Virus record (IMG/VR): IMGVR_UViG_3300025617_000031
Span: 1 to 53,855 of that record
Direction: 5' to 3' (one strand)
DNA length: 53,855 bases
DNA from: a virus
The position numbers and the translations under genes are program-made. Below the pieces are notes generated by a model. The model had not been told where the DNA came from, ran no database searches, and worked only from the letters and a program-made list of their open reading frames with translations. Shown here in pieces: positions 1-53,855 of the stretch. Each line of letters opens with the position of its first letter. Position 1 is the stretch's first letter.

Positions 1-2776
1 AACGACCAGTCGCAAGGTCAGGACCGACAGGCAAATAACCACTCGACAAATCTTCATCAAAGTGTGATAATGAACCATAACGAACGATTGCTTCGTCGGT
101 TCCTGCAACAGGAACTATGCCGTTCCATATATTGTTAACATAGTAATCTGTAGTATTGCTATAAGAAGGATTAGCACCAGTGAATCCAGTGATGCGAACA
201 CCATCACTCGTGTAGACGAATCCAAGATTATCGGAAACAGGTATAGCAGATTCGTTAATCACATCATTGCCAGTGAATGCTTGGATAATTGGTGAGGTGA
301 TTGTTTCGTTGTCATTTCCATTAACATTTTCAGCAGTAAAGGATATAGTGCCAGTAGAGTCAGCAGAACTAATGGATACAGTAATATCGTTTAGTGTAAC
401 GATGGAAATGTTTGCATTAGGTATCCCACTAGTTAAATTTCCTGCGGGCAATGCTTGAGTGTATGTATAAGATTGATTGTTTAAAACAGTTCCACTTACA
501 GTAAAAGGAGAACTGTCATTCTTATATGTTTGTCCTGTCAAGTCATTGACAACAATACCAGAAACTGTTAGAGTATCCCCACTGTCATAATATGGAACAC
601 CCGAGATATAGTTATAACTTACAGAACCTTCTGCTACAGTTGCACCGGAAACATCGACAGTTGGTGGGGTAGTCATGTCATCATAGACATAATATAATTC
701 ATTAGAATTTCCTTCGGTTGTAGACAATTCTGCTTTGTTTACACCGACCGATCCTGAAGTGATGTCATGAGAAATTCTTGCCTTGGTTCCCGTCTCATAT
801 AAATTTGGTGCATAGATTCTATTCACTGCACTGACAGATTGTCCACTTGAATTTAAATTGTAGTAGTCAACATCCGATTCATCGACAGTCGGTGTACCTG
901 TAGTGGTATCATTAATATGTTGTGATACACTTCCGGTTGTATGGAAGTATGTACTCATAGCAGACGATGAGATAGTGCCTGTTGTGTATCTGTTAACAGT
1001 ATCTCCTGCGGAAAGTCCAGTTGCATTTTCGACAAAACCTGCCGTTAGTTTAGGTGCCGATCCAACTGATGTTGTTGCCCACGCAATAGTCTTGCTTGTG
1101 ATATCATTCGGTGCTGAGATCGCAAGATCAAATACTTTAATTGACTCTGTTGCAGTCAACGGAAAGATCGATGGGTCTGCGGTTTCATGATTGACCATTG
1201 TAAGAGTAATGGTGTTACGACCCGTACCTGTTGAAGTGTTATACACATGCGGCAAACGATCTCCATCAACCCCGCCTTCAACCGTATTATTTGCATTAAC
1301 AATTGAACCGTCCCCCCAATTAATAGTGTATTCAGCATCAATACCAGTAGAATTATTAGTATTATTATCAAAATAAACAGTTTGCCCTGTGTTTGCTTCC
1401 GTGATCGCACTACCCCCTGTTTCAATATTGAAAATATTGAAAGAGGGCACGGGATCAGCAGTGTAAATAATAATATATTCAGTACGAGTAAATGATGCAC
1501 TCGATTGCGCACCATATCCATCGGTGTTTCGTGCAGTAACTGCTACTGTATAGGGTGAACCTGAGTTGTCTGTGTATGTATGTGAAGGTGACGAGTTAGA
1601 TGTTGTGTCGACAGTTCCGTCTCCCCAGTCGATTACGTATTGATTTGGTGTCCCAGTGATCGTAAATGTAAGTGTCACCTCTGTTCCGATACCACCTGAA
1701 GATGGATCTGCAATAAATGAAACATTACGAACATAAGTGCCATTGTGAACATTTAACATTGCTTCGTTCAGTTTATCAAGTGCGTCGTAAATTGTTGTAT
1801 TTGCTTCGATATCAGTTACCGCACCGTCTTGAATATTTTGATCTGTACCCATAACCAGACCGTTTGCAGTGAATACAAGATTGTCAATCGTATTTGCAAG
1901 TGATGCATTTACTGCCGCAATTTCACTATTAATAGTGACAAATTCTGCATCAACATATGCCTTATTAACTGCATCTTTATCGTTGATAGGGGGTGACAGA
2001 TTTGTTACGGTGTTCGCATAAACTGCCCTGTAGATACTGAGTGTCGATCCCAAATCATATGAGTCCGAATCGGTAGGAACAATGCTTGTATTGACTGTTG
2101 CTCCAAGTGAAATAACGTCCCCACCATCACCAAACTGTAATGAATCACCTCTGAGGATGATGTCACCGTTAACTTGAAGGTTTGAGTTTACATAGACATT
2201 GTTCGCATAGATATCACCATTACTTGCATTAATTATATTATTTTCAATGGTAATCAGATTTTCATTGTTACCAATATATGCCGCATTAAGGTTTGCAACA
2301 CCATCAACAAAAAGGTTAAAAATGTCTGCTTGTTCTGCAGTAATTGTTGAAAGTGAACCGATGAATGTGTTTGTCTGCGCATCGAATAGGTCAATCGATC
2401 CGTTGCCCGCATCTGAAATTGCGAGGTTACCCATGTATAGGGTCTCACCTGCAAGATATAAAGATCGGAATGGAGTGTCCGGTGTACCTAAGTCAAATGT
2501 TCCTTCTTCGTTGGGAACAATTGTACCTTCTACTTTATACTGGAAATCTTCATTAAGTTGAATAAAACCAGTGGACAGTCTGAAGGTTTGGGTGTCTGCT
2601 TCATACCGTAAAAGAGATCCATCCTTTAAAGCGTCAACATCCATGATGACATCATTGAGAGTCTTGATCTCTTTCTTGTCAGCAGGTTGGTTTTTTAGGG
2701 TGATCTTTTGTTGTGGATCTTCGAACTCGACAGAGAGTTTATTCTTTTTGCCCATCTTGATGTCAAAATCAGACAT
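1..2776 (-). CDS. Tail fibre/virion structural protein with PKD domains (3' part missing)
   Basis: The frame is open from an ATG at 2776 to the left edge, about 925 codons with no stop, so the C-terminus lies outside the window. The N-terminal 130 residues contain the 'LGTP..PFRSLYL' type repeat common in marine phage fibres. Two PKD-like Ig folds are marked by WGDG motifs near residues 384 and 487, followed by long Ser/Thr/Asn/Gly-rich beta sequence. PKD folds usually mediate protein or sugar contact, so a role in the adsorption apparatus is inferred. It lies 10 nt downstream of the next structural gene and is probably co-transcribed with it. I cannot say whether it ends in a chaperone domain. 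Confidence 0.85.
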   Translation of the reverse strand, partial: MSDFDIKMGKKNKLSVEFEDPQQKITLKNQPADKKEIKTLNDVIMDVDALKDGSLLRYEADTQTFRLSTGFIQLNEDFQYKVEGTIVPNEEGTFDLGTPDTPFRSLYLAGETLYMGNLAISDAGNGSIDLFDAQTNTFIGSLSTITAEQADIFNLFVDGVANLNAAYIGNNENLITIENNIINASNGDIYANNVYVNSNLQVNGDIILRGDSLQFGDGGDVISLGATVNTSIVPTDSDSYDLGSTLSIYRAVYANTVTNLSPPINDKDAVNKAYVDAEFVTINSEIAAVNASLANTIDNLVFTANGLVMGTDQNIQDGAVTDIEANTTIYDALDKLNEAMLNVHNGTYVRNVSFIADPSSGGIGTEVTLTFTITGTPNQYVIDWGDGTVDTTSNSSPSHTYTDNSGSPYTVAVTARNTDGYGAQSSASFTRTEYIIIYTADPVPSFNIFNIETGGSAITEANTGQTVYFDNNTNNSTGIDAEYTINWGDGSIVNANNTVEGGVDGDRLPHVYNTSTGTGRNTITLTMVNHETADPSIFPLTATESIKVFDLAISAPNDITSKTIAWATTSVGSAPKLTAGFVENATGLSAGDTVNRYTTGTISSSAMSTYFHTTGSVSQHINDTTTGTPTVDESDVDYYNLNSSGQSVSAVNRIYAPNLYETGTKARISHDITSGSVGVNKAELSTTEGNSNELYYVYDDMTTPPTVDVSGATVAEGSVSYNYISGVPYYDSGDTLTVSGIVVNDLTGQTYKNDSSPFTVSGTVLNNQSYTYTQALPAGNLTSGIPNANISIVTLNDITVSISSADSTGTISFTAENVNGNDNETITSPIIQAFTGNDVINESAIPVSDNLGFVYTSDGVRITGFTGANPSYSNTTDYYVNNIWNGIVPVAGTDEAIVRYGSLSHFDEDLSSGYLPVGPDLATGR

Positions 2777-2786
2777 GTAAACTCCC

Positions 2787-3125
2787 TTAAGATGTAGTAA
2801 CTTGCGGTGTAACCGTGACGATACCTTCTACAAGTCTTGAACGAAAATTTGATGAGTCTGTAATCTCTACATCATAAACATATCGACCGGGTTCCATTGC
2901 CTCGGTTTGTGCTCTTGTCAAGGACAGTGTTAGTTGTCCAGCGGATCGAGGAGTTTCAAATGACATTGTAAAATCAATTGAGGTGAGAGAGGTGTAATGT
3001 TTTTTAATTGAACCAGATGCAGTATATCCAGTTAAATCTGTTACAGCACCATCATCCCCCCGAACCGTGATCGTAGTTTGAAAATCTGCACCCTGATCAA
3101 GTACAATGTTTGCCTTCGCTGCCAT
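2787..3125 (-). CDS. Small virion structural protein (Ig-like, T4-like marine phages)
   Basis: The protein is 112 aa, starts MAAKANIVLDQGADF, and is predicted all-beta. It resembles small structural proteins that sit beside fibre genes in cyanophage-type myoviruses ('DQGADF..T..V', 'LTGYTA.G.IKK', then a YDVEI strand). A GAGGA ribosome site precedes the ATG, and an AATAAATAG late-type motif lies about 20 nt upstream at 3147-3155. Its place between two fibre genes suggests a fibre adaptor or head/tail decoration protein. That role is inference from context. Confidence 0.75.
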   Translation of the reverse strand: MAAKANIVLDQGADFQTTITVRGDDGAVTDLTGYTASGSIKKHYTSLTSIDFTMSFETPRSAGQLTLSLTRAQTEAMEPGRYVYDVEITDSSNFRSRLVEGIVTVTPQVTTS

Positions 3126-3146
3126 GTCGTGTCCTCAACTTATACT

Positions 3147-3155
3147 CTATTTATT
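3147..3155 (-). promoter_or_regulatory. Late promoter-like motif AATAAATAG
   Basis: Reading the minus strand, AATAAATAG overlaps the stop codon of the 1700-aa fibre gene and lies about 21 nt before the ATG of the 112-aa structural gene. It differs at one position from the T4 late consensus TATAAATA. The spacing gives a leader of about 16 nt that holds a GAGGA ribosome site. Confidence 0.45.
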
Positions 3156-6100
3156 CTTTTTGAGTTCATCGATTTCTGCAGAAAGTTCTTTAACTGCTTC
3201 AATCAACACTGACACGAGTCTTTCATATTTGACTGCCTTAGTACCATCATCTCGTTCTGCAACGATTTCAGGGAAGACTTGTTCCACATCTTGTGCAATG
3301 ACACCAATATCATGCTTACGAACAAATGTGCCATCCTCACCACCTCTTCTTTCAATGTACTCATCCTTCCAATCATAAGTAACACCATTGATCGACTTAA
3401 CTTTATCCAAAGCATTTTCGATGGGTTGAATGTTTTCTTTGAGTGTGCGATCAGATGCGGCAAATGCAGTGATATCATTTGTTGCTCTAATTTCACCAAT
3501 GATTCCACTTCCAATGATTCCCACTCCAAGTGATCCAGTGCTAATTGTTCCATCTGTATCAACTTGAACAGTTAGGGTTTTGTTTTCACCACCGGGTGCC
3601 GATGCAACTGTTTCTAGTCCATTTGATCCAACAACAGACCAAATAGTATTACCATTAATAATAATTGTAGATTCATCTTGGTCTCTGATAGTTAAATCAG
3701 TGAAATCTGGAGGGGAATCTGCAATTTGTGAATAGTTAATTGAACCACGCAAATAGTCTGCTCTGACAGTTCCACTTACATCGAAATCGACACCCGGATC
3801 AGATTTACCAATACCAATTCTGTTTAACCCAGAATCCATAAAAAACATGAATTCTTTTCCATCCGAACTAATTTGAACATTACGGTCAAGTCCCTGAGCA
3901 TTAATTTTGTATGCTTCACCGGATGCTTCTAAAATAGTTTCATTAGTTTCATTTCGAGTTAGGTATAGGGTTGATGTGGAATCATATGTCCCATATGTCC
4001 CTGCTTTAATTGGGAGCTGTGTAACATTTCCCAGTCCTAAAACTTCATTTAATGTGTTGTTTAGTCCACCAAGGTTTACTTGAACATCTGTGCCACCACG
4101 ACTTAATGTTAGAACATCAGTTGAAGAATTGAAAGCAGAACCCGTGAAATAAGCATTTAAATCTGTTGCAACTTCTAGAGTCTTCGTTAAGACATCGAAA
4201 CTTGTTACCGTTCCTCCGGTGCCAGTAAATGTGATATCTCCTGAACCATTTGTAATACCATCTCCAATATTGGTAATCGTATCCGTTCCAGTAATCGTAA
4301 GGGTATTATTATCATTTGCCGTAATTTCAATGTTGTTGCCCTCACGCAATTCCATTGCATAGTTCTGATTTAGAGTGCCATCAATATATTCTGTGATATT
4401 AAAGTTAACACCCGCACCACCACTTATCCCACTAAATGAAGGAGTATAAGTTGTATCAGGAACATCAGTTGTGAATAGAACATTTGCATAATTTTCACCA
4501 TCGTTAGTAAATTGCCATCTATCGATAGTTTCATTCCAACGGATACTTACATCATTTTCAAACCCTCGATCAACCGTGATTCCTGCATCCAGAGTAGGCA
4601 ACCCTTGTCCTGATGCAATAGTTATAAATGGATCTTCTACTGAAAGATCCGTTGCTTCGATTGTTACCGTGTTACCTGCAACAGTCAAGTTTCCATCGAT
4701 AATAGTATTTCCACTAACCCTTGCAAAACCAGATACAAGCAAATTATTATCCACGGTTAGATCATTTTGAATTCTAACGTCTGAAGGAAGTCCAATTGTT
4801 ACCACACCTGCATCACGAGAAACCTCGATTTCTTGATACGTATCACTTATGCCGATTACCGCACCTTCTTCAGCAGATGCTAGTGTAACCACACCAGAGG
4901 CATCCACAGAAAATTGATCTGCAGAAAAGGATGCGACACCTCTGGATGTTGTTGTAGCACGAGCGATTGAAACGTCTTTATTTTGACCACTATGGGTATT
5001 AATTCTCAGTCTGTCATTTGTGGCATCATACTCTAATGTATCCACCGTATCGGGTGTCACTGTAGAGATGCTAGTAATCAAACCCTTATCATTAACAGAC
5101 AATGTGGGGATTGCAATCGTATTGCCATAATTATTTGGATTAATTGCTTCAATTGTGCTCAATAATGAATTTGGTAAAGAGTTCGCAGTGATCGTAGCAG
5201 TATATGTTACATTATTTTTCCCTACAATATTGAATATTCCTGCTCCGGAATATTCAAAAGCAGAAATAGCATTTACCACCACTTCTGAAATGTTTGTAAT
5301 TGCTCCTTGTCTGTTAACAGTGAACACAGGAATATTTGAAGTGTTTCCATATTCTTTGGCATCGAAAGAATCAATCAAGTATTCCATTTTACTGTAAGAA
5401 ATTGAACTATTTTCAATTGCATTATTCGAATGTATTTTACCATTTGATGAGATGATAATTTTTTCTGCTTCTTGTTGATTGTTCCATCTCAAACCATCAC
5501 TGAAGACATATGTGTTAGCATACACATTATCCCAGTATTTTCCTAGTCCTGTTCGTCCGAGGTTAAACCCGTTTGTTTTAGGTACAATATGACCATCTAC
5601 CAACGCATTGAATATAACAGTATTAGAATCCCCTATACCAAGTCTTGTGTCACCACGAGAGTCTAGTAAGTTACGGAATACACCATTTGCTTGAGAGATA
5701 ACAACATTTGAAGGCAGTTCGATATCTCCGTAAAATGAAGTTGTGCCAGTGATCTGCACGTCACCATCAATAACAACATTAGATGAAAAATATGAGTTCG
5801 AATAAAACTGCGCATGGAAATCAGGATTTTGCAGTCCAACTAGTTTAGTTTCAACGTCCGTTACAACAAGTCGATTGAACTGTGCAATACCTTTAGTTTG
5901 CTGATCGATAAAGTGTCCATAAGATCCCATTGTCGTGTTACCCGCAAGAGTAACTACATCATCAAAAACGACATTACTTACAACTGAACCTGCAACGTTT
6001 AAATTTTGAACAGTTGCGTCAATCAAATATGCATTTGCAAACTTGCCTTCAGTGGTGATTAAATCTGTATCAGAATCACCTAACTGAATTTGTCCACCAA

Positions 6101-8249
6101 CCGTAACTGTTCCGGAAATATTAACATCTCCAGACACAGACAAATTATCTTCCATTACAACATTAGCATTAAATGTGGTGGTGTTTGAAATTTCTACTGT
6201 TCCTGTAACAGTCGTATTCCCGACGAAAATTTCATTTGCAATGAAGTCTTTTTGAGAAATCAAATCTCCACGAGTAATGATTCTTCCCTTAACTTCTGAC
6301 TGTCCCATAACGGTCATGTTTGCATTTACTGTTGTGTTGGCACCAAAAAAGGGAACAGTTTTCGACGACAGATTAAAACGTCCGTCGACGACTGTGTTGC
6401 CTTGGAGTACTACGGGTCCGTCAGAAGTAAATCCTCCTACTACCCCCTCGATTGCTAGTCTTCCGTGAACAGTTTCATTTGTAACTGAGAGGTCATCAAC
6501 ATGAGCATTCGCAAACGATCCCTTAGTTGTAATTGTATTTCCAGACGAACCTAAGTTAATGTCAGAATTAATGGATACTAATCCATTTAAGTTTGTTACA
6601 CCATCAACATTGAGTGTGCCATCGGATCCGATATGCGCACCGGAAGTCGTATTGATACTATTTGCAAACATGTTTTTAGCATTGATATTGCTAGTAACAT
6701 TTAAATCATGGTTCACGTTTACGTTGTCAATATACGCAGATGCCCATGCCCTAGTTCCAGTACCAATGTTGTACTGTGATCCAACTTTGGGTGTAAAGTT
6801 TGATGCGACACCCTGACCACTAAGTGTGCCTAAAGAGAGTTCGTCAATTTCTGCTCTACCATCAATAAACAAATTTCTCCATTCAGCACCTTGTGCACCC
6901 AGATCATATTGATCGTCAGATGTTGGTGTAAATGAAGAAGAAATAGTTGTAGATCCATTAATTAAAATATTATCATTACCATCACCGAGAGTAACGTCAC
7001 CACTTACCGTCATAGATCCAACTATGTCGGTATTCGCACCGACAGTTAAATTATCACCGACAGAAAGATTGGAAGATAATACAGTGTTGCCTACAACACT
7101 TAATGCATCACCAACAGTTAAATAAGATCCTACAGTTAAATAAGATCCTACAGTCGAGTACGATCCAACAGTCGAATGCCCTTCTGTAGAACTATTTCCA
7201 CTGACACTAATGTTTTCGGTGATGTCAATATTTCCTAAGACATCTCCAACGACTCGCAAATCTCCGGGTAGTGTAAAATCTGATCCACCTGAATTTAAAT
7301 TGTTACCATTGATGATTAAATGACCGTTACCAGTAATGTTGCCAATTTCTACATTACCAGTAAGACGCATTGCATCAATATCTAAAGTTCCAATTAAAGT
7401 AGAGTTTCCTTTAACTACGATACCTGCGTTGGCTTCAACCGGACCGTTAAACAGAACTTCTTCAGAGTTGCCGTCAACAACCATGATAATTTTATTTTCA
7501 CCATTAACTACAAATGGAACCGCACCACCGTTTTCGTTAAAGAATACCGAACCATCCGTTTTAAAGGTATGAAGAACGGTATTTGCAGAGTTTCTGATTT
7601 CCATCTTCGACAGACCACCAGAGTCTGCCAACTTTAATACAAAATTTGTTTCTTCAAATGTGTCAGTATCTTCTAGATAAACGTATGAAGTATCACCCGT
7701 ACCTGTAATAAACTTAATAGGTGGTGTTGTGTTTGTAGATCCCTCAAATTCAAAATCTTGGTTTATACCGGAAAGAATTAAAGGAAGTGAGTTTGATTGC
7801 AACTCATCGAAATCGGAAAACTGAATGAAAGAGAAATCGAATCGTTCCCCATCCATTTTAATATATTGACCAGTCGTGCCCCCAGTCATGCGAATTCTTG
7901 ATGCGTCTGGAAGGAATAAACGATTAGTACCAGTAATCGTAGTCATATCAACATTACCATTAAATATGGTATTAGATGAAACGGTAAGAAGTGTTGAGTT
8001 AAATTCTGCATTTGAATTAATTTCTAATGGTGCAGAAACAATCGTATTACCACCAGACAATGATGTGGTTCTTAGATCAGATGAAGAAAAAATTCCTTCA
8101 ACATGCCCGTTGCCGACAGTATATCCCCCTAGACCCGAATTTAAAACAGTAATTGCGTTGTTCTTGAGAACAGTCGACGCAAAATTTGTGTTTATTCTCC
8201 AAGTATCTAGGTTATCTCCCAGACCTGTGTTAGAAACATTTACAGTCAT
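3147..8249 (-). CDS. Long tail fibre with C-terminal S74 intramolecular chaperone
   Basis: A 1700-aa fibre that is almost entirely repeated short beta strands of the 'GN(T/L)xVxGNTxVxG' kind, typical of trimeric beta-helical fibres. Registration motifs such as 'QYDLG..GAEWRNLFIDG' recur. Residues about 1599-1700 form a peptidase S74 / endosialidase-type intramolecular chaperone: SDRTLKENI with the nucleophile Ser at 1599, then GVIAQDVEQVFPEIV and VKYERLVSVLIEAV, ending in a coiled coil. In this family the chaperone trimerises the fibre and cuts itself off at that Ser. A late promoter lies 36 nt upstream and a GAAGG ribosome site precedes the ATG. It is probably the main receptor-binding fibre. 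Confidence 0.92.
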   Translation of the reverse strand: MTVNVSNTGLGDNLDTWRINTNFASTVLKNNAITVLNSGLGGYTVGNGHVEGIFSSSDLRTTSLSGGNTIVSAPLEINSNAEFNSTLLTVSSNTIFNGNVDMTTITGTNRLFLPDASRIRMTGGTTGQYIKMDGERFDFSFIQFSDFDELQSNSLPLILSGINQDFEFEGSTNTTPPIKFITGTGDTSYVYLEDTDTFEETNFVLKLADSGGLSKMEIRNSANTVLHTFKTDGSVFFNENGGAVPFVVNGENKIIMVVDGNSEEVLFNGPVEANAGIVVKGNSTLIGTLDIDAMRLTGNVEIGNITGNGHLIINGNNLNSGGSDFTLPGDLRVVGDVLGNIDITENISVSGNSSTEGHSTVGSYSTVGSYLTVGSYLTVGDALSVVGNTVLSSNLSVGDNLTVGANTDIVGSMTVSGDVTLGDGNDNILINGSTTISSSFTPTSDDQYDLGAQGAEWRNLFIDGRAEIDELSLGTLSGQGVASNFTPKVGSQYNIGTGTRAWASAYIDNVNVNHDLNVTSNINAKNMFANSINTTSGAHIGSDGTLNVDGVTNLNGLVSINSDINLGSSGNTITTKGSFANAHVDDLSVTNETVHGRLAIEGVVGGFTSDGPVVLQGNTVVDGRFNLSSKTVPFFGANTTVNANMTVMGQSEVKGRIITRGDLISQKDFIANEIFVGNTTVTGTVEISNTTTFNANVVMEDNLSVSGDVNISGTVTVGGQIQLGDSDTDLITTEGKFANAYLIDATVQNLNVAGSVVSNVVFDDVVTLAGNTTMGSYGHFIDQQTKGIAQFNRLVVTDVETKLVGLQNPDFHAQFYSNSYFSSNVVIDGDVQITGTTSFYGDIELPSNVVISQANGVFRNLLDSRGDTRLGIGDSNTVIFNALVDGHIVPKTNGFNLGRTGLGKYWDNVYANTYVFSDGLRWNNQQEAEKIIISSNGKIHSNNAIENSSISYSKMEYLIDSFDAKEYGNTSNIPVFTVNRQGAITNISEVVVNAISAFEYSGAGIFNIVGKNNVTYTATITANSLPNSLLSTIEAINPNNYGNTIAIPTLSVNDKGLITSISTVTPDTVDTLEYDATNDRLRINTHSGQNKDVSIARATTTSRGVASFSADQFSVDASGVVTLASAEEGAVIGISDTYQEIEVSRDAGVVTIGLPSDVRIQNDLTVDNNLLVSGFARVSGNTIIDGNLTVAGNTVTIEATDLSVEDPFITIASGQGLPTLDAGITVDRGFENDVSIRWNETIDRWQFTNDGENYANVLFTTDVPDTTYTPSFSGISGGAGVNFNITEYIDGTLNQNYAMELREGNNIEITANDNNTLTITGTDTITNIGDGITNGSGDITFTGTGGTVTSFDVLTKTLEVATDLNAYFTGSAFNSSTDVLTLSRGGTDVQVNLGGLNNTLNEVLGLGNVTQLPIKAGTYGTYDSTSTLYLTRNETNETILEASGEAYKINAQGLDRNVQISSDGKEFMFFMDSGLNRIGIGKSDPGVDFDVSGTVRADYLRGSINYSQIADSPPDFTDLTIRDQDESTIIINGNTIWSVVGSNGLETVASAPGGENKTLTVQVDTDGTISTGSLGVGIIGSGIIGEIRATNDITAFAASDRTLKENIQPIENALDKVKSINGVTYDWKDEYIERRGGEDGTFVRKHDIGVIAQDVEQVFPEIVAERDDGTKAVKYERLVSVLIEAVKELSAEIDELKKNK
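7114..7179. repeat. 18-bp tandem repeat inside the fibre gene
   Basis: Two exact copies of an 18-bp unit (acagttaaataagatcct on the plus strand) are followed by about two degenerate copies. They encode the peptide repeat TVGSYLTVGSY in the fibre shaft. The near-identity of the first two units suggests recent slippage or duplication in a region where shaft length can vary. Confidence 0.8.
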
Positions 8250-8277
8250 TTTTTACCTTCTATACTTAACTGGTACA

Positions 8278-8313
8278 ATATGTTCTATTTATATTCCTAA
8301 ATCGAGAACATAT
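8278..8313. repeat. 9-bp inverted repeat around the late promoter
   Basis: ATATGTTCT (8278-8286) pairs with AGAACATAT (8305-8313) across an 18-nt loop. The repeat brackets the TATAAATAG element and overlaps the stop codon of the oxygenase gene. It could be a weak terminator for the upstream gene or a protein-binding site. Confidence 0.5.
8285..8293 (-). promoter_or_regulatory. T4-type late promoter TATAAATAG
   Basis: An exact TATAAATAG on the minus strand lies 36 nt before the ATG of the 1700-aa fibre gene, in one of the few real gaps of the left arm. It matches the T4 late -10 element read by gp55/gp33-modified polymerase. A gp33 gene is present at 36867-37088. Confidence 0.8.
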
Positions 8314-8800
8314 ACTTAAAAGCAATAGTGTAACGAGGTTCCATTACATATAATGCAAACGGTCTAGCACTGTGTAGAACATTTGCGGGGAACACTGAAA
8401 TGCGTCCCGGTTTTGGCATGACTGCTTTGACGAGTTCTTTATCCTCATCATAAAAAACAGTTTCACCACCCCATTCGTAATTATAATTTTTATTTACATA
8501 ATATAAGATGGTTGTGTCAGTTTCATATTTAGAGTCATAGTGAGACTGTGGTGTCTCATTATTCTTTATCTTATTACAATACCATCGATACGGATCACTG
8601 CGTTCTGGTATTAAATGCTTGAAGCAATCTTGCAATTCCAACAGCATAGGATCGTCAAATTTAAAGTCTGTAGAATGTCCTTGCGACAAATGGGTTTCCC
8701 CGATGTCCACCTCCACCCCTTTATATTCAAGAGAATTAACATACTCTTCCAGTCTTTCTTGAAGAACCTCACTCACCAATCCATCATATACGTCGATCAT
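8297..8800 (-). CDS. 2OG-Fe(II) oxygenase (prolyl-4-hydroxylase-like)
   Basis: A 167-aa double-stranded beta-helix oxygenase. The iron ligands are H87-x-D89 (in QSHYDS) and H143 (VLHSARP), and R156 (PRYTIAF) would bind 2-oxoglutarate. The WGGETVFYDED and KPGRISVFP strands are typical of P4H-like phage enzymes. The ATG at 8800 overlaps the stop of the upstream oxygenase as TGATG, so the two are translationally coupled. A start 3 nt further up would need TTG and is less likely. The substrate is unknown. Its place just upstream of the fibre gene makes a virion protein a reasonable guess, but nucleotide or host targets remain possible. Confidence 0.88.
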   Translation of the reverse strand: MIDVYDGLVSEVLQERLEEYVNSLEYKGVEVDIGETHLSQGHSTDFKFDDPMLLELQDCFKHLIPERSDPYRWYCNKIKNNETPQSHYDSKYETDTTILYYVNKNYNYEWGGETVFYDEDKELVKAVMPKPGRISVFPANVLHSARPFALYVMEPRYTIAFKYMFSI

Positions 8801-9441
8801 CAATGATCCTTTTTATACATAATATTTTCGTAGTCAAATATACTACGCATCTCTTTAGATGCAAAATTAAATGCAATACTAATTCTTGTAGTGTCACTGG
8901 TATGCGACATCACACCGTGGTTTAACCATGACGGAAAAATCAAAATATCTCCAGTCTGCGGTTTAATTTTAATAACTTCTTGCGCATCGTCACTGTCAAA
9001 AAATATGTCATCATAGTTTGCTTTTAACGGAGTATAAAGCATAATTTCCATATTTTCTTCATCAGGAACCTCGATGTAAAATACTCCCGAGATTATACAT
9101 TCTCTGTGATCATGATACTCTTGATACTGATATTTTGTTTGGTAGTTTAAAAACATATTAGTCATGATCAGTTCATTTGGATCATGCTTCCACCCTCTTT
9201 CAATTGCGTATTCTTTTACTTGAGAAGAGATGTCCATTGCTACAGAATGAAATTGTTTTCTTTTAAAAAGTTGACTGTCGTATGCGTATGTAGACCAGAC
9301 ATGACAATTCCAAGGTAGGTTTGTCATGTCATCTGTTTCTTTTTTCACATCTTCGGCAACCTGCTTTAGATGTGCGACATGTCTTTTATTATCCACAAGT
9401 TTCCCATGGAACACAGGAACATTAAACAAATTTTTAATCAT
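8800..9441 (-). CDS. 2OG-Fe(II) oxygenase (2OG-FeII_Oxy_5 type)
   Basis: The 213-aa protein carries the marine-phage signature YHDHRECIISGVFYI, with likely ligands H110 and H112, then TGDILIFPSWLNHGV with distal H175, and R186 in the TTRISIAFNF strand. This belongs to the putative 2OG-Fe(II) oxygenase family common in marine T4-like phages and differs from the neighbouring P4H-like enzyme. It overlaps the coiled-coil gene upstream by 8 nt and the second oxygenase downstream by 3 nt, so the pair is made together. The substrate is not known. Confidence 0.88.
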   Translation of the reverse strand: MIKNLFNVPVFHGKLVDNKRHVAHLKQVAEDVKKETDDMTNLPWNCHVWSTYAYDSQLFKRKQFHSVAMDISSQVKEYAIERGWKHDPNELIMTNMFLNYQTKYQYQEYHDHRECIISGVFYIEVPDEENMEIMLYTPLKANYDDIFFDSDDAQEVIKIKPQTGDILIFPSWLNHGVMSHTSDTTRISIAFNFASKEMRSIFDYENIMYKKDH

Positions 9442-9661
9442 CCAACAACCTATCCAATTTATTCAATAACAAATCCATTTTATTTTCAAGTGACTCCACT
9501 CGATTTTCAATACTCTTATTCTTCTTGCGCATTTCTCTTTGTCTTCGATATGCTTCAAGTGCTTCTCTATCAGTATTGATTAATGCCTTTGAGTGTCTAT
9601 CTCTGAGAAGTCTCTCATCATCCTCAATATAAAAATATCCAGTATTTCTTTCGATGGTCAT
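9434..9661 (-). CDS. Small coiled-coil protein of the tail region
   Basis: A 75-aa protein starting MTIERNTGYFYIEDDERLL. The last 30 residues are a clear leucine heptad coiled coil (IENRVESLENKMDLLLNKLD). I start it at the ATG at 9661, just after the stop of the 506-aa structural gene; a longer form would need a TTG at 9679. Small proteins of this type occur in the same place in other marine T4-like phages. Function is unknown; a fibre-assembly or trimerisation helper would fit. Confidence 0.72.
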   Translation of the reverse strand: MTIERNTGYFYIEDDERLLRDRHSKALINTDREALEAYRRQREMRKKNKSIENRVESLENKMDLLLNKLDRLLDD

Positions 9662-9662
9662 A

Positions 9663-11183
9663 TTAAATCTGTAGTGCAATTACTCGCACATCACCTATTC
9701 TAGGAACGTCTGAACTAACCGATGCAGTAATTACAATTTTAACAGAAAAAGTTAAATATCCAGTAAAAGTAGCACCCGCATTATTGGTGTATTGGACTTC
9801 ACCACTGTCTCCGGTCCGATCCGCAGTTGGAATCACATACTTATATTCTTTCTGATCATCAAAGTTACCAGAAATGGAATAGGTATCTTGAGAAGTTTCC
9901 TGCGTCATCAGTTTCCAATTTTTTTCTTCGAAAGTTTCATCATCAGAAGAATTGTGGATTTTGTAATAAACGTAAAGTTCACTTCCTGCGGGTTTATATG
10001 CGTCAAGATAGACATTCATATCTTCTGCATCTAACCCGTCCTCTAGTGTCACACGACGTGTAATATACTTTGCAAGAGCGTTGCCTCCACTCACTCCATC
10101 TTCACCTGTGACATCTGCGTTGACTAAATTTGTGATCTGATATGAACTAAATTTATCATCGTCAAACGCACACGAAACATTCTGTTGGGTTGAAGTTAAT
10201 GTAATTGTTGCAACTGAAGTTTTAGATCCACCAAAATTTGCTTGTTCGTTCGAATAACTATAAATCTTTTTAGGTGCCACAAAATTAATTGTGTCATTCA
10301 AATCGACTTCTTTTGCTAGAGGGTCAAGGACACCTGCAGTATTTCTTCCTCTAAGAGAGACAGAAAAATCTGCACCAATTTGCTCAAGTTGCTCTGACTT
10401 AAGGAATGATGAATCAACGACAATATCATCGATAGAAACAATTAAACCAGTAGCACCCGACTCTTCACCCCTAATATAAGATCCCGCAGTGAACGGTTCG
10501 TTAACAGGATTTAAAACGATTGATGTTGCGGCACCTTCGTAGTAGTCTTCAAAGATACCTGATCCCGCAGTGTTGCCATAGTTAGTATTCGAGGATACCA
10601 AGTTTGAAGTCAAGTTCGCAGAAACATTTTCTCCCTGAATAAAACGTCCAGAGGTATTTGCAACTGTGATCCAATCAGTATCACCATTTGTAAATTGGAT
10701 TGTGCCAAGAGTGTCAAAATTGGCAGTCTTGAGAGTATACTTCAAATCATACTCTTGAAATGGTGTGAATGTGCGACCGTCGGACGAAATGAAAAGAACA
10801 CCAACACCTGCTTGTTTAGAGATGATGCGATCTGATCCAATAACAGTATCACCGAGACGAGCAGTCCATACATTGTAATTCGGAGAATCTGAACCGGGGA
10901 TAATAACCACCGCATAATCAGTTTCACCTTGCAGAAATACAGGAGACTCAAACCAAAATGATGTTGCCGCAAGAGCATCCTCCGAGGTAAAAACCTCCTC
11001 CGGATAAAGAGTAGAACGAGAGAAAGGTAATACCTTTTGAGTAGGAATACCGTTTTGCATCTCATGTAACTGCACTGTTACAGGAAAAGAAGAATCCTTA
11101 GATTGAAAATATAAATCAATCCTTGTGGCATAACATCCACCAATCCTATCTACAAAAAATGATTGTGCTAAAGAATATGCCAT
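9663..11183 (-). CDS. Virion structural protein (baseplate/fibre connector type)
   Basis: The 506-aa protein starts MAYSLAQSFFVDRIGGCYAT. Its N-terminal 130 residues (RIDLYFQSKDSSFPVTVQL..G.P) resemble structural proteins that follow the DUF4815 gene in cyanophage-type myoviruses. The rest is beta-rich with Ser/Thr/Asp runs. It starts 1 nt after the GNAT-like gene and is followed at once by the coiled-coil gene. Given its place between the DUF4815 baseplate protein and the fibres, it probably links baseplate and fibre. This is an inference from position; no T4 homologue is recognised. Confidence 0.78.
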   Translation of the reverse strand: MAYSLAQSFFVDRIGGCYATRIDLYFQSKDSSFPVTVQLHEMQNGIPTQKVLPFSRSTLYPEEVFTSEDALAATSFWFESPVFLQGETDYAVVIIPGSDSPNYNVWTARLGDTVIGSDRIISKQAGVGVLFISSDGRTFTPFQEYDLKYTLKTANFDTLGTIQFTNGDTDWITVANTSGRFIQGENVSANLTSNLVSSNTNYGNTAGSGIFEDYYEGAATSIVLNPVNEPFTAGSYIRGEESGATGLIVSIDDIVVDSSFLKSEQLEQIGADFSVSLRGRNTAGVLDPLAKEVDLNDTINFVAPKKIYSYSNEQANFGGSKTSVATITLTSTQQNVSCAFDDDKFSSYQITNLVNADVTGEDGVSGGNALAKYITRRVTLEDGLDAEDMNVYLDAYKPAGSELYVYYKIHNSSDDETFEEKNWKLMTQETSQDTYSISGNFDDQKEYKYVIPTADRTGDSGEVQYTNNAGATFTGYLTFSVKIVITASVSSDVPRIGDVRVIALQI

Positions 11184-11663
11184 TTATAACTCCTGTTGAT
11201 TGAATTCTGGCAAATATTTATCTTGTATTACAGAGTCGAAAGATTCCCCATTTGCATCCAGTGGGAGGAGTAATCCTACAATCTCATCATCTGCCATATA
11301 CATACCGTGTCGTTTTTGATATCGTTTTGCAAGTGCGGGTGCTGATGTTGTTGCGTAAATAAAGTCACAACCCGACTCTCTTCCCATATCAATTAATCCT
11401 TGGATCATAACATCAAGTGCACGATCCCGTTGTCTGAGATTACTGTTTGGGTTTGATACAACTGGCCAAATATAACCCATTGGACTGGTAGAACCTAAAT
11501 TTATGAACCCCGCACATATATCATCAACAATCAAACCCTTAGCAAGGTATTTACTAGGGAATGGATCCCACCCAATGGCAGACCACCATTCCTCTAGTTG
11601 TTGATAATCCTCTTCTGGATTATACTCTCTCAAGAATTTTTTCGTTTCCTTTTTCTTGCTCAT
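11184..11663 (-). CDS. GNAT-like acetyltransferase fold protein
   Basis: The protein is 159 aa from the ATG at 11663, which has a GGAAGA ribosome site; a GTG at 11699 would add 12 residues. The layout REYNPEEDYQQLEEWW...VDDICAGFINL...RALDVMIQGLIDMGRESGC.FIYATT..PALAKRYQKRHGM matches the GNAT core: an N-terminal charged helix, central sheet, a long helix at the CoA site and a 'Y...GF' end. The classical Q/RxxGxG/A loop is not clear, so activity is uncertain. It overlaps the end of the DUF4815-Hint gene by 44 nt and may act on a tail protein. Confidence 0.65.
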   Translation of the reverse strand: MSKKKETKKFLREYNPEEDYQQLEEWWSAIGWDPFPSKYLAKGLIVDDICAGFINLGSTSPMGYIWPVVSNPNSNLRQRDRALDVMIQGLIDMGRESGCDFIYATTSAPALAKRYQKRHGMYMADDEIVGLLLPLDANGESFDSVIQDKYLPEFNQQEL

Positions 11664-14600
11664 CAGCAAATTCTTCCCATTTATCAAAATATACTTCACC
11701 CATTTGCTTTACTGCCTCTTGCTCCACAACCTCAAAGTAGTCTGTGAACTCAATACCATTGATATCAATTCGACGGTTTTCACAACCGAATACATAAACG
11801 ACTACTCCTTTACCCACATCGACTTTTTCTGACTGTGGAATATCTCTTACACGAATCCACTCACCGTCGTGCTTGACCATATGTGATCCTGCGACTTTAA
11901 TTCCACGATACTCATATAAATCCGTATTCCAGAATTGTCCTAAAGCAAATACTCCACCACCTAGTTTAACACGATCTCCAAGTTTAATCAACTCTACTGG
12001 TACCTTGGTTCCGTCTTCCATTGTAATAAGAGTACCTGCCAAGAAACATCCACGACGACATGGTGGTGGAACATACTTCGAACTGATAAGGTTACGAGTT
12101 TTAGTGTTGGTCTTAGTATTAGTGACTGAAGTGACAACAGTACGAGAATCTTTAACATCAACCTTTTGGAAGTTAGCATTTCTTGTTGAGATAACTGTTT
12201 CTTGTTTAGTTTGATGCATGCCAGATGCTGAATATAATGCTTCTGCGGCAGTTGTATTATCGGTGCCGTTATCCGCAACATCAGTGACACGTAAAGGTTT
12301 CGTACCAACTCGGAACTTTAAAGAAGAATTGTTTGGTAGGAAATACTCAAACTTACAACGACCATTATCATCCGTAACAATCTCAGCACCATAGGCACCA
12401 GTTACACGGTAAGTGTATCTCCTTTTAAATCTTCTGTATAACCAACTACGAATCCAACGAGTTCTGGTCACTTCTTTGACGACAGGACGACAATATTGTG
12501 TGACATCCTCACCATCAAAATACACATACAGTCTGGTATTCGGACGTAATTTTTCACCTTCCACATAAATGAGTTTACTTCTCATATATGGGATAACATT
12601 CATATCAACGACTTTGGCACCCAAATGTGTCTTATTCACTTCTGGCACTGCTTCTAATTTAAATCCAGTACGGGATTGCTTTTTACCAAATACACGTTTT
12701 GTAGTATAATTCTTCTGGTTGTATGTGTTATTATAGTTACCTTCTTTTTTGGTGTATGAAGAATCTCTTAAACGAGTCGTTTTTGATGACAGTTGTCCAG
12801 AAAAATTCGTTTGCCAAGAATTCCATGAAGTTCCCCACGCATTTGAGAGCACTTCCCAATTATCGTAGTTACCTTGTTGGTTAACTTGCAAATCTGGTTT
12901 GGTTGTAGTATCGACCCATTGATCTCCATCTGGTGTCAATGTAAGTTCACCAATAAAATCGAAAAATTCAGCATCAGAAATTCTAAAGGCAGTGGAGGCA
13001 ACCTGTTGTTGAATTAGATCAGAGTGCAAATAATCCAATGTGATTAAAGGACCGGGTTCGGGTCTTCTGATCTCTGTGATAGTAGCGGTAATACCAGATA
13101 CTCCACCAGTAATTGTTTCACCGACAGAAAACTCTCCTTCAACACTTTCGACAAGAATCGAAACATTATTGTCTTCAGCAGTGACATAGAAAAGACTACC
13201 GGATGCACCTGAAGTCGCACCTGTAATCGTTTCTCCAAACTTGTTTCCTGCGGCGTTTGAAGCATTTGTAATTCTCAATAAGAAATCTCTGCAACGACGA
13301 GTAGTGTTACTCGATGAATCTTCATCATGGATGAAGTCGATGTTTCTCAGTTTAAATGTCGGACGACCCTCTTTTCTATCAGCATCTATTGCAATTTTAT
13401 AATCAGGGTTCGTAACATCACCAACATTATGACCAGTGAAAGGATCAACCAAAATGCCGTTTTTGAATCGTGTGTTGCCTTCTGCATCTTGAATTGTAAG
13501 ATCTGATGCGGATCTTTCTAACAACGAAAGTGATGTATAATATTCAAGTCCTCGGATTCTCTGATCCAATTCTCCAATATCTTTCATTGTGTAACGACGA
13601 GTGTTGAAAACTTTTGCGACGACTTGCAAATCTTGACGTGATATATTCTTACCGACGAATGGTGAAATTGATGGGTAAGGAGGAATGTCAATCGATGCAA
13701 TAGTCATCATGTTTTCATTATCAAGAGGTTCTGTTGGATCTGTGGATGGTACACCTCTTTTAACAACAATCTGTCCACCAGAATCGATCATCAACTTGTC
13801 AATACGACCAAAGTATGCGACCAAATCGGCAGAAAATACTTCGTTTGGATTTGATAAAAATTGACCTTCCGGTGAAACATTATATGTTGTTGCAGAAGTT
13901 GGGTTAGTCGACGCACTTCCAATCGTCGCAGAGATCGTCGCAGAATTTTCTTTAACTGGACGGATATCAATCGAGTTTCTTAAATTGATTCGATTACCGC
14001 TGGTAGGATCTTGGAACAACGGAATTTCATATGTTTTTATTGTTGTATCCGATATCAAATTATCATTTATAGGATAGGAGTCAACAGAGAAATAACCTGC
14101 ACCCTGAGAGTAATCTGGTTGAAAGAATTTCAATTTAACAAGTAATTGACCTGTTGGTGCTGAACCACCCACTACAGTAGATATTGAACCGTTTTGATAG
14201 AATCCTGCTCTCTGTCCATTATCCAAAAGGTATCTTGATTTTACATCAGTGTCAGATTCAGATGGAGTAACATTGAAGTTTGTAGATTGCCAAATGCCTT
14301 CAATAGAAAACACATCAGAGAAACCGAGACTCCAAGGACCGTTTGTGCCCGCACTATGAGTATTCGGATTAATGATAACATAAGAAGTTCTGAGAAGTTT
14401 ATTAGTTTCTCTGGCATTTATTTTACTGAGATTTATGATGACACGAGCAGTAATACCTGCAGTTAAATTTTCTTCTATGTCAATTTCTGCAGATGTACTG
14501 GAGTTGATGGAAATCGAACGAGTTCCTGTCAAACCTTCTTCAGACATATCGATGATTTCACCAGAAGAGATAATTTTGTCGATAGAATCTGAACTGTAAG

Positions 14601-16683
14601 TACTTGTCAAGTTATTAGTGAGTGTTAAGTGTGTAGCATCTTGAATACTTTCGATTTGATATACATCAGTTCCATCAAGACGAATCAAGGTGAAAGGTTT
14701 TAATTTATTAAAGTCTGTTCCGGAACCAACCAATTGATCGGTTCCAGAAGAACCACTGACAGAACCAGACATTGTAGAGTAACCAGTTGAAGTTGCTACC
14801 ACAGTAAACAGACGATCTTTCTGAGTATCGTTTAATGCACCAGTAGTTGTATAAATCTGTGACGCATCACCAGTAGAGATATTCTGCACTCTACCATTCT
14901 GGTCAATATTTACATCAAAACCCTTTTTAAAGGTAAATGAAGTTTCGACATTGTTTGTATCATCACGAACAGTTTTAACTGCTTCATATGGGAAAGAAAA
15001 TATCAAACTCGTGAAAGAAGGTTCTTTGATGGAAGCAACACCGTTTTCTAAAACTACATCACCAATGGCATTTTTTCCTACACCACCTGCATTCGCAATA
15101 AACACAGATCGAACATCTTGAATTGAACCCGATGTCATCTTAATATCTTGTAAGTAAGCACGGAACTCACCCGATGGTTGATCGGAATCATTATCATCAT
15201 AGACAAAGTTTCTTAATACCGCAGTACCAATTTCTGAACCGGGTGCACCCGTCAGATCATATGTTCCATTTGTAATAGCATCACCTTCAGCATTCCTCAA
15301 AGAAACAATGGGGAGCAAAGTGCTATCAAAAACTCCGGCAGCGTCTCTGATCATCAAATACTGACCATAGTTAGATGCAACTGATTGTTGTTCAAATAAT
15401 TCTGTGTCTACACCCTTATCTACATCACGATAAATTGATGCTTTTTGTTCGAATTCAAAACGGAAACCCTGAACATAACCAACACCACCTTCGATGCCTA
15501 TCCCTAGTTTGGTTGACAACCCACCTTTTTCTGCAGTGTATAAACCCTGATTGTCATCCCCTTTCAAATGTTCTTTGATGTTTATCATGAACGGACGAAT
15601 GTTAAAGTCACCATTAATCTCTGAAACATTTGTCGCAATTGCATCACCAAGAATATTATAATCTTTCTGTTCGGCAACCGCAGCTTCAGTGCCTTGGTCA
15701 ATTGTAATAAGTTCAGTAAATCCTGTTGTATCCGTTGGTTCACCAGTTGTTTCGATTTGTGGAGGTGAAACAACAACTTCTTCTCTAGTTTCTTCATCGA
15801 TTGTTGTTGTCGGTTCAATAACAGTAGTTGCTTCTTCTAGAGGAGCAATTGGTTCTGGATCTGGTGCCGCCGCATTTGCACCTCCACCATTATTATCTTC
15901 GGTGTTGGTAGATACAACAATTGATTCGGAAATAGGAGTTATTCTTAGATATGTTGATAATTTAAGACGATCAGCACCCGGTGCGGAAAAGTTAGATGCT
16001 CCTTGCGCAGGGTCTAACAAAGTCGCATCAGTTTCAGATCCAATTAGTTCTTCTCTTATCCCAAAACCAATTTTAACTGAAGGAAGGGTTGTATACCTAC
16101 CTGCAACAATAGACTGATCATGATGACGAATAAAGTGCCCTTTAGCATAGATGATACCATCACCCAAACGGAACACAATACCTTTGCCAGTTGGGGTGTC
16201 TTCAGAATTGACTACAACTGCAGTGGTACCATCAGAAAATGTCAGTACTTCTTCAGGTCCGACAACTGCGGTTCCTCCAGTAGTACCCGAGTTAGTATAG
16301 GCAACATAAAGAGTCTTTTTATCTGCAGACACCTGAGAACCATCAAGAACTTTACGAACAACCCCTGTCATTCCTGATGTTCCCGCAGTAAAACTCAATC
16401 CTTCTTTGGAGTTTACATCTACGGGGAATCCTGTGGTGTCATCATCTAAAATTTTAATGAAATTGACTTCTGTCCTTGTTTTAGGGCAACCTGTGACAAT
16501 GGCTCCTTCTGCAAATATATGATTACCAAATCTCTCAATCTGATTTTGAAGGATACTTTGCGTCTGCGATAATTCTCTTGCCTGTACTGCAAATCCGGGA
16601 CGGAATAAAACTCGATGAAAATTCTTGCTTTCGTCGTAGTCGTCATAGTAAGGACTTTGATTGAGGTTAGTATCTAATGCCAT
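11620..16683 (-). CDS. DUF4815 baseplate/tail structural protein with C-terminal Hint domain
   Basis: A 1687-aa protein. The N-terminus (MALDTNLNQSPYYDDYDESK, then GFAVQARELSQTQSILQNQI) is diagnostic of DUF4815 structural proteins of marine T4-like phages. The middle is beta-rich and includes paired 'GETITG.(T/V)SG' units around residues 1140-1200. Unusually, residues 1546-1655 form a Hint domain. Block A begins CFLAGTLITMEDGT, with Cys1546 in the catalytic first position and the IKLGDRV strand after it. A B-like block (VAGSHMVKHDGEW) has His1601. The last strand region is RIDINGIEFTDYFEV. There is no terminal His-Asn plus nucleophile, so splicing is not expected, but N-terminal acyl shift or cleavage at Cys1546 is possible. 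The gene follows gp8 with an 11-nt gap. Confidence 0.85.
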   Translation of the reverse strand: MALDTNLNQSPYYDDYDESKNFHRVLFRPGFAVQARELSQTQSILQNQIERFGNHIFAEGAIVTGCPKTRTEVNFIKILDDDTTGFPVDVNSKEGLSFTAGTSGMTGVVRKVLDGSQVSADKKTLYVAYTNSGTTGGTAVVGPEEVLTFSDGTTAVVVNSEDTPTGKGIVFRLGDGIIYAKGHFIRHHDQSIVAGRYTTLPSVKIGFGIREELIGSETDATLLDPAQGASNFSAPGADRLKLSTYLRITPISESIVVSTNTEDNNGGGANAAAPDPEPIAPLEEATTVIEPTTTIDEETREEVVVSPPQIETTGEPTDTTGFTELITIDQGTEAAVAEQKDYNILGDAIATNVSEINGDFNIRPFMINIKEHLKGDDNQGLYTAEKGGLSTKLGIGIEGGVGYVQGFRFEFEQKASIYRDVDKGVDTELFEQQSVASNYGQYLMIRDAAGVFDSTLLPIVSLRNAEGDAITNGTYDLTGAPGSEIGTAVLRNFVYDDNDSDQPSGEFRAYLQDIKMTSGSIQDVRSVFIANAGGVGKNAIGDVVLENGVASIKEPSFTSLIFSFPYEAVKTVRDDTNNVETSFTFKKGFDVNIDQNGRVQNISTGDASQIYTTTGALNDTQKDRLFTVVATSTGYSTMSGSVSGSSGTDQLVGSGTDFNKLKPFTLIRLDGTDVYQIESIQDATHLTLTNNLTSTYSSDSIDKIISSGEIIDMSEEGLTGTRSISINSSTSAEIDIEENLTAGITARVIINLSKINARETNKLLRTSYVIINPNTHSAGTNGPWSLGFSDVFSIEGIWQSTNFNVTPSESDTDVKSRYLLDNGQRAGFYQNGSISTVVGGSAPTGQLLVKLKFFQPDYSQGAGYFSVDSYPINDNLISDTTIKTYEIPLFQDPTSGNRINLRNSIDIRPVKENSATISATIGSASTNPTSATTYNVSPEGQFLSNPNEVFSADLVAYFGRIDKLMIDSGGQIVVKRGVPSTDPTEPLDNENMMTIASIDIPPYPSISPFVGKNISRQDLQVVAKVFNTRRYTMKDIGELDQRIRGLEYYTSLSLLERSASDLTIQDAEGNTRFKNGILVDPFTGHNVGDVTNPDYKIAIDADRKEGRPTFKLRNIDFIHDEDSSSNTTRRCRDFLLRITNASNAAGNKFGETITGATSGASGSLFYVTAEDNNVSILVESVEGEFSVGETITGGVSGITATITEIRRPEPGPLITLDYLHSDLIQQQVASTAFRISDAEFFDFIGELTLTPDGDQWVDTTTKPDLQVNQQGNYDNWEVLSNAWGTSWNSWQTNFSGQLSSKTTRLRDSSYTKKEGNYNNTYNQKNYTTKRVFGKKQSRTGFKLEAVPEVNKTHLGAKVVDMNVIPYMRSKLIYVEGEKLRPNTRLYVYFDGEDVTQYCRPVVKEVTRTRWIRSWLYRRFKRRYTYRVTGAYGAEIVTDDNGRCKFEYFLPNNSSLKFRVGTKPLRVTDVADNGTDNTTAAEALYSASGMHQTKQETVISTRNANFQKVDVKDSRTVVTSVTNTKTNTKTRNLISSKYVPPPCRRGCFLAGTLITMEDGTKVPVELIKLGDRVKLGGGVFALGQFWNTDLYEYRGIKVAGSHMVKHDGEWIRVRDIPQSEKVDVGKGVVVYVFGCENRRIDINGIEFTDYFEVVEQEAVKQMGEVYFDKWEEFADEQEKGNEKILERV

Positions 16684-16694
16684 TTAAGTTGCCT

Positions 16695-18473
16695 TTAAAA
16701 ATCTAAAATAATTTTAATGTCTTCGGTCTGTTCACTGTCTCGAACAATTTTTTGTACATTCGATGTATATAGTATCTCTCCCGAAAAAATTTCTGCTTCC
16801 GGTTCAGTAATTCCTTTAATTGTTGCAATTTTCGTTTCAAAATCATTTGCCATGATGACATCATCAACTGCAAAAGGAACATAATCAGAATAACTATTTA
16901 CATCGTTAGTGTAGAGAACATAAAAGGATGTATCCGTTTCCGTTTCATCATCTTCTATTGTCACTACATTAGCATTAGCTGCTTTATATGCGTTTGCTAA
17001 TGATTTAGCAATTCGATCTGAAGAGTTCAGATCCGTAATAAATTCTAATGTGCCTTCTTCTGCTCTAAAACGCAACCTTTCATTTGTAATCTTATCTCCA
17101 ACCTGCAGAGGGTTAACAGGGGTGTTGTTATCCATTTGATTATAAGATATCTTATATTTATGCGTCAATCTCAATGTGACAGGAGAATTTGATGTATTTG
17201 CGATATTTGTATTTGTTGTAAAATTATTATTAGCATTTACTTTTAAAATCGGATCTTTAAGGAGACTAATAGATCTGTAGTTAATATCAGTTGACACATA
17301 ACCATTTCCATTAGATGATAACCCCTCTTCACCTACAAGTTTAGCATTTAACATCACTTGATCTGCACCAAGTTCTCTTACGGGATTTGATCCATGTCCA
17401 CCAACTGGAGAAATGATCGGTTCAGCAAATGCCCCACGTCCATGTACAGTATTTGCAGAAATAATAACTTCTGCCTGAGTATATTTCTCCCCACCATCAA
17501 TAACAATAACATCAGATAATTTTGTTAAAGAATTGATTTTAGAATATGCTTGGGCATTCTTTCCGTCACCAATAATTGTAACTGACGGACCTATGTCAAC
17601 TCTTGATGTTTGATCTGGCACTGTGGAAAACGCACTATTGACAGTCAAAATTTTAGAAGCACCAGAATACTGCACAATTCGTCTTAATTGACCTGCACCC
17701 TGACCAGAGGTAATGTACAAAGAAGATCCATTATAAAAATTATTAATTGGTGATGGTGGGTTAGCACCTGCCGCACTGAGTTTCACAAAAGTCAAGTCTG
17801 CATTTTCAACAACTGCATTTTCTACTTTTGAATATTCCAATCCACTTTCAATAAGTTTAATTATTTCTATGGAACCATCAACTGAATTGTTTTGCACATC
17901 AAGTTGTCTTGATGATTCTGTTGTCCCATCCGTAACTTCTATTTTTTTAACAGGCATGTGATTTGCTGTAAGAAACTTTTCCGACTCACCTAGAGTGATT
18001 GAGTACAAATACTTCCAAGTGTACCCATCAGAAGTTGTAAATGGTTGCAAACTATATCCAGTAGGTTTCACCGTCGACGCAGAGGAATTATTATTGAAAA
18101 GGCATTTGTATACATTTAATTCATCAGTCAAAACATAAAAATCTTTACTATACAATTCAGTGTCTTTATCATCATACATTGCATAATAATTTCCGTTTGC
18201 CCAATTCACACGACGGACAACGTGTGACACGTCGTCACCAGTAATCTTCTTTGCGGCGATTGCTTTTCTCCACACGTCAACATACTTATCTCTAGGAGAT
18301 TCTACAGGTATTTCTGGGACAGGTTCGTTAACATATTCTTTATTGTTACCGATCATAGCATAAAGAATTACTGAATTTTTTTCCTGTGAAGTATCATCAG
18401 CACGAATTGCTTCGATAAACGATTCTGCCGCAGTAATAGAAAGTTCTTTTGTTGCGTACTTATAATCAGTCAT
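16695..18473 (-). CDS. 8: Baseplate wedge protein gp8
   Basis: The 592-aa protein starts MTDYKYATKELSITAAESF and carries the gp8 features VDVWRKAIAAKKIT, SHVVRRVNWANG and DGYTWKYLYSIT..ESEKFLT. T4 gp8 is 334 aa; marine members are enlarged to about 600 aa by beta-rich insertions, as seen here after residue 200. In T4, two copies join gp7 and gp10 in each of the six baseplate wedges. Its start codon touches the stop of the gp7 gene, consistent with coupled, ordered wedge synthesis. Confidence 0.88.
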   Translation of the reverse strand: MTDYKYATKELSITAAESFIEAIRADDTSQEKNSVILYAMIGNNKEYVNEPVPEIPVESPRDKYVDVWRKAIAAKKITGDDVSHVVRRVNWANGNYYAMYDDKDTELYSKDFYVLTDELNVYKCLFNNNSSASTVKPTGYSLQPFTTSDGYTWKYLYSITLGESEKFLTANHMPVKKIEVTDGTTESSRQLDVQNNSVDGSIEIIKLIESGLEYSKVENAVVENADLTFVKLSAAGANPPSPINNFYNGSSLYITSGQGAGQLRRIVQYSGASKILTVNSAFSTVPDQTSRVDIGPSVTIIGDGKNAQAYSKINSLTKLSDVIVIDGGEKYTQAEVIISANTVHGRGAFAEPIISPVGGHGSNPVRELGADQVMLNAKLVGEEGLSSNGNGYVSTDINYRSISLLKDPILKVNANNNFTTNTNIANTSNSPVTLRLTHKYKISYNQMDNNTPVNPLQVGDKITNERLRFRAEEGTLEFITDLNSSDRIAKSLANAYKAANANVVTIEDDETETDTSFYVLYTNDVNSYSDYVPFAVDDVIMANDFETKIATIKGITEPEAEIFSGEILYTSNVQKIVRDSEQTEDIKIILDF

Positions 18474-21277
18474 TATAAAATGCTTCCTGTTGTATAGTAT
18501 ACATTTGCATCAGAAATACTATCTTCGTTCCAAGTAGTTGTTATATTTGCAAATGTTCCGTTTGCGTTCACTATATTTAGTAGTGCTTTTCTGAATACTT
18601 TTGGTTCTGTCTCAACAATAATATATTCACCATTAGAAAATAAAGAAAACACATTAGAGGTGAAATGCATGTCGGACGAACTGTTGCTGATCGAAACATT
18701 AGCATCAGACAAAACTCTTTTCTCATTAGAAACTGAGGTTTCTATTGTCAAGTCGACTTCAGAATGCGACAAATAACGACCGAATAGTGCTTGTCCTGAA
18801 GGATGTACAAGAAGTTTAGCAATATCTCGATATCTTTCAAGGGCAAGTGGAGCAAGAACTTCATATGAAAATTCTTGATAAAAACGAGAATCTTGAATAA
18901 ATCCAGACTTACTTGAAATATGCGAACGTGATGTTGCATAGTAACCTTCTGCGTTTGCTACACCCAAAAGTGATACATCAATTAATGCTCTCTGTGATGT
19001 GAAAGTGTCACTTTCTTGAATTTCAAGAACCTCACCATCTTCATACGAAACACCAGAATCAATAACTTTCAGTGAAGTCATTGATCCATTAGCACCAAGA
19101 GTAACATCAATATCTGCATTATCACCAAGGATTCCTTTGTCCTCTAATCCGACTATTATACCAGAACCGACCGTAACAAGATTGGTTTGATCTGCAGAAT
19201 CATAAAATTCAATCTGAATTGGTTCCCCATTTACATAATTGATATTACTTGGAAATCTTTGGGATTGATCTTGCCAGATTCTTACGACTAACTCCAGAGT
19301 TCCTGTATTAGAACTTGCTACCTCTTTTGCCGATACTCTGACTTTAACATCACCACTAGCACCACTTGATGATTGCCGAACTCTATCGTTAGAGTCGATT
19401 GTAGTGATTTCCGAATTGCCCGTTGACCAATTTGGTGCAGTATTCTGAACCGTAAGATATACTTCACCAATACCAAGAGCTTTGATAGACGGTTCCACAA
19501 CAGAAACAGTCGGTCTGATTCGATATCCTGATCCACCAACTTCTTCTGATATTGAATCTATAGACCCAATTGTTGTAGAAATAAAATTAAGTAAATCTCT
19601 CAATGGAGTAAACTTATTTTGATGTGCAGTGTTTGCAGAAAATGTTGCAACATTACCAATCGGTGTCAAGGGATCAGTTACTTTTGCCAGTCCTTCATCT
19701 GGAATAAAGTGTTTCATTGGTCCTGTCCCAAAGTAACTAGTTGTGTTTGATGTGGTATTAGATGTTACTGTTAAAAATAATAGATCTCTAACATCACCTT
19801 GATCGTCGTTATACCCACCAGTATTAATCGTAATAATTTTTTTAACCACACCATAGGCACCAGATTTTGCACCGATTAACTCATCTTCCTCTTGAATAAA
19901 CACACCCGCATTATTTCCAATAGTGACGATGTGATGTCCGATAGTGTTCCCATAAAATTGTGATGCAGTTCCTATCACATCACCGTTCGCATATCCGACT
20001 CTGACATCTTCTCCAATTTGAAAGTTTTTGTAACCATCAATAATGAAAACACCCGCACCATCATCATCTTCTCGTATCAATTTTATAATACCATTTGCAC
20101 CACTATCGTCACCATAAATAGATGCACCAGTACCCAAATAAATAGTGTTTGCTATTTCGATCACTGCATTAGAATGTTCTCTATAATCTAGATAAGATGA
20201 CACTTCTTGATTATCTAAAGGAATACCAAGATCACTCGTACCGAGAATGATATCTTTAATCTGATCCATTTTAACTAATTGACCATTCGCAGAAGCAACA
20301 AATGGAGATGCTGTTCCAAAAATAGTATTAGAATTAAATAAAGTTGTGCAAAGAGTGATTGCAAATTTATCACTAAGGTCACTTTCATAAATTTCAAAAC
20401 TCGCAGGTTGAACACTATCCGCACCTTCAATTCTAATCAATGATTTCGCACTAAAATCAGAAGTTGTTGACGTGTATCCAGAACCACCTGTTCTGACAGT
20501 AAAGTTGATAATGCCTTTTTTATCTTCTATACCAGTGACAATTATCTTTCCATAAAGTCCTTTCTTTTCTGAGATAATATCAAACTTATCACCAATAGCA
20601 TAGTCCGCACCACCAGAAAGAATATTGAAAGAATGAATACCTGCTTCAACCGGAACAGGAACATATTCCTCATCCAATTCATCTGCAGAAACAAACTCAC
20701 TGTTTATAAAAAAACCGTTGATATTAGACAATAAAAGCAAATCGACATCTCGACCACGTACTACTCGTCGCACAACATCTTCCACAAGTGCAAACGCACC
20801 AGATTCCAATCCAGTTATAGTTTGACCAATTAGATTATAGTTTTGATCTCGGTGAACAGTGACAAGGTATCTGTCAATTCTCCAGTTTCCATCAGAAACT
20901 TTTAAAATCTGATCGGAAGGATAGTTGATCTCGACATCTTCGTTAAAAAGGATTCTAAAAAGAAGTTTGTATGCGGAAAGAGTTCCCCGAGATTGATAGA
21001 AGTCTTTAATGTGCTTTGCAAGTAATCTTTTATTAGCAACGATTGAATCTGGAATCGATGGAATGATATCTTTTCTGAAATACTCAATAAAGCTTTCTAA
21101 TGATTCATCAATATTATGATTTTGCAATAGAGTATTTGTTTGCGATATGATGCCTCTCTCTTGTTCAAGGAAGTTATAGTATGCTTCCATGAAAGAAAGA
21201 AAATTCTTCCCTTCCTCTTCGTAGAAAGAAGGGAATTGATTTCTTACCAATGCTGATATGAAATTTTCATTTTTCAT
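18473..21277 (-). CDS. 7: Baseplate wedge protein gp7
   Basis: A 934-aa protein opening with the conserved marine T4-like block NFISALVRNQFPSFYEEEG followed by FLSFMEAYYNFLEQ, then an alpha-helical region to about residue 120 and a long beta-rich body (RGTLSAYKLLFRILFNEDVEI). T4 gp7 is 1032 aa and is the largest wedge protein, binding gp10, gp8 and gp6. Identification rests on the N-terminal block, the size and the gp6-gp7-gp8 order, which is that of T4. It overlaps gp6 and gp8 by 1 nt each. Confidence 0.82.
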   Translation of the reverse strand: MKNENFISALVRNQFPSFYEEEGKNFLSFMEAYYNFLEQERGIISQTNTLLQNHNIDESLESFIEYFRKDIIPSIPDSIVANKRLLAKHIKDFYQSRGTLSAYKLLFRILFNEDVEINYPSDQILKVSDGNWRIDRYLVTVHRDQNYNLIGQTITGLESGAFALVEDVVRRVVRGRDVDLLLLSNINGFFINSEFVSADELDEEYVPVPVEAGIHSFNILSGGADYAIGDKFDIISEKKGLYGKIIVTGIEDKKGIINFTVRTGGSGYTSTTSDFSAKSLIRIEGADSVQPASFEIYESDLSDKFAITLCTTLFNSNTIFGTASPFVASANGQLVKMDQIKDIILGTSDLGIPLDNQEVSSYLDYREHSNAVIEIANTIYLGTGASIYGDDSGANGIIKLIREDDDGAGVFIIDGYKNFQIGEDVRVGYANGDVIGTASQFYGNTIGHHIVTIGNNAGVFIQEEDELIGAKSGAYGVVKKIITINTGGYNDDQGDVRDLLFLTVTSNTTSNTTSYFGTGPMKHFIPDEGLAKVTDPLTPIGNVATFSANTAHQNKFTPLRDLLNFISTTIGSIDSISEEVGGSGYRIRPTVSVVEPSIKALGIGEVYLTVQNTAPNWSTGNSEITTIDSNDRVRQSSSGASGDVKVRVSAKEVASSNTGTLELVVRIWQDQSQRFPSNINYVNGEPIQIEFYDSADQTNLVTVGSGIIVGLEDKGILGDNADIDVTLGANGSMTSLKVIDSGVSYEDGEVLEIQESDTFTSQRALIDVSLLGVANAEGYYATSRSHISSKSGFIQDSRFYQEFSYEVLAPLALERYRDIAKLLVHPSGQALFGRYLSHSEVDLTIETSVSNEKRVLSDANVSISNSSSDMHFTSNVFSLFSNGEYIIVETEPKVFRKALLNIVNANGTFANITTTWNEDSISDANVYYTTGSIL

Positions 21278-23040
21278 TATTCAGAGAGTTCCCCGACAAC
21301 ACCGATAGATGTGTTATTATGATCCATTAAAAGTATTTGTTCTCTTTTAGGAATAATGTCTAATCTATCGGGCAAAGCACTAATGTTGATTGTTGCTCCT
21401 TCATATGCAGTTGGTGCAAAATCATTAATTTCTACAACTCCATCAATATAGTTGATAGTGCCAAGGTTTTTTTCAACAAACAATTTATTTTTATTCGCAT
21501 CAAACCGATACACACTGATATTTCCGATCCTATCGTCATCAATATAACATGTAGCATATCCACTATGCGAAAATGCCGTCGATTCTAAGGAACCGGGTCT
21601 TAACGGGTTATTGAACTTGAGAAAAACTCTTTGTTTATTACTAGTGTCTGGTGCAAATCTTTTTGCTAAAGAAATATTCACATCGTTGTTTAAAATTGAT
21701 GAATCTGCTCTATCGAGAAAATCTACAAATCGAGAAAATCTCAGACGGTTACCAAACCTTTCAAGGTTAAGCTCAGAAAATTCACGAACTTTTGAACGGA
21801 TAAGAGATACTAACGACGATGTAGGAATTTTAAGTGATTTCGAGTCATAGATAGTCGAAATGGTAGGAATAATGTACATATAATCTCCATCAATAATGAC
21901 GGGATCAATCGCAAGAGGAACCCTATCGAGAATAGATTCACGTAAGACAGTTTTTCTGTTTTGTGTAATAAACTGCTCACCAAAAGGTTTGACTGCAATG
22001 TAAACCTTACCATATGCAGGACGATCTGCATCCTCACCACCAAAAGCAACTACTGATTGTAGATCGGAATTTTCATTAAGAAGAATTCGTTTATAGTCAC
22101 TATTGACAACCGCACGGTTCTGGGTTTCGAAAAACCGAGGAGCATTAAATTTAATTGATTCGACCGATTCGATTCCTCGTCCACCCAGTGCCTTTTTATC
22201 AACAGTAATAGAAACTCTAGTATAAAGTTCTGATGTCAAAAGATCATCAACAGTAAATGAGTTTGCACCATTTGTCGCATTTGCATTGCATACGACGTAA
22301 TCTACTATAACAACATTACCGTTTTTTAGTGCTTTACCTAAAACACCATCACCAAATTCTAATTCAAATTTCTGATCCGGACCTTCTTGGATGAAATAAA
22401 CATTGGAATTGTTATTAACTTCTCGTACATTAGATGCTCGGACAAACTCAGTTGTTGTCGAGTCGTTCTCAGATTCTTGGACTCTTACAACGATTGATGA
22501 TGTATCCACATTTTGGTTAGGTAAAACATATCTCTGACGATTCGCACCAACATTAAAACGATGAGTCAATGGTTCACCTTCGACAATTTCGATTTGCTGA
22601 GAAAACCCAAATGCTGTACGAGTAACAAGATATGCATCTGGTGTAACGAATGTATATTGGATATCGTCGATAGTCGCAGTAAATTTAGAATTTCTTTCGA
22701 TAGTAAACTGCGTTACAGCAGGGTCAACACCTTCAAAAGAAATAGTCAATTGAGCAGTTGCACCTTTTGCGGATGTAGGAGTGTATCCGATTTCTTTTGC
22801 ACGAGATACAATAGAGTCACGAATCTGTGCAGTGTCCATGAACATTTCGTTCGCAATCATATTTAAGTAGTATGAATTATAATGTGTATTGTAAGAAAGA
22901 ACATCTAACAGGACTGCCATTGCAGAACCCTCAAAGTCATAATCTTTGAACTGAGATTGAGAACTAAGGAAATTTTTTAGATTGTCTCTGATCGAGTTGA
23001 AATCTAAATCGGAAACTTGTAAATATGTATTTGCTGACAT
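21277..23040 (-). CDS. 6: Baseplate wedge protein gp6 (Baseplate J-like)
   Basis: The 587-aa protein shows the gp6 / Baseplate_J family hallmarks: N-terminal helices DYDFEGSAMAVLLDVLSYNTH, the NMIANEMFMDTAQIRDS motif, SRAKEIGYTPTSAKGA, and the central beta domain with FQEGPD..FELEFGDGVLGK. In T4, gp6 (660 aa) forms the inner iris ring of the baseplate that triggers sheath contraction. The start overlaps the gp25 stop by 1 nt. Confidence 0.93.
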   Translation of the reverse strand: MSANTYLQVSDLDFNSIRDNLKNFLSSQSQFKDYDFEGSAMAVLLDVLSYNTHYNSYYLNMIANEMFMDTAQIRDSIVSRAKEIGYTPTSAKGATAQLTISFEGVDPAVTQFTIERNSKFTATIDDIQYTFVTPDAYLVTRTAFGFSQQIEIVEGEPLTHRFNVGANRQRYVLPNQNVDTSSIVVRVQESENDSTTTEFVRASNVREVNNNSNVYFIQEGPDQKFELEFGDGVLGKALKNGNVVIVDYVVCNANATNGANSFTVDDLLTSELYTRVSITVDKKALGGRGIESVESIKFNAPRFFETQNRAVVNSDYKRILLNENSDLQSVVAFGGEDADRPAYGKVYIAVKPFGEQFITQNRKTVLRESILDRVPLAIDPVIIDGDYMYIIPTISTIYDSKSLKIPTSSLVSLIRSKVREFSELNLERFGNRLRFSRFVDFLDRADSSILNNDVNISLAKRFAPDTSNKQRVFLKFNNPLRPGSLESTAFSHSGYATCYIDDDRIGNISVYRFDANKNKLFVEKNLGTINYIDGVVEINDFAPTAYEGATINISALPDRLDIIPKREQILLMDHNNTSIGVVGELSE

Positions 23041-23435
23041 TATCGGACTCTTTCTAAGATTACATCTAACACAATTGGTTCTGGATCGTGCTTAATTCGA
23101 AATGCGACGGATAGTAACAATTCATTTCCATCTGGGTTATCTTCTACTAGTACTAGGATAACTTCTGCACGAGGTTCATGATTTGATATTGTTTCTTTGA
23201 CTGCGTTTTCAATTCTCTGTTTAACATCTGGTGTAAAGAGTTCGAACATAAATGCACGAATGTTGCAACCAATATTAGGTTTGTACGGTCTTTCATAAAA
23301 ATCTGTCAAGATCAAAGACTTCACGGACTGACGAACAGCATCTCTATTTATTTTGCGAGTCAATCTACTTGTGACAGGATGAGAAATAAATCCCAAGTCC
23401 AAATCACTGAAAACCTCTGAGTTTGTTTCTCTCAT
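23040..23435 (-). CDS. 25: Baseplate wedge protein gp25 (GPW/gp25 family)
   Basis: At 131 aa it is essentially the size of T4 gp25 (132 aa). It carries the family EPR motif at residues 87-89 (NHEPRAEVILV), the IKSLI-type helix (VRQSVKSLILTDFYERP) and the GCNIRAFMFE segment. gp25 connects the sheath to the gp6/gp53 wedge core and nucleates sheath assembly, as TssE does in type VI secretion. It is followed directly by gp6, a T4-like neighbour set. Confidence 0.95.
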   Translation of the reverse strand: MRETNSEVFSDLDLGFISHPVTSRLTRKINRDAVRQSVKSLILTDFYERPYKPNIGCNIRAFMFELFTPDVKQRIENAVKETISNHEPRAEVILVLVEDNPDGNELLLSVAFRIKHDPEPIVLDVILERVR

Positions 23436-23439
23436 CTAT

Positions 23440-23613
23440 TTATTCCGTGTTTTTTTGATTCTGAATTTCTGCACGCCTTTCTTTACATAATTTCGAAATC
23501 TCTGCAAGTGCTTTACGTGCCCTAGTACCTGCTGATTTATTACCTTCTTCAAACTTCTCACTTTCAGACTGATACGTCTCAAATAAAGAAATCAAACTCT
23601 CATGAAAATTCAT
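23440..23613 (-). CDS. Histone H1-like (Hc1-type) small protein
   Basis: A 57-aa protein with ATG at 23613, an AGAGG ribosome site, and a stop 4 nt before gp25. The sequence FEEGNKSAGTRARKALAEIS, then KLCKERRAEIQ, resembles the Hc1 / histone H1-like family (EKGNKAAAQRVR in chlamydial Hc1), a helical DNA-binding fold. Small Hc1-like proteins are frequent in marine T4-like phages. It could compact DNA or act inside the virion; its place among baseplate genes says only that it is made late. Confidence 0.72.
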   Translation of the reverse strand: MNFHESLISLFETYQSESEKFEEGNKSAGTRARKALAEISKLCKERRAEIQNQKNTE

Positions 23614-23622
23614 AAAAACCTC

Positions 23623-23651
23623 TTGACATAATTTAGAGCACTATGTATAAT
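23623..23651 (+). promoter_or_regulatory. Consensus sigma70 promoter pointing antisense into the baseplate operon
   Basis: On the plus strand TTGACA (23623-23628) is followed after exactly 17 nt by TATAAT (23646-23651), a perfect match to both hexamers. All surrounding genes are on the minus strand, so transcription would start near 23658 and run antisense to the 319-aa structural gene and gp5. No obvious plus-strand gene follows. It may be real antisense control or chance; both hexamers being perfect makes chance unlikely in this 63-nt gap. Confidence 0.6.
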
Positions 23652-23672
23652 AACAATGTGCCATTTGAAATA

Positions 23673-23681
23673 CTATTTATG
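23673..23681 (-). promoter_or_regulatory. Late promoter-like motif CATAAATAG
   Basis: On the minus strand CATAAATAG overlaps the stop of the 319-aa structural gene and lies about 60 nt before the Hc1-like ATG. It differs from the T4 late consensus by the first base only. It could serve the Hc1-like/gp25/gp6/gp7/gp8 block. Confidence 0.5.
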
Positions 23682-24636
23682 CTACTTGTGTTGATGGTTC
23701 TGTATATTGTTTCTGCCATGCCTTAACAACTTCTTCAAACGATAGATTAACACCCCACACACCTTTATTGAATTCGTATCGTTCCTTGACCTTATCAACA
23801 TAATTTGTTTTAGAGACACCTGTAGCATCTGCCTGTTCTCGTGTAAGAACAACTCCCTTCGTTGCCATATGTACATTCATCAGAGGAACACCCAAGATCT
23901 CTGACAATGCAACATAATAGTAAAATGTTTCTGCTTTCAACTTCTGCTTATTCTCAGGACTCAATACCTTCTTCGTGGTATACCAGTTTCCTTTCTTTGC
24001 TTTAGTTCTAACTTCTTCGATATACGATTCTTTAATCTCCTTAAATATATCTTTCGAACTACCAGTAAACACCCACACTGCTTTCCTTGTAGGATTAGAT
24101 TCTGCAGATGTCTCTGGTGCTTTAAAGTTTGCCATCAACGGACCTACTTTAGGCAACAATGGTTGTGCAGGTGTCTTGGTTGCTTTACCATCAGGTGTTA
24201 GTTCAACCTTTGGAACCTCACAGATTGCAGAAGTATTGACATTGGGTTTGAGTTTTGAAAGTTCTTCGATTCCCATATTGAGAATCTCATCGAGTGTAGG
24301 AATCTTATCTAACTCGACACCAACCTTTTCCATTGCTTCATTGATATCAACACCGATTTCATTCATTGCCTCACCGAATTCATCATTCAGTTCCGCAATT
24401 GCTTTAGAGAACTCTGCACCAGACTTGTTTAATGCTTCATTTAATTTTGTCTGAAAGTCATTAATCTCTGTCGTTGCGGATGCGAGTTCTGCATTGATTG
24501 CCGCACCCATCTCACCGATTTTACTACCGACACTACCAAGTGCATCGAGACCACCGCCCATTAATTGGGTGAGTTCATCTCCTGCCTTACCAAGGGCATC
24601 CGTTAAACTATCGGGTTTTTCGCATGGACTTGACAT
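23677..24636 (-). CDS. Virion structural protein with coiled-coil N-terminus
   Basis: A 319-aa protein. Residues about 10-125 are amphipathic helices of the 'LGSVGSKIGEMGAAINAELA' kind with regular heptads. A Pro-rich linker follows (TKTPAQPLLPKVGP), then a compact C-terminal domain with a positively charged helix (EEVRTKAKKGNWYTTKKVLS). Its place directly after gp5 in the transcript suggests a baseplate-associated or ejected protein. I do not recognise a T4 counterpart. An intact start and stop and its tight fit in the operon (9 nt after gp5) support a real gene. Confidence 0.75.
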   Translation of the reverse strand: MSSPCEKPDSLTDALGKAGDELTQLMGGGLDALGSVGSKIGEMGAAINAELASATTEINDFQTKLNEALNKSGAEFSKAIAELNDEFGEAMNEIGVDINEAMEKVGVELDKIPTLDEILNMGIEELSKLKPNVNTSAICEVPKVELTPDGKATKTPAQPLLPKVGPLMANFKAPETSAESNPTRKAVWVFTGSSKDIFKEIKESYIEEVRTKAKKGNWYTTKKVLSPENKQKLKAETFYYYVALSEILGVPLMNVHMATKGVVLTREQADATGVSKTNYVDKVKERYEFNKGVWGVNLSFEEVVKAWQKQYTEPSTQVA

Positions 24637-24645
24637 CTATACTCC

Positions 24646-26031
24646 TTAACCTACTGGAGGACCGTCACCTTCAGGATCGATACCTGCGGTGTATGGGTGT
24701 GTATGTTGAGTATGTGTAATAGTTCCAACAGTAATTTCTCCACCACCATATGTCACATTACCAGTCGATGATGTTTCTGTGAGGTTAGTAGACGATTGAT
24801 TAATTGTTGTCGCAGATTCAGTCTTCGTTGTCTGCGTGGTAACATTAAACACATTCTGACCAAGTGTATATGTATTCTGAATCGTTGATGTGAAGTTCCC
24901 TGTAACAGTGTGTACCATATCACCACCAGAGAATATAGTACTCTCTTTGTATGCGATACTTGCGTGTGTTCCTGAAATAACTTCTGAGTGATTACCACCA
25001 ACTGTTTCGGCACGATTGCCAACGATGTTATGGGTTTGATTGCCCATCACACCGAGGTTGTCATCCACACCAATATTAGTTGAACGAGACTTTCCGACTT
25101 CTGTTTCTTGGTTCTGGTTCACTTTTGTTTGCCACGATGACTTAAGGTTAAAACTGGTTTCACCATCGACTTCTAAGTGATAGTTGCCCTTGATCAATTC
25201 TCTTTTGTTTCCAGTGACTGTGACATTTAAATCACCGTCGATGTAGATATTCTTTCCGTCGAGTACAAGTTCGTAATCTTTACCTACGATTTTAACTGTT
25301 CGGTCACCACCGTCAACAATCTCCTCAAAAGAACCCGATGGATGATACCGATGATATCTTCTCTGACCTTCTGTATCGTCAAACTCTACGACATGACCAG
25401 ACTCTGATTCATATACATGGTTGTATGGATACATAGGCATTGCAGACTCATCACCACCAACGAACATTTCTGTCCAAGTAGGTTCCTCATAGTATGCATC
25501 TTCTTTGTCTGGTGCAACTGTAGAAATCTTTGGAGGTGTTGCAACATTGTATTCTACCTCTGTCTCACCGTCACCTTTCAGTCTTCCTGCAACACGATTC
25601 ATCCACCATGATGTTTCATCAAAAGTAGATTCTCTTGCACCAAAATTGACATCAGAGTCGTCGATATATTTTGGGTATGCACCGAGAGGATCATTGAACC
25701 CTACATTTGTATCAGGAAGATCTGTCGGTGCACCATAGATAGTGCCGAGGATCATTGGTTCCTGTGCTCTTTCACCATCGATAAAGAACCCAATGACCCA
25801 AGAACCTTCGACAATTCCTGTCGGGGATCGACCTATACCACTAACTGATGCGGATGTGATTGAATTGACTGGAATTGCCCAAGGCAACTCTTCGGTAGGA
25901 ATCTGATCTTTATCTTCGGTGTGCCACCCAAAGCATCGCACCTTTACCCGCCCTAACTGTACAGGGTCATCACGATCTTCAACGACTCCAACAAACCATG
26001 TGAAGTCTTTCCTACCAAAGAAATCTCTCAT
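24646..26031 (-). CDS. 5: Baseplate central spike/hub gp5 (VgrG-like, no lysozyme domain)
   Basis: A 461-aa protein. Residues 10-110 form the gp5/VgrG OB fold (VGVVEDRDDPVQLGRVKVRC then GSWVIGFFIDGERAQEPMILG). From about residue 235 short repeats (GNYHLEVDG, GNHSEVISG, VTGNFTSTI) build a triple beta-helix needle. T4 gp5 has a lysozyme domain between these parts; here it is absent, as in cyanophage gp5. The C-terminus ends ITHTQHTHPYTAG, an HxH-type apex like the iron-binding tip of P2 gpV, so the spike may carry its own metal tip instead of a separate PAAR protein. Confidence 0.92.
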   Translation of the reverse strand: MRDFFGRKDFTWFVGVVEDRDDPVQLGRVKVRCFGWHTEDKDQIPTEELPWAIPVNSITSASVSGIGRSPTGIVEGSWVIGFFIDGERAQEPMILGTIYGAPTDLPDTNVGFNDPLGAYPKYIDDSDVNFGARESTFDETSWWMNRVAGRLKGDGETEVEYNVATPPKISTVAPDKEDAYYEEPTWTEMFVGGDESAMPMYPYNHVYESESGHVVEFDDTEGQRRYHRYHPSGSFEEIVDGGDRTVKIVGKDYELVLDGKNIYIDGDLNVTVTGNKRELIKGNYHLEVDGETSFNLKSSWQTKVNQNQETEVGKSRSTNIGVDDNLGVMGNQTHNIVGNRAETVGGNHSEVISGTHASIAYKESTIFSGGDMVHTVTGNFTSTIQNTYTLGQNVFNVTTQTTKTESATTINQSSTNLTETSSTGNVTYGGGEITVGTITHTQHTHPYTAGIDPEGDGPPVG

Positions 26032-26217
26032 TTAAAAAATGCCTAAAGTCTTCTTCTTACGACCTTTCTTCTTTGATTCTGCTAGAACTTCTTCGTGAAC
26101 AGGTTCTTTGATTTCCTGCAGGAACTCAGGTTCTGGTTGAACCTCTTGCTCCAACACTGGTTCTACAATTTCTTGTAGTACTTCTGCTTGTGATTGTCCT
26201 TTTCTTGGTAATGCCAT
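26032..26217 (-). CDS. Small Glu/Lys-rich protein of the baseplate operon
   Basis: A 61-aa protein made of short degenerate acidic repeats (VLQEIVEPVLEQEV, FLQEIKEPVHEEV) ending in a basic tail (SKKKGRKKKT). It is likely disordered. It fits between the kinase and gp5 with gaps of 0-1 nt, so translation is probably coupled. Function is not recognised; a chaperone or scaffold-like peptide for gp5 would be a guess only. Confidence 0.6.
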   Translation of the reverse strand: MALPRKGQSQAEVLQEIVEPVLEQEVQPEPEFLQEIKEPVHEEVLAESKKKGRKKKTLGIF

Positions 26218-26218
26218 A

Positions 26219-27067
26219 TTACATCTCCGGTTTCTTAATGATTTTCATTGCGTCATTTGGAACATTGTCACTGATCCAATTCCAAATTTGTTTCTCGATT
26301 GCCGAGTCTTTTTCGAATCGTTTGCCTCTCTTTTTCAGAGTGACATAAGTAAAGTCCTTGATGACTGCCTTACCATTGCCACTTGTCTTGAGAGGTTTAC
26401 CATTTTCGTCTTTATAGAATACTGTCTGATCACGGTTGTTCAGAATAACTCGAACTTCACCGTCGACACCACGAGGCAGTTTTCCTTTGATGATCTCCGA
26501 CATTGTTTCTGCCGCACCGACATGAGTCTGAAGTAGAATCTTATCTGGGACAACTCGATCACGTTCTTGGTTTGCTTGTACTGCAACATAGTAATCTGTT
26601 AAAACCCAAGTGACATGGATGTTCTTCGGATCATAACCTAATGCGTTGAGCATCGGCATAATCTCTTTGATGTCTTCGATTTCTTTGAGAGTCACATCGA
26701 ACATCAGATTAGGCAGGGTACCTTTCTTTGCGGAATCAGAAACAGAACGTGCGAGTAGATTTAATCGTGCGTCTTTAACACCAGACTTCTTAACCATCAT
26801 ATGAAGGTCAAATACATCTTGAGGTTTCTTGAGATCCATTTTCAAACCACGAACCTTGATGAACAACTTCTTCAGTTCATCGACATCGAATACCTTGAAC
26901 TTATCTGCTTCCATAAACTGTGATTGTGCAAATCCTTTACCAGAACCTGCACCCCCCGCAAGGAATACGACCTGTCCGTAACGAGCACCGTTGGAATACA
27001 TGATGAGTTTCTCATCTAACTGTTCGTATTCCTTCATTTCTTTGTGTTCTTTGAAACTTAAAATCAT
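26219..27067 (-). CDS. P-loop kinase, zeta-toxin-like
   Basis: A 282-aa protein starting at the ATG at 27067, which overlaps the hub-gene stop as ATGA and has an AGGGGAT ribosome site; a TTG at 27094 is less likely. GQVVFLAGGAGSGKG carries a Walker A at residues 38-45, followed by FDVDELKK and ARLNLLARSVSD. A DVT segment and VQANQERDRVVPD contain the RxxxRxxP-like arginines of zeta/PNK-like kinases. Such enzymes phosphorylate small molecules, peptidoglycan precursors or proteins. Placement in the baseplate operon is unusual. There is no antitoxin-like partner beside it, so a toxin role is not implied. Confidence 0.75.
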   Translation of the reverse strand: MILSFKEHKEMKEYEQLDEKLIMYSNGARYGQVVFLAGGAGSGKGFAQSQFMEADKFKVFDVDELKKLFIKVRGLKMDLKKPQDVFDLHMMVKKSGVKDARLNLLARSVSDSAKKGTLPNLMFDVTLKEIEDIKEIMPMLNALGYDPKNIHVTWVLTDYYVAVQANQERDRVVPDKILLQTHVGAAETMSEIIKGKLPRGVDGEVRVILNNRDQTVFYKDENGKPLKTSGNGKAVIKDFTYVTLKKRGKRFEKDSAIEKQIWNWISDNVPNDAMKIIKKPEM

Positions 27068-28365
27068 AGTTGATCCCCTGCGTCCCTCACGCAATCTATT
27101 TCTGTTGTATATGTTTCGTTCTGCATCTTGTGTCGAACTCTCGCAACAAGAAACTTTCCACTAAGATATTTATCTGCTTTTTTATCTTGCTCTTTATCAT
27201 CTTTTATAGTAGCAGGAGGAATCTCCACCTCGATAACTTGACCTACATTGATATTTGAATCACCGGGAATAACTATGGATACCATTTGATTAAAAATAAT
27301 TTCACGATATGCGTTCCTTAATGATTTTGTCTCATTGATCTTTTTAGGAACATGCGATTCTGATGCCATTATCAAATCATTGTCATGACCTGTTCTGGAA
27401 GACATCATAATGTAACGAGCATCGTTTGATACATCTGTAGATAGAAATTTTTTTTTCGAAAATGTATTGATGTTTTTGAAGTTCTTTTCATAATCAAAAT
27501 TGACAACTCTTGTGTTCTTTCGCAAGAGGTCTATATTTAGGGTTTTTGATTTAAAGTGACCATTTTCAATTTTTGATAAGTAATCTTTACCAGTTTTGAT
27601 AGAGAAACTCATAATACTCACCGCATCTGACTCGTTATTGTCTTTATCAACCACCTCATAGTTAAATGGTAGATACTTATATTTTTCCGTCACATCACTA
27701 CGAACCAAGTTATTAAGGTCTTTAAACTTAAACCCTTCGAATGTTTCGTAGAAAAAGTAATATGGAGTACGGCTGTCCGATACTGCTTCGATTCTCATCA
27801 ATTCGATTGTATCATCTACTGACATATAAGGAATAACATATTTGTGCAATCCTTTTGTTGAATCGACCTCGATTGGTTTCTTTGTATTAAAAAACTCTTT
27901 GTGAATACCAGTGATCATATTGGAAATGAGACCACCACCATTCTTACCGTATGCCCGAGAAATTTTTCGACTCTTTGTTGCGTATGCTTCTTGAGATATT
28001 CCGTGCAGAGTATATGTTTCTTCTTTTTCTTTTAATCGAGCACGGTTTGTGACTTTGTATATTGCGAATACTAACTCAATCGGTTTGTGATTCTTTCCTT
28101 CTTCATCTGTTGTTCCAAATCTCATCACAATAATACCGACACCATTGATGCCACCGATGTACTCATCTTGCGATAATCCACCGATAATATTCGATGCATC
28201 GTCAACAACAATCGCACATGTCATATAATGACTTGACAGTTCTTGGAATATGTTGATCTCAGGTGCAATCCCTTTCATATCAACATTAGTGCCATCACTC
28301 AAAATGAGAGTACAATACTCTAGATTGTAATCACCTGCGTGACGATAACCTGTTGGTGAAGACAT
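27064..28365 (-). CDS. 27: Baseplate hub protein, gp27-like
   Basis: The 433-aa beta-rich protein starts MSSPTGYRHAGDYNLEYCTL. The N-terminal half (EINIFQELSSHYMTCAIVVD, then LEKEETYTLHGISQEAYA-like strands) and the last strands (YLSGKFLVARVRHKM..YTTEIDCVRD) fit the gp27/VgrG barrel layout. In T4, gp27 (391 aa) is a trimeric ring that holds gp5 to the tail tube. Assignment is from fold-like patterns, size and position between gp53 and gp5. It overlaps gp53 by 1 nt and the kinase by 4 nt. Confidence 0.7.
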   Translation of the reverse strand: MSSPTGYRHAGDYNLEYCTLILSDGTNVDMKGIAPEINIFQELSSHYMTCAIVVDDASNIIGGLSQDEYIGGINGVGIIVMRFGTTDEEGKNHKPIELVFAIYKVTNRARLKEKEETYTLHGISQEAYATKSRKISRAYGKNGGGLISNMITGIHKEFFNTKKPIEVDSTKGLHKYVIPYMSVDDTIELMRIEAVSDSRTPYYFFYETFEGFKFKDLNNLVRSDVTEKYKYLPFNYEVVDKDNNESDAVSIMSFSIKTGKDYLSKIENGHFKSKTLNIDLLRKNTRVVNFDYEKNFKNINTFSKKKFLSTDVSNDARYIMMSSRTGHDNDLIMASESHVPKKINETKSLRNAYREIIFNQMVSIVIPGDSNINVGQVIEVEIPPATIKDDKEQDKKADKYLSGKFLVARVRHKMQNETYTTEIDCVRDAGDQL

Positions 28366-28940
28366 TAGTAGATGTCCTCTCTAAGGATATTTTCCACTTC
28401 CGATAAAAGGGTATCAAGATATGATGAGTCTAGTAATTTTATTTCCGTGCGTTCATCGTTTTGAATAACTTCCCATTCATATGCACTATATGATCTTCTC
28501 TTATTTTCTGTAAGAGTGTTATAGGTAGTTTCATCAATTTCTAAAATTTTCTCTGGAATATCGATATATGAGGTTTTCTGTCTTTCCCGAACGATTTTAA
28601 AATATTTTTCAGTGGTCTCATATGCTGTTTGAAGAGACCCATATTTTTTAATAATATATCGATTAAAATCTTCACCAAAAAGAGGCCAATCAAATGTTGG
28701 GTGTAAAATTTTATTGTATAATAAAACAATCCAATCATACTTAGAACTACCATAGTATTTTTCTGCGATGGTATCGGGACGATCTCCGTGCTGAATGGTG
28801 TAACTATAATATGTATCCAGTTTATTCTGAGTGTCTTTGTCAAACGCAAATCTTCTAAGAATGTTTGTTAGTTGGACTTTATTATTCGTTTTTTCTAAAT
28901 CGTAACCAATCTTTGGAAAAAATGTAAAGTAATTCGACAT
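28365..28940 (-). CDS. 53: Baseplate wedge protein gp53
   Basis: At 191 aa it is close to T4 gp53 (196 aa). Residues about 46-72 hold the LysM-like segment YTIQHGDRPDTIAEKYYGSS, followed by DWIVLLYNKILHPTFDWPL, both hallmarks of this family. gp53 clamps neighbouring wedges together around gp6/gp25. It starts where the gp48 gene ends. Confidence 0.92.
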   Translation of the reverse strand: MSNYFTFFPKIGYDLEKTNNKVQLTNILRRFAFDKDTQNKLDTYYSYTIQHGDRPDTIAEKYYGSSKYDWIVLLYNKILHPTFDWPLFGEDFNRYIIKKYGSLQTAYETTEKYFKIVRERQKTSYIDIPEKILEIDETTYNTLTENKRRSYSAYEWEVIQNDERTEIKLLDSSYLDTLLSEVENILREDIY

Positions 28941-30038
28941 TTAGTAATCCCTTCTGTGCACAGTTTCTCTTGTCACAATCTTAGTTTCTTGGAAATTTAA
29001 CTGTATTTCTATAGAAACAGGTTCATTTGTATTTTCAAAAAATATTGGAAATCCTTCACCATTATAGTTTACCGACATGCCTTTAAGAACACAATCACCG
29101 ATCCGATATAAACTGTATTCCAAGTCTTTTGAGAACCGGATCCGGAATTCATTTGGATACTCTAACAAGAGTCCTTGTCCTGCATATGATGGCAACATGT
29201 AAGTCTCAAACCGTTTGATTATTCTTTTTAATGTGTCTGACTCCGATTGATTCCGTGCGATGAACTTGTATGTGAATTGATGTTCTCTGAAGTTAGAACC
29301 TTGGAATACAACTGCCATATGAGGATTAACTGCTAAACCTGTCGCAATAGATAAACCACCTGCGACCCCAGAACCAACTCCCCCTGCGGCAAGCAAACCT
29401 GCAACAGCACCACCTGCTCTTGCGGCAATTGCAGTAGCACCACCTGCAAGTGCTCCACCTGTTGCGACCTCTTTATACTTTTCTATTGATGTTGTATTAC
29501 CAGTTCCAATTGCCTCGACAAAATCACCAAGAACATTACCTGCCGCATCAATAGCAGCGGCACCTGCATTCATAAGATCTTGTCCGGTCACCATACCTGC
29601 CATCGCACCACCTGCAAGTCCAAGATTTTCATTTTGATAGTTCAATGAATGTGAATGAACTAGATTCGCAGGGATGGGTAATACGATTGATTTGAGAGTT
29701 TTTCTCTCGACATTGGATCTTCTTGCTTGCCTATTTCTCTGCAAAATATCAATGATGATGTATTGAGTACCATCAAGATCCTCGGGGAATTTTAAATCTG
29801 TTGCTTTTTCTTTTTGATACAATTCTCTGAGAGGACCGTCTGCTTCAGATTGCTCGACTTCTTTTTGTAGAAGGTTATTGAAGTTTGCATTAATCGATAA
29901 TCCATTTCTGCCAAAACCTACGGCAAACGCACCCTTACCACCAGCTTCGTTGATAGAATTATTAAGCAATCCTTTTGCTTCAGTAACTGTCGACTTAATA
30001 CTGTTACCAAATTGTTTTTTTAGATTTATTTTCGGCAT
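28941..30038 (-). CDS. 48: Baseplate tail-tube initiator/cap gp48
   Basis: At 365 aa it matches T4 gp48 (364 aa). Residues about 135-240 are an Ala/Gly-rich, membrane-like helical stretch (VATGGALAGGATAIAARAGG). The C-terminal domain has the gp48 block NPHMAVVFQGSNFREHQFTY then FIARNQSESDTLKRIIKRFE, and a tube-like beta sheet. gp48 sits on the hub and, with gp54, starts tail-tube growth. It is the first gene of the minus-strand baseplate operon, with only 12 nt separating it from divergent gp4. Confidence 0.9.
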   Translation of the reverse strand: MPKINLKKQFGNSIKSTVTEAKGLLNNSINEAGGKGAFAVGFGRNGLSINANFNNLLQKEVEQSEADGPLRELYQKEKATDLKFPEDLDGTQYIIIDILQRNRQARRSNVERKTLKSIVLPIPANLVHSHSLNYQNENLGLAGGAMAGMVTGQDLMNAGAAAIDAAGNVLGDFVEAIGTGNTTSIEKYKEVATGGALAGGATAIAARAGGAVAGLLAAGGVGSGVAGGLSIATGLAVNPHMAVVFQGSNFREHQFTYKFIARNQSESDTLKRIIKRFETYMLPSYAGQGLLLEYPNEFRIRFSKDLEYSLYRIGDCVLKGMSVNYNGEGFPIFFENTNEPVSIEIQLNFQETKIVTRETVHRRDY

Positions 30039-30045
30039 ATAAATA
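30038..30045 (+). promoter_or_regulatory. T4-type late promoter TATAAATA for gp4
   Basis: An exact TATAAATA on the plus strand overlaps the start codon of gp48 (minus strand) and lies only 5 nt before the gp4 ATG. With T4 spacing, transcription would start at or next to the A of the ATG, implying a leaderless or nearly leaderless message. No ribosome site is visible before gp4. Confidence 0.65.
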
Positions 30046-30050
30046 TCCGT

Positions 30051-30497
30051 ATGGCATATCGTGGTAAGTTCGTCCCAAGGTTTCCTGAGAAATACAAAGG
30101 TGACCCTAAAAATATCGTATACCGTTCTCTATGGGAACGGGACTGCATGCGTTACTTCGACGGTAATCCTAATGTCATCTATTGGGCATCAGAAGAAGTC
30201 CAAGTCCCCTATTTATCTCCCATCGACGGAAGATGGCACCGTTACTTTCCAGATTTCTTAATACGAGTCCGCAAAAAGAATGGTGAGACCGAGACCGTTA
30301 TGATCGAGGTCAAACCTCAGAAAGAGACACGAGAACCAAAAGTAAGACAACGCATCACTAAGAACTATTTATACGAGGTAAAAACATGGGGCACAAATCA
30401 GGCAAAATGGAAACACGCAGAAGAATATTGTAAGGATCGAAATTGGAAATTTGTTATCTGGACTGAACAAGAGATCTACGGAAAGTCTTATAAATAG
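30051..30497 (+). CDS. 4: Head completion protein gp4 (gp50)
   Basis: At 148 aa it matches T4 gp4 (150 aa). It has the conserved YKGDPKNIVYRSLWERDCMR, NPNVIYWASEEV, RYFPDFLIR and TVMIEVKPQKE motifs. This is a PD-(D/E)XK-like nuclease fold (E33 region, D in PDF, E-x-K), thought to trim DNA or finish the head so it can join the tail. It opens the plus-strand morphogenesis block. The ATG at 30051 has no Shine-Dalgarno and sits right behind a late promoter. Confidence 0.93.
   Translation: MAYRGKFVPRFPEKYKGDPKNIVYRSLWERDCMRYFDGNPNVIYWASEEVQVPYLSPIDGRWHRYFPDFLIRVRKKNGETETVMIEVKPQKETREPKVRQRITKNYLYEVKTWGTNQAKWKHAEEYCKDRNWKFVIWTEQEIYGKSYK
30209..30217 (-). promoter_or_regulatory. Late promoter-like motif GATAAATAG inside gp4, facing gp48
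   Basis: On the minus strand GATAAATAG (one base from TATAAATAG) lies about 170 nt upstream of the gp48 ATG, within gp4. It is one of two candidates for starting the minus-strand baseplate operon. The position may be chance within coding sequence. Confidence 0.3.
30365..30373 (-). promoter_or_regulatory. Late promoter TATAAATAG inside gp4, facing gp48
   Basis: An exact TATAAATAG on the minus strand within gp4, about 330 nt upstream of the gp48 start. The 12-nt gp48/gp4 gap has no room for a minus-strand promoter, so one inside gp4 is expected. The message would carry a long leader antisense to the 5' part of gp4. Confidence 0.45.
30489..30497 (+). promoter_or_regulatory. Late promoter motif TATAAATAG at the gp4 stop
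   Basis: An exact TATAAATAG covers the last codons and stop of gp4, 3 nt before the next ATG at 30501. As in front of gp4, the predicted start site falls on the ATG. It could add late expression of the rest of the plus-strand block, or be a coincidence of the Tyr-Lys-stop codons. Confidence 0.4.
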
Positions 30498-30500
30498 GGT

Positions 30501-31091
30501 ATGGCACAAATATTCGATGAAATCCTCGCACGAGGTGTCCGTCAGGGACAGATCCCTGCACGATCTCAAGAAGCAAGAGACTGGTTCCGTCAAAAAGCAC
30601 GGCAATCACGGTCTAACGCTGCGTACCCCAAAAACATCATCGATAGTTCAGATAAAAGAAAACCCCGTCTCGGTCCGGGACGAATGCTCACGTTTTTCTA
30701 CGATCCAAAGACAAAAGCAGATCTGCCGTACTACGATAGATTTCCATTGATATTTTTCGTCCAACCTGCAAAAGGTGGATTCCACGGTATCAACTTACAC
30801 TATCTACCACCAAGACTTCGTGCAGTGTTAATGGATCGTTTGTATGAGTTAGCATCAGACAAAAAGTATAATGAAGATACACGACTAGAAATGTCATATA
30901 AGATCTTAAATGGTGCGTCTAAATATAACTACTTTAAACCCACATTTAAACATTACCTATTTAATCATGTACAGTCACGGGTTGTGGAGGTTTCGTCTGC
31001 TGAGTGGGATATCGCATTGTTCTTGCCAACAGAACGATTCGAAAAGGCAAGCAAGTCGACCGTATGGAAAGATAGTAGGAAAATGATCTAA
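30501..31091 (+). CDS. Conserved T4-like morphogenesis protein, possibly gp2-like DNA end protector
   Basis: A 196-aa protein with the strongly conserved marine-phage block GPGRMLTFFYDPKTKADLPY, then YDRFPLIFFV, GGFHGINLHYLPPRLRAVLM and EWDIALFLPTERFEKA. Homologues are widespread in large myoviruses and often lie beside gp4. In T4, genes 2 and 4 are adjacent and gp2 protects packaged DNA ends, so a gp2-type role is reasonable. I am not certain of the family name. It overlaps the next ATG as TAATG. Confidence 0.6.
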   Translation: MAQIFDEILARGVRQGQIPARSQEARDWFRQKARQSRSNAAYPKNIIDSSDKRKPRLGPGRMLTFFYDPKTKADLPYYDRFPLIFFVQPAKGGFHGINLHYLPPRLRAVLMDRLYELASDKKYNEDTRLEMSYKILNGASKYNYFKPTFKHYLFNHVQSRVVEVSSAEWDIALFLPTERFEKASKSTVWKDSRKMI

Positions 31092-31834
31092 TGCCATTCA
31101 ATATACAAAACATAGTATCAGAATTAACAAAGAGTGGAACAGCAAAGACATCGCACTTTGAAGTACAGATCACGGGTGTCGATGGTGACGAAAGAGCAAT
31201 GATTCATCGTTGCGACACTGCGGAACTTCCGGGAAGAACTATTACTACCGCAGAGACACGATTCGGTAACTATGGTCCGGTTGCAAAAGTTGCATACAAT
31301 CAAGTGTATACTGATGTTACAATGTCTTTCCTTCTGAGTGAAGATATGAGGGAAAAGGAATACTTTGAAAAATGGCATCAGGCAATTTTGGGAACTGGTG
31401 CTTTTGAGGGAGGAAGCACTTCCAGTGACTTTAATGGTTTTGGTGGTATGACAAAGTTCGCAGTAGGATATTACGACGACTATGTTGGTACAGTTGAAAT
31501 ACGACAGTTCGGTGAAGGAGGTGATTTAAGATCAATTCACACATTAAATCAAGCATACCCTATGATTCTTGGTGGGGTTGCTATGAATTGGGCAGATGAG
31601 TCTGTCGCAAAACTTACTGTTACCTTTGCATATAGAAATTATAAATGCGTATTCAAAAAACAAGACCAACCGGGACTTGGATCAGGATTCTCACTACGTC
31701 TTGATAAGACAGGAATCTCTGCCAGCTTTAGAAATTCACTAGGTAATATCGGATTTGATAGTGCAATCGGCACAAGTGCTAACATCGATCTAGGTAGAGT
31801 CGGCAAAATAGCAAAATCAGCAAACCTTATATAA
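31091..31834 (+). CDS. 54: Baseplate tail-tube initiator gp54-like (tube-fold)
   Basis: The 247-aa protein has the contractile-tail tube fold signature CDTAELPGRTITTAETRFGN, YGPVAKVAYNQVYTDVTMSF and EDMREKEYFEKWHQAI. T4 gp54 (320 aa) and the tube protein gp19 (163 aa) share this fold. The added C-terminal domain and the neighbours gp4 and gp26 favour the gp54-type initiator over the main tube protein. It would bind gp48 and provide the first ring for gp19. Confidence 0.78.
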   Translation: MPFNIQNIVSELTKSGTAKTSHFEVQITGVDGDERAMIHRCDTAELPGRTITTAETRFGNYGPVAKVAYNQVYTDVTMSFLLSEDMREKEYFEKWHQAILGTGAFEGGSTSSDFNGFGGMTKFAVGYYDDYVGTVEIRQFGEGGDLRSIHTLNQAYPMILGGVAMNWADESVAKLTVTFAYRNYKCVFKKQDQPGLGSGFSLRLDKTGISASFRNSLGNIGFDSAIGTSANIDLGRVGKIAKSANLI

Positions 31835-31857
31835 TTAATATTGATTAGGAGATTATC

Positions 31858-32553
31858 ATGACATTACCATCACTAGGAACTCCGGAGTTCCATACAACAA
31901 TTCCTTCAACAGGACAGGAAATTGCATACCGTCCATTCTTAGTCAAAGAAGAAAAGATTCTTCTTATGGCAATGGAAGGAGAAGAAGATAAAGAAATTCA
32001 ACATGCAATTCTTACTATCCTAGAGGATTGCATTATTACAGATGTCGATGTTAATAAACTCGCAGTGTTTGACATCGAGTATCTGTTTTTAAAACTTCGT
32101 GGTAAATCTGTCGGTGAAATGATCGATCTTAAAATATCTCATACAGATTCAGATTGCGACCACAAAACAGAAATTAGAATTAATCTCGATGATATCAATG
32201 TAAAAGGTGATATCACAGATGGTAAGGTGCAATTGACCGATGATATCGGTGCCAAACTTCGTTATCCAACAATTGCCGATGCGACCAGATATGACTCAGG
32301 TTCTCCGGAAGGAATGTTTAAAATGATCGCATCATGTGTAGAATTTATTTATGATCAAAATAATGTATATCAAGACTTTACAGTAGATGAAATGGTTGAG
32401 TGGTTAGGTGGGTTAAATCAAAGTGCTTTCCAAAAAGTAACTTCTTTCTTTGAAAATCTTCCGAAACTTACTCACGACATCAAATGGACATGTAAAAAGT
32501 GTGGAGAAAATGATACCGTGAAACTGGAGGGACTCAACAGTTTTTTTATGTAG
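31858..32553 (+). CDS. 26: Baseplate hub assembly protein gp26
   Basis: At 231 aa it belongs to the T4 gp26 baseplate-protein family (T4: 208 aa). Features are the IAYRPFLVKEEKILLMAME start, the ILTILEDCIITDVDV helix, and a zinc-ribbon-like pair (C100 region DCDHKTE and C212-KK-C215). In this family the protein acts in hub assembly, probably as a tail-assembly chaperone. A TAGGAG ribosome site precedes it. The last codons, AGT TTT TTT ATG TAG, contain a T_TTT_TTT slippery heptamer that would let about 59 extra residues be added in the -1 frame (see the next entries). Confidence 0.85.
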   Translation: MTLPSLGTPEFHTTIPSTGQEIAYRPFLVKEEKILLMAMEGEEDKEIQHAILTILEDCIITDVDVNKLAVFDIEYLFLKLRGKSVGEMIDLKISHTDSDCDHKTEIRINLDDINVKGDITDGKVQLTDDIGAKLRYPTIADATRYDSGSPEGMFKMIASCVEFIYDQNNVYQDFTVDEMVEWLGGLNQSAFQKVTSFFENLPKLTHDIKWTCKKCGENDTVKLEGLNSFFM

Positions 32554-32726
32554 CACTTAGTCATGATTCGTTGGGCAATTTTTATCAATTGAACTTCGCA
32601 TTGATGCAACATCATAAATATAGTTTGACAGAACTAGATAATATGATACCGTTTGAACGTGACATTTATGTCACTCTGTTGAAAAACTACCTTGAAGAAG
32701 AAGAAGAAAAACTAAAACAGAGGTAA
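31858..32726 (+). CDS. gp26-gp51-like fusion made by -1 ribosomal frameshift (candidate)
   Basis: If ribosomes slip -1 at T_TTT_TTT (32541-32547), gp26 continues through YVALSHDSLGNFYQLNFALM and on to a TAA at 32724-32726, giving 289 aa. The extension is a helical domain (HHKYSLTELDNMIPFERDIY, then VTLLKNYLEEEEE) like small proteins following gp26 in marine T4-like phages, where it is taken as gp51 or a chaperone tail. This parallels the G/GT chaperones of lambda and other tailed phages. The join was found by hand translation. The 0-frame product remains the main one. Confidence 0.65.
32514..32726 (+). CDS. gp51-like extension ORF without its own good start
   Basis: The -1 frame opens at 32514 after a TGA at 32511 and closes at 32726. 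No ATG lies before 32604, inside the conserved part, and only a TTG at 32571 lacks a convincing ribosome site. Conserved residues begin at the shift site itself (FYVALSHDSLGNFYQLNF), so the ORF makes sense as an extension of gp26, not as a separate gene. It ends 2 nt before the EF-hand gene. Confidence 0.65.
   Translation, partial: YRETGGTQQFFYVALSHDSLGNFYQLNFALMQHHKYSLTELDNMIPFERDIYVTLLKNYLEEEEEKLKQR
32541..32547 (+). promoter_or_regulatory. Programmed -1 frameshift site T_TTT_TTT
   Basis: Seven T bases in frame as ..AGT TTT TTT ATG TAG give an ideal X_XXY_YYZ heptamer, with both Phe codons able to re-pair after a -1 slip. The 0-frame stop follows two codons later, which often helps shifting. 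Only a weak 5-bp hairpin (CAATT/AATTG, 32576-32591) is visible downstream. Confidence 0.65.
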
Positions 32727-32728
32727 AC

Positions 32729-33061
32729 ATGACAGAAGAAATCGAAAAGGCAGGATACCATCCTGCAGATACTAACGGTGATGGTGTTGTTACTGAACAA
32801 GAACATGAAATGTATATGGAATTTAAAAGAAAAGAACTGGAAGACAAAGACGCACAACGTGACGCTATTCGCAAGATGGCATGGTTTGCATTGATTGGAT
32901 TACTTATCTATCCAATCGGTATTGCGTTAACATCACTGCTCGGATTGGAGACAGCAAGTCAGTTGATTGCAGATATCGCTCCAACTTACTTTGCATCAAT
33001 CGCTGTGCTAGTATCGGCTTTCTTTGGTGCGGACGCTATTGCGCAGAAAGGCAAAAAGTAA
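32729..33061 (+). CDS. EF-hand membrane protein
   Basis: A 110-aa protein. Residues 14-25 (DTNGDGVVTEQE) form a canonical 12-residue EF-hand loop with Asp at 1, Asn at 3, Asp at 5 and Glu at 12. A charged helix (FKRKELEDKDAQRDAIRK) leads into two membrane segments (about 50-68 and 84-103). Small proteins of this build occur at this locus in related marine phages. Ca2+ binding is predicted. Its place between gp26 and the tape measure suggests a morphogenesis or ejection role, but a free membrane function is possible. Confidence 0.72.
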   Translation: MTEEIEKAGYHPADTNGDGVVTEQEHEMYMEFKRKELEDKDAQRDAIRKMAWFALIGLLIYPIGIALTSLLGLETASQLIADIAPTYFASIAVLVSAFFGADAIAQKGKK

Positions 33062-34984
33062 ATGGCAAATCTACCAACAGTCCCACAATCTGATGTTGAA
33101 GATGCAATCAATAAGTTGAATAATCAGACTCTTGCAGTCGGTGAAAACACTTTTCAGCAACTAAAAATCAATACTGGATTGTTACAGTCTATCAGTGAAA
33201 CTCTCTTGCAAGGGTTGGCATTGGAAGAAACACGGCAAGCATTAGAAAAGCAACGTGAGGGACTGTTGATAGAAGCACTGCGTGAGAAGAAAGATGATAA
33301 GGGCAGTGGACTCGATGACAACAAAAACAAAAAACTTTCTCTAAAAGATTTATTAGGTTTTGATCCAAAAGGATTAGAACTCGCACTTCTAGCAGCGGCA
33401 CTTGGTGCCGCGGCAATCGCACTTAAAACACAATTAGAAGAAGTCGCAACAGCAATTCAAGGATTCGTTGCATTCAAACTTGGTTCTAAAGCAATGGACT
33501 TGTTCAAAGGGTTGGGTAGAATGATACTCAAACCATTTGAAATGGTTGCTAATGCCGCAAGAGGTGTGCGCAATTCTGTACAACAATCTAAATTAGCAGG
33601 ACGACTCGCATCACTCGCAGACGATTTCAAGAAGATGAAGTTCCCTATTACGATGGGATTAATTACTTCTGGATTCATGGCATTACGGGATGCAATCTTA
33701 GTTAAGTTTGGTATCAATCCAAATGGACGACAGATGCGAGATCCTGTCACAGGGAAATTTATCAAGGGCAAAATGACGATCACTCAACAGATCGCAGAAG
33801 ACTTTGGTAAATTATTTAAACGCATTACTGCACCATTGACTACACTGTTTGATGATGCACTAAAAGCAGTTAAATCTCGTATCCCTGCACCAATTACTTT
33901 TATGATGGATAGTGTTGTGGTGTTCTTCACCAAAACAGCATCTTTTGTCAGAGGATTATTTACTACAACTGACGATGTATCAAAGGTAACAAAAGAAGCA
34001 GGTATTATTGGCAAGTTCTTTAGTGGAGTTGCAACAGTCTTAAAGACTACGGGTGGTATACTTGGTGAATTGCTACAACCAGTAAAAGCAGTTCTAGGAT
34101 TCCTAGGAGGAGTAGTATTTGATACAATTGGTGGATTCTTTAAAACAACTGGATCCGTAATCTCTGGTTTGTTTGATTTTATACAACCAGTTTTAAAACC
34201 ATTGAAATCTGTGTTGGGTATCGTAGGTAAGTTTTCAATTATCCTCACACCATTTTTCGCATTGTATGATTTCATCGTAGGATTTTGGGAAGGTTATACA
34301 TCAAGCGAAGGTTCTGTACTTGCAGGACTTGAAGGAGGTTTGCTTGAAGTCTTCCGAGGATTCTTTACGAAACCACTCGACTTGTTGCGTGAATACATCG
34401 TCGCACCGTTCGTTGGTCTGTTCAGTAAAGACGCAGAGAAAGCAGTCAAAGACTTTAGTATTACTGAACTATTCAATAGTGCTTACAACGGTATTAAGAC
34501 ATTCGTTAAAGAGTTGATTGGTAATCCGGGAGGAACAATCAAAGGTATTGTTGCGAACCTACCGAACCCCATTGACTTTATCGGTGAGAAGCTGTATGCA
34601 ATCTTCGCAGGAGTTTCGGAGTGGATTCAAGGAAAATCTTTCCTTCCGGATTTCCTTGCATCACCATTTGATTTTCTTGCCGAACAAATTGCATCGGTAT
34701 TTAATATTGATGCAAAATCTGGTACTGCGATCAAACCACAGATCGAGGGTAATGCGCAAATGGGTGCGGGAGGAACTTCTGCATCAACAGTATCACAGAA
34801 GACTGCATCAGTACAAGAATCACAATCAAGCAAACCTGTCATTGCAACAGTCAACGCACCACAGACAACAATGCAGACGACGAATAACAATAGTCGTTCT
34901 CAGCATATTAATATGGGTGGCGGTGCAACTAACAACAGTGCACCTAAGACAGTTGTCGATGATCCGATGAACGGATTCTCATAA
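33062..34984 (+). CDS. Tape-measure/baseplate hub protein (gp29-like)
   Basis: The 640-aa mainly helical protein has hydrophobic stretches (LELALLAAALGAAAIALKTQ; residues about 325-405) and a Ser/Gln/Asn/Thr-rich tail ending GGGATNNSAPKTVVDD. These are usual traits of tail tape-measure proteins, which thread the tube, set its length and enter the host envelope. T4 gp29 is 590 aa and is made next to hub genes. Sequence alone does not prove gp29 identity, but following the gp26 chaperone pair is the normal place for a tape measure. The start is 1 nt after the EF-hand stop. Confidence 0.68.
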   Translation: MANLPTVPQSDVEDAINKLNNQTLAVGENTFQQLKINTGLLQSISETLLQGLALEETRQALEKQREGLLIEALREKKDDKGSGLDDNKNKKLSLKDLLGFDPKGLELALLAAALGAAAIALKTQLEEVATAIQGFVAFKLGSKAMDLFKGLGRMILKPFEMVANAARGVRNSVQQSKLAGRLASLADDFKKMKFPITMGLITSGFMALRDAILVKFGINPNGRQMRDPVTGKFIKGKMTITQQIAEDFGKLFKRITAPLTTLFDDALKAVKSRIPAPITFMMDSVVVFFTKTASFVRGLFTTTDDVSKVTKEAGIIGKFFSGVATVLKTTGGILGELLQPVKAVLGFLGGVVFDTIGGFFKTTGSVISGLFDFIQPVLKPLKSVLGIVGKFSIILTPFFALYDFIVGFWEGYTSSEGSVLAGLEGGLLEVFRGFFTKPLDLLREYIVAPFVGLFSKDAEKAVKDFSITELFNSAYNGIKTFVKELIGNPGGTIKGIVANLPNPIDFIGEKLYAIFAGVSEWIQGKSFLPDFLASPFDFLAEQIASVFNIDAKSGTAIKPQIEGNAQMGAGGTSASTVSQKTASVQESQSSKPVIATVNAPQTTMQTTNNNSRSQHINMGGGATNNSAPKTVVDDPMNGFS

Positions 34985-35007
34985 AAAAGGGGGACATTGC
35001 GTCCCCC
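34983..35007 (-). terminator. Rho-independent terminator of gp32
   Basis: On the minus strand GGGGGAC-loop-GTCCCCC (35007 to 34989, 7-bp stem, 5-nt loop) is followed by six T. This ends the gp32 transcript. In the plus direction the same hairpin lacks a T run, so it would only weakly stop the tape-measure message. A second small inverted repeat (TACAAT/ATTGTA) lies at 35012-35026. Confidence 0.85.
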
Positions 35008-35028
35008 GTGCTACAATGGCATTGTAAC

Positions 35029-35940
35029 TTATTCGTTTGCTAACTTTTCAAAGAATGACAAACTGTCGTCATCATCGTCAGTAGTACCTGTATCCCAAGG
35101 GATCTCATCGGTCTTAGGAGCAGAAGCAGTCTTTGCGACTGGTGCTTCTACTACGTTTTCCGCATAAGCAGAACGAGGTGCAGGAGCAGAAACTCCGAGA
35201 GCACGATCTAACTTCTGTGAAAGTTCATCAAACGACTTGAACTTCTCAGGTGCAACGATATCCTGAAGAGGATTGAGAGAGTTGTATACTTCTTCAAGTT
35301 TCTCATCATCACCGTCGAATAGTTCTGATGGTGCATCGAACTCAGACTTATCGTAGTTACGATAACCGTCGACTTGACGGATCTTGAGTTTAAAGTCAGC
35401 ACCTTCCCAGAAATCAAATGGATTTACTGGACTTTCGTCTTCGAACTCTGGTTGCATAAGATCATTGATCTTATCCCAGATCTTCTTACCATACTTGTAC
35501 AAGAACACCTTACCTTCGTTCTGAGGGTTTGATGGATCCTTGACAACAAGAATGTTAGAGTAGTAAGACAAACGACGCTTCTGCTTACGAGCAATGTCTT
35601 TGTTAGAATCTAGACCAGAGTTCCAGAGTTCGTTGTTCTTCTTACAGAGAGGGCATTCACCACCTAATGTGGTAGGGCAATTCTCAATGTACCATCCACC
35701 CGGACCTTGGAACCCGTGATCGAACATGCGTACCCAAGGCAATTCTTCACCTTGTGCTTCTGGTAAGAAACGGATAACTGCATAACCATTACCTGCCTTG
35801 TCGACAGTTGGTTTCCATACGAGGTCTTCAGTACCACTACCTTGAGGTGCACCACCTTCAGATAGTTTTGCTGATTCAGAGATGAGTTTGTTCAATGAAG
35901 ATGAACGGGACTTTTTGAGGTTTGCAAATGAATTTGCCAT
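35029..35940 (-). CDS. 32: Single-stranded DNA-binding protein gp32
   Basis: At 303 aa it matches T4 gp32 (301 aa). The N-terminal 'LAST' motif (KKSRSSSLNKL) gives cooperativity. The zinc ligands are H75, C88, C96 and C99, equivalent to T4 H64/C77/C87/C90. The core has YSNILVVKDPSNPQNEGKVF, and an acidic tail (DTGTTDDDDD then FFEKLANE) docks replication partners. It coats ssDNA in replication, recombination and repair. A strong promoter and about 65 nt of leader precede it, and a terminator follows. Confidence 0.97.
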   Translation of the reverse strand: MANSFANLKKSRSSSLNKLISESAKLSEGGAPQGSGTEDLVWKPTVDKAGNGYAVIRFLPEAQGEELPWVRMFDHGFQGPGGWYIENCPTTLGGECPLCKKNNELWNSGLDSNKDIARKQKRRLSYYSNILVVKDPSNPQNEGKVFLYKYGKKIWDKINDLMQPEFEDESPVNPFDFWEGADFKLKIRQVDGYRNYDKSEFDAPSELFDGDDEKLEEVYNSLNPLQDIVAPEKFKSFDELSQKLDRALGVSAPAPRSAYAENVVEAPVAKTASAPKTDEIPWDTGTTDDDDDSLSFFEKLANE

Positions 35941-36005
35941 AATCGTATTTCCTTGTATTGCGATGTATTAACTTCGTATCCACTTTATACATAATGTATT
36001 TCTAT

Positions 36006-36034
36006 ATATTACACCAATTAGGGGATGGTGTCAA
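36006..36034 (-). promoter_or_regulatory. Sigma70-type promoter of gp32
   Basis: On the minus strand TTGACA (36034-36029), a 17-nt spacer and TAATAT (36011-36006) precede gp32 by about 66 nt. The -35 is perfect. An AAGGA ribosome site lies in the leader. The leader could hold the operator for gp32 autoregulation known in T4, but no pseudoknot was established here. Confidence 0.8.
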
Positions 36035-36047
36035 CCCTTATATTTAG

Positions 36048-36263
36048 TTATTTTCCGTCGTCATTAAATTTTCTGAGTTCAGAAACTGCATACGACCAGT
36101 TGACTTCAAGTTCTTTGATTCTTGTTTTGAGTTCTTGGTTCTCCTTTTTCAATGTCGAGATCTCATTCTGTAAGTCGAAAAGTTCGCAATTGAGATTCTT
36201 GCGCAACTCACGGAACATGCGTGAACGAACATCACCTAGATTTGTTAGTGCTTCTCTAATCAT
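36048..36263 (-). CDS. Small coiled-coil protein between gp59 and gp32
   Basis: A 71-aa protein. Residues about 15-55 form a coiled coil (LFDLQNEISTLKKENQELKT). It overlaps the end of gp59 by 8 nt, so it is co-translated with it. I recognise no family. Its location in the gp33-gp59-gp32 cluster suggests a part in replication or transcription. Confidence 0.68.
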   Translation of the reverse strand: MIREALTNLGDVRSRMFRELRKNLNCELFDLQNEISTLKKENQELKTRIKELEVNWSYAVSELRKFNDDGK

Positions 36264-36870
36264 TGAAAGTCTCCAATATTATTTGTTTCCATTTATCACT
36301 TGACGCATCAGTAAAATGGTACAGGAAAGGACGGTACTTATGAATCAGTTCTACCACATCATCCATAATAATATCATTCTTGCCTGACCAATACTTGGTA
36401 AAGTGTACCAGATCATCAATGATGATCAAAGTCTCTAGTGACACCTTACCCCTTTGATAGAGACGAAAAATCAGTGGGTGCTTCCCATCTCTATACACAA
36501 GCAGGTTATCAAACTTCTCCTCTTTCTCACTGAGATATTGCATCTCTTCTTTGAAGATATATGACATCGACTCAATTTTCATTTTCCACTTCTTGTATGC
36601 AATTTCATTCTTTGCATTCAACATATCACCTAACCATCCATTTTCGGTTGATCGGTCAGTAATCAGTGCGACGATGTACTTGATGAAGTCATCTCTTTTA
36701 AAACGACGAGATGCCTTCTCAAAAATATATTTATCTTTCCTTGCCTCGTAAGATTCAGGTTTTGTTCTCATTTTTCCACGGTACTTAAAAAAATCATACC
36801 GTCCTTTGAAATGCGCATTCACCGCATTCCAAGTTTCATAACATTGAAATCCACTCATCTCATCACTCAT
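36256..36870 (-). CDS. 59: Helicase loader gp59
   Basis: At 204 aa it is close to T4 gp59 (217 aa). It has the family opening FQCYETWNAVNAHFKGRYDF followed by FKYRGKMRTKPESYEARKDK and helical C-terminal repeats (HPLIFRLYQRGKVSLETLII). gp59 loads the gp41 replicative helicase onto gp32-coated forks. The start overlaps the gp33 stop as ATGA. The gene order gp33-gp59-gp32 resembles T4. Confidence 0.88.
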   Translation of the reverse strand: MSDEMSGFQCYETWNAVNAHFKGRYDFFKYRGKMRTKPESYEARKDKYIFEKASRRFKRDDFIKYIVALITDRSTENGWLGDMLNAKNEIAYKKWKMKIESMSYIFKEEMQYLSEKEEKFDNLLVYRDGKHPLIFRLYQRGKVSLETLIIIDDLVHFTKYWSGKNDIIMDDVVELIHKYRPFLYHFTDASSDKWKQIILETFND

Positions 36871-37088
36871 AAAGGTAGTCGTGCAGGTTTCTCCAAAAAG
36901 TTCAGTTCTTCTGCTTCATATCTTAGTTTTTCTTTGATCACATTATTACATAATTTTGCCGCAACTTCAATCTCCATTTCATTTTTTTCACAATACCAAA
37001 CTATTGCATCCATATAAGGTATTCTTTTTTCTTGGACTACTTTTTCTATCAATAAAGAAAATTTTTGAGTAGTCATTAGGTCTAACAT
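36867..37088 (-). CDS. 33: Late transcription co-activator gp33
   Basis: A 73-aa protein (T4: 112 aa; marine forms are shorter). The sequence FSLLIEKVVQEKRIPYMDAI, then VWYCEKNEMEIEVAAKLCNN, resembles cyanophage gp33, with a C-terminal LNFLEKPARLPL tail suited to sliding-clamp contact. gp33 bridges RNA polymerase and the gp45 clamp for late transcription. TAGGAG lies 7 nt before the ATG. Its presence supports reading the TATAAATA elements as late promoters. Confidence 0.87.
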   Translation of the reverse strand: MLDLMTTQKFSLLIEKVVQEKRIPYMDAIVWYCEKNEMEIEVAAKLCNNVIKEKLRYEAEELNFLEKPARLPL

Positions 37089-37120
37089 TTATTACTCCTA
37101 TGTAATACTACTGTTTAATT

Positions 37121-37149
37121 AATATACCACATAGTAATGGTTTAGTCAA
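37121..37149 (-). promoter_or_regulatory. Sigma70-type promoter of the gp33-gp59 operon
   Basis: On the minus strand TTGACT (37149-37144), a 17-nt spacer and TATATT (37126-37121) lie about 33 nt before the gp33 ATG. It probably also feeds gp59, the coiled-coil gene and gp32. Confidence 0.75.
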
Positions 37150-37159
37150 GTTCGATATT

Positions 37160-37168
37160 TATAAATAG
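37160..37168 (+). promoter_or_regulatory. T4-type late promoter TATAAATAG
   Basis: An exact TATAAATAG on the plus strand lies about 69 nt before the ATG at 37237, in a 148-nt divergent gap. It would make the plus-strand 37237-38616 genes late while the opposite strand is early/middle. Confidence 0.75.
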
Positions 37169-37236
37169 TATCTCTAATCATTTGATTGAAATCCCCTTCA
37201 TTATTTTTATATCATGAGTCACAGAAGGAAGAACTC

Positions 37237-37680
37237 ATGATTTTCGAAGCTATCGCCGCAATTCAAATCGCAAACGAGGCAATCGGTGCCATTAAAGAGT
37301 TTGCGGGCCACGTCGAGTCCGTCGGTCAGATGGGCAAAGATCTTACTAAACTTGCAGATGCAAAAGACGAACTTCAAAAAAATGCCGCAGATGGTGACAT
37401 GGAGGCGTTTTGGGCTCTAGAAGACATCAAACGCCATGAAGCTGAAGTCAAGCAAATGTTTATCTATAATGGACGACCCGGACTTTGGGATGATTACTGC
37501 AAGTTCATTGAAAACAGAAAAATGATGCGTGAAAACGAACGCAAACGTCAAGAAGAAAAAGCAAAAGCAAAGAAGAAACTCATTAAAGACACTTTAGTAT
37601 ATGGAAGTGCGGGACTCGCATGTCTTGCTGTTGTCGGTGGTGCAATTTGGTTACTACTATGGTTAATTTCACTCAAGTGA
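37237..37680 (+). CDS. Conserved membrane-anchored coiled-coil protein
   Basis: A 147-aa protein from the ATG at 37237 (AGAAGGAAGA ribosome site); a TTG at 37186 is less likely. The N-terminus IFEAIAAIQIANEAIGAIKE is an amphipathic helix, residues about 85-120 form a charged coiled coil (MRENERKRQEEKAKAKKK), and one membrane helix lies at the C-terminus. Homologues are common in marine T4-like phages, with no known function. Being late and membrane-bound, it could take part in lysis or virion assembly. Confidence 0.75.
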   Translation: MIFEAIAAIQIANEAIGAIKEFAGHVESVGQMGKDLTKLADAKDELQKNAADGDMEAFWALEDIKRHEAEVKQMFIYNGRPGLWDDYCKFIENRKMMRENERKRQEEKAKAKKKLIKDTLVYGSAGLACLAVVGGAIWLLLWLISLK

Positions 37681-37811
37681 TAAGATCAAGAAGAATTAAA
37701 GAACCGAAATACGATTATCGGCATCAACTGTTATTTGAGAGAATACAGAAGGTGCGTGATGACTTTGAAGAAAAGAAAAAAATAATAAAACAAAAATGGA
37801 GAAGTCTATGA
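37659..37811 (+). CDS. Small basic helical protein
   Basis: A 50-aa protein from an ATG at 37659 inside the end of the previous gene (22-nt overlap), through FTQVIRSRRIKEPKYDYRHQ to a Lys-rich helix (FEEKKKIIKQKWRSL). It ends with TGA inside the next start codon as ATGA. The overlap pattern supports translation. Function is unknown; the nested start resembles lysis accessory pairs, but no lipobox or signal peptide is present. Confidence 0.62.
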   Translation: MVNFTQVIRSRRIKEPKYDYRHQLLFERIQKVRDDFEEKKKIIKQKWRSL

Positions 37812-38389
37812 TAGAATTTGTAGTAGATCAACTAGTAACTTGGTGGCAGTTCACTGTCGTTGGTGTTGTCATTCTTATCGGATGGGTTGCTAATCTGTTT
37901 GGTGTAGACAACAAAAAAGAACTCATTGGATTCTCATATAAAGAGATGCCGCATATGCAACCGATTAAGATTGACACTGCAGGTAAAGGATTCTGGGGTG
38001 CGATTTGGTTGTGGTTTATGGGTGTACGTCAGTGGAGAATTGCAAAGGATTTTGAATATACTATTCATGGAGACAAGTATGTTATCCCTGCAGGTTTTGA
38101 ATTTGACGGTGCGTCGGTACCCAAGTTTCTTGCCGCATGGTTGTCACCAACTGGTGTTTTGTTGATGGGTGGTTTGATTCATGATTATGCATATAAATAT
38201 CAAACACTACTAAGAAGAGACGGATTGACACTAGGCACTCTGTCACAAAGACAAGCAGATGTTATCTTTAGAGATATCAACATCGAACAGAACGGATTTC
38301 ATCTATTAAACTATCTTGCATATTGGGCATTGCGTATTGGTGGTTTTGTTGCATGGAACGGTCACAGAAAACGGAATGCAAGAATATGA
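37808..38389 (+). CDS. DUF1353 membrane protein
   Basis: A 193-aa protein starting at the ATG at 37808 (GGAG ribosome site). An N-terminal membrane helix (WWQFTVVGVVILIGWVANLF) is followed by the DUF1353 core: VIPAGFEFDGASVPKFLAAW, LLMGGLIHDYAYKYQ and ADVIFRDI..NGFHLLNYL. The conserved HD in IHDYAY suggests a metal site. DUF1353 proteins are widespread in phages and prophages, usually near lysis or tail genes; their activity has not been settled. Here it is probably made late. Confidence 0.82.
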   Translation: MIEFVVDQLVTWWQFTVVGVVILIGWVANLFGVDNKKELIGFSYKEMPHMQPIKIDTAGKGFWGAIWLWFMGVRQWRIAKDFEYTIHGDKYVIPAGFEFDGASVPKFLAAWLSPTGVLLMGGLIHDYAYKYQTLLRRDGLTLGTLSQRQADVIFRDINIEQNGFHLLNYLAYWALRIGGFVAWNGHRKRNARI

Positions 38390-38616
38390 TTGAAGTTTTA
38401 TTAGTATTTTCGATTAACGGTGGACTTGAAGATATATCGGATCGAGTGTTTACATCTTATGAAGAATGTTCTGCATTTGTAAACACTGTTGCGAATATGG
38501 ATGTTGTGAACTCAGACTATGGATTTAAATTCGTCGCATCCGACGGTATGCTCTTTGAAGGGCAATGCATCGAGATGCGAGAATGGTTTCTCAAGAAAGG
38601 TGACTTTAAAAGTTAA
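38386..38616 (+). CDS. Small cysteine-containing protein
   Basis: A 76-aa protein starting with an ATGA overlap with the DUF1353 stop. It starts MIEVLLVFSINGGLED, has Cys at residues about 28 and 61, and a 'SYEECSAFVN' segment like small secreted phage proteins in which a Tyr-Glu-Glu-Cys helix is paired with a later Cys. It ends against the convergent exported protein with a 4-nt overlap. Function is unknown. Confidence 0.62.
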   Translation: MIEVLLVFSINGGLEDISDRVFTSYEECSAFVNTVANMDVVNSDYGFKFVASDGMLFEGQCIEMREWFLKKGDFKS

Positions 38617-38936
38617 ATCCCCGGTGGTAACATCATTCTCATATTATCCCCACTTGCAATAATGCAGGTGACACCAACTTGTTTGTTCACTACAATGAAT
38701 GACCAAGTGGTTGATCCTGCATTAATCCACAAAGAGTGAAACAGATCATGTCCTTGACCATTTTGACTTGGTGCCATCATAACAACTTCTTCTGAATATT
38801 TATCTCTGATACCTTCAAGAACATGTTCAGTATCACCACAATACATAGGTAATTGTTTTTCGTCAAATGAAATGCCATTGTGATCTGCGAGTGATGCTGT
38901 CGTCCATAACAACATGAGTGCAATTAGATATCTCAT
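38613..38936 (-). CDS. Exported small protein with signal peptide
   Basis: A 107-aa protein. The N-terminus MRYLIALMLLWTTASLADHN is a signal peptide with a cleavage site after SLA. The mature part has two Cys (YCGDTEHVLEG, VGVTCIIASGD) that could pair in the periplasm, and ends NMRMMLPPGI. An exact late promoter (39004-39012) lies about 70 nt upstream and AAGGCA precedes the ATG. A late periplasmic role, such as lysis or envelope change, is inferred. Confidence 0.75.
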   Translation of the reverse strand: MRYLIALMLLWTTASLADHNGISFDEKQLPMYCGDTEHVLEGIRDKYSEEVVMMAPSQNGQGHDLFHSLWINAGSTTWSFIVVNKQVGVTCIIASGDNMRMMLPPGI

Positions 38937-39003
38937 GTTTTTGCCTTTTTTGAATGGGTGGGGACTTCTGTTGCCGAGTGTCCTCGAAACTCCAAGTTAT
39001 TTA

Positions 39004-39012
39004 CTATTTATA
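39004..39012 (-). promoter_or_regulatory. T4-type late promoter TATAAATAG
   Basis: An exact TATAAATAG on the minus strand overlaps the stop of the 63-aa gene at 39008 and lies 68 nt before the exported-protein ATG. It would separate this late gene from the early operon upstream. Confidence 0.75.
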
Positions 39013-39199
39013 CATATTTTGCGGTCATATAGTCTATCCATAGAACTGCCTCATATTCTGAATCAAACCAATCAATTGCCGATTCACATATTATTGGGTT
39101 CCATACGAATGCCATAACCTGACCATCCAACTTGGATACTTTGACTAACCACTCTCCAATCTGCGCAGTTTCGTAGGACTCAAAGAACTTGTTGCTCAT
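39008..39199 (-). CDS. Small conserved hypothetical protein
   Basis: A 63-aa protein from the ATG at 39199, starting MSNKFFESYETAQIGEW and ending LWIDYMTAKYV. It overlaps the nuclease stop by about 20 nt. It is predicted mixed alpha/beta with no motif I recognise. A longer form would need a non-ATG start at 39214. Confidence 0.58.
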   Translation of the reverse strand: MSNKFFESYETAQIGEWLVKVSKLDGQVMAFVWNPIICESAIDWFDSEYEAVLWIDYMTAKYV

Positions 39200-39842
39200 C
39201 TTTGTATCTCGCAATTGTCTGTATACACTCTTTTATATAGTTGTCTCGTTTTTCCACAAAAACCTGTGGAGGACAGTCATCTACTGCAATTGCGATTACA
39301 ATTTGGTCAATAGGTATACCAGTACGTTCTTCCCACATCACACAGTATGCGGATGCCTGTTGGAAATAGTTACTGATCCATTCTTTCTTCTTCTCTTTAC
39401 GTGATGTCTTGAAGTCGATTACTGATAATCGTCCATCCCACTCAGCAATACAGTCAACACGCCCTGCGACTCCGAGATACTCAGACCAGAGAGGAACTTC
39501 TTGTGCGTATACATTGTTGAGGTGTGTATCAAGAACAGGTTTGATATTCTGGAAGGTTTCTCTGTCGACTGGTTGAAACTTCTTGATATCCAATTCGTTG
39601 TTGATGTAGTCTTCGCACATTTTGTGTACCGAGGTGCCCCGACGGGACGCACGAGTCGATATCTTATTTGCTTCTTCTTCACCGACTCTCTTTCTCCATG
39701 CCTTGATAGAATCTCTCGACAAGATCGACAAGACCGTTGTAATAGAGGGCAAGTTGCCTTTCGGTGTTTTGTAGAATCGTTTTCCATTAACGGTCTCCGT
39801 CTTCAACTCTTCGATTGCGAATTCTTTGTGATTAAATATCAT
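39180..39842 (-). CDS. PD-(D/E)XK nuclease (RecB/Cas4-like exonuclease)
   Basis: A 220-aa protein with RRGTSVHKMCEDYI (G69, H73), GVAGRVDCIAEW (D130) and LSVIDFKTSRKEKK (D143, K145): the GxxxH, D and D-x-K pattern of RecB-like exonucleases. The Q-motif-like YFQQASAYCVMW follows. Such nucleases in T4-like marine phages probably process DNA ends or degrade host DNA. No Cys cluster for an Fe-S centre is visible. Its start overlaps the upstream gene as ATGA. Confidence 0.85.
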   Translation of the reverse strand: MIFNHKEFAIEELKTETVNGKRFYKTPKGNLPSITTVLSILSRDSIKAWRKRVGEEEANKISTRASRRGTSVHKMCEDYINNELDIKKFQPVDRETFQNIKPVLDTHLNNVYAQEVPLWSEYLGVAGRVDCIAEWDGRLSVIDFKTSRKEKKKEWISNYFQQASAYCVMWEERTGIPIDQIVIAIAVDDCPPQVFVEKRDNYIKECIQTIARYKDEQQVL

Positions 39843-40570
39843 AATTTTAAGAAGGTCTTTTGTTTTGGTTTTTTGTTTGAGTGTATTAGTTTAGTTTTTT
39901 CTGGAAACCACATGTAGCATAATGGTTGTTTTTCTCTTATAGAAATTTCTGCGACACCATCTTTAAACTCAAGATCTTTGAGATTTATCAAGGTGTTTAC
40001 ATTAAGTTGAATATCTTTATTCCAAGGAGAGTCAACAACACCGGGCATTACATCCCATATGTTATTACAATGATAAGTTGGATTAAGAAATACATAAGGC
40101 AAATCTGATGTTATCAATATCGGAATCATAAATTTTATATTAATTCTTTCTGCAAACATATTGTAAGAAGATTTTAGTTGACTGAATGGATGTGTTTGTA
40201 TACTTACCCCTGCGGCAGATGGTGAGTATGATTCCATTCTCATATCTTCTGTAATGCAAATAGAAAGATCGTGGGGACACTTTACTATATACGATTTCTT
40301 AAATATCTCTAAAATTCCCGGACATGATTTGACAGTAGAGGGTTTTTCTGATACATTATTCGATACCGTAAATGGAGGTTCCGCAATGTTGATGTGTTTT
40401 TCTCTTGTTCTATTAATCCATATATTTTTTACATTTTCAGTAAACTTTGGAAGTCCTAACCACCAAGCAGAGGATTGGGGAGTACATGGTTGAATAAAAT
40501 CTTCAACATTCATATCATAATTTTCAATAGGAGAATGGATAGTATCCCATTTCCAATATAGTTTTTTCAC
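39839..40570 (-). CDS. Conserved marine phage protein of unknown function
   Basis: A 243-aa protein, visibly more AT-rich than its neighbours. It appears to start at GTG 40570 in a GTGA overlap with the FmdB-like stop and with GGAATA upstream. It is aromatic-rich at the N-terminus (KKLYWKWDTIHSPIENYDMN) and contains VKSCPGILEIFKKSYIVKCP and DVMPGVVDSPWNKDIQLN. The CPG..EIFK..Y.VKCP..LSI pattern recurs in marine virus proteins I cannot name. It may have been acquired separately from its neighbours. Confidence 0.65.
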   Translation of the reverse strand: MKKLYWKWDTIHSPIENYDMNVEDFIQPCTPQSSAWWLGLPKFTENVKNIWINRTREKHINIAEPPFTVSNNVSEKPSTVKSCPGILEIFKKSYIVKCPHDLSICITEDMRMESYSPSAAGVSIQTHPFSQLKSSYNMFAERINIKFMIPILITSDLPYVFLNPTYHCNNIWDVMPGVVDSPWNKDIQLNVNTLINLKDLEFKDGVAEISIREKQPLCYMWFPEKTKLIHSNKKPKQKTFLKL

Positions 40571-40869
40571 TTATCTATTCCAAAGTTGTGTTTTTTAAGG
40601 ATCTGTTCTGTTTTGATTGTGCTTGTTGATTTTCTTCCGTGCTCTTTTGCAACCTCAGAGTTCGGATGTGCTTCCGAGATGCGCGCAAGATTTTCTTTCC
40701 AACCGTCATCCATTTTACTCCCATAGTTAGTTCCACGCACCAGTGTCGGTGCACTTAGGATTTGTCTGATGTGGGGATTTTCTTCTAAGTATTCAGTTCG
40801 TTTTGAAATACTGAGTTCAAGACTGAACCTTTTTCCAGTATCAGTATCTTCAAAGTCATACATCGGCAT
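40567..40869 (-). CDS. FmdB-like protein lacking zinc cysteines
   Basis: A 100-aa protein. MPMYDFEDTDTGKRFSLELS resembles the FmdB/zinc-ribbon regulatory family, and the body (EYLEENPHIRQILSAPTLVR) matches the cyanophage version. The CxxC pair of bacterial FmdB is absent, so metal binding is unlikely. The C-terminus (EHGRKSTSTIKTEQILKKHN) is basic. It may be an adaptor or DNA-associated protein; function unproven. Confidence 0.7.
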   Translation of the reverse strand: MPMYDFEDTDTGKRFSLELSISKRTEYLEENPHIRQILSAPTLVRGTNYGSKMDDGWKENLARISEAHPNSEVAKEHGRKSTSTIKTEQILKKHNFGIDK

Positions 40870-41398
40870 ATCTAAACCACTCCGGTATCATTCTATTAGT
40901 CCACTTACAGAAACTTGCTTTCTCTATTATATAGTAGTTACGATAAGCATCAATAACACGATCTAGTTTACAACTTGGAGGCATTGCTTGTGGTGGTTCC
41001 TCAAAGAACCCATTAGGAATGTTTTTTGGAGGTGTAGTAAGCACACCATATAACTTCTCTGCAGTTGCGTGTACACGACCGTAACGGTGCCTGTACTCAT
41101 CACACAGAGCATGGAACAGTTGAGATAACCATAGATAGTTGTTGTGGTTCTGTCGAACCCACACTGCTGATGGGTGATTCACATGAGTTGCTTTGTATAA
41201 AGCATCTTCACGAAAATCTTGAAGACGATATCGTTGAATACGACGAGAACCAGTCGAATCGATATAAGGTTCGCCATCAAGTACACGATGCGCAGTAGAC
41301 AGCAACTGTGCGTACTCAATGATCATTTTGACTACGTGTTTGTCGCAGTGCATCTCTGCACAGACTTTAGGATCTTTGTCTAAATAAAATACGTTCAT
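40856..41398 (-). CDS. Conserved marine T4-like phage protein (DKHVVKMI family)
   Basis: A 180-aa protein with the well-kept block FYLDKDPKVCAEMHCDKHVV, KMIIEYAQLLSTAHR, and THVNHPSAVWVRQNHNNYLW. A Cys/His-rich N-terminus (C13, H17, C18, H21) suggests metal or nucleic-acid binding. It occurs across marine myoviruses without an assigned role. Overlaps of 14 nt with FmdB-like and 4 nt with its upstream neighbour place it firmly in the early operon. Confidence 0.78.
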   Translation of the reverse strand: MNVFYLDKDPKVCAEMHCDKHVVKMIIEYAQLLSTAHRVLDGEPYIDSTGSRRIQRYRLQDFREDALYKATHVNHPSAVWVRQNHNNYLWLSQLFHALCDEYRHRYGRVHATAEKLYGVLTTPPKNIPNGFFEEPPQAMPPSCKLDRVIDAYRNYYIIEKASFCKWTNRMIPEWFRYADV

Positions 41399-41604
41399 GC
41401 GAAATAATCTACCATCTGTGATTTATTAATTACAGTCTTTAGATTACCACTTCTATCATAGGTTGTCAACACTGTTTCGTCAATTATTTGTTTATCGTTG
41501 AACACTCGATAAGATTTGTTTGAACTGACTTCTGTTCTAGGTATGGGATCGTATCGAGTATTGACTCTTGCCGATTCATAGATTGGTGGAAATAGATCTG
41601 ACAT
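41395..41604 (-). CDS. Small hypothetical protein
   Basis: A 69-aa protein from the ATG at 41604 (MSDLFPPIYESARVNTRYDP). The C-terminal half is two beta strands and a turn (TVLTTYDRSGNLKTVINK). It ends in an ATGA overlap with the next start. Non-ATG extension to 41646 is possible. No family recognised. Confidence 0.6.
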   Translation of the reverse strand: MSDLFPPIYESARVNTRYDPIPRTEVSSNKSYRVFNDKQIIDETVLTTYDRSGNLKTVINKSQMVDYFA

Positions 41605-41794
41605 GATCGGATACCCACTCCTTCTGTAATGTTTTGTACTCAGCACGATACAACCGTCTTAACCACCATTTATGTTTCGCAATATATTCAGGCCACTCTA
41701 GGCACTCATGATTGTATCCTTTGCCTCTCATAAACTCGCAAGTCTCTTCTTGATACTGTAACCACTTTTCATAACAATATGATTTAAACGTCAA
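41576..41794 (-). CDS. Small Trp/Tyr-rich hypothetical protein
   Basis: The 72-aa protein appears to start at TTG 41794 in a TTGA overlap with mini-MazG (GGAG upstream); the first ATG is 22 codons in. It is rich in aromatic and basic residues (YIAKHKWWLRRLYRAEYKTL), helical, and contains C7 and C19/C31. It overlaps the next gene by 29 nt. Function unknown. Confidence 0.55.
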   Translation of the reverse strand: MTFKSYCYEKWLQYQEETCEFMRGKGYNHECLEWPEYIAKHKWWLRRLYRAEYKTLQKEWVSDHVRSISTNL

Positions 41795-42051
41795 AACAAA
41801 TTACTCCACTTCTTTAATTTTTCATGCTTCATTCCTGCATACTCATCCAACTTGGTGTATGAGATCATATCCTCACCGTGTAAAAGATCAACTAAGCAAT
41901 ATAAATCACCGAGTTCTTTTTCTAGACGATCCATTGCAGTCTCTCCATTATAGACTGCGGACTCCCCAAACCGTTTGATCTTTGAGCATTCAACAATTAC
42001 TTCCGCACACTCTTCCATTAAAATAGTTAATAACTCTTCTCTACGTGTCAT
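41791..42051 (-). CDS. MazG-like nucleotide pyrophosphohydrolase
   Basis: An 86-aa single-domain mini-MazG. Metal ligands are the EECAEVIVEC block (E13, E14, E17, E21) and KELGDLYCLVDLL (E46, D49). Phage MazG proteins hydrolyse (d)NTPs and have been linked to altering host (p)ppGpp or GC-rich nucleotide pools during infection. The length is at the short end, typical of phage forms. Confidence 0.85.
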   Translation of the reverse strand: MTRREELLTILMEECAEVIVECSKIKRFGESAVYNGETAMDRLEKELGDLYCLVDLLHGEDMISYTKLDEYAGMKHEKLKKWSNLF

Positions 42052-42464
42052 ACTCTAATCCATACTGAATCTGTTGCTAAACGGTAACTGCCTACAAACT
42101 CGTGATAGTATCCGTTAAATTTTTCCGGTTCAACCATACTTACCCATTCTTCACCATTCTCTCGTTGATACAGATAATACACTTGACCAACGATAGGCAC
42201 GAAACTAATTGACGCATTGTACATACGCTGTGTATCATCAGAGGTTTCGACAAGTTTACGAAACTCTTCTTGCAGTTCCTCATATCGACTACGCAACTTA
42301 TGTGATGCTTCTTGTGTCTTAGGCAACTTATAAGTTGACTCAGTGTCGATTACCGTAATCGCAGGAGCAGACACACTATCCCCATAAGGCATCGTTGATT
42401 TGTTATCTGCGACTCGATCAGGTTTTCTCACCAACTCCACCACACATATTCTCTGCCTGTTCAT
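42048..42464 (-). CDS. DUF2452 protein
   Basis: A 138-aa protein with the DUF2452 hallmarks MPYGDSVSAPAITVIDTEST near the start, a central helical YEELQEEFRKLVETSDDTQR, and FVPIVGQVYYLYQRENGEEW, then FVGSYRLATDSVWIRV. The family occurs in bacteria and marine phages with unknown function. It overlaps both neighbours, by 4 and 47 nt. Confidence 0.82.
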   Translation of the reverse strand: MNRQRICVVELVRKPDRVADNKSTMPYGDSVSAPAITVIDTESTYKLPKTQEASHKLRSRYEELQEEFRKLVETSDDTQRMYNASISFVPIVGQVYYLYQRENGEEWVSMVEPEKFNGYYHEFVGSYRLATDSVWIRV

Positions 42465-42666
42465 CTTCTATTTCGTACGGATACAATCTATAATACTGAA
42501 AACTATCCTCTGGATATCCAAAACTACAAACCCATTCAGTCAAATCAAAATCCGTTTTGATTGTGAAGTTTTCATCGACTGCTTCATCTGGCAGTGGTCG
42601 AGGAAATCCATATGCCCAACCCTGAGGGGTCGGATCAATCATCAATTGATACTTCTTCTCGCTCAC
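42418..42666 (-). CDS. Small acidic hypothetical protein
   Basis: An 82-aa protein. It starts at GTG 42666 (GTGA overlap with the Sel1-like stop, AGGTG upstream). It is acidic and aromatic-rich (WAYGFPRPLPDEAVDENFTI, SFQYYRLYPYEIEDEQAENM). No family is recognised. The 47-nt overlap with DUF2452 shows compact packing. Confidence 0.6.
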   Translation of the reverse strand: MSEKKYQLMIDPTPQGWAYGFPRPLPDEAVDENFTIKTDFDLTEWVCSFGYPEDSFQYYRLYPYEIEDEQAENMCGGVGEKT

Positions 42667-42974
42667 TTTGGTTCACCTGTCACTACATAATCGGTCAAGT
42701 CACCGTTCTTTTCCATTTCTTTAAGGTTATGTAAAGCATCTGGATTGCCTTTAAAGGCACACTGTCTAAGGTACTTCACAGCAAGTTTCATATTTTTTCT
42801 CACCTTAAACATACCTTTTCTGTGATGTAATACACCTAACAGATACGCACACCCAACATGAAGTTCTGCTTGCTCGTATCCTTCATCGGCAAGTTGCTTT
42901 AGAATCTTGAATCCCAAAGTTCCCGAACCAGATTCAATCTCTTCAATCGCACCATTAAAACATAAAATACTCAT
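42663..42974 (-). CDS. Sel1-like repeat protein
   Basis: A 103-aa protein with two to three Sel1/TPR-type helical repeats (ILKQLADEGYEQAELHVGCA, then KLAVKYLRQCAFKGNPDALH). Sel1 repeats form protein-binding solenoids. Here they would give a minimal adaptor, possibly for a host protein. Four Cys are present. Confidence 0.7.
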   Translation of the reverse strand: MSILCFNGAIEEIESGSGTLGFKILKQLADEGYEQAELHVGCAYLLGVLHHRKGMFKVRKNMKLAVKYLRQCAFKGNPDALHNLKEMEKNGDLTDYVVTGEPK

Positions 42975-43402
42975 AACTCTACTATCTCCACCATGTCACC
43001 AAACTTTTTTTTGAGTTTGTTGTAAATATCACCATTGCTCTTACGCAAACCTTGACGACTCTTCCATAAAGTATAACACGAACCACTGTCAGTTGCAACC
43101 GTGAAGAAGTCTTGATTGACTTTGATGTTGAGTTCTTTCATTGGACTGCTCATACGCCAACTGTCTCCATAGAGATAACCACCAGTCCAACCAGAAAGAA
43201 TCTTCTGAAACTGTCCTGCGGGAGTCTTGACTTCGATGATTACCCATGCGTCTGGCGTAATGCCTTGTTCTGGAGGTACTCCTTCTAATGCGGAACTTGC
43301 CTCAAACATTTCCATCTTCACCTTATCATAGAGTTCATCGCGGATTTGCTTCTTCTTTGCTTGGAGTTCTTCGATCTCTGCGTCTGTTAGTTTGTCGATC
43401 AT
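42971..43402 (-). CDS. Hypothetical early protein
   Basis: A 143-aa protein with a coiled N-terminal helix (DAEIEELQAKKKQIRDELYD) and a beta-rich C-terminal domain with aromatic clusters (WTGGYLYGDSWRMSSP) and a basic end (GDIYNKLKKKFG). No known domain. ATGA overlap with the next gene. Confidence 0.6.
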   Translation of the reverse strand: MIDKLTDAEIEELQAKKKQIRDELYDKVKMEMFEASSALEGVPPEQGITPDAWVIIEVKTPAGQFQKILSGWTGGYLYGDSWRMSSPMKELNIKVNQDFFTVATDSGSCYTLWKSRQGLRKSNGDIYNKLKKKFGDMVEIVEL

Positions 43403-43407
43403 TCTCT

Positions 43408-43650
43408 TTACACCTTATCAATAAAAATTTTCAATGTGCGGTCATCATCTTGTAAATCCCAATCCATAAACTCACCCTTATTGAAGTATCGAACATACTC
43501 ACGACTTTCTGATCCAATCACTTCAAGACGAGATACCTTTGAGAACTTTCGCTCACGCTCCAACTCACCCACTCTCTTGAATAACCACCAAGCATACTCT
43601 TGAAGTGTCTCGTGCTCCATGTTCTTGATAGTTCCTGGTATTTCACTCAT
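43408..43650 (-). CDS. Small hypothetical protein
   Basis: An 80-aa protein with an N-terminal helix (ETLQEYAWWLFKRVGELERE) and a strand-rich acidic end (FMDWDLQDDDRTLKIFIDKV). It is separated from neighbours by 4-5 nt. Not recognised. Confidence 0.6.
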   Translation of the reverse strand: MSEIPGTIKNMEHETLQEYAWWLFKRVGELERERKFSKVSRLEVIGSESREYVRYFNKGEFMDWDLQDDDRTLKIFIDKV

Positions 43651-43654
43651 CCTC

Positions 43655-44125
43655 TCATTTCCTTGTGCAATCCATTTTGTGGATATGCTCTTTGGTTACT
43701 CGTAAGTCAGTTACCAATCCACACTCATAGCACTTATACCAAATGTCATCTGCCCAGCGAATCTTTCTACCGCTGTCTTGTTCATACTTTGCGATGATGT
43801 CGTCGAACTCCCAAAGTTCTTCTGTTTCAAAGTCGTCTAACCAATCACCAAAGTCATTCCAATCTTCGGTTCGCATAGGTGCAAGACTATACTCATACCA
43901 ACCGTTCCAATAATCATCGCCTGGAACATTCCGAATGTCAATACGACCTGTCGAATAATCTTCGGCGACTTCCTGTCGTTCAAAAGTATCACCGACTTTA
44001 TACCTGCCCATATCGACAAGCATACTGTCCTCTTGAACAACATGTGTCACTGTTTTGGTCAGTCCACGCTCCTCGTACCACTGAATATTAGCAACACCCA
44101 TCCAGTTAGTTGAATATGAGATCAC
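43655..44125 (-). CDS. Acidic protein with C-terminal zinc-finger-like motif
   Basis: A 156-aa protein. The most likely start is GTG 44125, which overlaps the BPSL0761-like stop as GTGA. The body is acidic and Trp-rich (WNDFGDWLDDFETEELWEFD). The C-terminus has WYKCYECGLVTDLRV then HIHKMDC, giving C-x2-C and H-x4-C, so one zinc site is likely. The acidic surface plus zinc hook would suit DNA mimicry or binding to a host factor, which is speculative. Confidence 0.62.
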   Translation of the reverse strand: MISYSTNWMGVANIQWYEERGLTKTVTHVVQEDSMLVDMGRYKVGDTFERQEVAEDYSTGRIDIRNVPGDDYWNGWYEYSLAPMRTEDWNDFGDWLDDFETEELWEFDDIIAKYEQDSGRKIRWADDIWYKCYECGLVTDLRVTKEHIHKMDCTRK

Positions 44126-44322
44126 TTCCAACCTCCAAACACATCAGGTGCTTGTTCTGCCGCCATTTCCATATAAAGGTCTGTAGGATAATGTCTCAAT
44201 AAACTACGTGCACGATCACGAATTTCTTTAGGTATTCTTTTAGTAATTCTCGGATTACTCAAGTCTAATAAAAACCGTTCAGTATTTACTACTGCGTTCT
44301 TTCGTTCATATGGTAACGTCAT
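44122..44322 (-). CDS. BPSL0761-like family protein
   Basis: A 66-aa protein. MTLPYERKNAVVNTERFLLD, then RIPKEIRDRARSLLRHYPTD and a D-x-E-x-A-A end match the BPSL0761 family, small helical proteins found in bacteria and marine phages with no known role. The start overlaps the stop of the 32-aa membrane peptide as ATGA. Confidence 0.78.
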   Translation of the reverse strand: MTLPYERKNAVVNTERFLLDLSNPRITKRIPKEIRDRARSLLRHYPTDLYMEMAAEQAPDVFGGWK

Positions 44323-44417
44323 AATATAAAGTCCCGTACGAAACCAACAATGCCTAATGCAACCATGCCAAGGATAAACCCATAGGCGATTGGTATGAGA
44401 ATATCAGAATCTTTCAT
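44319..44417 (-). CDS. 32-aa membrane peptide
   Basis: A short ORF with ATG at 44417 and TGA at 44319-44321 overlapping the next ATG. It has a single membrane helix (IPIAYGFILGMVALGIVGFV) and a polar end. Overlaps at both sides (14 and 4 nt) and the strong membrane segment support a real gene. Function unknown. Confidence 0.6.
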   Translation of the reverse strand: MKDSDILIPIAYGFILGMVALGIVGFVRDFIL

Positions 44418-44727
44418 TTTCAATCTTCTCTCGTTCACTATGTCCGATAGGAGTTATTGAGTTTTTGATAATAATCTCATCATCCCATGCTTCACCAAGT
44501 ACAGGTTCATCCTTACGATACTGTGCGAGTGCTTCTTCAAGTGTCACTTCACGGGTTGACACAATTACCTCATCTAGGTGATCTTGTGTGAACTCCTTTG
44601 CGTCTTCACAGGTCACAGTATCCTTTGCATACTCTTCGGAAGTGCAGTTCTCTAAATCATCAGGAACTTCCACACAATACCGCATACGAAACATCGATAC
44701 AGTATCTACCATTATATATTTACTCAT
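44404..44727 (-). CDS. Conserved small acidic protein
   Basis: A 107-aa protein from the ATG at 44727 (GAGGAA 9 nt upstream). MSKYIMVDTVSMFRMRYCVE, then VPDD resembles a small protein repeated in marine T4-like genomes. The rest is acidic (CEDAKEFTQDHLDEVIVSTR). It overlaps the aminotransferase stop by 8 nt. Function unknown. Confidence 0.68.
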   Translation of the reverse strand: MSKYIMVDTVSMFRMRYCVEVPDDLENCTSEEYAKDTVTCEDAKEFTQDHLDEVIVSTREVTLEEALAQYRKDEPVLGEAWDDEIIIKNSITPIGHSEREKIENERF

Positions 44728-45862
44728 ACATTTTTTCCTCAATACTATACAGTGTATTAGACTCCAAGTTTTCTCTAAGGACGTTAAAATACTCTCTATC
44801 CGCATTAATCGGAACTAACAATGAATGGTACGAATCCTCCGATGCCAAAAAGAAAAGAAGTCCATAGTTGTTTACTACAGTATAACCACATTTTTCAATG
44901 GTGTCAATTGCAGTCTTTACTAGTTTTTCGTGGTTGTCTAACAAACCATTTTCTATGATATCTATATATTTCAATGCGGATGCAATACCTGCATAGTAGA
45001 AACTATAAGTGAACCCGTGATTCCATTCGAATTTTTCTGGTAACGTGTTCTTAACATTATCAGAATACAAAACCATACTAAGAGGGAAGAATCCACCAGT
45101 GATTGCTTTCCCCATTGTGCAGATGTCTGGACTAACTGGCAAACTTTTCCAACCACAATATGTTCCCGTCTTCCCACCCCCAAAGAACATATCATCAACG
45201 ATTAAAAGTACACCGTGCTCTTTTTGAATTTTTGATATCTTTTCCCAATGACTTCCATCAGATGGTTCCGGAAGTTCTTTATAGGAATAAGTTTCTGCAA
45301 CAATACATGCAACATTCGACCAATCAATACTGTCAACATCAAAGTCTTTTGGGATATTAACCACATTATGATATCTTTCCATTCCATAAAAAGGATCATT
45401 CATTAATGAAGAGTACCCTAAATTGTGATTGAGAAATGTACTGCCGTGATAGCTGTCATCAAACGAAACAATTAGTTTCCTTTCATCACCTTTACTTTGG
45501 TGATATGCGAATGCAAGTTTTATCGCACCCTCATTTGCATCACTACCACTTAATGAATAGAAAGTGTTGTATCCACCACTGATATCATATACCTTCTTTT
45601 GCAATTCAAAAGCAATGTCGTTAAGTCGAATAGGTTCTTCTTTAAAGATTGTCTCTGCGATATCTGGTTTAGTGTATTTCATTTTTGAATACACATAATC
45701 AACTATTTGATCACAATAGAAACCTAAAGTAAAGCACCCCCAATTTAGTAAAGGGTCAACTTGTCTTTTACCTTTCTCTACCGTACCATACTTCCAAGAC
45801 TCGACTGATAGTTCTACAGGTTTTTGAATATCAGGTATTAGACCATTATATTCACTCGTCAT
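44720..45862 (-). CDS. Class-III PLP-dependent aminotransferase
   Basis: A 380-aa, apparently complete fold-type I, class-III enzyme (BioA/ornithine/GABA aminotransferase superfamily). Visible sites are SGSDANEGAIKLAF (105-118, phosphate-side loop), SYHG (137-140, stacking Tyr), LLIVDDMFFGGGKTGT with Asp223 to bind the pyridine nitrogen, and MGKAITGGFFPLS with the Schiff-base Lys252. It is shorter than most cellular class-III enzymes (about 420-460 aa). The start at ATG 45862 has GAGG. The substrate is unknown: biotin-type, polyamine, sugar or nucleotide amination are all possible. It is an unusual cargo in an early phage operon. Confidence 0.88.
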   Translation of the reverse strand: MTSEYNGLIPDIQKPVELSVESWKYGTVEKGKRQVDPLLNWGCFTLGFYCDQIVDYVYSKMKYTKPDIAETIFKEEPIRLNDIAFELQKKVYDISGGYNTFYSLSGSDANEGAIKLAFAYHQSKGDERKLIVSFDDSYHGSTFLNHNLGYSSLMNDPFYGMERYHNVVNIPKDFDVDSIDWSNVACIVAETYSYKELPEPSDGSHWEKISKIQKEHGVLLIVDDMFFGGGKTGTYCGWKSLPVSPDICTMGKAITGGFFPLSMVLYSDNVKNTLPEKFEWNHGFTYSFYYAGIASALKYIDIIENGLLDNHEKLVKTAIDTIEKCGYTVVNNYGLLFFLASEDSYHSLLVPINADREYFNVLRENLESNTLYSIEEKMYE

Positions 45863-45932
45863 CACTTTCCTCAGATTTCACCATCATCCATAAAAAAAAT
45901 AAACAACAGATTAATCCTGCTACAAATTCCAT
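45852..45932 (-). CDS. 26-aa membrane peptide
   Basis: ATG at 45932 with GGAG 9 nt upstream; the TGA overlaps the aminotransferase start region by 11 nt. MEFVAGLICCLFFLWMMVKS is a hydrophobic helix with an acidic tail. It is too short for similarity, but the spacing and ribosome site favour translation. Confidence 0.5.
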   Translation of the reverse strand: MEFVAGLICCLFFLWMMVKSEESDDE

Positions 45933-45933
45933 T

Positions 45934-46089
45934 CTACCACTCCACACATGTTGCTCTATAAGCACTACCTAACTCTTCAATCAATGCTTTCTTATAAGAA
46001 TGGCATTCATTCCACGAATCATATATACCTTGTTCGTATGTAACCAATTGTCCTTTACTAGTTAGTACTATTAGAATCAGAATCCACAT
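45934..46089 (-). CDS. Small exported or membrane protein
   Basis: A 51-aa protein from the ATG at 46089 (GAGGA 8 nt upstream). The N-terminus MWILILIVLTSKG is a short signal/membrane segment. The mature part has two Cys and the WNECHSYKKALIEELG pattern, echoing the SYEEC..F motif of the protein at 38386. It may be a periplasmic peptide with one disulfide. Confidence 0.58.
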   Translation of the reverse strand: MWILILIVLTSKGQLVTYEQGIYDSWNECHSYKKALIEELGSAYRATCVEW

Positions 46090-46261
46090 CTTTATAGTCC
46101 TCATAAACCAGACGTAGTGTCTGACACAAAGTCTGTTTTTCAATTCGTTCGATACGATCTAGATATGGATCATATCTTCTTTCTGGTGCATAAAGATTGT
46201 CGTCGAGTCTATCAAACAACTCGTATATCAACTTCTCTGTATCTATATCTTTTAATCCCAT
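46058..46261 (-). CDS. Small hypothetical protein
   Basis: A 67-aa charged helical protein (KLIYELFDRLDDNLYAPERR). It overlaps neighbours by 10 and 32 nt. The C-terminus is acidic and Ser/Asn-rich. Not recognised. Confidence 0.58.
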   Translation of the reverse strand: MGLKDIDTEKLIYELFDRLDDNLYAPERRYDPYLDRIERIEKQTLCQTLRLVYEDYKDVDSDSNSTN

Positions 46262-46788
46262 AATGACCTGTAATACTTTCCAAATAATGTTAATCCATTT
46301 CCAATTCGTGCGTTATGCTTTGCCAAACCTTCACGGTCAACCTTAAACGTATCGTTTGATCCCCACTTCATTTCTGACATTCCATTCTCTAACTCTTCCC
46401 AGTATATGTCAGATACGCCTGAGAAGAATTGTTTGTCGTTATCGTCGTCAAGAATTTGCTCAAATGCCCAGATCATCTCATTCATCATCCAATCCCAAAC
46501 TTCTGTTTGACGGTTAAATTCCTGCTCATTGTAATATTCACCGGGTTCAGAAAATAAATCTCCGATTGCTCTTGGATCCCATTCACGACGAATGTATTGT
46601 AAATGTTCTGGCATATCCTCATAGTCTATATAGGGAACACCATGCTTAGTTTCTTTGAGTTGCTTGAGCATTGGAAGTACGATCAACGCAAGGGTATGAT
46701 CCATGTTCCAAGTATCGTAATTATGAATGACGACATTGACATCTCGTTCTTCGTCGTCATCCTTATACCTACCGATTTGAACGAACAT
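46252..46788 (-). CDS. Conserved phage protein (NYDTWNMDHTLA family)
   Basis: A 178-aa protein with the conserved IHNYDTWNMDHTLALIVLPM, LKQLKETKHGVPYIDYEDMP and VWDWMMNEMIWAFEQILDDD. This family is found in many T4-like and other large phages, usually in early regions, and has no established function. It overlaps the next upstream gene by 20 nt. Confidence 0.78.
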   Translation of the reverse strand: MFVQIGRYKDDDEERDVNVVIHNYDTWNMDHTLALIVLPMLKQLKETKHGVPYIDYEDMPEHLQYIRREWDPRAIGDLFSEPGEYYNEQEFNRQTEVWDWMMNEMIWAFEQILDDDNDKQFFSGVSDIYWEELENGMSEMKWGSNDTFKVDREGLAKHNARIGNGLTLFGKYYRSLWD

Positions 46789-47113
46789 AGTCCAAGATCT
46801 CTTCTAGGTTCTTAGATAGTTGAATGCGTTTCAGAAACTCTAGTCGTGTCTCTGTTTTCTCAAACTGTAGTGCAAGGTTACGAATATCCATACAGTCTCG
46901 TGGAGTGACACCATCGATTACCACTTCGTCGTCGCAAGTCACATCGTCACGTGGGAATAGATTGTCCTGACTGTCAAGGATCTTACCCAACTGATCCCAC
47001 ATGGGCAACTTTTCGTATTCTGGATCATAGTCACGAACTTCGTGTGAACGTGCATAGTACGCATTATCTACGGTATTCTCACCCATTGCGGTACGAATGT
47101 TTGTATAACTCAT
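46769..47113 (-). CDS. Hypothetical early protein
   Basis: A 114-aa protein: a polar N-terminus, central VTCDDEVVIDGVTPRDCMDI and a helical C-terminus (ALQFEKTETRLEFLKRIQLS). ATGA overlap with the next gene. No family recognised. Confidence 0.6.
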   Translation of the reverse strand: MSYTNIRTAMGENTVDNAYYARSHEVRDYDPEYEKLPMWDQLGKILDSQDNLFPRDDVTCDDEVVIDGVTPRDCMDIRNLALQFEKTETRLEFLKRIQLSKNLEEILDYVRSNR

Positions 47114-47304
47114 AACTGCTCAACTCCAACAATATCCAATCCTTTAGCATAACACACTTCTATGATGTGGTCAAGTCTACCATAATCGCAAACCCAATCG
47201 TGTGTCTGCCCATTCTTCGTTCTATAATGTAATACTACTTTCATTCCACGACCTGTGATTTGATTGTTTTTGATAATATATTTCGGCATATACCGTTGTC
47301 GCAT
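47110..47304 (-). CDS. Small basic hypothetical protein
   Basis: A 64-aa protein starting at ATG 47304 (GAGGAG 9 nt upstream). Beta-rich (IIKNNQITGRGMKVVLHYRT). A second ATG at 47289 lacks a ribosome site. It overlaps its upstream neighbour by 64 nt. Confidence 0.58.
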   Translation of the reverse strand: MRQRYMPKYIIKNNQITGRGMKVVLHYRTKNGQTHDWVCDYGRLDHIIEVCYAKGLDIVGVEQL

Positions 47305-47474
47305 ACCGTTTTCTCCTCAGTCTCCACGAGGAAATAATTCTCTGGAAGAACTGTTGCTACAATGTATTTTGGTTCCCAATCTTTATCAATGCGATCTTCA
47401 AAGTCGTTGGTACCTTCCATAGGAAGAAACACATACAACATCCAACCACAGATAAAGATTAGTAAATTCCACAT
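47241..47474 (-). CDS. Small membrane-anchored protein
   Basis: A 77-aa protein. The N-terminal membrane segment MWNLLIFICGWMLYVFLP leads to an acidic external part with two Cys (VCDNGICRN) that may pair. It starts as TAATG with the lipoprotein stop, so the two are probably made together and may both be envelope proteins. Confidence 0.62.
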   Translation of the reverse strand: MWNLLIFICGWMLYVFLPMEGTNDFEDRIDKDWEPKYIVATVLPENYFLVETEEKTVCDNGICRNILSKTIKSQVVE

Positions 47475-47929
47475 TAGATATTTTCCATATCAGGGACTAC
47501 TGCGTCCGAACGTTTTAACTTCAACTGGATGTATACACGATACACACCCTTCTCTGTATAGACTTCTTTGTTGACTACACGATACTTCGAAACATCGACA
47601 TTTGCGTAACCAGACTTTGATGTCTTCTGCATCTCTGCATTACTGTCTGTAGTATACCCTTTCATTTCAGAAGATACAACAGTTTTTAACTTATCACCAA
47701 GAGAAATTTTTGCTTGGTGCATTGCCTTATCAATCGCAAACTGCAGATCAAGTGCTGAACCTGTTCCCGTTCCGAACACGACTTCTTCAGTATCTTCGTT
47801 CGATTCGATATACCACTCAGGAATACCTTCACTTTCTTCAATCTCTACGACCCCTCCGTTGCCTATCATAGGCAAAGACGAGCAACCGCCTAGTGCGAGC
47901 AACCCCGCAAACAACATTACCTTTTTCAT
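47474..47929 (-). CDS. Lipoprotein with LPP20-like domain
   Basis: A 151-aa protein. MKKVMLFAGLLALGGC is a lipoprotein signal with the lipidated Cys at residue 16. The body EEVVFGTGTGSALDLQFAID, then KAMHQAKISLGDKLKTVVSS matches LPP20-type bacterial outer-membrane lipoproteins. ATGA overlap with the 53-aa gene upstream. A phage-made early lipoprotein could block superinfection or remodel the envelope, which is inference. The gene may come from a bacterium. Confidence 0.82.
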   Translation of the reverse strand: MKKVMLFAGLLALGGCSSLPMIGNGGVVEIEESEGIPEWYIESNEDTEEVVFGTGTGSALDLQFAIDKAMHQAKISLGDKLKTVVSSEMKGYTTDSNAEMQKTSKSGYANVDVSKYRVVNKEVYTEKGVYRVYIQLKLKRSDAVVPDMENI

Positions 47930-48087
47930 ACTTTAACCACTGTAACTAATCGTCTTGCTTTACCAGAGTACGCAGATGCAGATACTCCAACGAATTGTGC
48001 AATCTTGTCTATTGCACTTTGCTCAGACAGTGCGGCAACCCTTGCGACGAACTGCCCATCATAATAACCCAAATAATAATCAAACAC
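47926..48087 (-). CDS. 53-aa small protein (GTG start)
   Basis: GTG at 48087 follows an AAGGAGA ribosome site; TGA at 47926-47928 overlaps the lipoprotein ATG. The product (FDYYLGYYDGQFVARVAALS, then QSAIDKIAQFVGVSASA) has a strand and an amphipathic helix. The layout resembles small phage proteins that modulate host enzymes, but no function is recognised. Confidence 0.62.
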   Translation of the reverse strand: MFDYYLGYYDGQFVARVAALSEQSAIDKIAQFVGVSASAYSGKARRLVTVVKV

Positions 48088-48307
48088 ACAAATCTCCTTC
48101 TGGTTCTACCCAACCATACCCCCAATACATGTTGGGGCAATCTTTGTTTGAGTTTCTCAACTCAATCGCATCCTTTGGAAGTTCGACACGATAGAGTTGT
48201 CTAACATCAAGAAACTCAAGCAGACTGACTGTATGCGGTTTGTAGTAGAGAACCTCTCCATCATCAAACTCGCAATACATCATTGAAATATAATCTTTAG
48301 GCAACAT
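48080..48307 (-). CDS. Small hypothetical protein
   Basis: A 75-aa protein from the ATG at 48307 (TAATG overlap). It contains MYCEFDDGEVLYYKPHTVSL and CPNMYWGYGWVEPEG. It overlaps the next start by 8 nt. Not recognised. Confidence 0.58.
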   Translation of the reverse strand: MLPKDYISMMYCEFDDGEVLYYKPHTVSLLEFLDVRQLYRVELPKDAIELRNSNKDCPNMYWGYGWVEPEGDLCV

Positions 48308-48618
48308 TACGCACACTCCTTCATCATCTGAACTGCCAAGTCATACTCAGCATCATTATCGCAAGTGTCGATCAACTCGACACGACCATCGTAGTCCATG
48401 CTAGTCTCAAACGGGATGTATGCTTCTTCACCCTCACGTCCAAACTCTGCACCGTCTTTCTCAACGATGATGGTGTAACCGTCAAAGTGGTAACGACCGT
48501 TAACAACGATTTCCCCCTTTGCGATCACTTTACCTTCGATGTAAGCACCCTTAGAACCACAGAAGTCATAACCACGGATAACCATACCAACTTCTGCAAG
48601 ATTTTCATATTTCAACAT
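48307..48618 (-). CDS. Conserved small beta protein
   Basis: A 103-aa protein from the ATG at 48618. A small beta barrel is suggested by strands such as VIRGYDFCGSKGAYIEGKVI and YHFDGYTIIVEKDGAEFGRE, like KOW/SH3-type barrels. Similar proteins occur in marine T4-like genomes. It is the first gene after the sigma70 promoter at 48648-48675. Confidence 0.65.
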   Translation of the reverse strand: MLKYENLAEVGMVIRGYDFCGSKGAYIEGKVIAKGEIVVNGRYHFDGYTIIVEKDGAEFGREGEEAYIPFETSMDYDGRVELIDTCDNDAEYDLAVQMMKECA

Positions 48619-48647
48619 AATATTCTCTCTTCTCAATCAACACAGGT

Positions 48648-48675
48648 AGTATAGCAAACTGGACGCAAAGGTCAA
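48648..48675 (-). promoter_or_regulatory. Early sigma70-type promoter
   Basis: On the minus strand TTGACC (48675-48670), a 16-nt spacer and TATACT (48653-48648) precede the ATG at 48618 by about 30 nt. The leader contains TTGATTGAGA, also found after the promoter at 49390-49417. Confidence 0.78.
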
Positions 48676-48684
48676 CAACTTTTT

Positions 48685-48843
48685 TCACTTTTTTTCATTG
48701 TATTTGTTTATCGTTAATAACGGAAGGATAGACATCATTGATTCAACCTCATCCCAATAATACTCGACGCATTCTTCCTTAGTGATTTTATAATACTCAC
48801 ATACCCAAGTGATTGCATCTGCGTAGGGGTCTTTACCATTCAT
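48685..48843 (-). CDS. 52-aa small protein
   Basis: ATG at 48843, 3 nt after the stop of the 69-aa gene. The product MNGKDPYADAITWVCEYYKI then TKEECVEYYWDEVESMM is helical and acidic-aromatic. It ends about 10 nt before the promoter of the next transcription unit. Not recognised. Confidence 0.6.
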   Translation of the reverse strand: MNGKDPYADAITWVCEYYKITKEECVEYYWDEVESMMSILPLLTINKYNEKK

Positions 48844-48845
48844 AA

Positions 48846-49052
48846 TCAAAGTCCATTAGTTACAGCAATCGTCTCAAACTTGCGACGAGTCTTGAAAAAC
48901 TTCATAGGTTTCTTGTAGATGACGAAACCGTCTGGGTTGCCTTCTGGATAGTACGCAACGAGTTTGCCTGTCTTCTTATCCACATAGTACATGTTCTCAG
49001 GATAACGGAACCCATCAACGGTTCCAGTAACTTCTTTCAATTGTTCGATCAT
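48846..49052 (-). CDS. Small basic protein
   Basis: A 68-aa protein from the ATG at 49052, which overlaps the upstream stop as ATGA; an ATG at 49058 is also possible. Lys-rich C-terminal half (GFVIYKKPMKFFKTRRKFET). Related small proteins are found in other marine T4-like phages, with no known function. Confidence 0.6.
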   Translation of the reverse strand: MIEQLKEVTGTVDGFRYPENMYYVDKKTGKLVAYYPEGNPDGFVIYKKPMKFFKTRRKFETIAVTNGL

Positions 49053-49267
49053 GACCATACCTGCTTATCTAAATCTCTACCACTCTTGCTCACCACTACA
49101 AACTGGTGAACTCCAATACAACGATCAACCCACTGGGACAGAATACAAACTTGATCTGCCGTGGTGTGGGCAATCATAGGAAACTTGTCGTTAAAGAAAA
49201 ACATAGTGTGACGAACCTGCTTTCGAGGTTTGTGCCACAGTTTAACTAGACCACTTGAGATTACCAT
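49049..49267 (-). CDS. Small hypothetical protein
   Basis: A 72-aa protein (KLWHKPRKQVRHTMFFFNDK, then HTTADQVCILSQWVDRCIGV). It overlaps the 33-aa membrane peptide by 7 nt. Not recognised. Confidence 0.57.
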   Translation of the reverse strand: MVISSGLVKLWHKPRKQVRHTMFFFNDKFPMIAHTTADQVCILSQWVDRCIGVHQFVVVSKSGRDLDKQVWS

Positions 49268-49362
49268 TTTTTTAAATCACCCTTCACTGCTAAGTAAATA
49301 ATAGCGGCAACAACAATGCCACCCATCAAAATCACATCGTAGTAGTTCTGTGTGTATTCCAT
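49261..49362 (-). CDS. 33-aa membrane peptide
   Basis: ATG at 49362 with GAGGGG upstream, TAA at 49261. The product has one membrane helix (VILMGGIVVAAIIYLAVKG). It is the first gene of a unit behind the 49390-49417 promoter. Small membrane peptides in early phage operons often change host envelope or exclusion; this is not shown here. Confidence 0.62.
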   Translation of the reverse strand: MEYTQNYYDVILMGGIVVAAIIYLAVKGDLKKW

Positions 49363-49389
49363 AAAAAACCCCTCTCAATCAATATGGTA

Positions 49390-49417
49390 ATAATACCACA
49401 CTGGTTGGAGGGGTCAA
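49390..49417 (-). promoter_or_regulatory. Early sigma70-type promoter
   Basis: On the minus strand TTGACC (49417-49412), a 16-nt spacer and TATTAT (49395-49390) lie about 28 nt before the ATG at 49362. It shares the -35, the 16-nt spacer and the leader word TTGATTGAGAG with the 48648-48675 promoter. Confidence 0.78.
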
Positions 49418-49427
49418 GAACTTTCGT

Positions 49428-49445
49428 ATTAGACATTAGTCTAAT
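49428..49445 (-). repeat. 7-bp hairpin between transcription units
   Basis: ATTAGAC / GTCTAAT with a 4-nt loop overlaps the stop codon of the 90-aa gene. No T run follows on the minus strand, so it would be a weak terminator at most. It separates the upstream unit from the next promoter. Confidence 0.45.
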
Positions 49446-49713
49446 ATAGTTGTCGTGCGACTTCTTCCATTTGTTTTGTCATATCATCTAACTCTTCTAC
49501 GGTACGAGGTTCATATCCGAGAACGGATTCTTCCTGTCCATTCTCTTTTACCCAGATTAAGTCTTTGACGTATAAGAATGAGCATCCATTTAAAAAGTAA
49601 ATGAAATCTTCTAATACTTCACCGAGACCTTCTGGTTCTAATGTATGCTCGATCACACGGGTCTTTCCATACATATCAGTAAACTCTCGACGGAAGGTAT
49701 ATTTTTCACCCAT
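49441..49713 (-). CDS. Small hypothetical protein
   Basis: A 90-aa protein (YTFRREFTDMYGKTRVIEHT, then PEGLGEVLEDFIYFLNGCSF). A beta hairpin and an acidic helical C-terminus. It lies 2 nt after the 51-aa gene. Not recognised. Confidence 0.6.
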   Translation of the reverse strand: MGEKYTFRREFTDMYGKTRVIEHTLEPEGLGEVLEDFIYFLNGCSFLYVKDLIWVKENGQEESVLGYEPRTVEELDDMTKQMEEVARQLY

Positions 49714-49715
49714 AA

Positions 49716-49871
49716 TTATTCCTCATACATCTCGTGTAATAGATCACCGACACGAGATCTCCAAGACTCACCGTGCATCTCTGCAATAATATCTTCGATT
49801 TCATCTATATCTTTCTTTTGACTCAAAAGAGACACGATATCCTGATCGATATCTAATTGTTCATCACTCAT
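49716..49871 (-). CDS. 51-aa acidic protein
   Basis: ATG at 49871, TAA at 49716. The product MSDEQLDIDQDIVSLLSQKK then DIDEIEDIIAEMHGESWRSR is strongly acidic and helical. It is tightly spaced between the TM protein and the 90-aa gene. Function unknown. Confidence 0.6.
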   Translation of the reverse strand: MSDEQLDIDQDIVSLLSQKKDIDEIEDIIAEMHGESWRSRVGDLLHEMYEE

Positions 49872-49883
49872 AATATACCTCTA

Positions 49884-50063
49884 CTATTTTTTTACTGGTT
49901 GAATATTTCCATTCTTATCAAATTCGATGATCTTACTTTGCTCTAAATGTGCAAGGGTAAGTTCGGTTGCAACTACGACACCTTCTTTCAGACCAGACTG
50001 ATAAGAAAAGTAAACACACGCAACAATAGTACCTAAAAAGATAATTGCCCATTCAATCGGCAT
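49884..50063 (-). CDS. Small membrane protein
   Basis: A 59-aa protein from the ATG at 50063 (AGGAGA upstream). N-terminal membrane helix (WAIIFLGTIVACVYFSYQSG), then a soluble tail (EFDKNGNIQPVKK). Small proteins of this build are frequent in T4-like marine phages. A longer TTG-start form (50105) is less likely. Confidence 0.65.
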   Translation of the reverse strand: MPIEWAIIFLGTIVACVYFSYQSGLKEGVVVATELTLAHLEQSKIIEFDKNGNIQPVKK

Positions 50064-50094
50064 ATCATTCTCCTGACGAGGATTGTAAAAGTAT

Positions 50095-50676
50095 TTAGCA
50101 ATCAAAGTCTTTCTTGAAGTCTTCTACAAAGATTCCAGAGACATTCGATGCATCTAGTGTAGCAAATTCACTAGCATTTGGCAACACAAAAGTGAATTGA
50201 ACTTGAGCATTGTCTCTCATAAACCACTCTAAGTACTTGATACGATAGTAGTTATCACTTTCTACTGCGTGTGTTTCTATGCCGTAGTTAGGAGTATTCT
50301 TAAACACATTGTCAGTTGAGATGCTACCCTTGAGCAAAAAGTCAAATCCAAGACAATACAGTTTAGTATTATCACGACGGATTGCTTCGAGCATTGCATT
50401 CATACCTGCATTCGAACGACGACGACGAGAATTGTACTTCGCAGACTCCCATCGTTCATCTTCTGGTGGAATGATTATCTGACTGCGAGGATGTATCTCT
50501 TCAGTCAATTCTTTAATCATTCCATCATCAATTGCGACAATATAATCACAGTCACTAAACTCTCGATGGATTGCATTGCAACCATAAATCTCACCGCGGG
50601 TCTTGAGTCCATGTAGGTCTATAGGTTTTCGACTTACACCATTACCGACGATGAATGCCGTTGTCTTTGAGCTCAT
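50095..50676 (-). CDS. MptE/DUF115-like Rossmann-type protein
   Basis: A 193-aa protein. The N-terminus TTAFIVGNGVSRKPIDLHGL, then IYGCNAIHREFSDCDYIVAI and DDGM has the nucleotide-binding loop and GCNA..R motif of the DUF115/MptE-like superfamily, which includes pterin pyrophosphokinase-like and glycosyltransferase-like proteins. LYCLGFDFLLKGS follows in the second half. A sugar- or nucleotide-handling role is likely. The exact reaction is unknown. Confidence 0.65.
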   Translation of the reverse strand: MSSKTTAFIVGNGVSRKPIDLHGLKTRGEIYGCNAIHREFSDCDYIVAIDDGMIKELTEEIHPRSQIIIPPEDERWESAKYNSRRRRSNAGMNAMLEAIRRDNTKLYCLGFDFLLKGSISTDNVFKNTPNYGIETHAVESDNYYRIKYLEWFMRDNAQVQFTFVLPNASEFATLDASNVSGIFVEDFKKDFDC

Positions 50677-50830
50677 CTTCTAGTTCATCCCAATCTTCAT
50701 TATCAATATTTTCCGCAACATCCATTAGGTGTTTTTTGAAGTGATGTCTCGATTCCTTTTTAAGGGGTCTCTTGCGAATTCCTTCATTTTCTTCAGTATA
50801 CTCTTTGAACGATTTTTTGATTCTACCCAT
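50642..50830 (-). CDS. Small charged protein
   Basis: A 62-aa protein: Lys-rich N-terminal half (RKRPLKKESRHHFKKHLMDV) and acidic C-terminal half (NEDWDELEDELKDNG). It overlaps the MptE-like gene by 35 nt. Similar small proteins occur in cyanophage-type genomes. Unknown function. Confidence 0.62.
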   Translation of the reverse strand: MGRIKKSFKEYTEENEGIRKRPLKKESRHHFKKHLMDVAENIDNEDWDELEDELKDNGIHRR

Positions 50831-50850
50831 ATTAGTTTTTTATCTGACTT

Positions 50851-51282
50851 TCACCAATCTTTAGTTTGCTCAGGAAATGCTTCCATCGTGAGTTTCTTAG
50901 TGATACCCTTGAATGGCAACTTCCCGTCCTTCATACCGATCAAAAGTTTTGCGTCTTTAGGATCGATGCTCTCTAACAGACCGATGAAGAGTTGCTCCCT
51001 ACGAGTCTGTTTGAGATTTCTTTGCGCAGGTTGATCTCCCTGCACGAATAAGTATAACCTACGGAGTTCTGCATAAAACTGTCCTTCAACATCTGATCCC
51101 TCTACGAGAGGTTTGTACGGAGGTGTTCCTTCTGGCAATAACCACTTTGCAAGAGGACTATAGGTATATGCCAATACAATAATTGCGGGATGTCCGATCT
51201 CTTGTAATTTAGCAATCTTCTCTTTTCGAGTTTCTAATTTCTCGACTTCTTTAAATAATTCGTACATACTTTTCTTTGCCAT
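50851..51282 (-). CDS. DUF6433 protein
   Basis: A 143-aa protein from the ATG at 51282 (TGATG overlap with RNase H). It has the DUF6433 pattern: MYELFKEVEKLETRKEKIAK, KWLLPEGTPPYKPL, LYLFVQGDQPAQRNLKQTRR, LLESIDPKDAKLLIGMKDGK and PFKGITKKLTMEAFPE. The family is nearly universal in marine T4-like phages. Its link to RNase H suggests a replication-associated role, not shown. Confidence 0.82.
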   Translation of the reverse strand: MAKKSMYELFKEVEKLETRKEKIAKLQEIGHPAIIVLAYTYSPLAKWLLPEGTPPYKPLVEGSDVEGQFYAELRRLYLFVQGDQPAQRNLKQTRREQLFIGLLESIDPKDAKLLIGMKDGKLPFKGITKKLTMEAFPEQTKDW

Positions 51283-52142
51283 CAAAATTCTCCGACATGC
51301 TCAATCAATAGTTTTAATCGTTTCTTGATAAAATAATTCAAGAGACCTTTCCTTTCCGGTACTTCATATTTATCATACATCTGTATTACTTGATTGCAAA
51401 TATCATTCGGTACGCAGGATAAGTCTACGAGTTCTTCATTGCGTTTATAATTGCGGAGCATTATTTCGTCACAGAACTTCTCTGGTTCCAGATCAATCCA
51501 CGACTCTATCTTTTTACTGGATAGTGGTTTCTGTCTTTCCTTTGCAATAATGCACGAATCGTTGGATAGGAAGTTTGGAATACCGTCACCACGATCACCT
51601 TTCATAATATGTTCCTTCAGGAATCGAAAAGGATCTGTGATACGAATCCACTTCTTAGTGATAGGGCTGAACTGATCAACATTCACATACTTCTGCAACT
51701 GACCAAAGTCTTTGTCACCAGAAAGAATGAGAATCTTCTCAGAATCATCATTTCTTAAATGTACACCGTATCGTTCAGTAAGAACACCGATGATGTCATC
51801 TGCCTCGGCACGAGGTACTTGGATTACACGATAAGGGAAGTACTGCTTGAGTTCTTCACGGATGTTATTGAGTGCATCAAAGATAGCACCCCAATCCAGA
51901 TCAGACTTCTCACGGTCTTCCTTACGATGTGCCTTGTAATATGGGAAGAGATCTTTTCTCCAATAGTTCTTATCATCACAACAGATGACAAGTTCTCCAT
52001 AGTCTTTGACGAATTTCTGACGATACATACGGATACTATTCAGTACCATGTGTCTCACCAAATCTTCATTGAGATCAGACTTACCTTTAATTTGAATCAT
52101 CAAGTTGCTGATCATTACTTGATTCAAGTCTAACAAAATCAT
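51282..52142 (-). CDS. rnh: RNase H (T4 rnh-like 5'-3' exonuclease)
   Basis: A 286-aa FEN1-type nuclease (T4 Rnh: 305 aa). Metal-site residues fall at D5 (ILLDLNQ), D56 (VICCDDKNYWRKDLFPYYKA), E113/D115/D116 (RAEADDIIGV) and D143/D145 (LSGDKDFGQL). A shortened helix-hairpin region follows (GDRGDGIPNFLSND). In T4 it removes RNA primers on the lagging strand, helped by gp32. It overlaps DUF6433 by 1 nt. Confidence 0.93.
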   Translation of the reverse strand: MILLDLNQVMISNLMIQIKGKSDLNEDLVRHMVLNSIRMYRQKFVKDYGELVICCDDKNYWRKDLFPYYKAHRKEDREKSDLDWGAIFDALNNIREELKQYFPYRVIQVPRAEADDIIGVLTERYGVHLRNDDSEKILILSGDKDFGQLQKYVNVDQFSPITKKWIRITDPFRFLKEHIMKGDRGDGIPNFLSNDSCIIAKERQKPLSSKKIESWIDLEPEKFCDEIMLRNYKRNEELVDLSCVPNDICNQVIQMYDKYEVPERKGLLNYFIKKRLKLLIEHVGEF

Positions 52143-52177
52143 GATATGTGCTCACATATAATCTATCTACTCTTATA

Positions 52178-52205
52178 TAGTCTCATAGATCTGTGTTTGT
52201 GTCAA
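52178..52205 (-). promoter_or_regulatory. Possible sigma70-type promoter before RNase H
   Basis: On the minus strand a perfect TTGACA (52205-52200) is followed at 17 nt by a poor GACTAT and at 20 nt by a better TATATA. It lies over the stop of the 159-aa gene, about 40-60 nt before the RNase H ATG. Confidence 0.4.
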
Positions 52206-52662
52206 CCCCCCAAATTTTATTAATGTCTGGATAAAAAACACCATGCTGACGTTTGGGTTCACCATTGGCATCATATGCCATATGTTTACACACATAACCA
52301 ATTTTGTTCTGCCCAAACTCACCCCAATACATATCTAACCATGTGCCGTTTTCAAGATAGTTCTGCATATTACGTGCATAGTTTTCGCAACGAATTTGTT
52401 TTGCTTCAGCATCTTTGATTCCTTGCTTTGCTTCACGTTTATATCGTGACGCAAGTTCACGTTGAGTCTTAATCCACTTCCTAACATTGTTCATACAAAG
52501 TTCATCTTCGTCTGATAATGCTAAAACCTTTGGAGCAATGTTTTTGTATTGAGGAGGATTTTCCTTCATACGTTTTTCACGTGCGACACGCAACCGTTCT
52601 GCCGCTGCTTGTTTTTGCTCTTCGGTCATTACCCGTTTTTTGCGAAACTTCTTGACTGCCAT
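52183..52662 (-). CDS. Conserved basic/helical protein
   Basis: A 159-aa protein. A strongly basic N-terminus (KKFRKKRVMTEEQKQAAAER, then LRVAREKRMKENPP) is suited to nucleic acids, followed by NVRKWIKTQRELASRYKREA, and a Trp/Tyr-rich end (KHMAYDANGEPKRQHGVFYP). It is common in marine T4-like phages, unknown in function. The context of RNase H and glycosyltransferase does not settle its job. Confidence 0.68.
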   Translation of the reverse strand: MAVKKFRKKRVMTEEQKQAAAERLRVAREKRMKENPPQYKNIAPKVLALSDEDELCMNNVRKWIKTQRELASRYKREAKQGIKDAEAKQIRCENYARNMQNYLENGTWLDMYWGEFGQNKIGYVCKHMAYDANGEPKRQHGVFYPDINKIWGVDTNTDL

Positions 52663-52664
52663 AA

Positions 52665-53621
52665 CTATTTCCTAGATAAAGATTTTAAAAGTGCTTTCCA
52701 CTCTTCTGATCTTACATTCCAATTGTAGTTGTTGTCAACCCAATTTTTTTGGAAAAGCATTTTTTGTTTAAAATTCTTATCCTCAATCTGCATACGAATC
52801 GCATGGTTCAGTATGTTTGCAAAGTAGTTTGCGTGTGCCTGTACATCTTCATTGTACTGATACATTGTTGCAAACCCACTAGTCGTTTCTGGCAATGCAC
52901 CAAGGTTAGGACATACAACTTGGCATCCTGCAGACATTGCCTCGATTGCGGCAATACAAGATGTCTCGATCCAAGTATTAGGATATGCAAAAATGTGCGA
53001 CTCTTGCAATGCCTTGCGGACAGTATCATTCGGTTGGTAACCGTGGTAAGTCATGTGTGGGTGTTTTTCAATCTGATCAAATAAATCATAATATGGTTCA
53101 TCTCTTTCAATCCACCCATATGCCTCAAATGAAGAATATACATCTAGATGAATTTTATCCTTATAATCTTCCGCAAGTGCTTCGAATGCGGCAACAAGAA
53201 TGTTAAGACCACGATGCGGTGTTGTATGATAGATCAAACGAATGACATCATCTTTCTTGTCTTTGTACTCGATTGGTTCGATTGCATTCTTCAGTACAAC
53301 AGACTCACTATAAGGGACACCTAAACCCATACTATAAGTAGACAACTGGTAGTTAGAAACAAATACCAATTTCTCAAATCGTTTCCTTGATGCTTCGTCT
53401 TTCAGATGCTGTGCTTCTGGATCGTTCCAGAGATCGTGCAACCATAGGATACGAGGTTTATCGTCCAACTCACGAACACGAGAACAAATAATTTGGAATT
53501 GCTCTAATAGATCAGAAGAGACTCGATCTTTGAGTCCCTTCATCATCATCTCTGTTCCACCCATTGCACCTTTGTAAGTTCCATCCTTACTCGGTCCTTT
53601 ACTCATTGTAAATTCACTCAT
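52665..53621 (-). CDS. GT-B glycosyltransferase (GT4-like)
   Basis: A 318-aa protein from the ATG at 53621 (GGAAAG upstream). It has the GT4 layout: MGGTEMMMKGLKD as acceptor-side loop, LVFVSNYQLSTY, VIRLIYHTTPHRGLNILVAA, and the nucleotide-sugar motif WIETSCIAAIEAMSAGCQVV then CPNLGALPE. Phage GT4 enzymes can glycosylate modified DNA bases, virion proteins or host LPS. Nothing here shows which. It overlaps the peroxiredoxin stop by 8 nt. Confidence 0.87.
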   Translation of the reverse strand: MSEFTMSKGPSKDGTYKGAMGGTEMMMKGLKDRVSSDLLEQFQIICSRVRELDDKPRILWLHDLWNDPEAQHLKDEASRKRFEKLVFVSNYQLSTYSMGLGVPYSESVVLKNAIEPIEYKDKKDDVIRLIYHTTPHRGLNILVAAFEALAEDYKDKIHLDVYSSFEAYGWIERDEPYYDLFDQIEKHPHMTYHGYQPNDTVRKALQESHIFAYPNTWIETSCIAAIEAMSAGCQVVCPNLGALPETTSGFATMYQYNEDVQAHANYFANILNHAIRMQIEDKNFKQKMLFQKNWVDNNYNWNVRSEEWKALLKSLSRK

Positions 53622-53855
53622 ACTTTCCACTTAAATATTCCATTACACTTTCTGGTGACGATACACCATATGGATCTGGATCGTCTTCAGTTGCATCTGG
53701 TTCTGCAAACATTTTTTCAATGACACCATTATCCACAATCATTGCATATCGACGAGATCGTGTTCCAAAACCAACTACAGACATGTCTAGATCCATGCCC
53801 ATACCTTTAGTAAACTCAGCATTGCCATCAGGAATGAAGTCAATCTTTCCTGCAC
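53614..53855 (-). CDS. Peroxiredoxin, Prx5-type (C-terminal part, cut by right edge)
   Basis: Eighty codons of the 3' end are visible; the start and catalytic Cys lie to the right of the window. AGKIDFIPDGNAEFTKGMGM, DLDMSVVGFGTRSRRYAMIV and DNGVIEKMFAEP match AhpC/TSA peroxiredoxins of the Prx5 class (conserved PDGN.EFT, GxGxRSxRYxM, V(D/E)(D/N)GVV). It would reduce peroxides using thiols. A phage-borne copy suggests protection from oxidative stress in infected cells. Confidence 0.85.
   Translation of the reverse strand, partial: AGKIDFIPDGNAEFTKGMGMDLDMSVVGFGTRSRRYAMIVDNGVIEKMFAEPDATEDDPDPYGVSSPESVMEYLSGKYE

Follow-up and report, generated by a model that had tools for sequence, protein, structure and literature searches.

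Phage lambda makes the pair G/GT, in which the tape measure protein is the partner of the part shared by the two proteins, and the tube protein that of the extension (PMC5009743). The same review of 2016 treats T4 as an exception to the conserved tail-gene frameshift. The tail assembly chaperones of T4-like phages were identified by Vladimirov, Gautam & Davidson (2022, Virology 566:9-15), as stated in two later papers citing that work (PMC10885494, PMC12846349). One of them attributes to it the finding of poly-T -1 frameshift signals in T4-like TAC-N genes (PMC12846349), and the other, the PRFect paper, attributes to it that the short and the long form are encoded by separate genes in some T4-like phages (PMC10885494).

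Herein, we describe a locus of a marine T4-like phage in which, as we consider highly probable, gene 26 encodes a tail assembly chaperone and is translated in two ways, a -1 frameshift giving the gp26-gp51 long form. An initial annotation of this DNA had proposed a programmed -1 frameshift fusing gp26 to a gp51-like tail, and all of the sequence tests agree in supporting that proposal.

Organization of the Locus

The window, i.e., the whole stretch of DNA analysed, is a virus record of 53.9 kb. Its tail and baseplate module is T4-like, and in this module genes for baseplate wedge proteins, hub/lysozyme, tail tube cap, head closure, DNA end protector and tail tube are followed by gp26. From the gp19-type tube gene onwards, the order is gp26, the -1 ORF, one small ORF and a tape-measure-like gene, with a single-strand binding protein gene lying 3' of the latter. 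The features are as follows:

31091-31834: gp19-type tail tube gene, upstream of gp26
31858-32553, + strand: gp26-type protein, short form (TAC-N), 231 aa (Pfam PF12322, E 3.5e-64; PHROG 150, E 7.5e-67)
32526-32531, + strand: Shine-Dalgarno (SD)-like GGAGGG, proposed 5' stimulator, 9 nt before the heptamer (sequence, and anti-SD pairing in relatives)
32541-32547, + strand: slippery heptamer T_TTT_TTT (sequence, conserved in relatives)
32547-32726, + strand: gp51-type C-terminal domain of the long form (TAC-NC) in the -1 frame, 59 codons and stop TAA (PHROG 634, E 3.5e-27)
32551-32553, + strand: zero-frame stop TAG, which ends the short form (sequence)
32555-32589, + strand: region of the downstream stem-loop conserved in relatives, with a weak fold in the window (folding scans)
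32729-33061: ORF of 110 aa between the gp51 segment and the tape-measure-like gene
33062-34984, + strand: tape-measure-like protein, 640 aa (PHROG 1272, E 1.3e-7; synteny with a Cr30 gene)

The match of gp26 to PF12322 (216.9 bits) lies above the gathering cut-off of 24.5. The 3' end of the gene reads AGT TTT TTT ATG TAG, the encoded protein ending in ...LNSFFM*. The -1 frame is open from 32514 up to its TAA and encodes the peptide YVALSHDSLGNFYQLNFALMQHHKYSLTELDNMIPFERDIYV...; read from the slip, its translation is YVALSHDSLGNFYQLNFALM... (codons 32547-32723, stop TAA at 32724-32726). The initial annotation had thus read the junction correctly, both in placing T_TTT_TTT before ATG TAG at the end of gp26 and in recognizing a conserved-looking protein of 59 codons in the -1 frame. 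PHROG 634, which this protein matches, is the family of gp51, the baseplate hub assembly catalyst. The -1 segment also matches positions 236-278 of PHROG 150, i.e., its C-terminal end (E 2.5e-7). No second copy of gp51 was found elsewhere in the window.

The tape-measure-like gene is syntenic with a gene annotated as tape measure in Caulobacter phage Cr30, and its product gave no tblastn match in the phage collection. The initial annotation regarded it as the next large gene; its tape-measure-like character is borne out by PHROG 1272, but it is the second gene downstream, the 110-aa ORF lying between. Near the N terminus, the product of this ORF has a weak EF-hand-like motif; it also contains hydrophobic stretches, and it showed no convincing family match. 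A small ORF is also found at the equivalent position in Cr30 and in Rhizobium phages.

With a single sequence as input, AlphaFold gave a useless model (pLDDT 33.6), and with the family alignment it gave a confident one for gp26 (pLDDT 88.5). Searched against the viral library, this model has mainly gp26-type hub proteins as its neighbours, with one gp51-like protein among them. When the model was compared with the PDB, the tail chaperone HK97 gp13 (2ob9) had the highest probability (0.38), in a match that is not significant (E 1.6-1.7); sequence profiles found no solved relative.

The Heptamer and the -1 Register in Related Loci

Related loci were fetched by protein similarity to gp26 or gp51 and not by the heptamer, and with reference phages added, the scan set comprised 255 sequences, the window included. 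Both parts, gp26 and gp51, are present in 247 of them. In every one of these 247 loci, gp51 is encoded in the -1 frame, and T_TTT_TTN stands in frame at or near the gp26 stop, which is the conservation that the initial annotation had suggested looking for at the 3' end of gp26; the pattern goes far beyond what chance would give. Among them there is neither a fused single-ORF version nor a separately started gp51. The heptamer and the -1 register had likewise been present in 62 of 62 representatives of an earlier, smaller set (90% identity). The eight sequences outside the 247 are two truncated loci, T4, Aes508 and four divergent phages whose tail is beyond the reach of the profile. The latter are Menderavirus YB07, with a T6 run at the junction, and three Ackermannviridae-type phages without one.

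Clustering at 80% identity left 185 representatives, among which the heptamer is T_TTT_TTC (107), T_TTT_TTT (69) or a variant ending in TTA (8) or TTG (1). The gp26 stop follows 9 nt after the first TTT in 155 of the 185. Every representative has T as the last base of the codon preceding the heptamer, while the residue encoded by this codon varies (S, N, D, A, G, F). For the 62 representatives of the smaller set, the chance of such a uniform T is about 10^-16.6 under background codon use, a figure that ignores relatedness. The -1 extension shows selection at the protein level: 59% of its changes fall at third codon positions of the -1 frame, a tendency also seen in gp26, and its alignment is conserved.

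It is also worth mentioning that Salmonella phage GG32 (Kuttervirus; L095 3260-3470) and the Vibrio phages L094 and L096 have a -1 ORF of 50-60 codons after gp26. The window-type heptamer is absent from them, GG32 having GAG ATT TTC ATT TAA and the two Vibrio phages CTT TTT. Another slip site or another mechanism may be in use in these phages.

Signals Flanking the Heptamer

Upstream of the heptamer, there is a sharp increase in anti-SD pairing near position -16 relative to the first TTT, where 90% of the 62 representatives reach -4 kcal/mol or better. Their mean anti-SD energy is -7.5, as compared with -5.2 (sd 0.19) for synonymous recodings (z about -12; this and the other z-scores and chance estimates are optimistic owing to phylogenetic relatedness). 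At the SD position, the two codons GAG and GGG are strongly preferred in the same 62 representatives, and the signal was replicated in the set of 185 (z -14.2). In the window, the distance of 9 nt between GGAGGG and the heptamer falls within the 9-14 nt reported for SD stimulators of -1 frameshifting (PMC5009743).

Downstream of the heptamer, a synonymous-permutation folding scan of the first set gave one clear peak, covering 45 nt from +9 (z -8.6). The peak appeared again at +9 in 130 further representatives (z -13.3), together with a secondary excess of structure around the SD (z -10 at -18). When the sequences were folded one by one, most close relatives had a stem, and another group had one that is different and longer. 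In 33 relatives, stem pair counts exceed those of shuffled and slid controls, and there is covariation in the stem. The window is an exception in this family, its downstream fold being weak (-2.8 kcal/mol over 48 nt, z about +1). RNAalifold applied to the close relatives returned no consensus structure, since the stems of the window and of a subgroup are weaker or of another kind; it was the permutation scan and the pair counts that revealed the downstream stem signal.

In L046, L052, L062 and L072, a very stable hairpin, TTCTCTCT...AGAGGGAA (-13.5 to -18.3 kcal/mol), stands just after the heptamer and differs from the stem of the window's close relatives. Such unlike hairpins across lineages suggest lineage-specific tuning of the frameshift rate.

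Start Codons and Alternative Explanations

In the window, the -1 frame is free of ATG, GTG and TTG from the stop that opens it upstream until 8 codons after the slip, the first candidate start in this frame being TTG at 32571. This agrees with the initial annotation, according to which the -1 protein has no usable start of its own. The conservation of this lack, which it had proposed as a check, held for the window and for 93 of the 185 representatives, which have no such codon near the junction; the other half of the representatives do contain some ATG, GTG or TTG, and in none of the 185 is a junction-near start preceded by a strong SD at normal spacing. Stop-start overlaps of the type TAATG or TGATG in the -1 frame are found in Cr30, S-CRM01, and Vibrio and Rhizobium phages, and some relatives have an ATG 2-4 codons past the slip.

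These overlaps and nearby ATG codons, seen in several relatives, speak for an alternative in which gp51 would be a separate protein made by translational coupling, with restart at a nearby -1-frame codon after gp26; a 30S subunit might be retained for this purpose on the GGAGGG that precedes the stop. We nevertheless judge coupling to be very improbable, since there is no ATG, GTG or TTG at this place in the window and in half of the representatives, and no start has a strong SD at normal spacing. Furthermore, coupling leaves the invariant heptamer and the invariant preceding T unexplained, GGAGGG sits at the spacing reported for -1 frameshifting (PMC5009743), and T4 gp51 holds both parts in one chain. 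A separate gp51 start in the window itself was rejected, as no start codon exists there, and coupling is retained as a minor rival for the relatives with TAATG.

In five loci (L084, L087, L089, L090 and L097), the gp26 stop overlaps a -1-frame ATG as TGATG or TAATG, and it is possible that a free gp51 peptide is made there by reinitiation, besides the fusion.

Still less probable is slippage of RNA polymerase on the T run, by which a base would be added and the edited mRNA would yield the fusion through normal translation. The window does have a run of 7 T, and one added base would lead into the -1 frame. However, such slippage in bacteria has been described on runs of 9 A or T (PMC5009743), the 107 representatives mentioned above have only T_TTT_TTC, and polymerase slippage would leave both the upstream SD and the in-frame position of the heptamer without an explanation. 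The least credible possibility, that the junction is a sequencing error, to which homopolymers are prone, or a pseudogene splitting a single fused gene, is rejected: the register is the same in each of the 247 loci that have both parts, among which are cultured reference phages, and no single-ORF fusion was seen among these loci.

A Model of Gene 26 Expression

Under the preferred reading, a programmed -1 frameshift, most ribosomes would end at the TAG at 32551 and release gp26, the short form. Two tRNA-Phe paired with TTT TTT find TTT TTT again when they move back by one base, and a fraction of the ribosomes would slip in this manner. Base pairing between 16S rRNA and GGAGGG (32526-32531) would promote slippage, and in most relatives the downstream stem-loop would do so as well. 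The slipped ribosomes would read 59 further codons, giving the gp26-gp51 long form. As tRNA-Phe decodes both UUU and UUC, the predominance of T_TTT_TTT and T_TTT_TTC among the heptamers fits this model. If the two forms act like lambda G and GT, the portion that they have in common would form a coat on the tape measure protein, and tube subunits would be brought in by the extension. The slippage itself, its rate and the role as a chaperone are what we infer from this arrangement.

Genes 26 and 51 in T4 and Other T4-like Phages

In T4, genes 26 and 51 are separate and divergently transcribed, and the same holds for Aeromonas phage Aes508. The profile of the fusion matches T4 gp26 up to the FF end, and it matches gp51 of T4 and Aes508 across the junction. 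In hhalign comparisons, T4 gp26 aligned with the short form (E 2e-24), and T4 gp51, over its full length, with the long form (E 1.3e-22); a profile-profile alignment also joined T4 gp26 to T4 gp51 (E 3.6e-7). Other Straboviridae, namely Schizotequatrovirus, Nanhuvirus and Ceceduovirus, keep the frameshift layout. When 14 reference genomes were searched whole, exactly one copy of the gp51 domain was found in 12, and none in the two from Ackermannviridae. The simplest reading is that a putative ancestral frameshift was replaced by a gene pair in the lineage of T4.

Public annotations of the examined reference phages are misleading at this point: the gp51 segment is unannotated in the records of L086, L092, L093 and L095, and those of L082, L084, L085 and L087 present it as an independent gene that has a start codon of its own.

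Comparison with Known Systems

The abstract of the 2022 study on T4-like tail assembly chaperones reportedly names genes 26 and 51 and states that frameshifting is conserved in several T4-like groups. Since the correspondence of gp26/gp51 to G/GT across the T4 group has been published (Vladimirov et al. 2022, as reported in PMC10885494 and PMC12846349), our finding is a further case of a known phenomenon: frameshifting in T4-like tail chaperones had already been described, and the phage presented here is, at the level of sequence, a confirmed additional example. The SD and stem-loop signals may be a new detail, as our literature search found no paper on an SD-like element or a stem-loop at the gp26/gp51 junction.

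The predicted signal layout is of the E. coli dnaX type, with a stem-loop that is clear in the family but weak in the window. What the family has in common with dnaX is an SD about 10 nt upstream, a slippery heptamer and a downstream stem-loop (PMC5009743); dnaX is, however, an unrelated gene, and in E. coli its shift leads to the shorter product, whereas here it would lead to the longer one. The tail chaperone locus of Vandenendeviridae and Andersonviridae (phage Adele, PMC12846349) is similar in that its -1 extension is not interrupted by premature stops and a GTTTTT motif is conserved, although these are other phage families.

Together, gp26 and gp51 correspond to lambda G/GT in layout and, we infer by analogy, in function, with no sequence similarity being claimed. 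In lambda, the heptamer and the frameshift rate are different. What is found in both is a short protein with a -1 extension, encoded upstream of the tape measure gene (Xu, Hendrix & Duda 2004), and our locus has the overlapping -1 ORF between tube and tape measure genes and the X_XXY_YYZ heptamer near the 3' end that mark the G/GT type. The initial annotation had seen in gp26 and gp51 the counterpart of G/GT across the T4 group; the layout and the alignments with T4 gp26 and gp51 uphold this, but as a new inference it was anticipated by the published work.

As for T4 itself, its gp26 is alike to the short form and its gp51 to the whole long form of the phage here; the difference is that T4 has two separate, divergent genes and does not need the frameshift. 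On balance, we lean slightly towards a scenario in which a dnaX-like signal in three parts (SD, heptamer and lineage-specific stem-loop) sets the ratio of short to long chaperone in those T4-like phages that do not belong to the T4 group proper, while the T4 lineage replaced recoding with a duplicated, separately expressed gene pair. If this is true, gene duplication took the place of a programmed frameshift in the T4 lineage. Our finding shows that the long-standing T4 exception to the tail-gene frameshift rule is particular to the lineage of T4 itself and does not extend to the marine relatives, which is consistent with published work.
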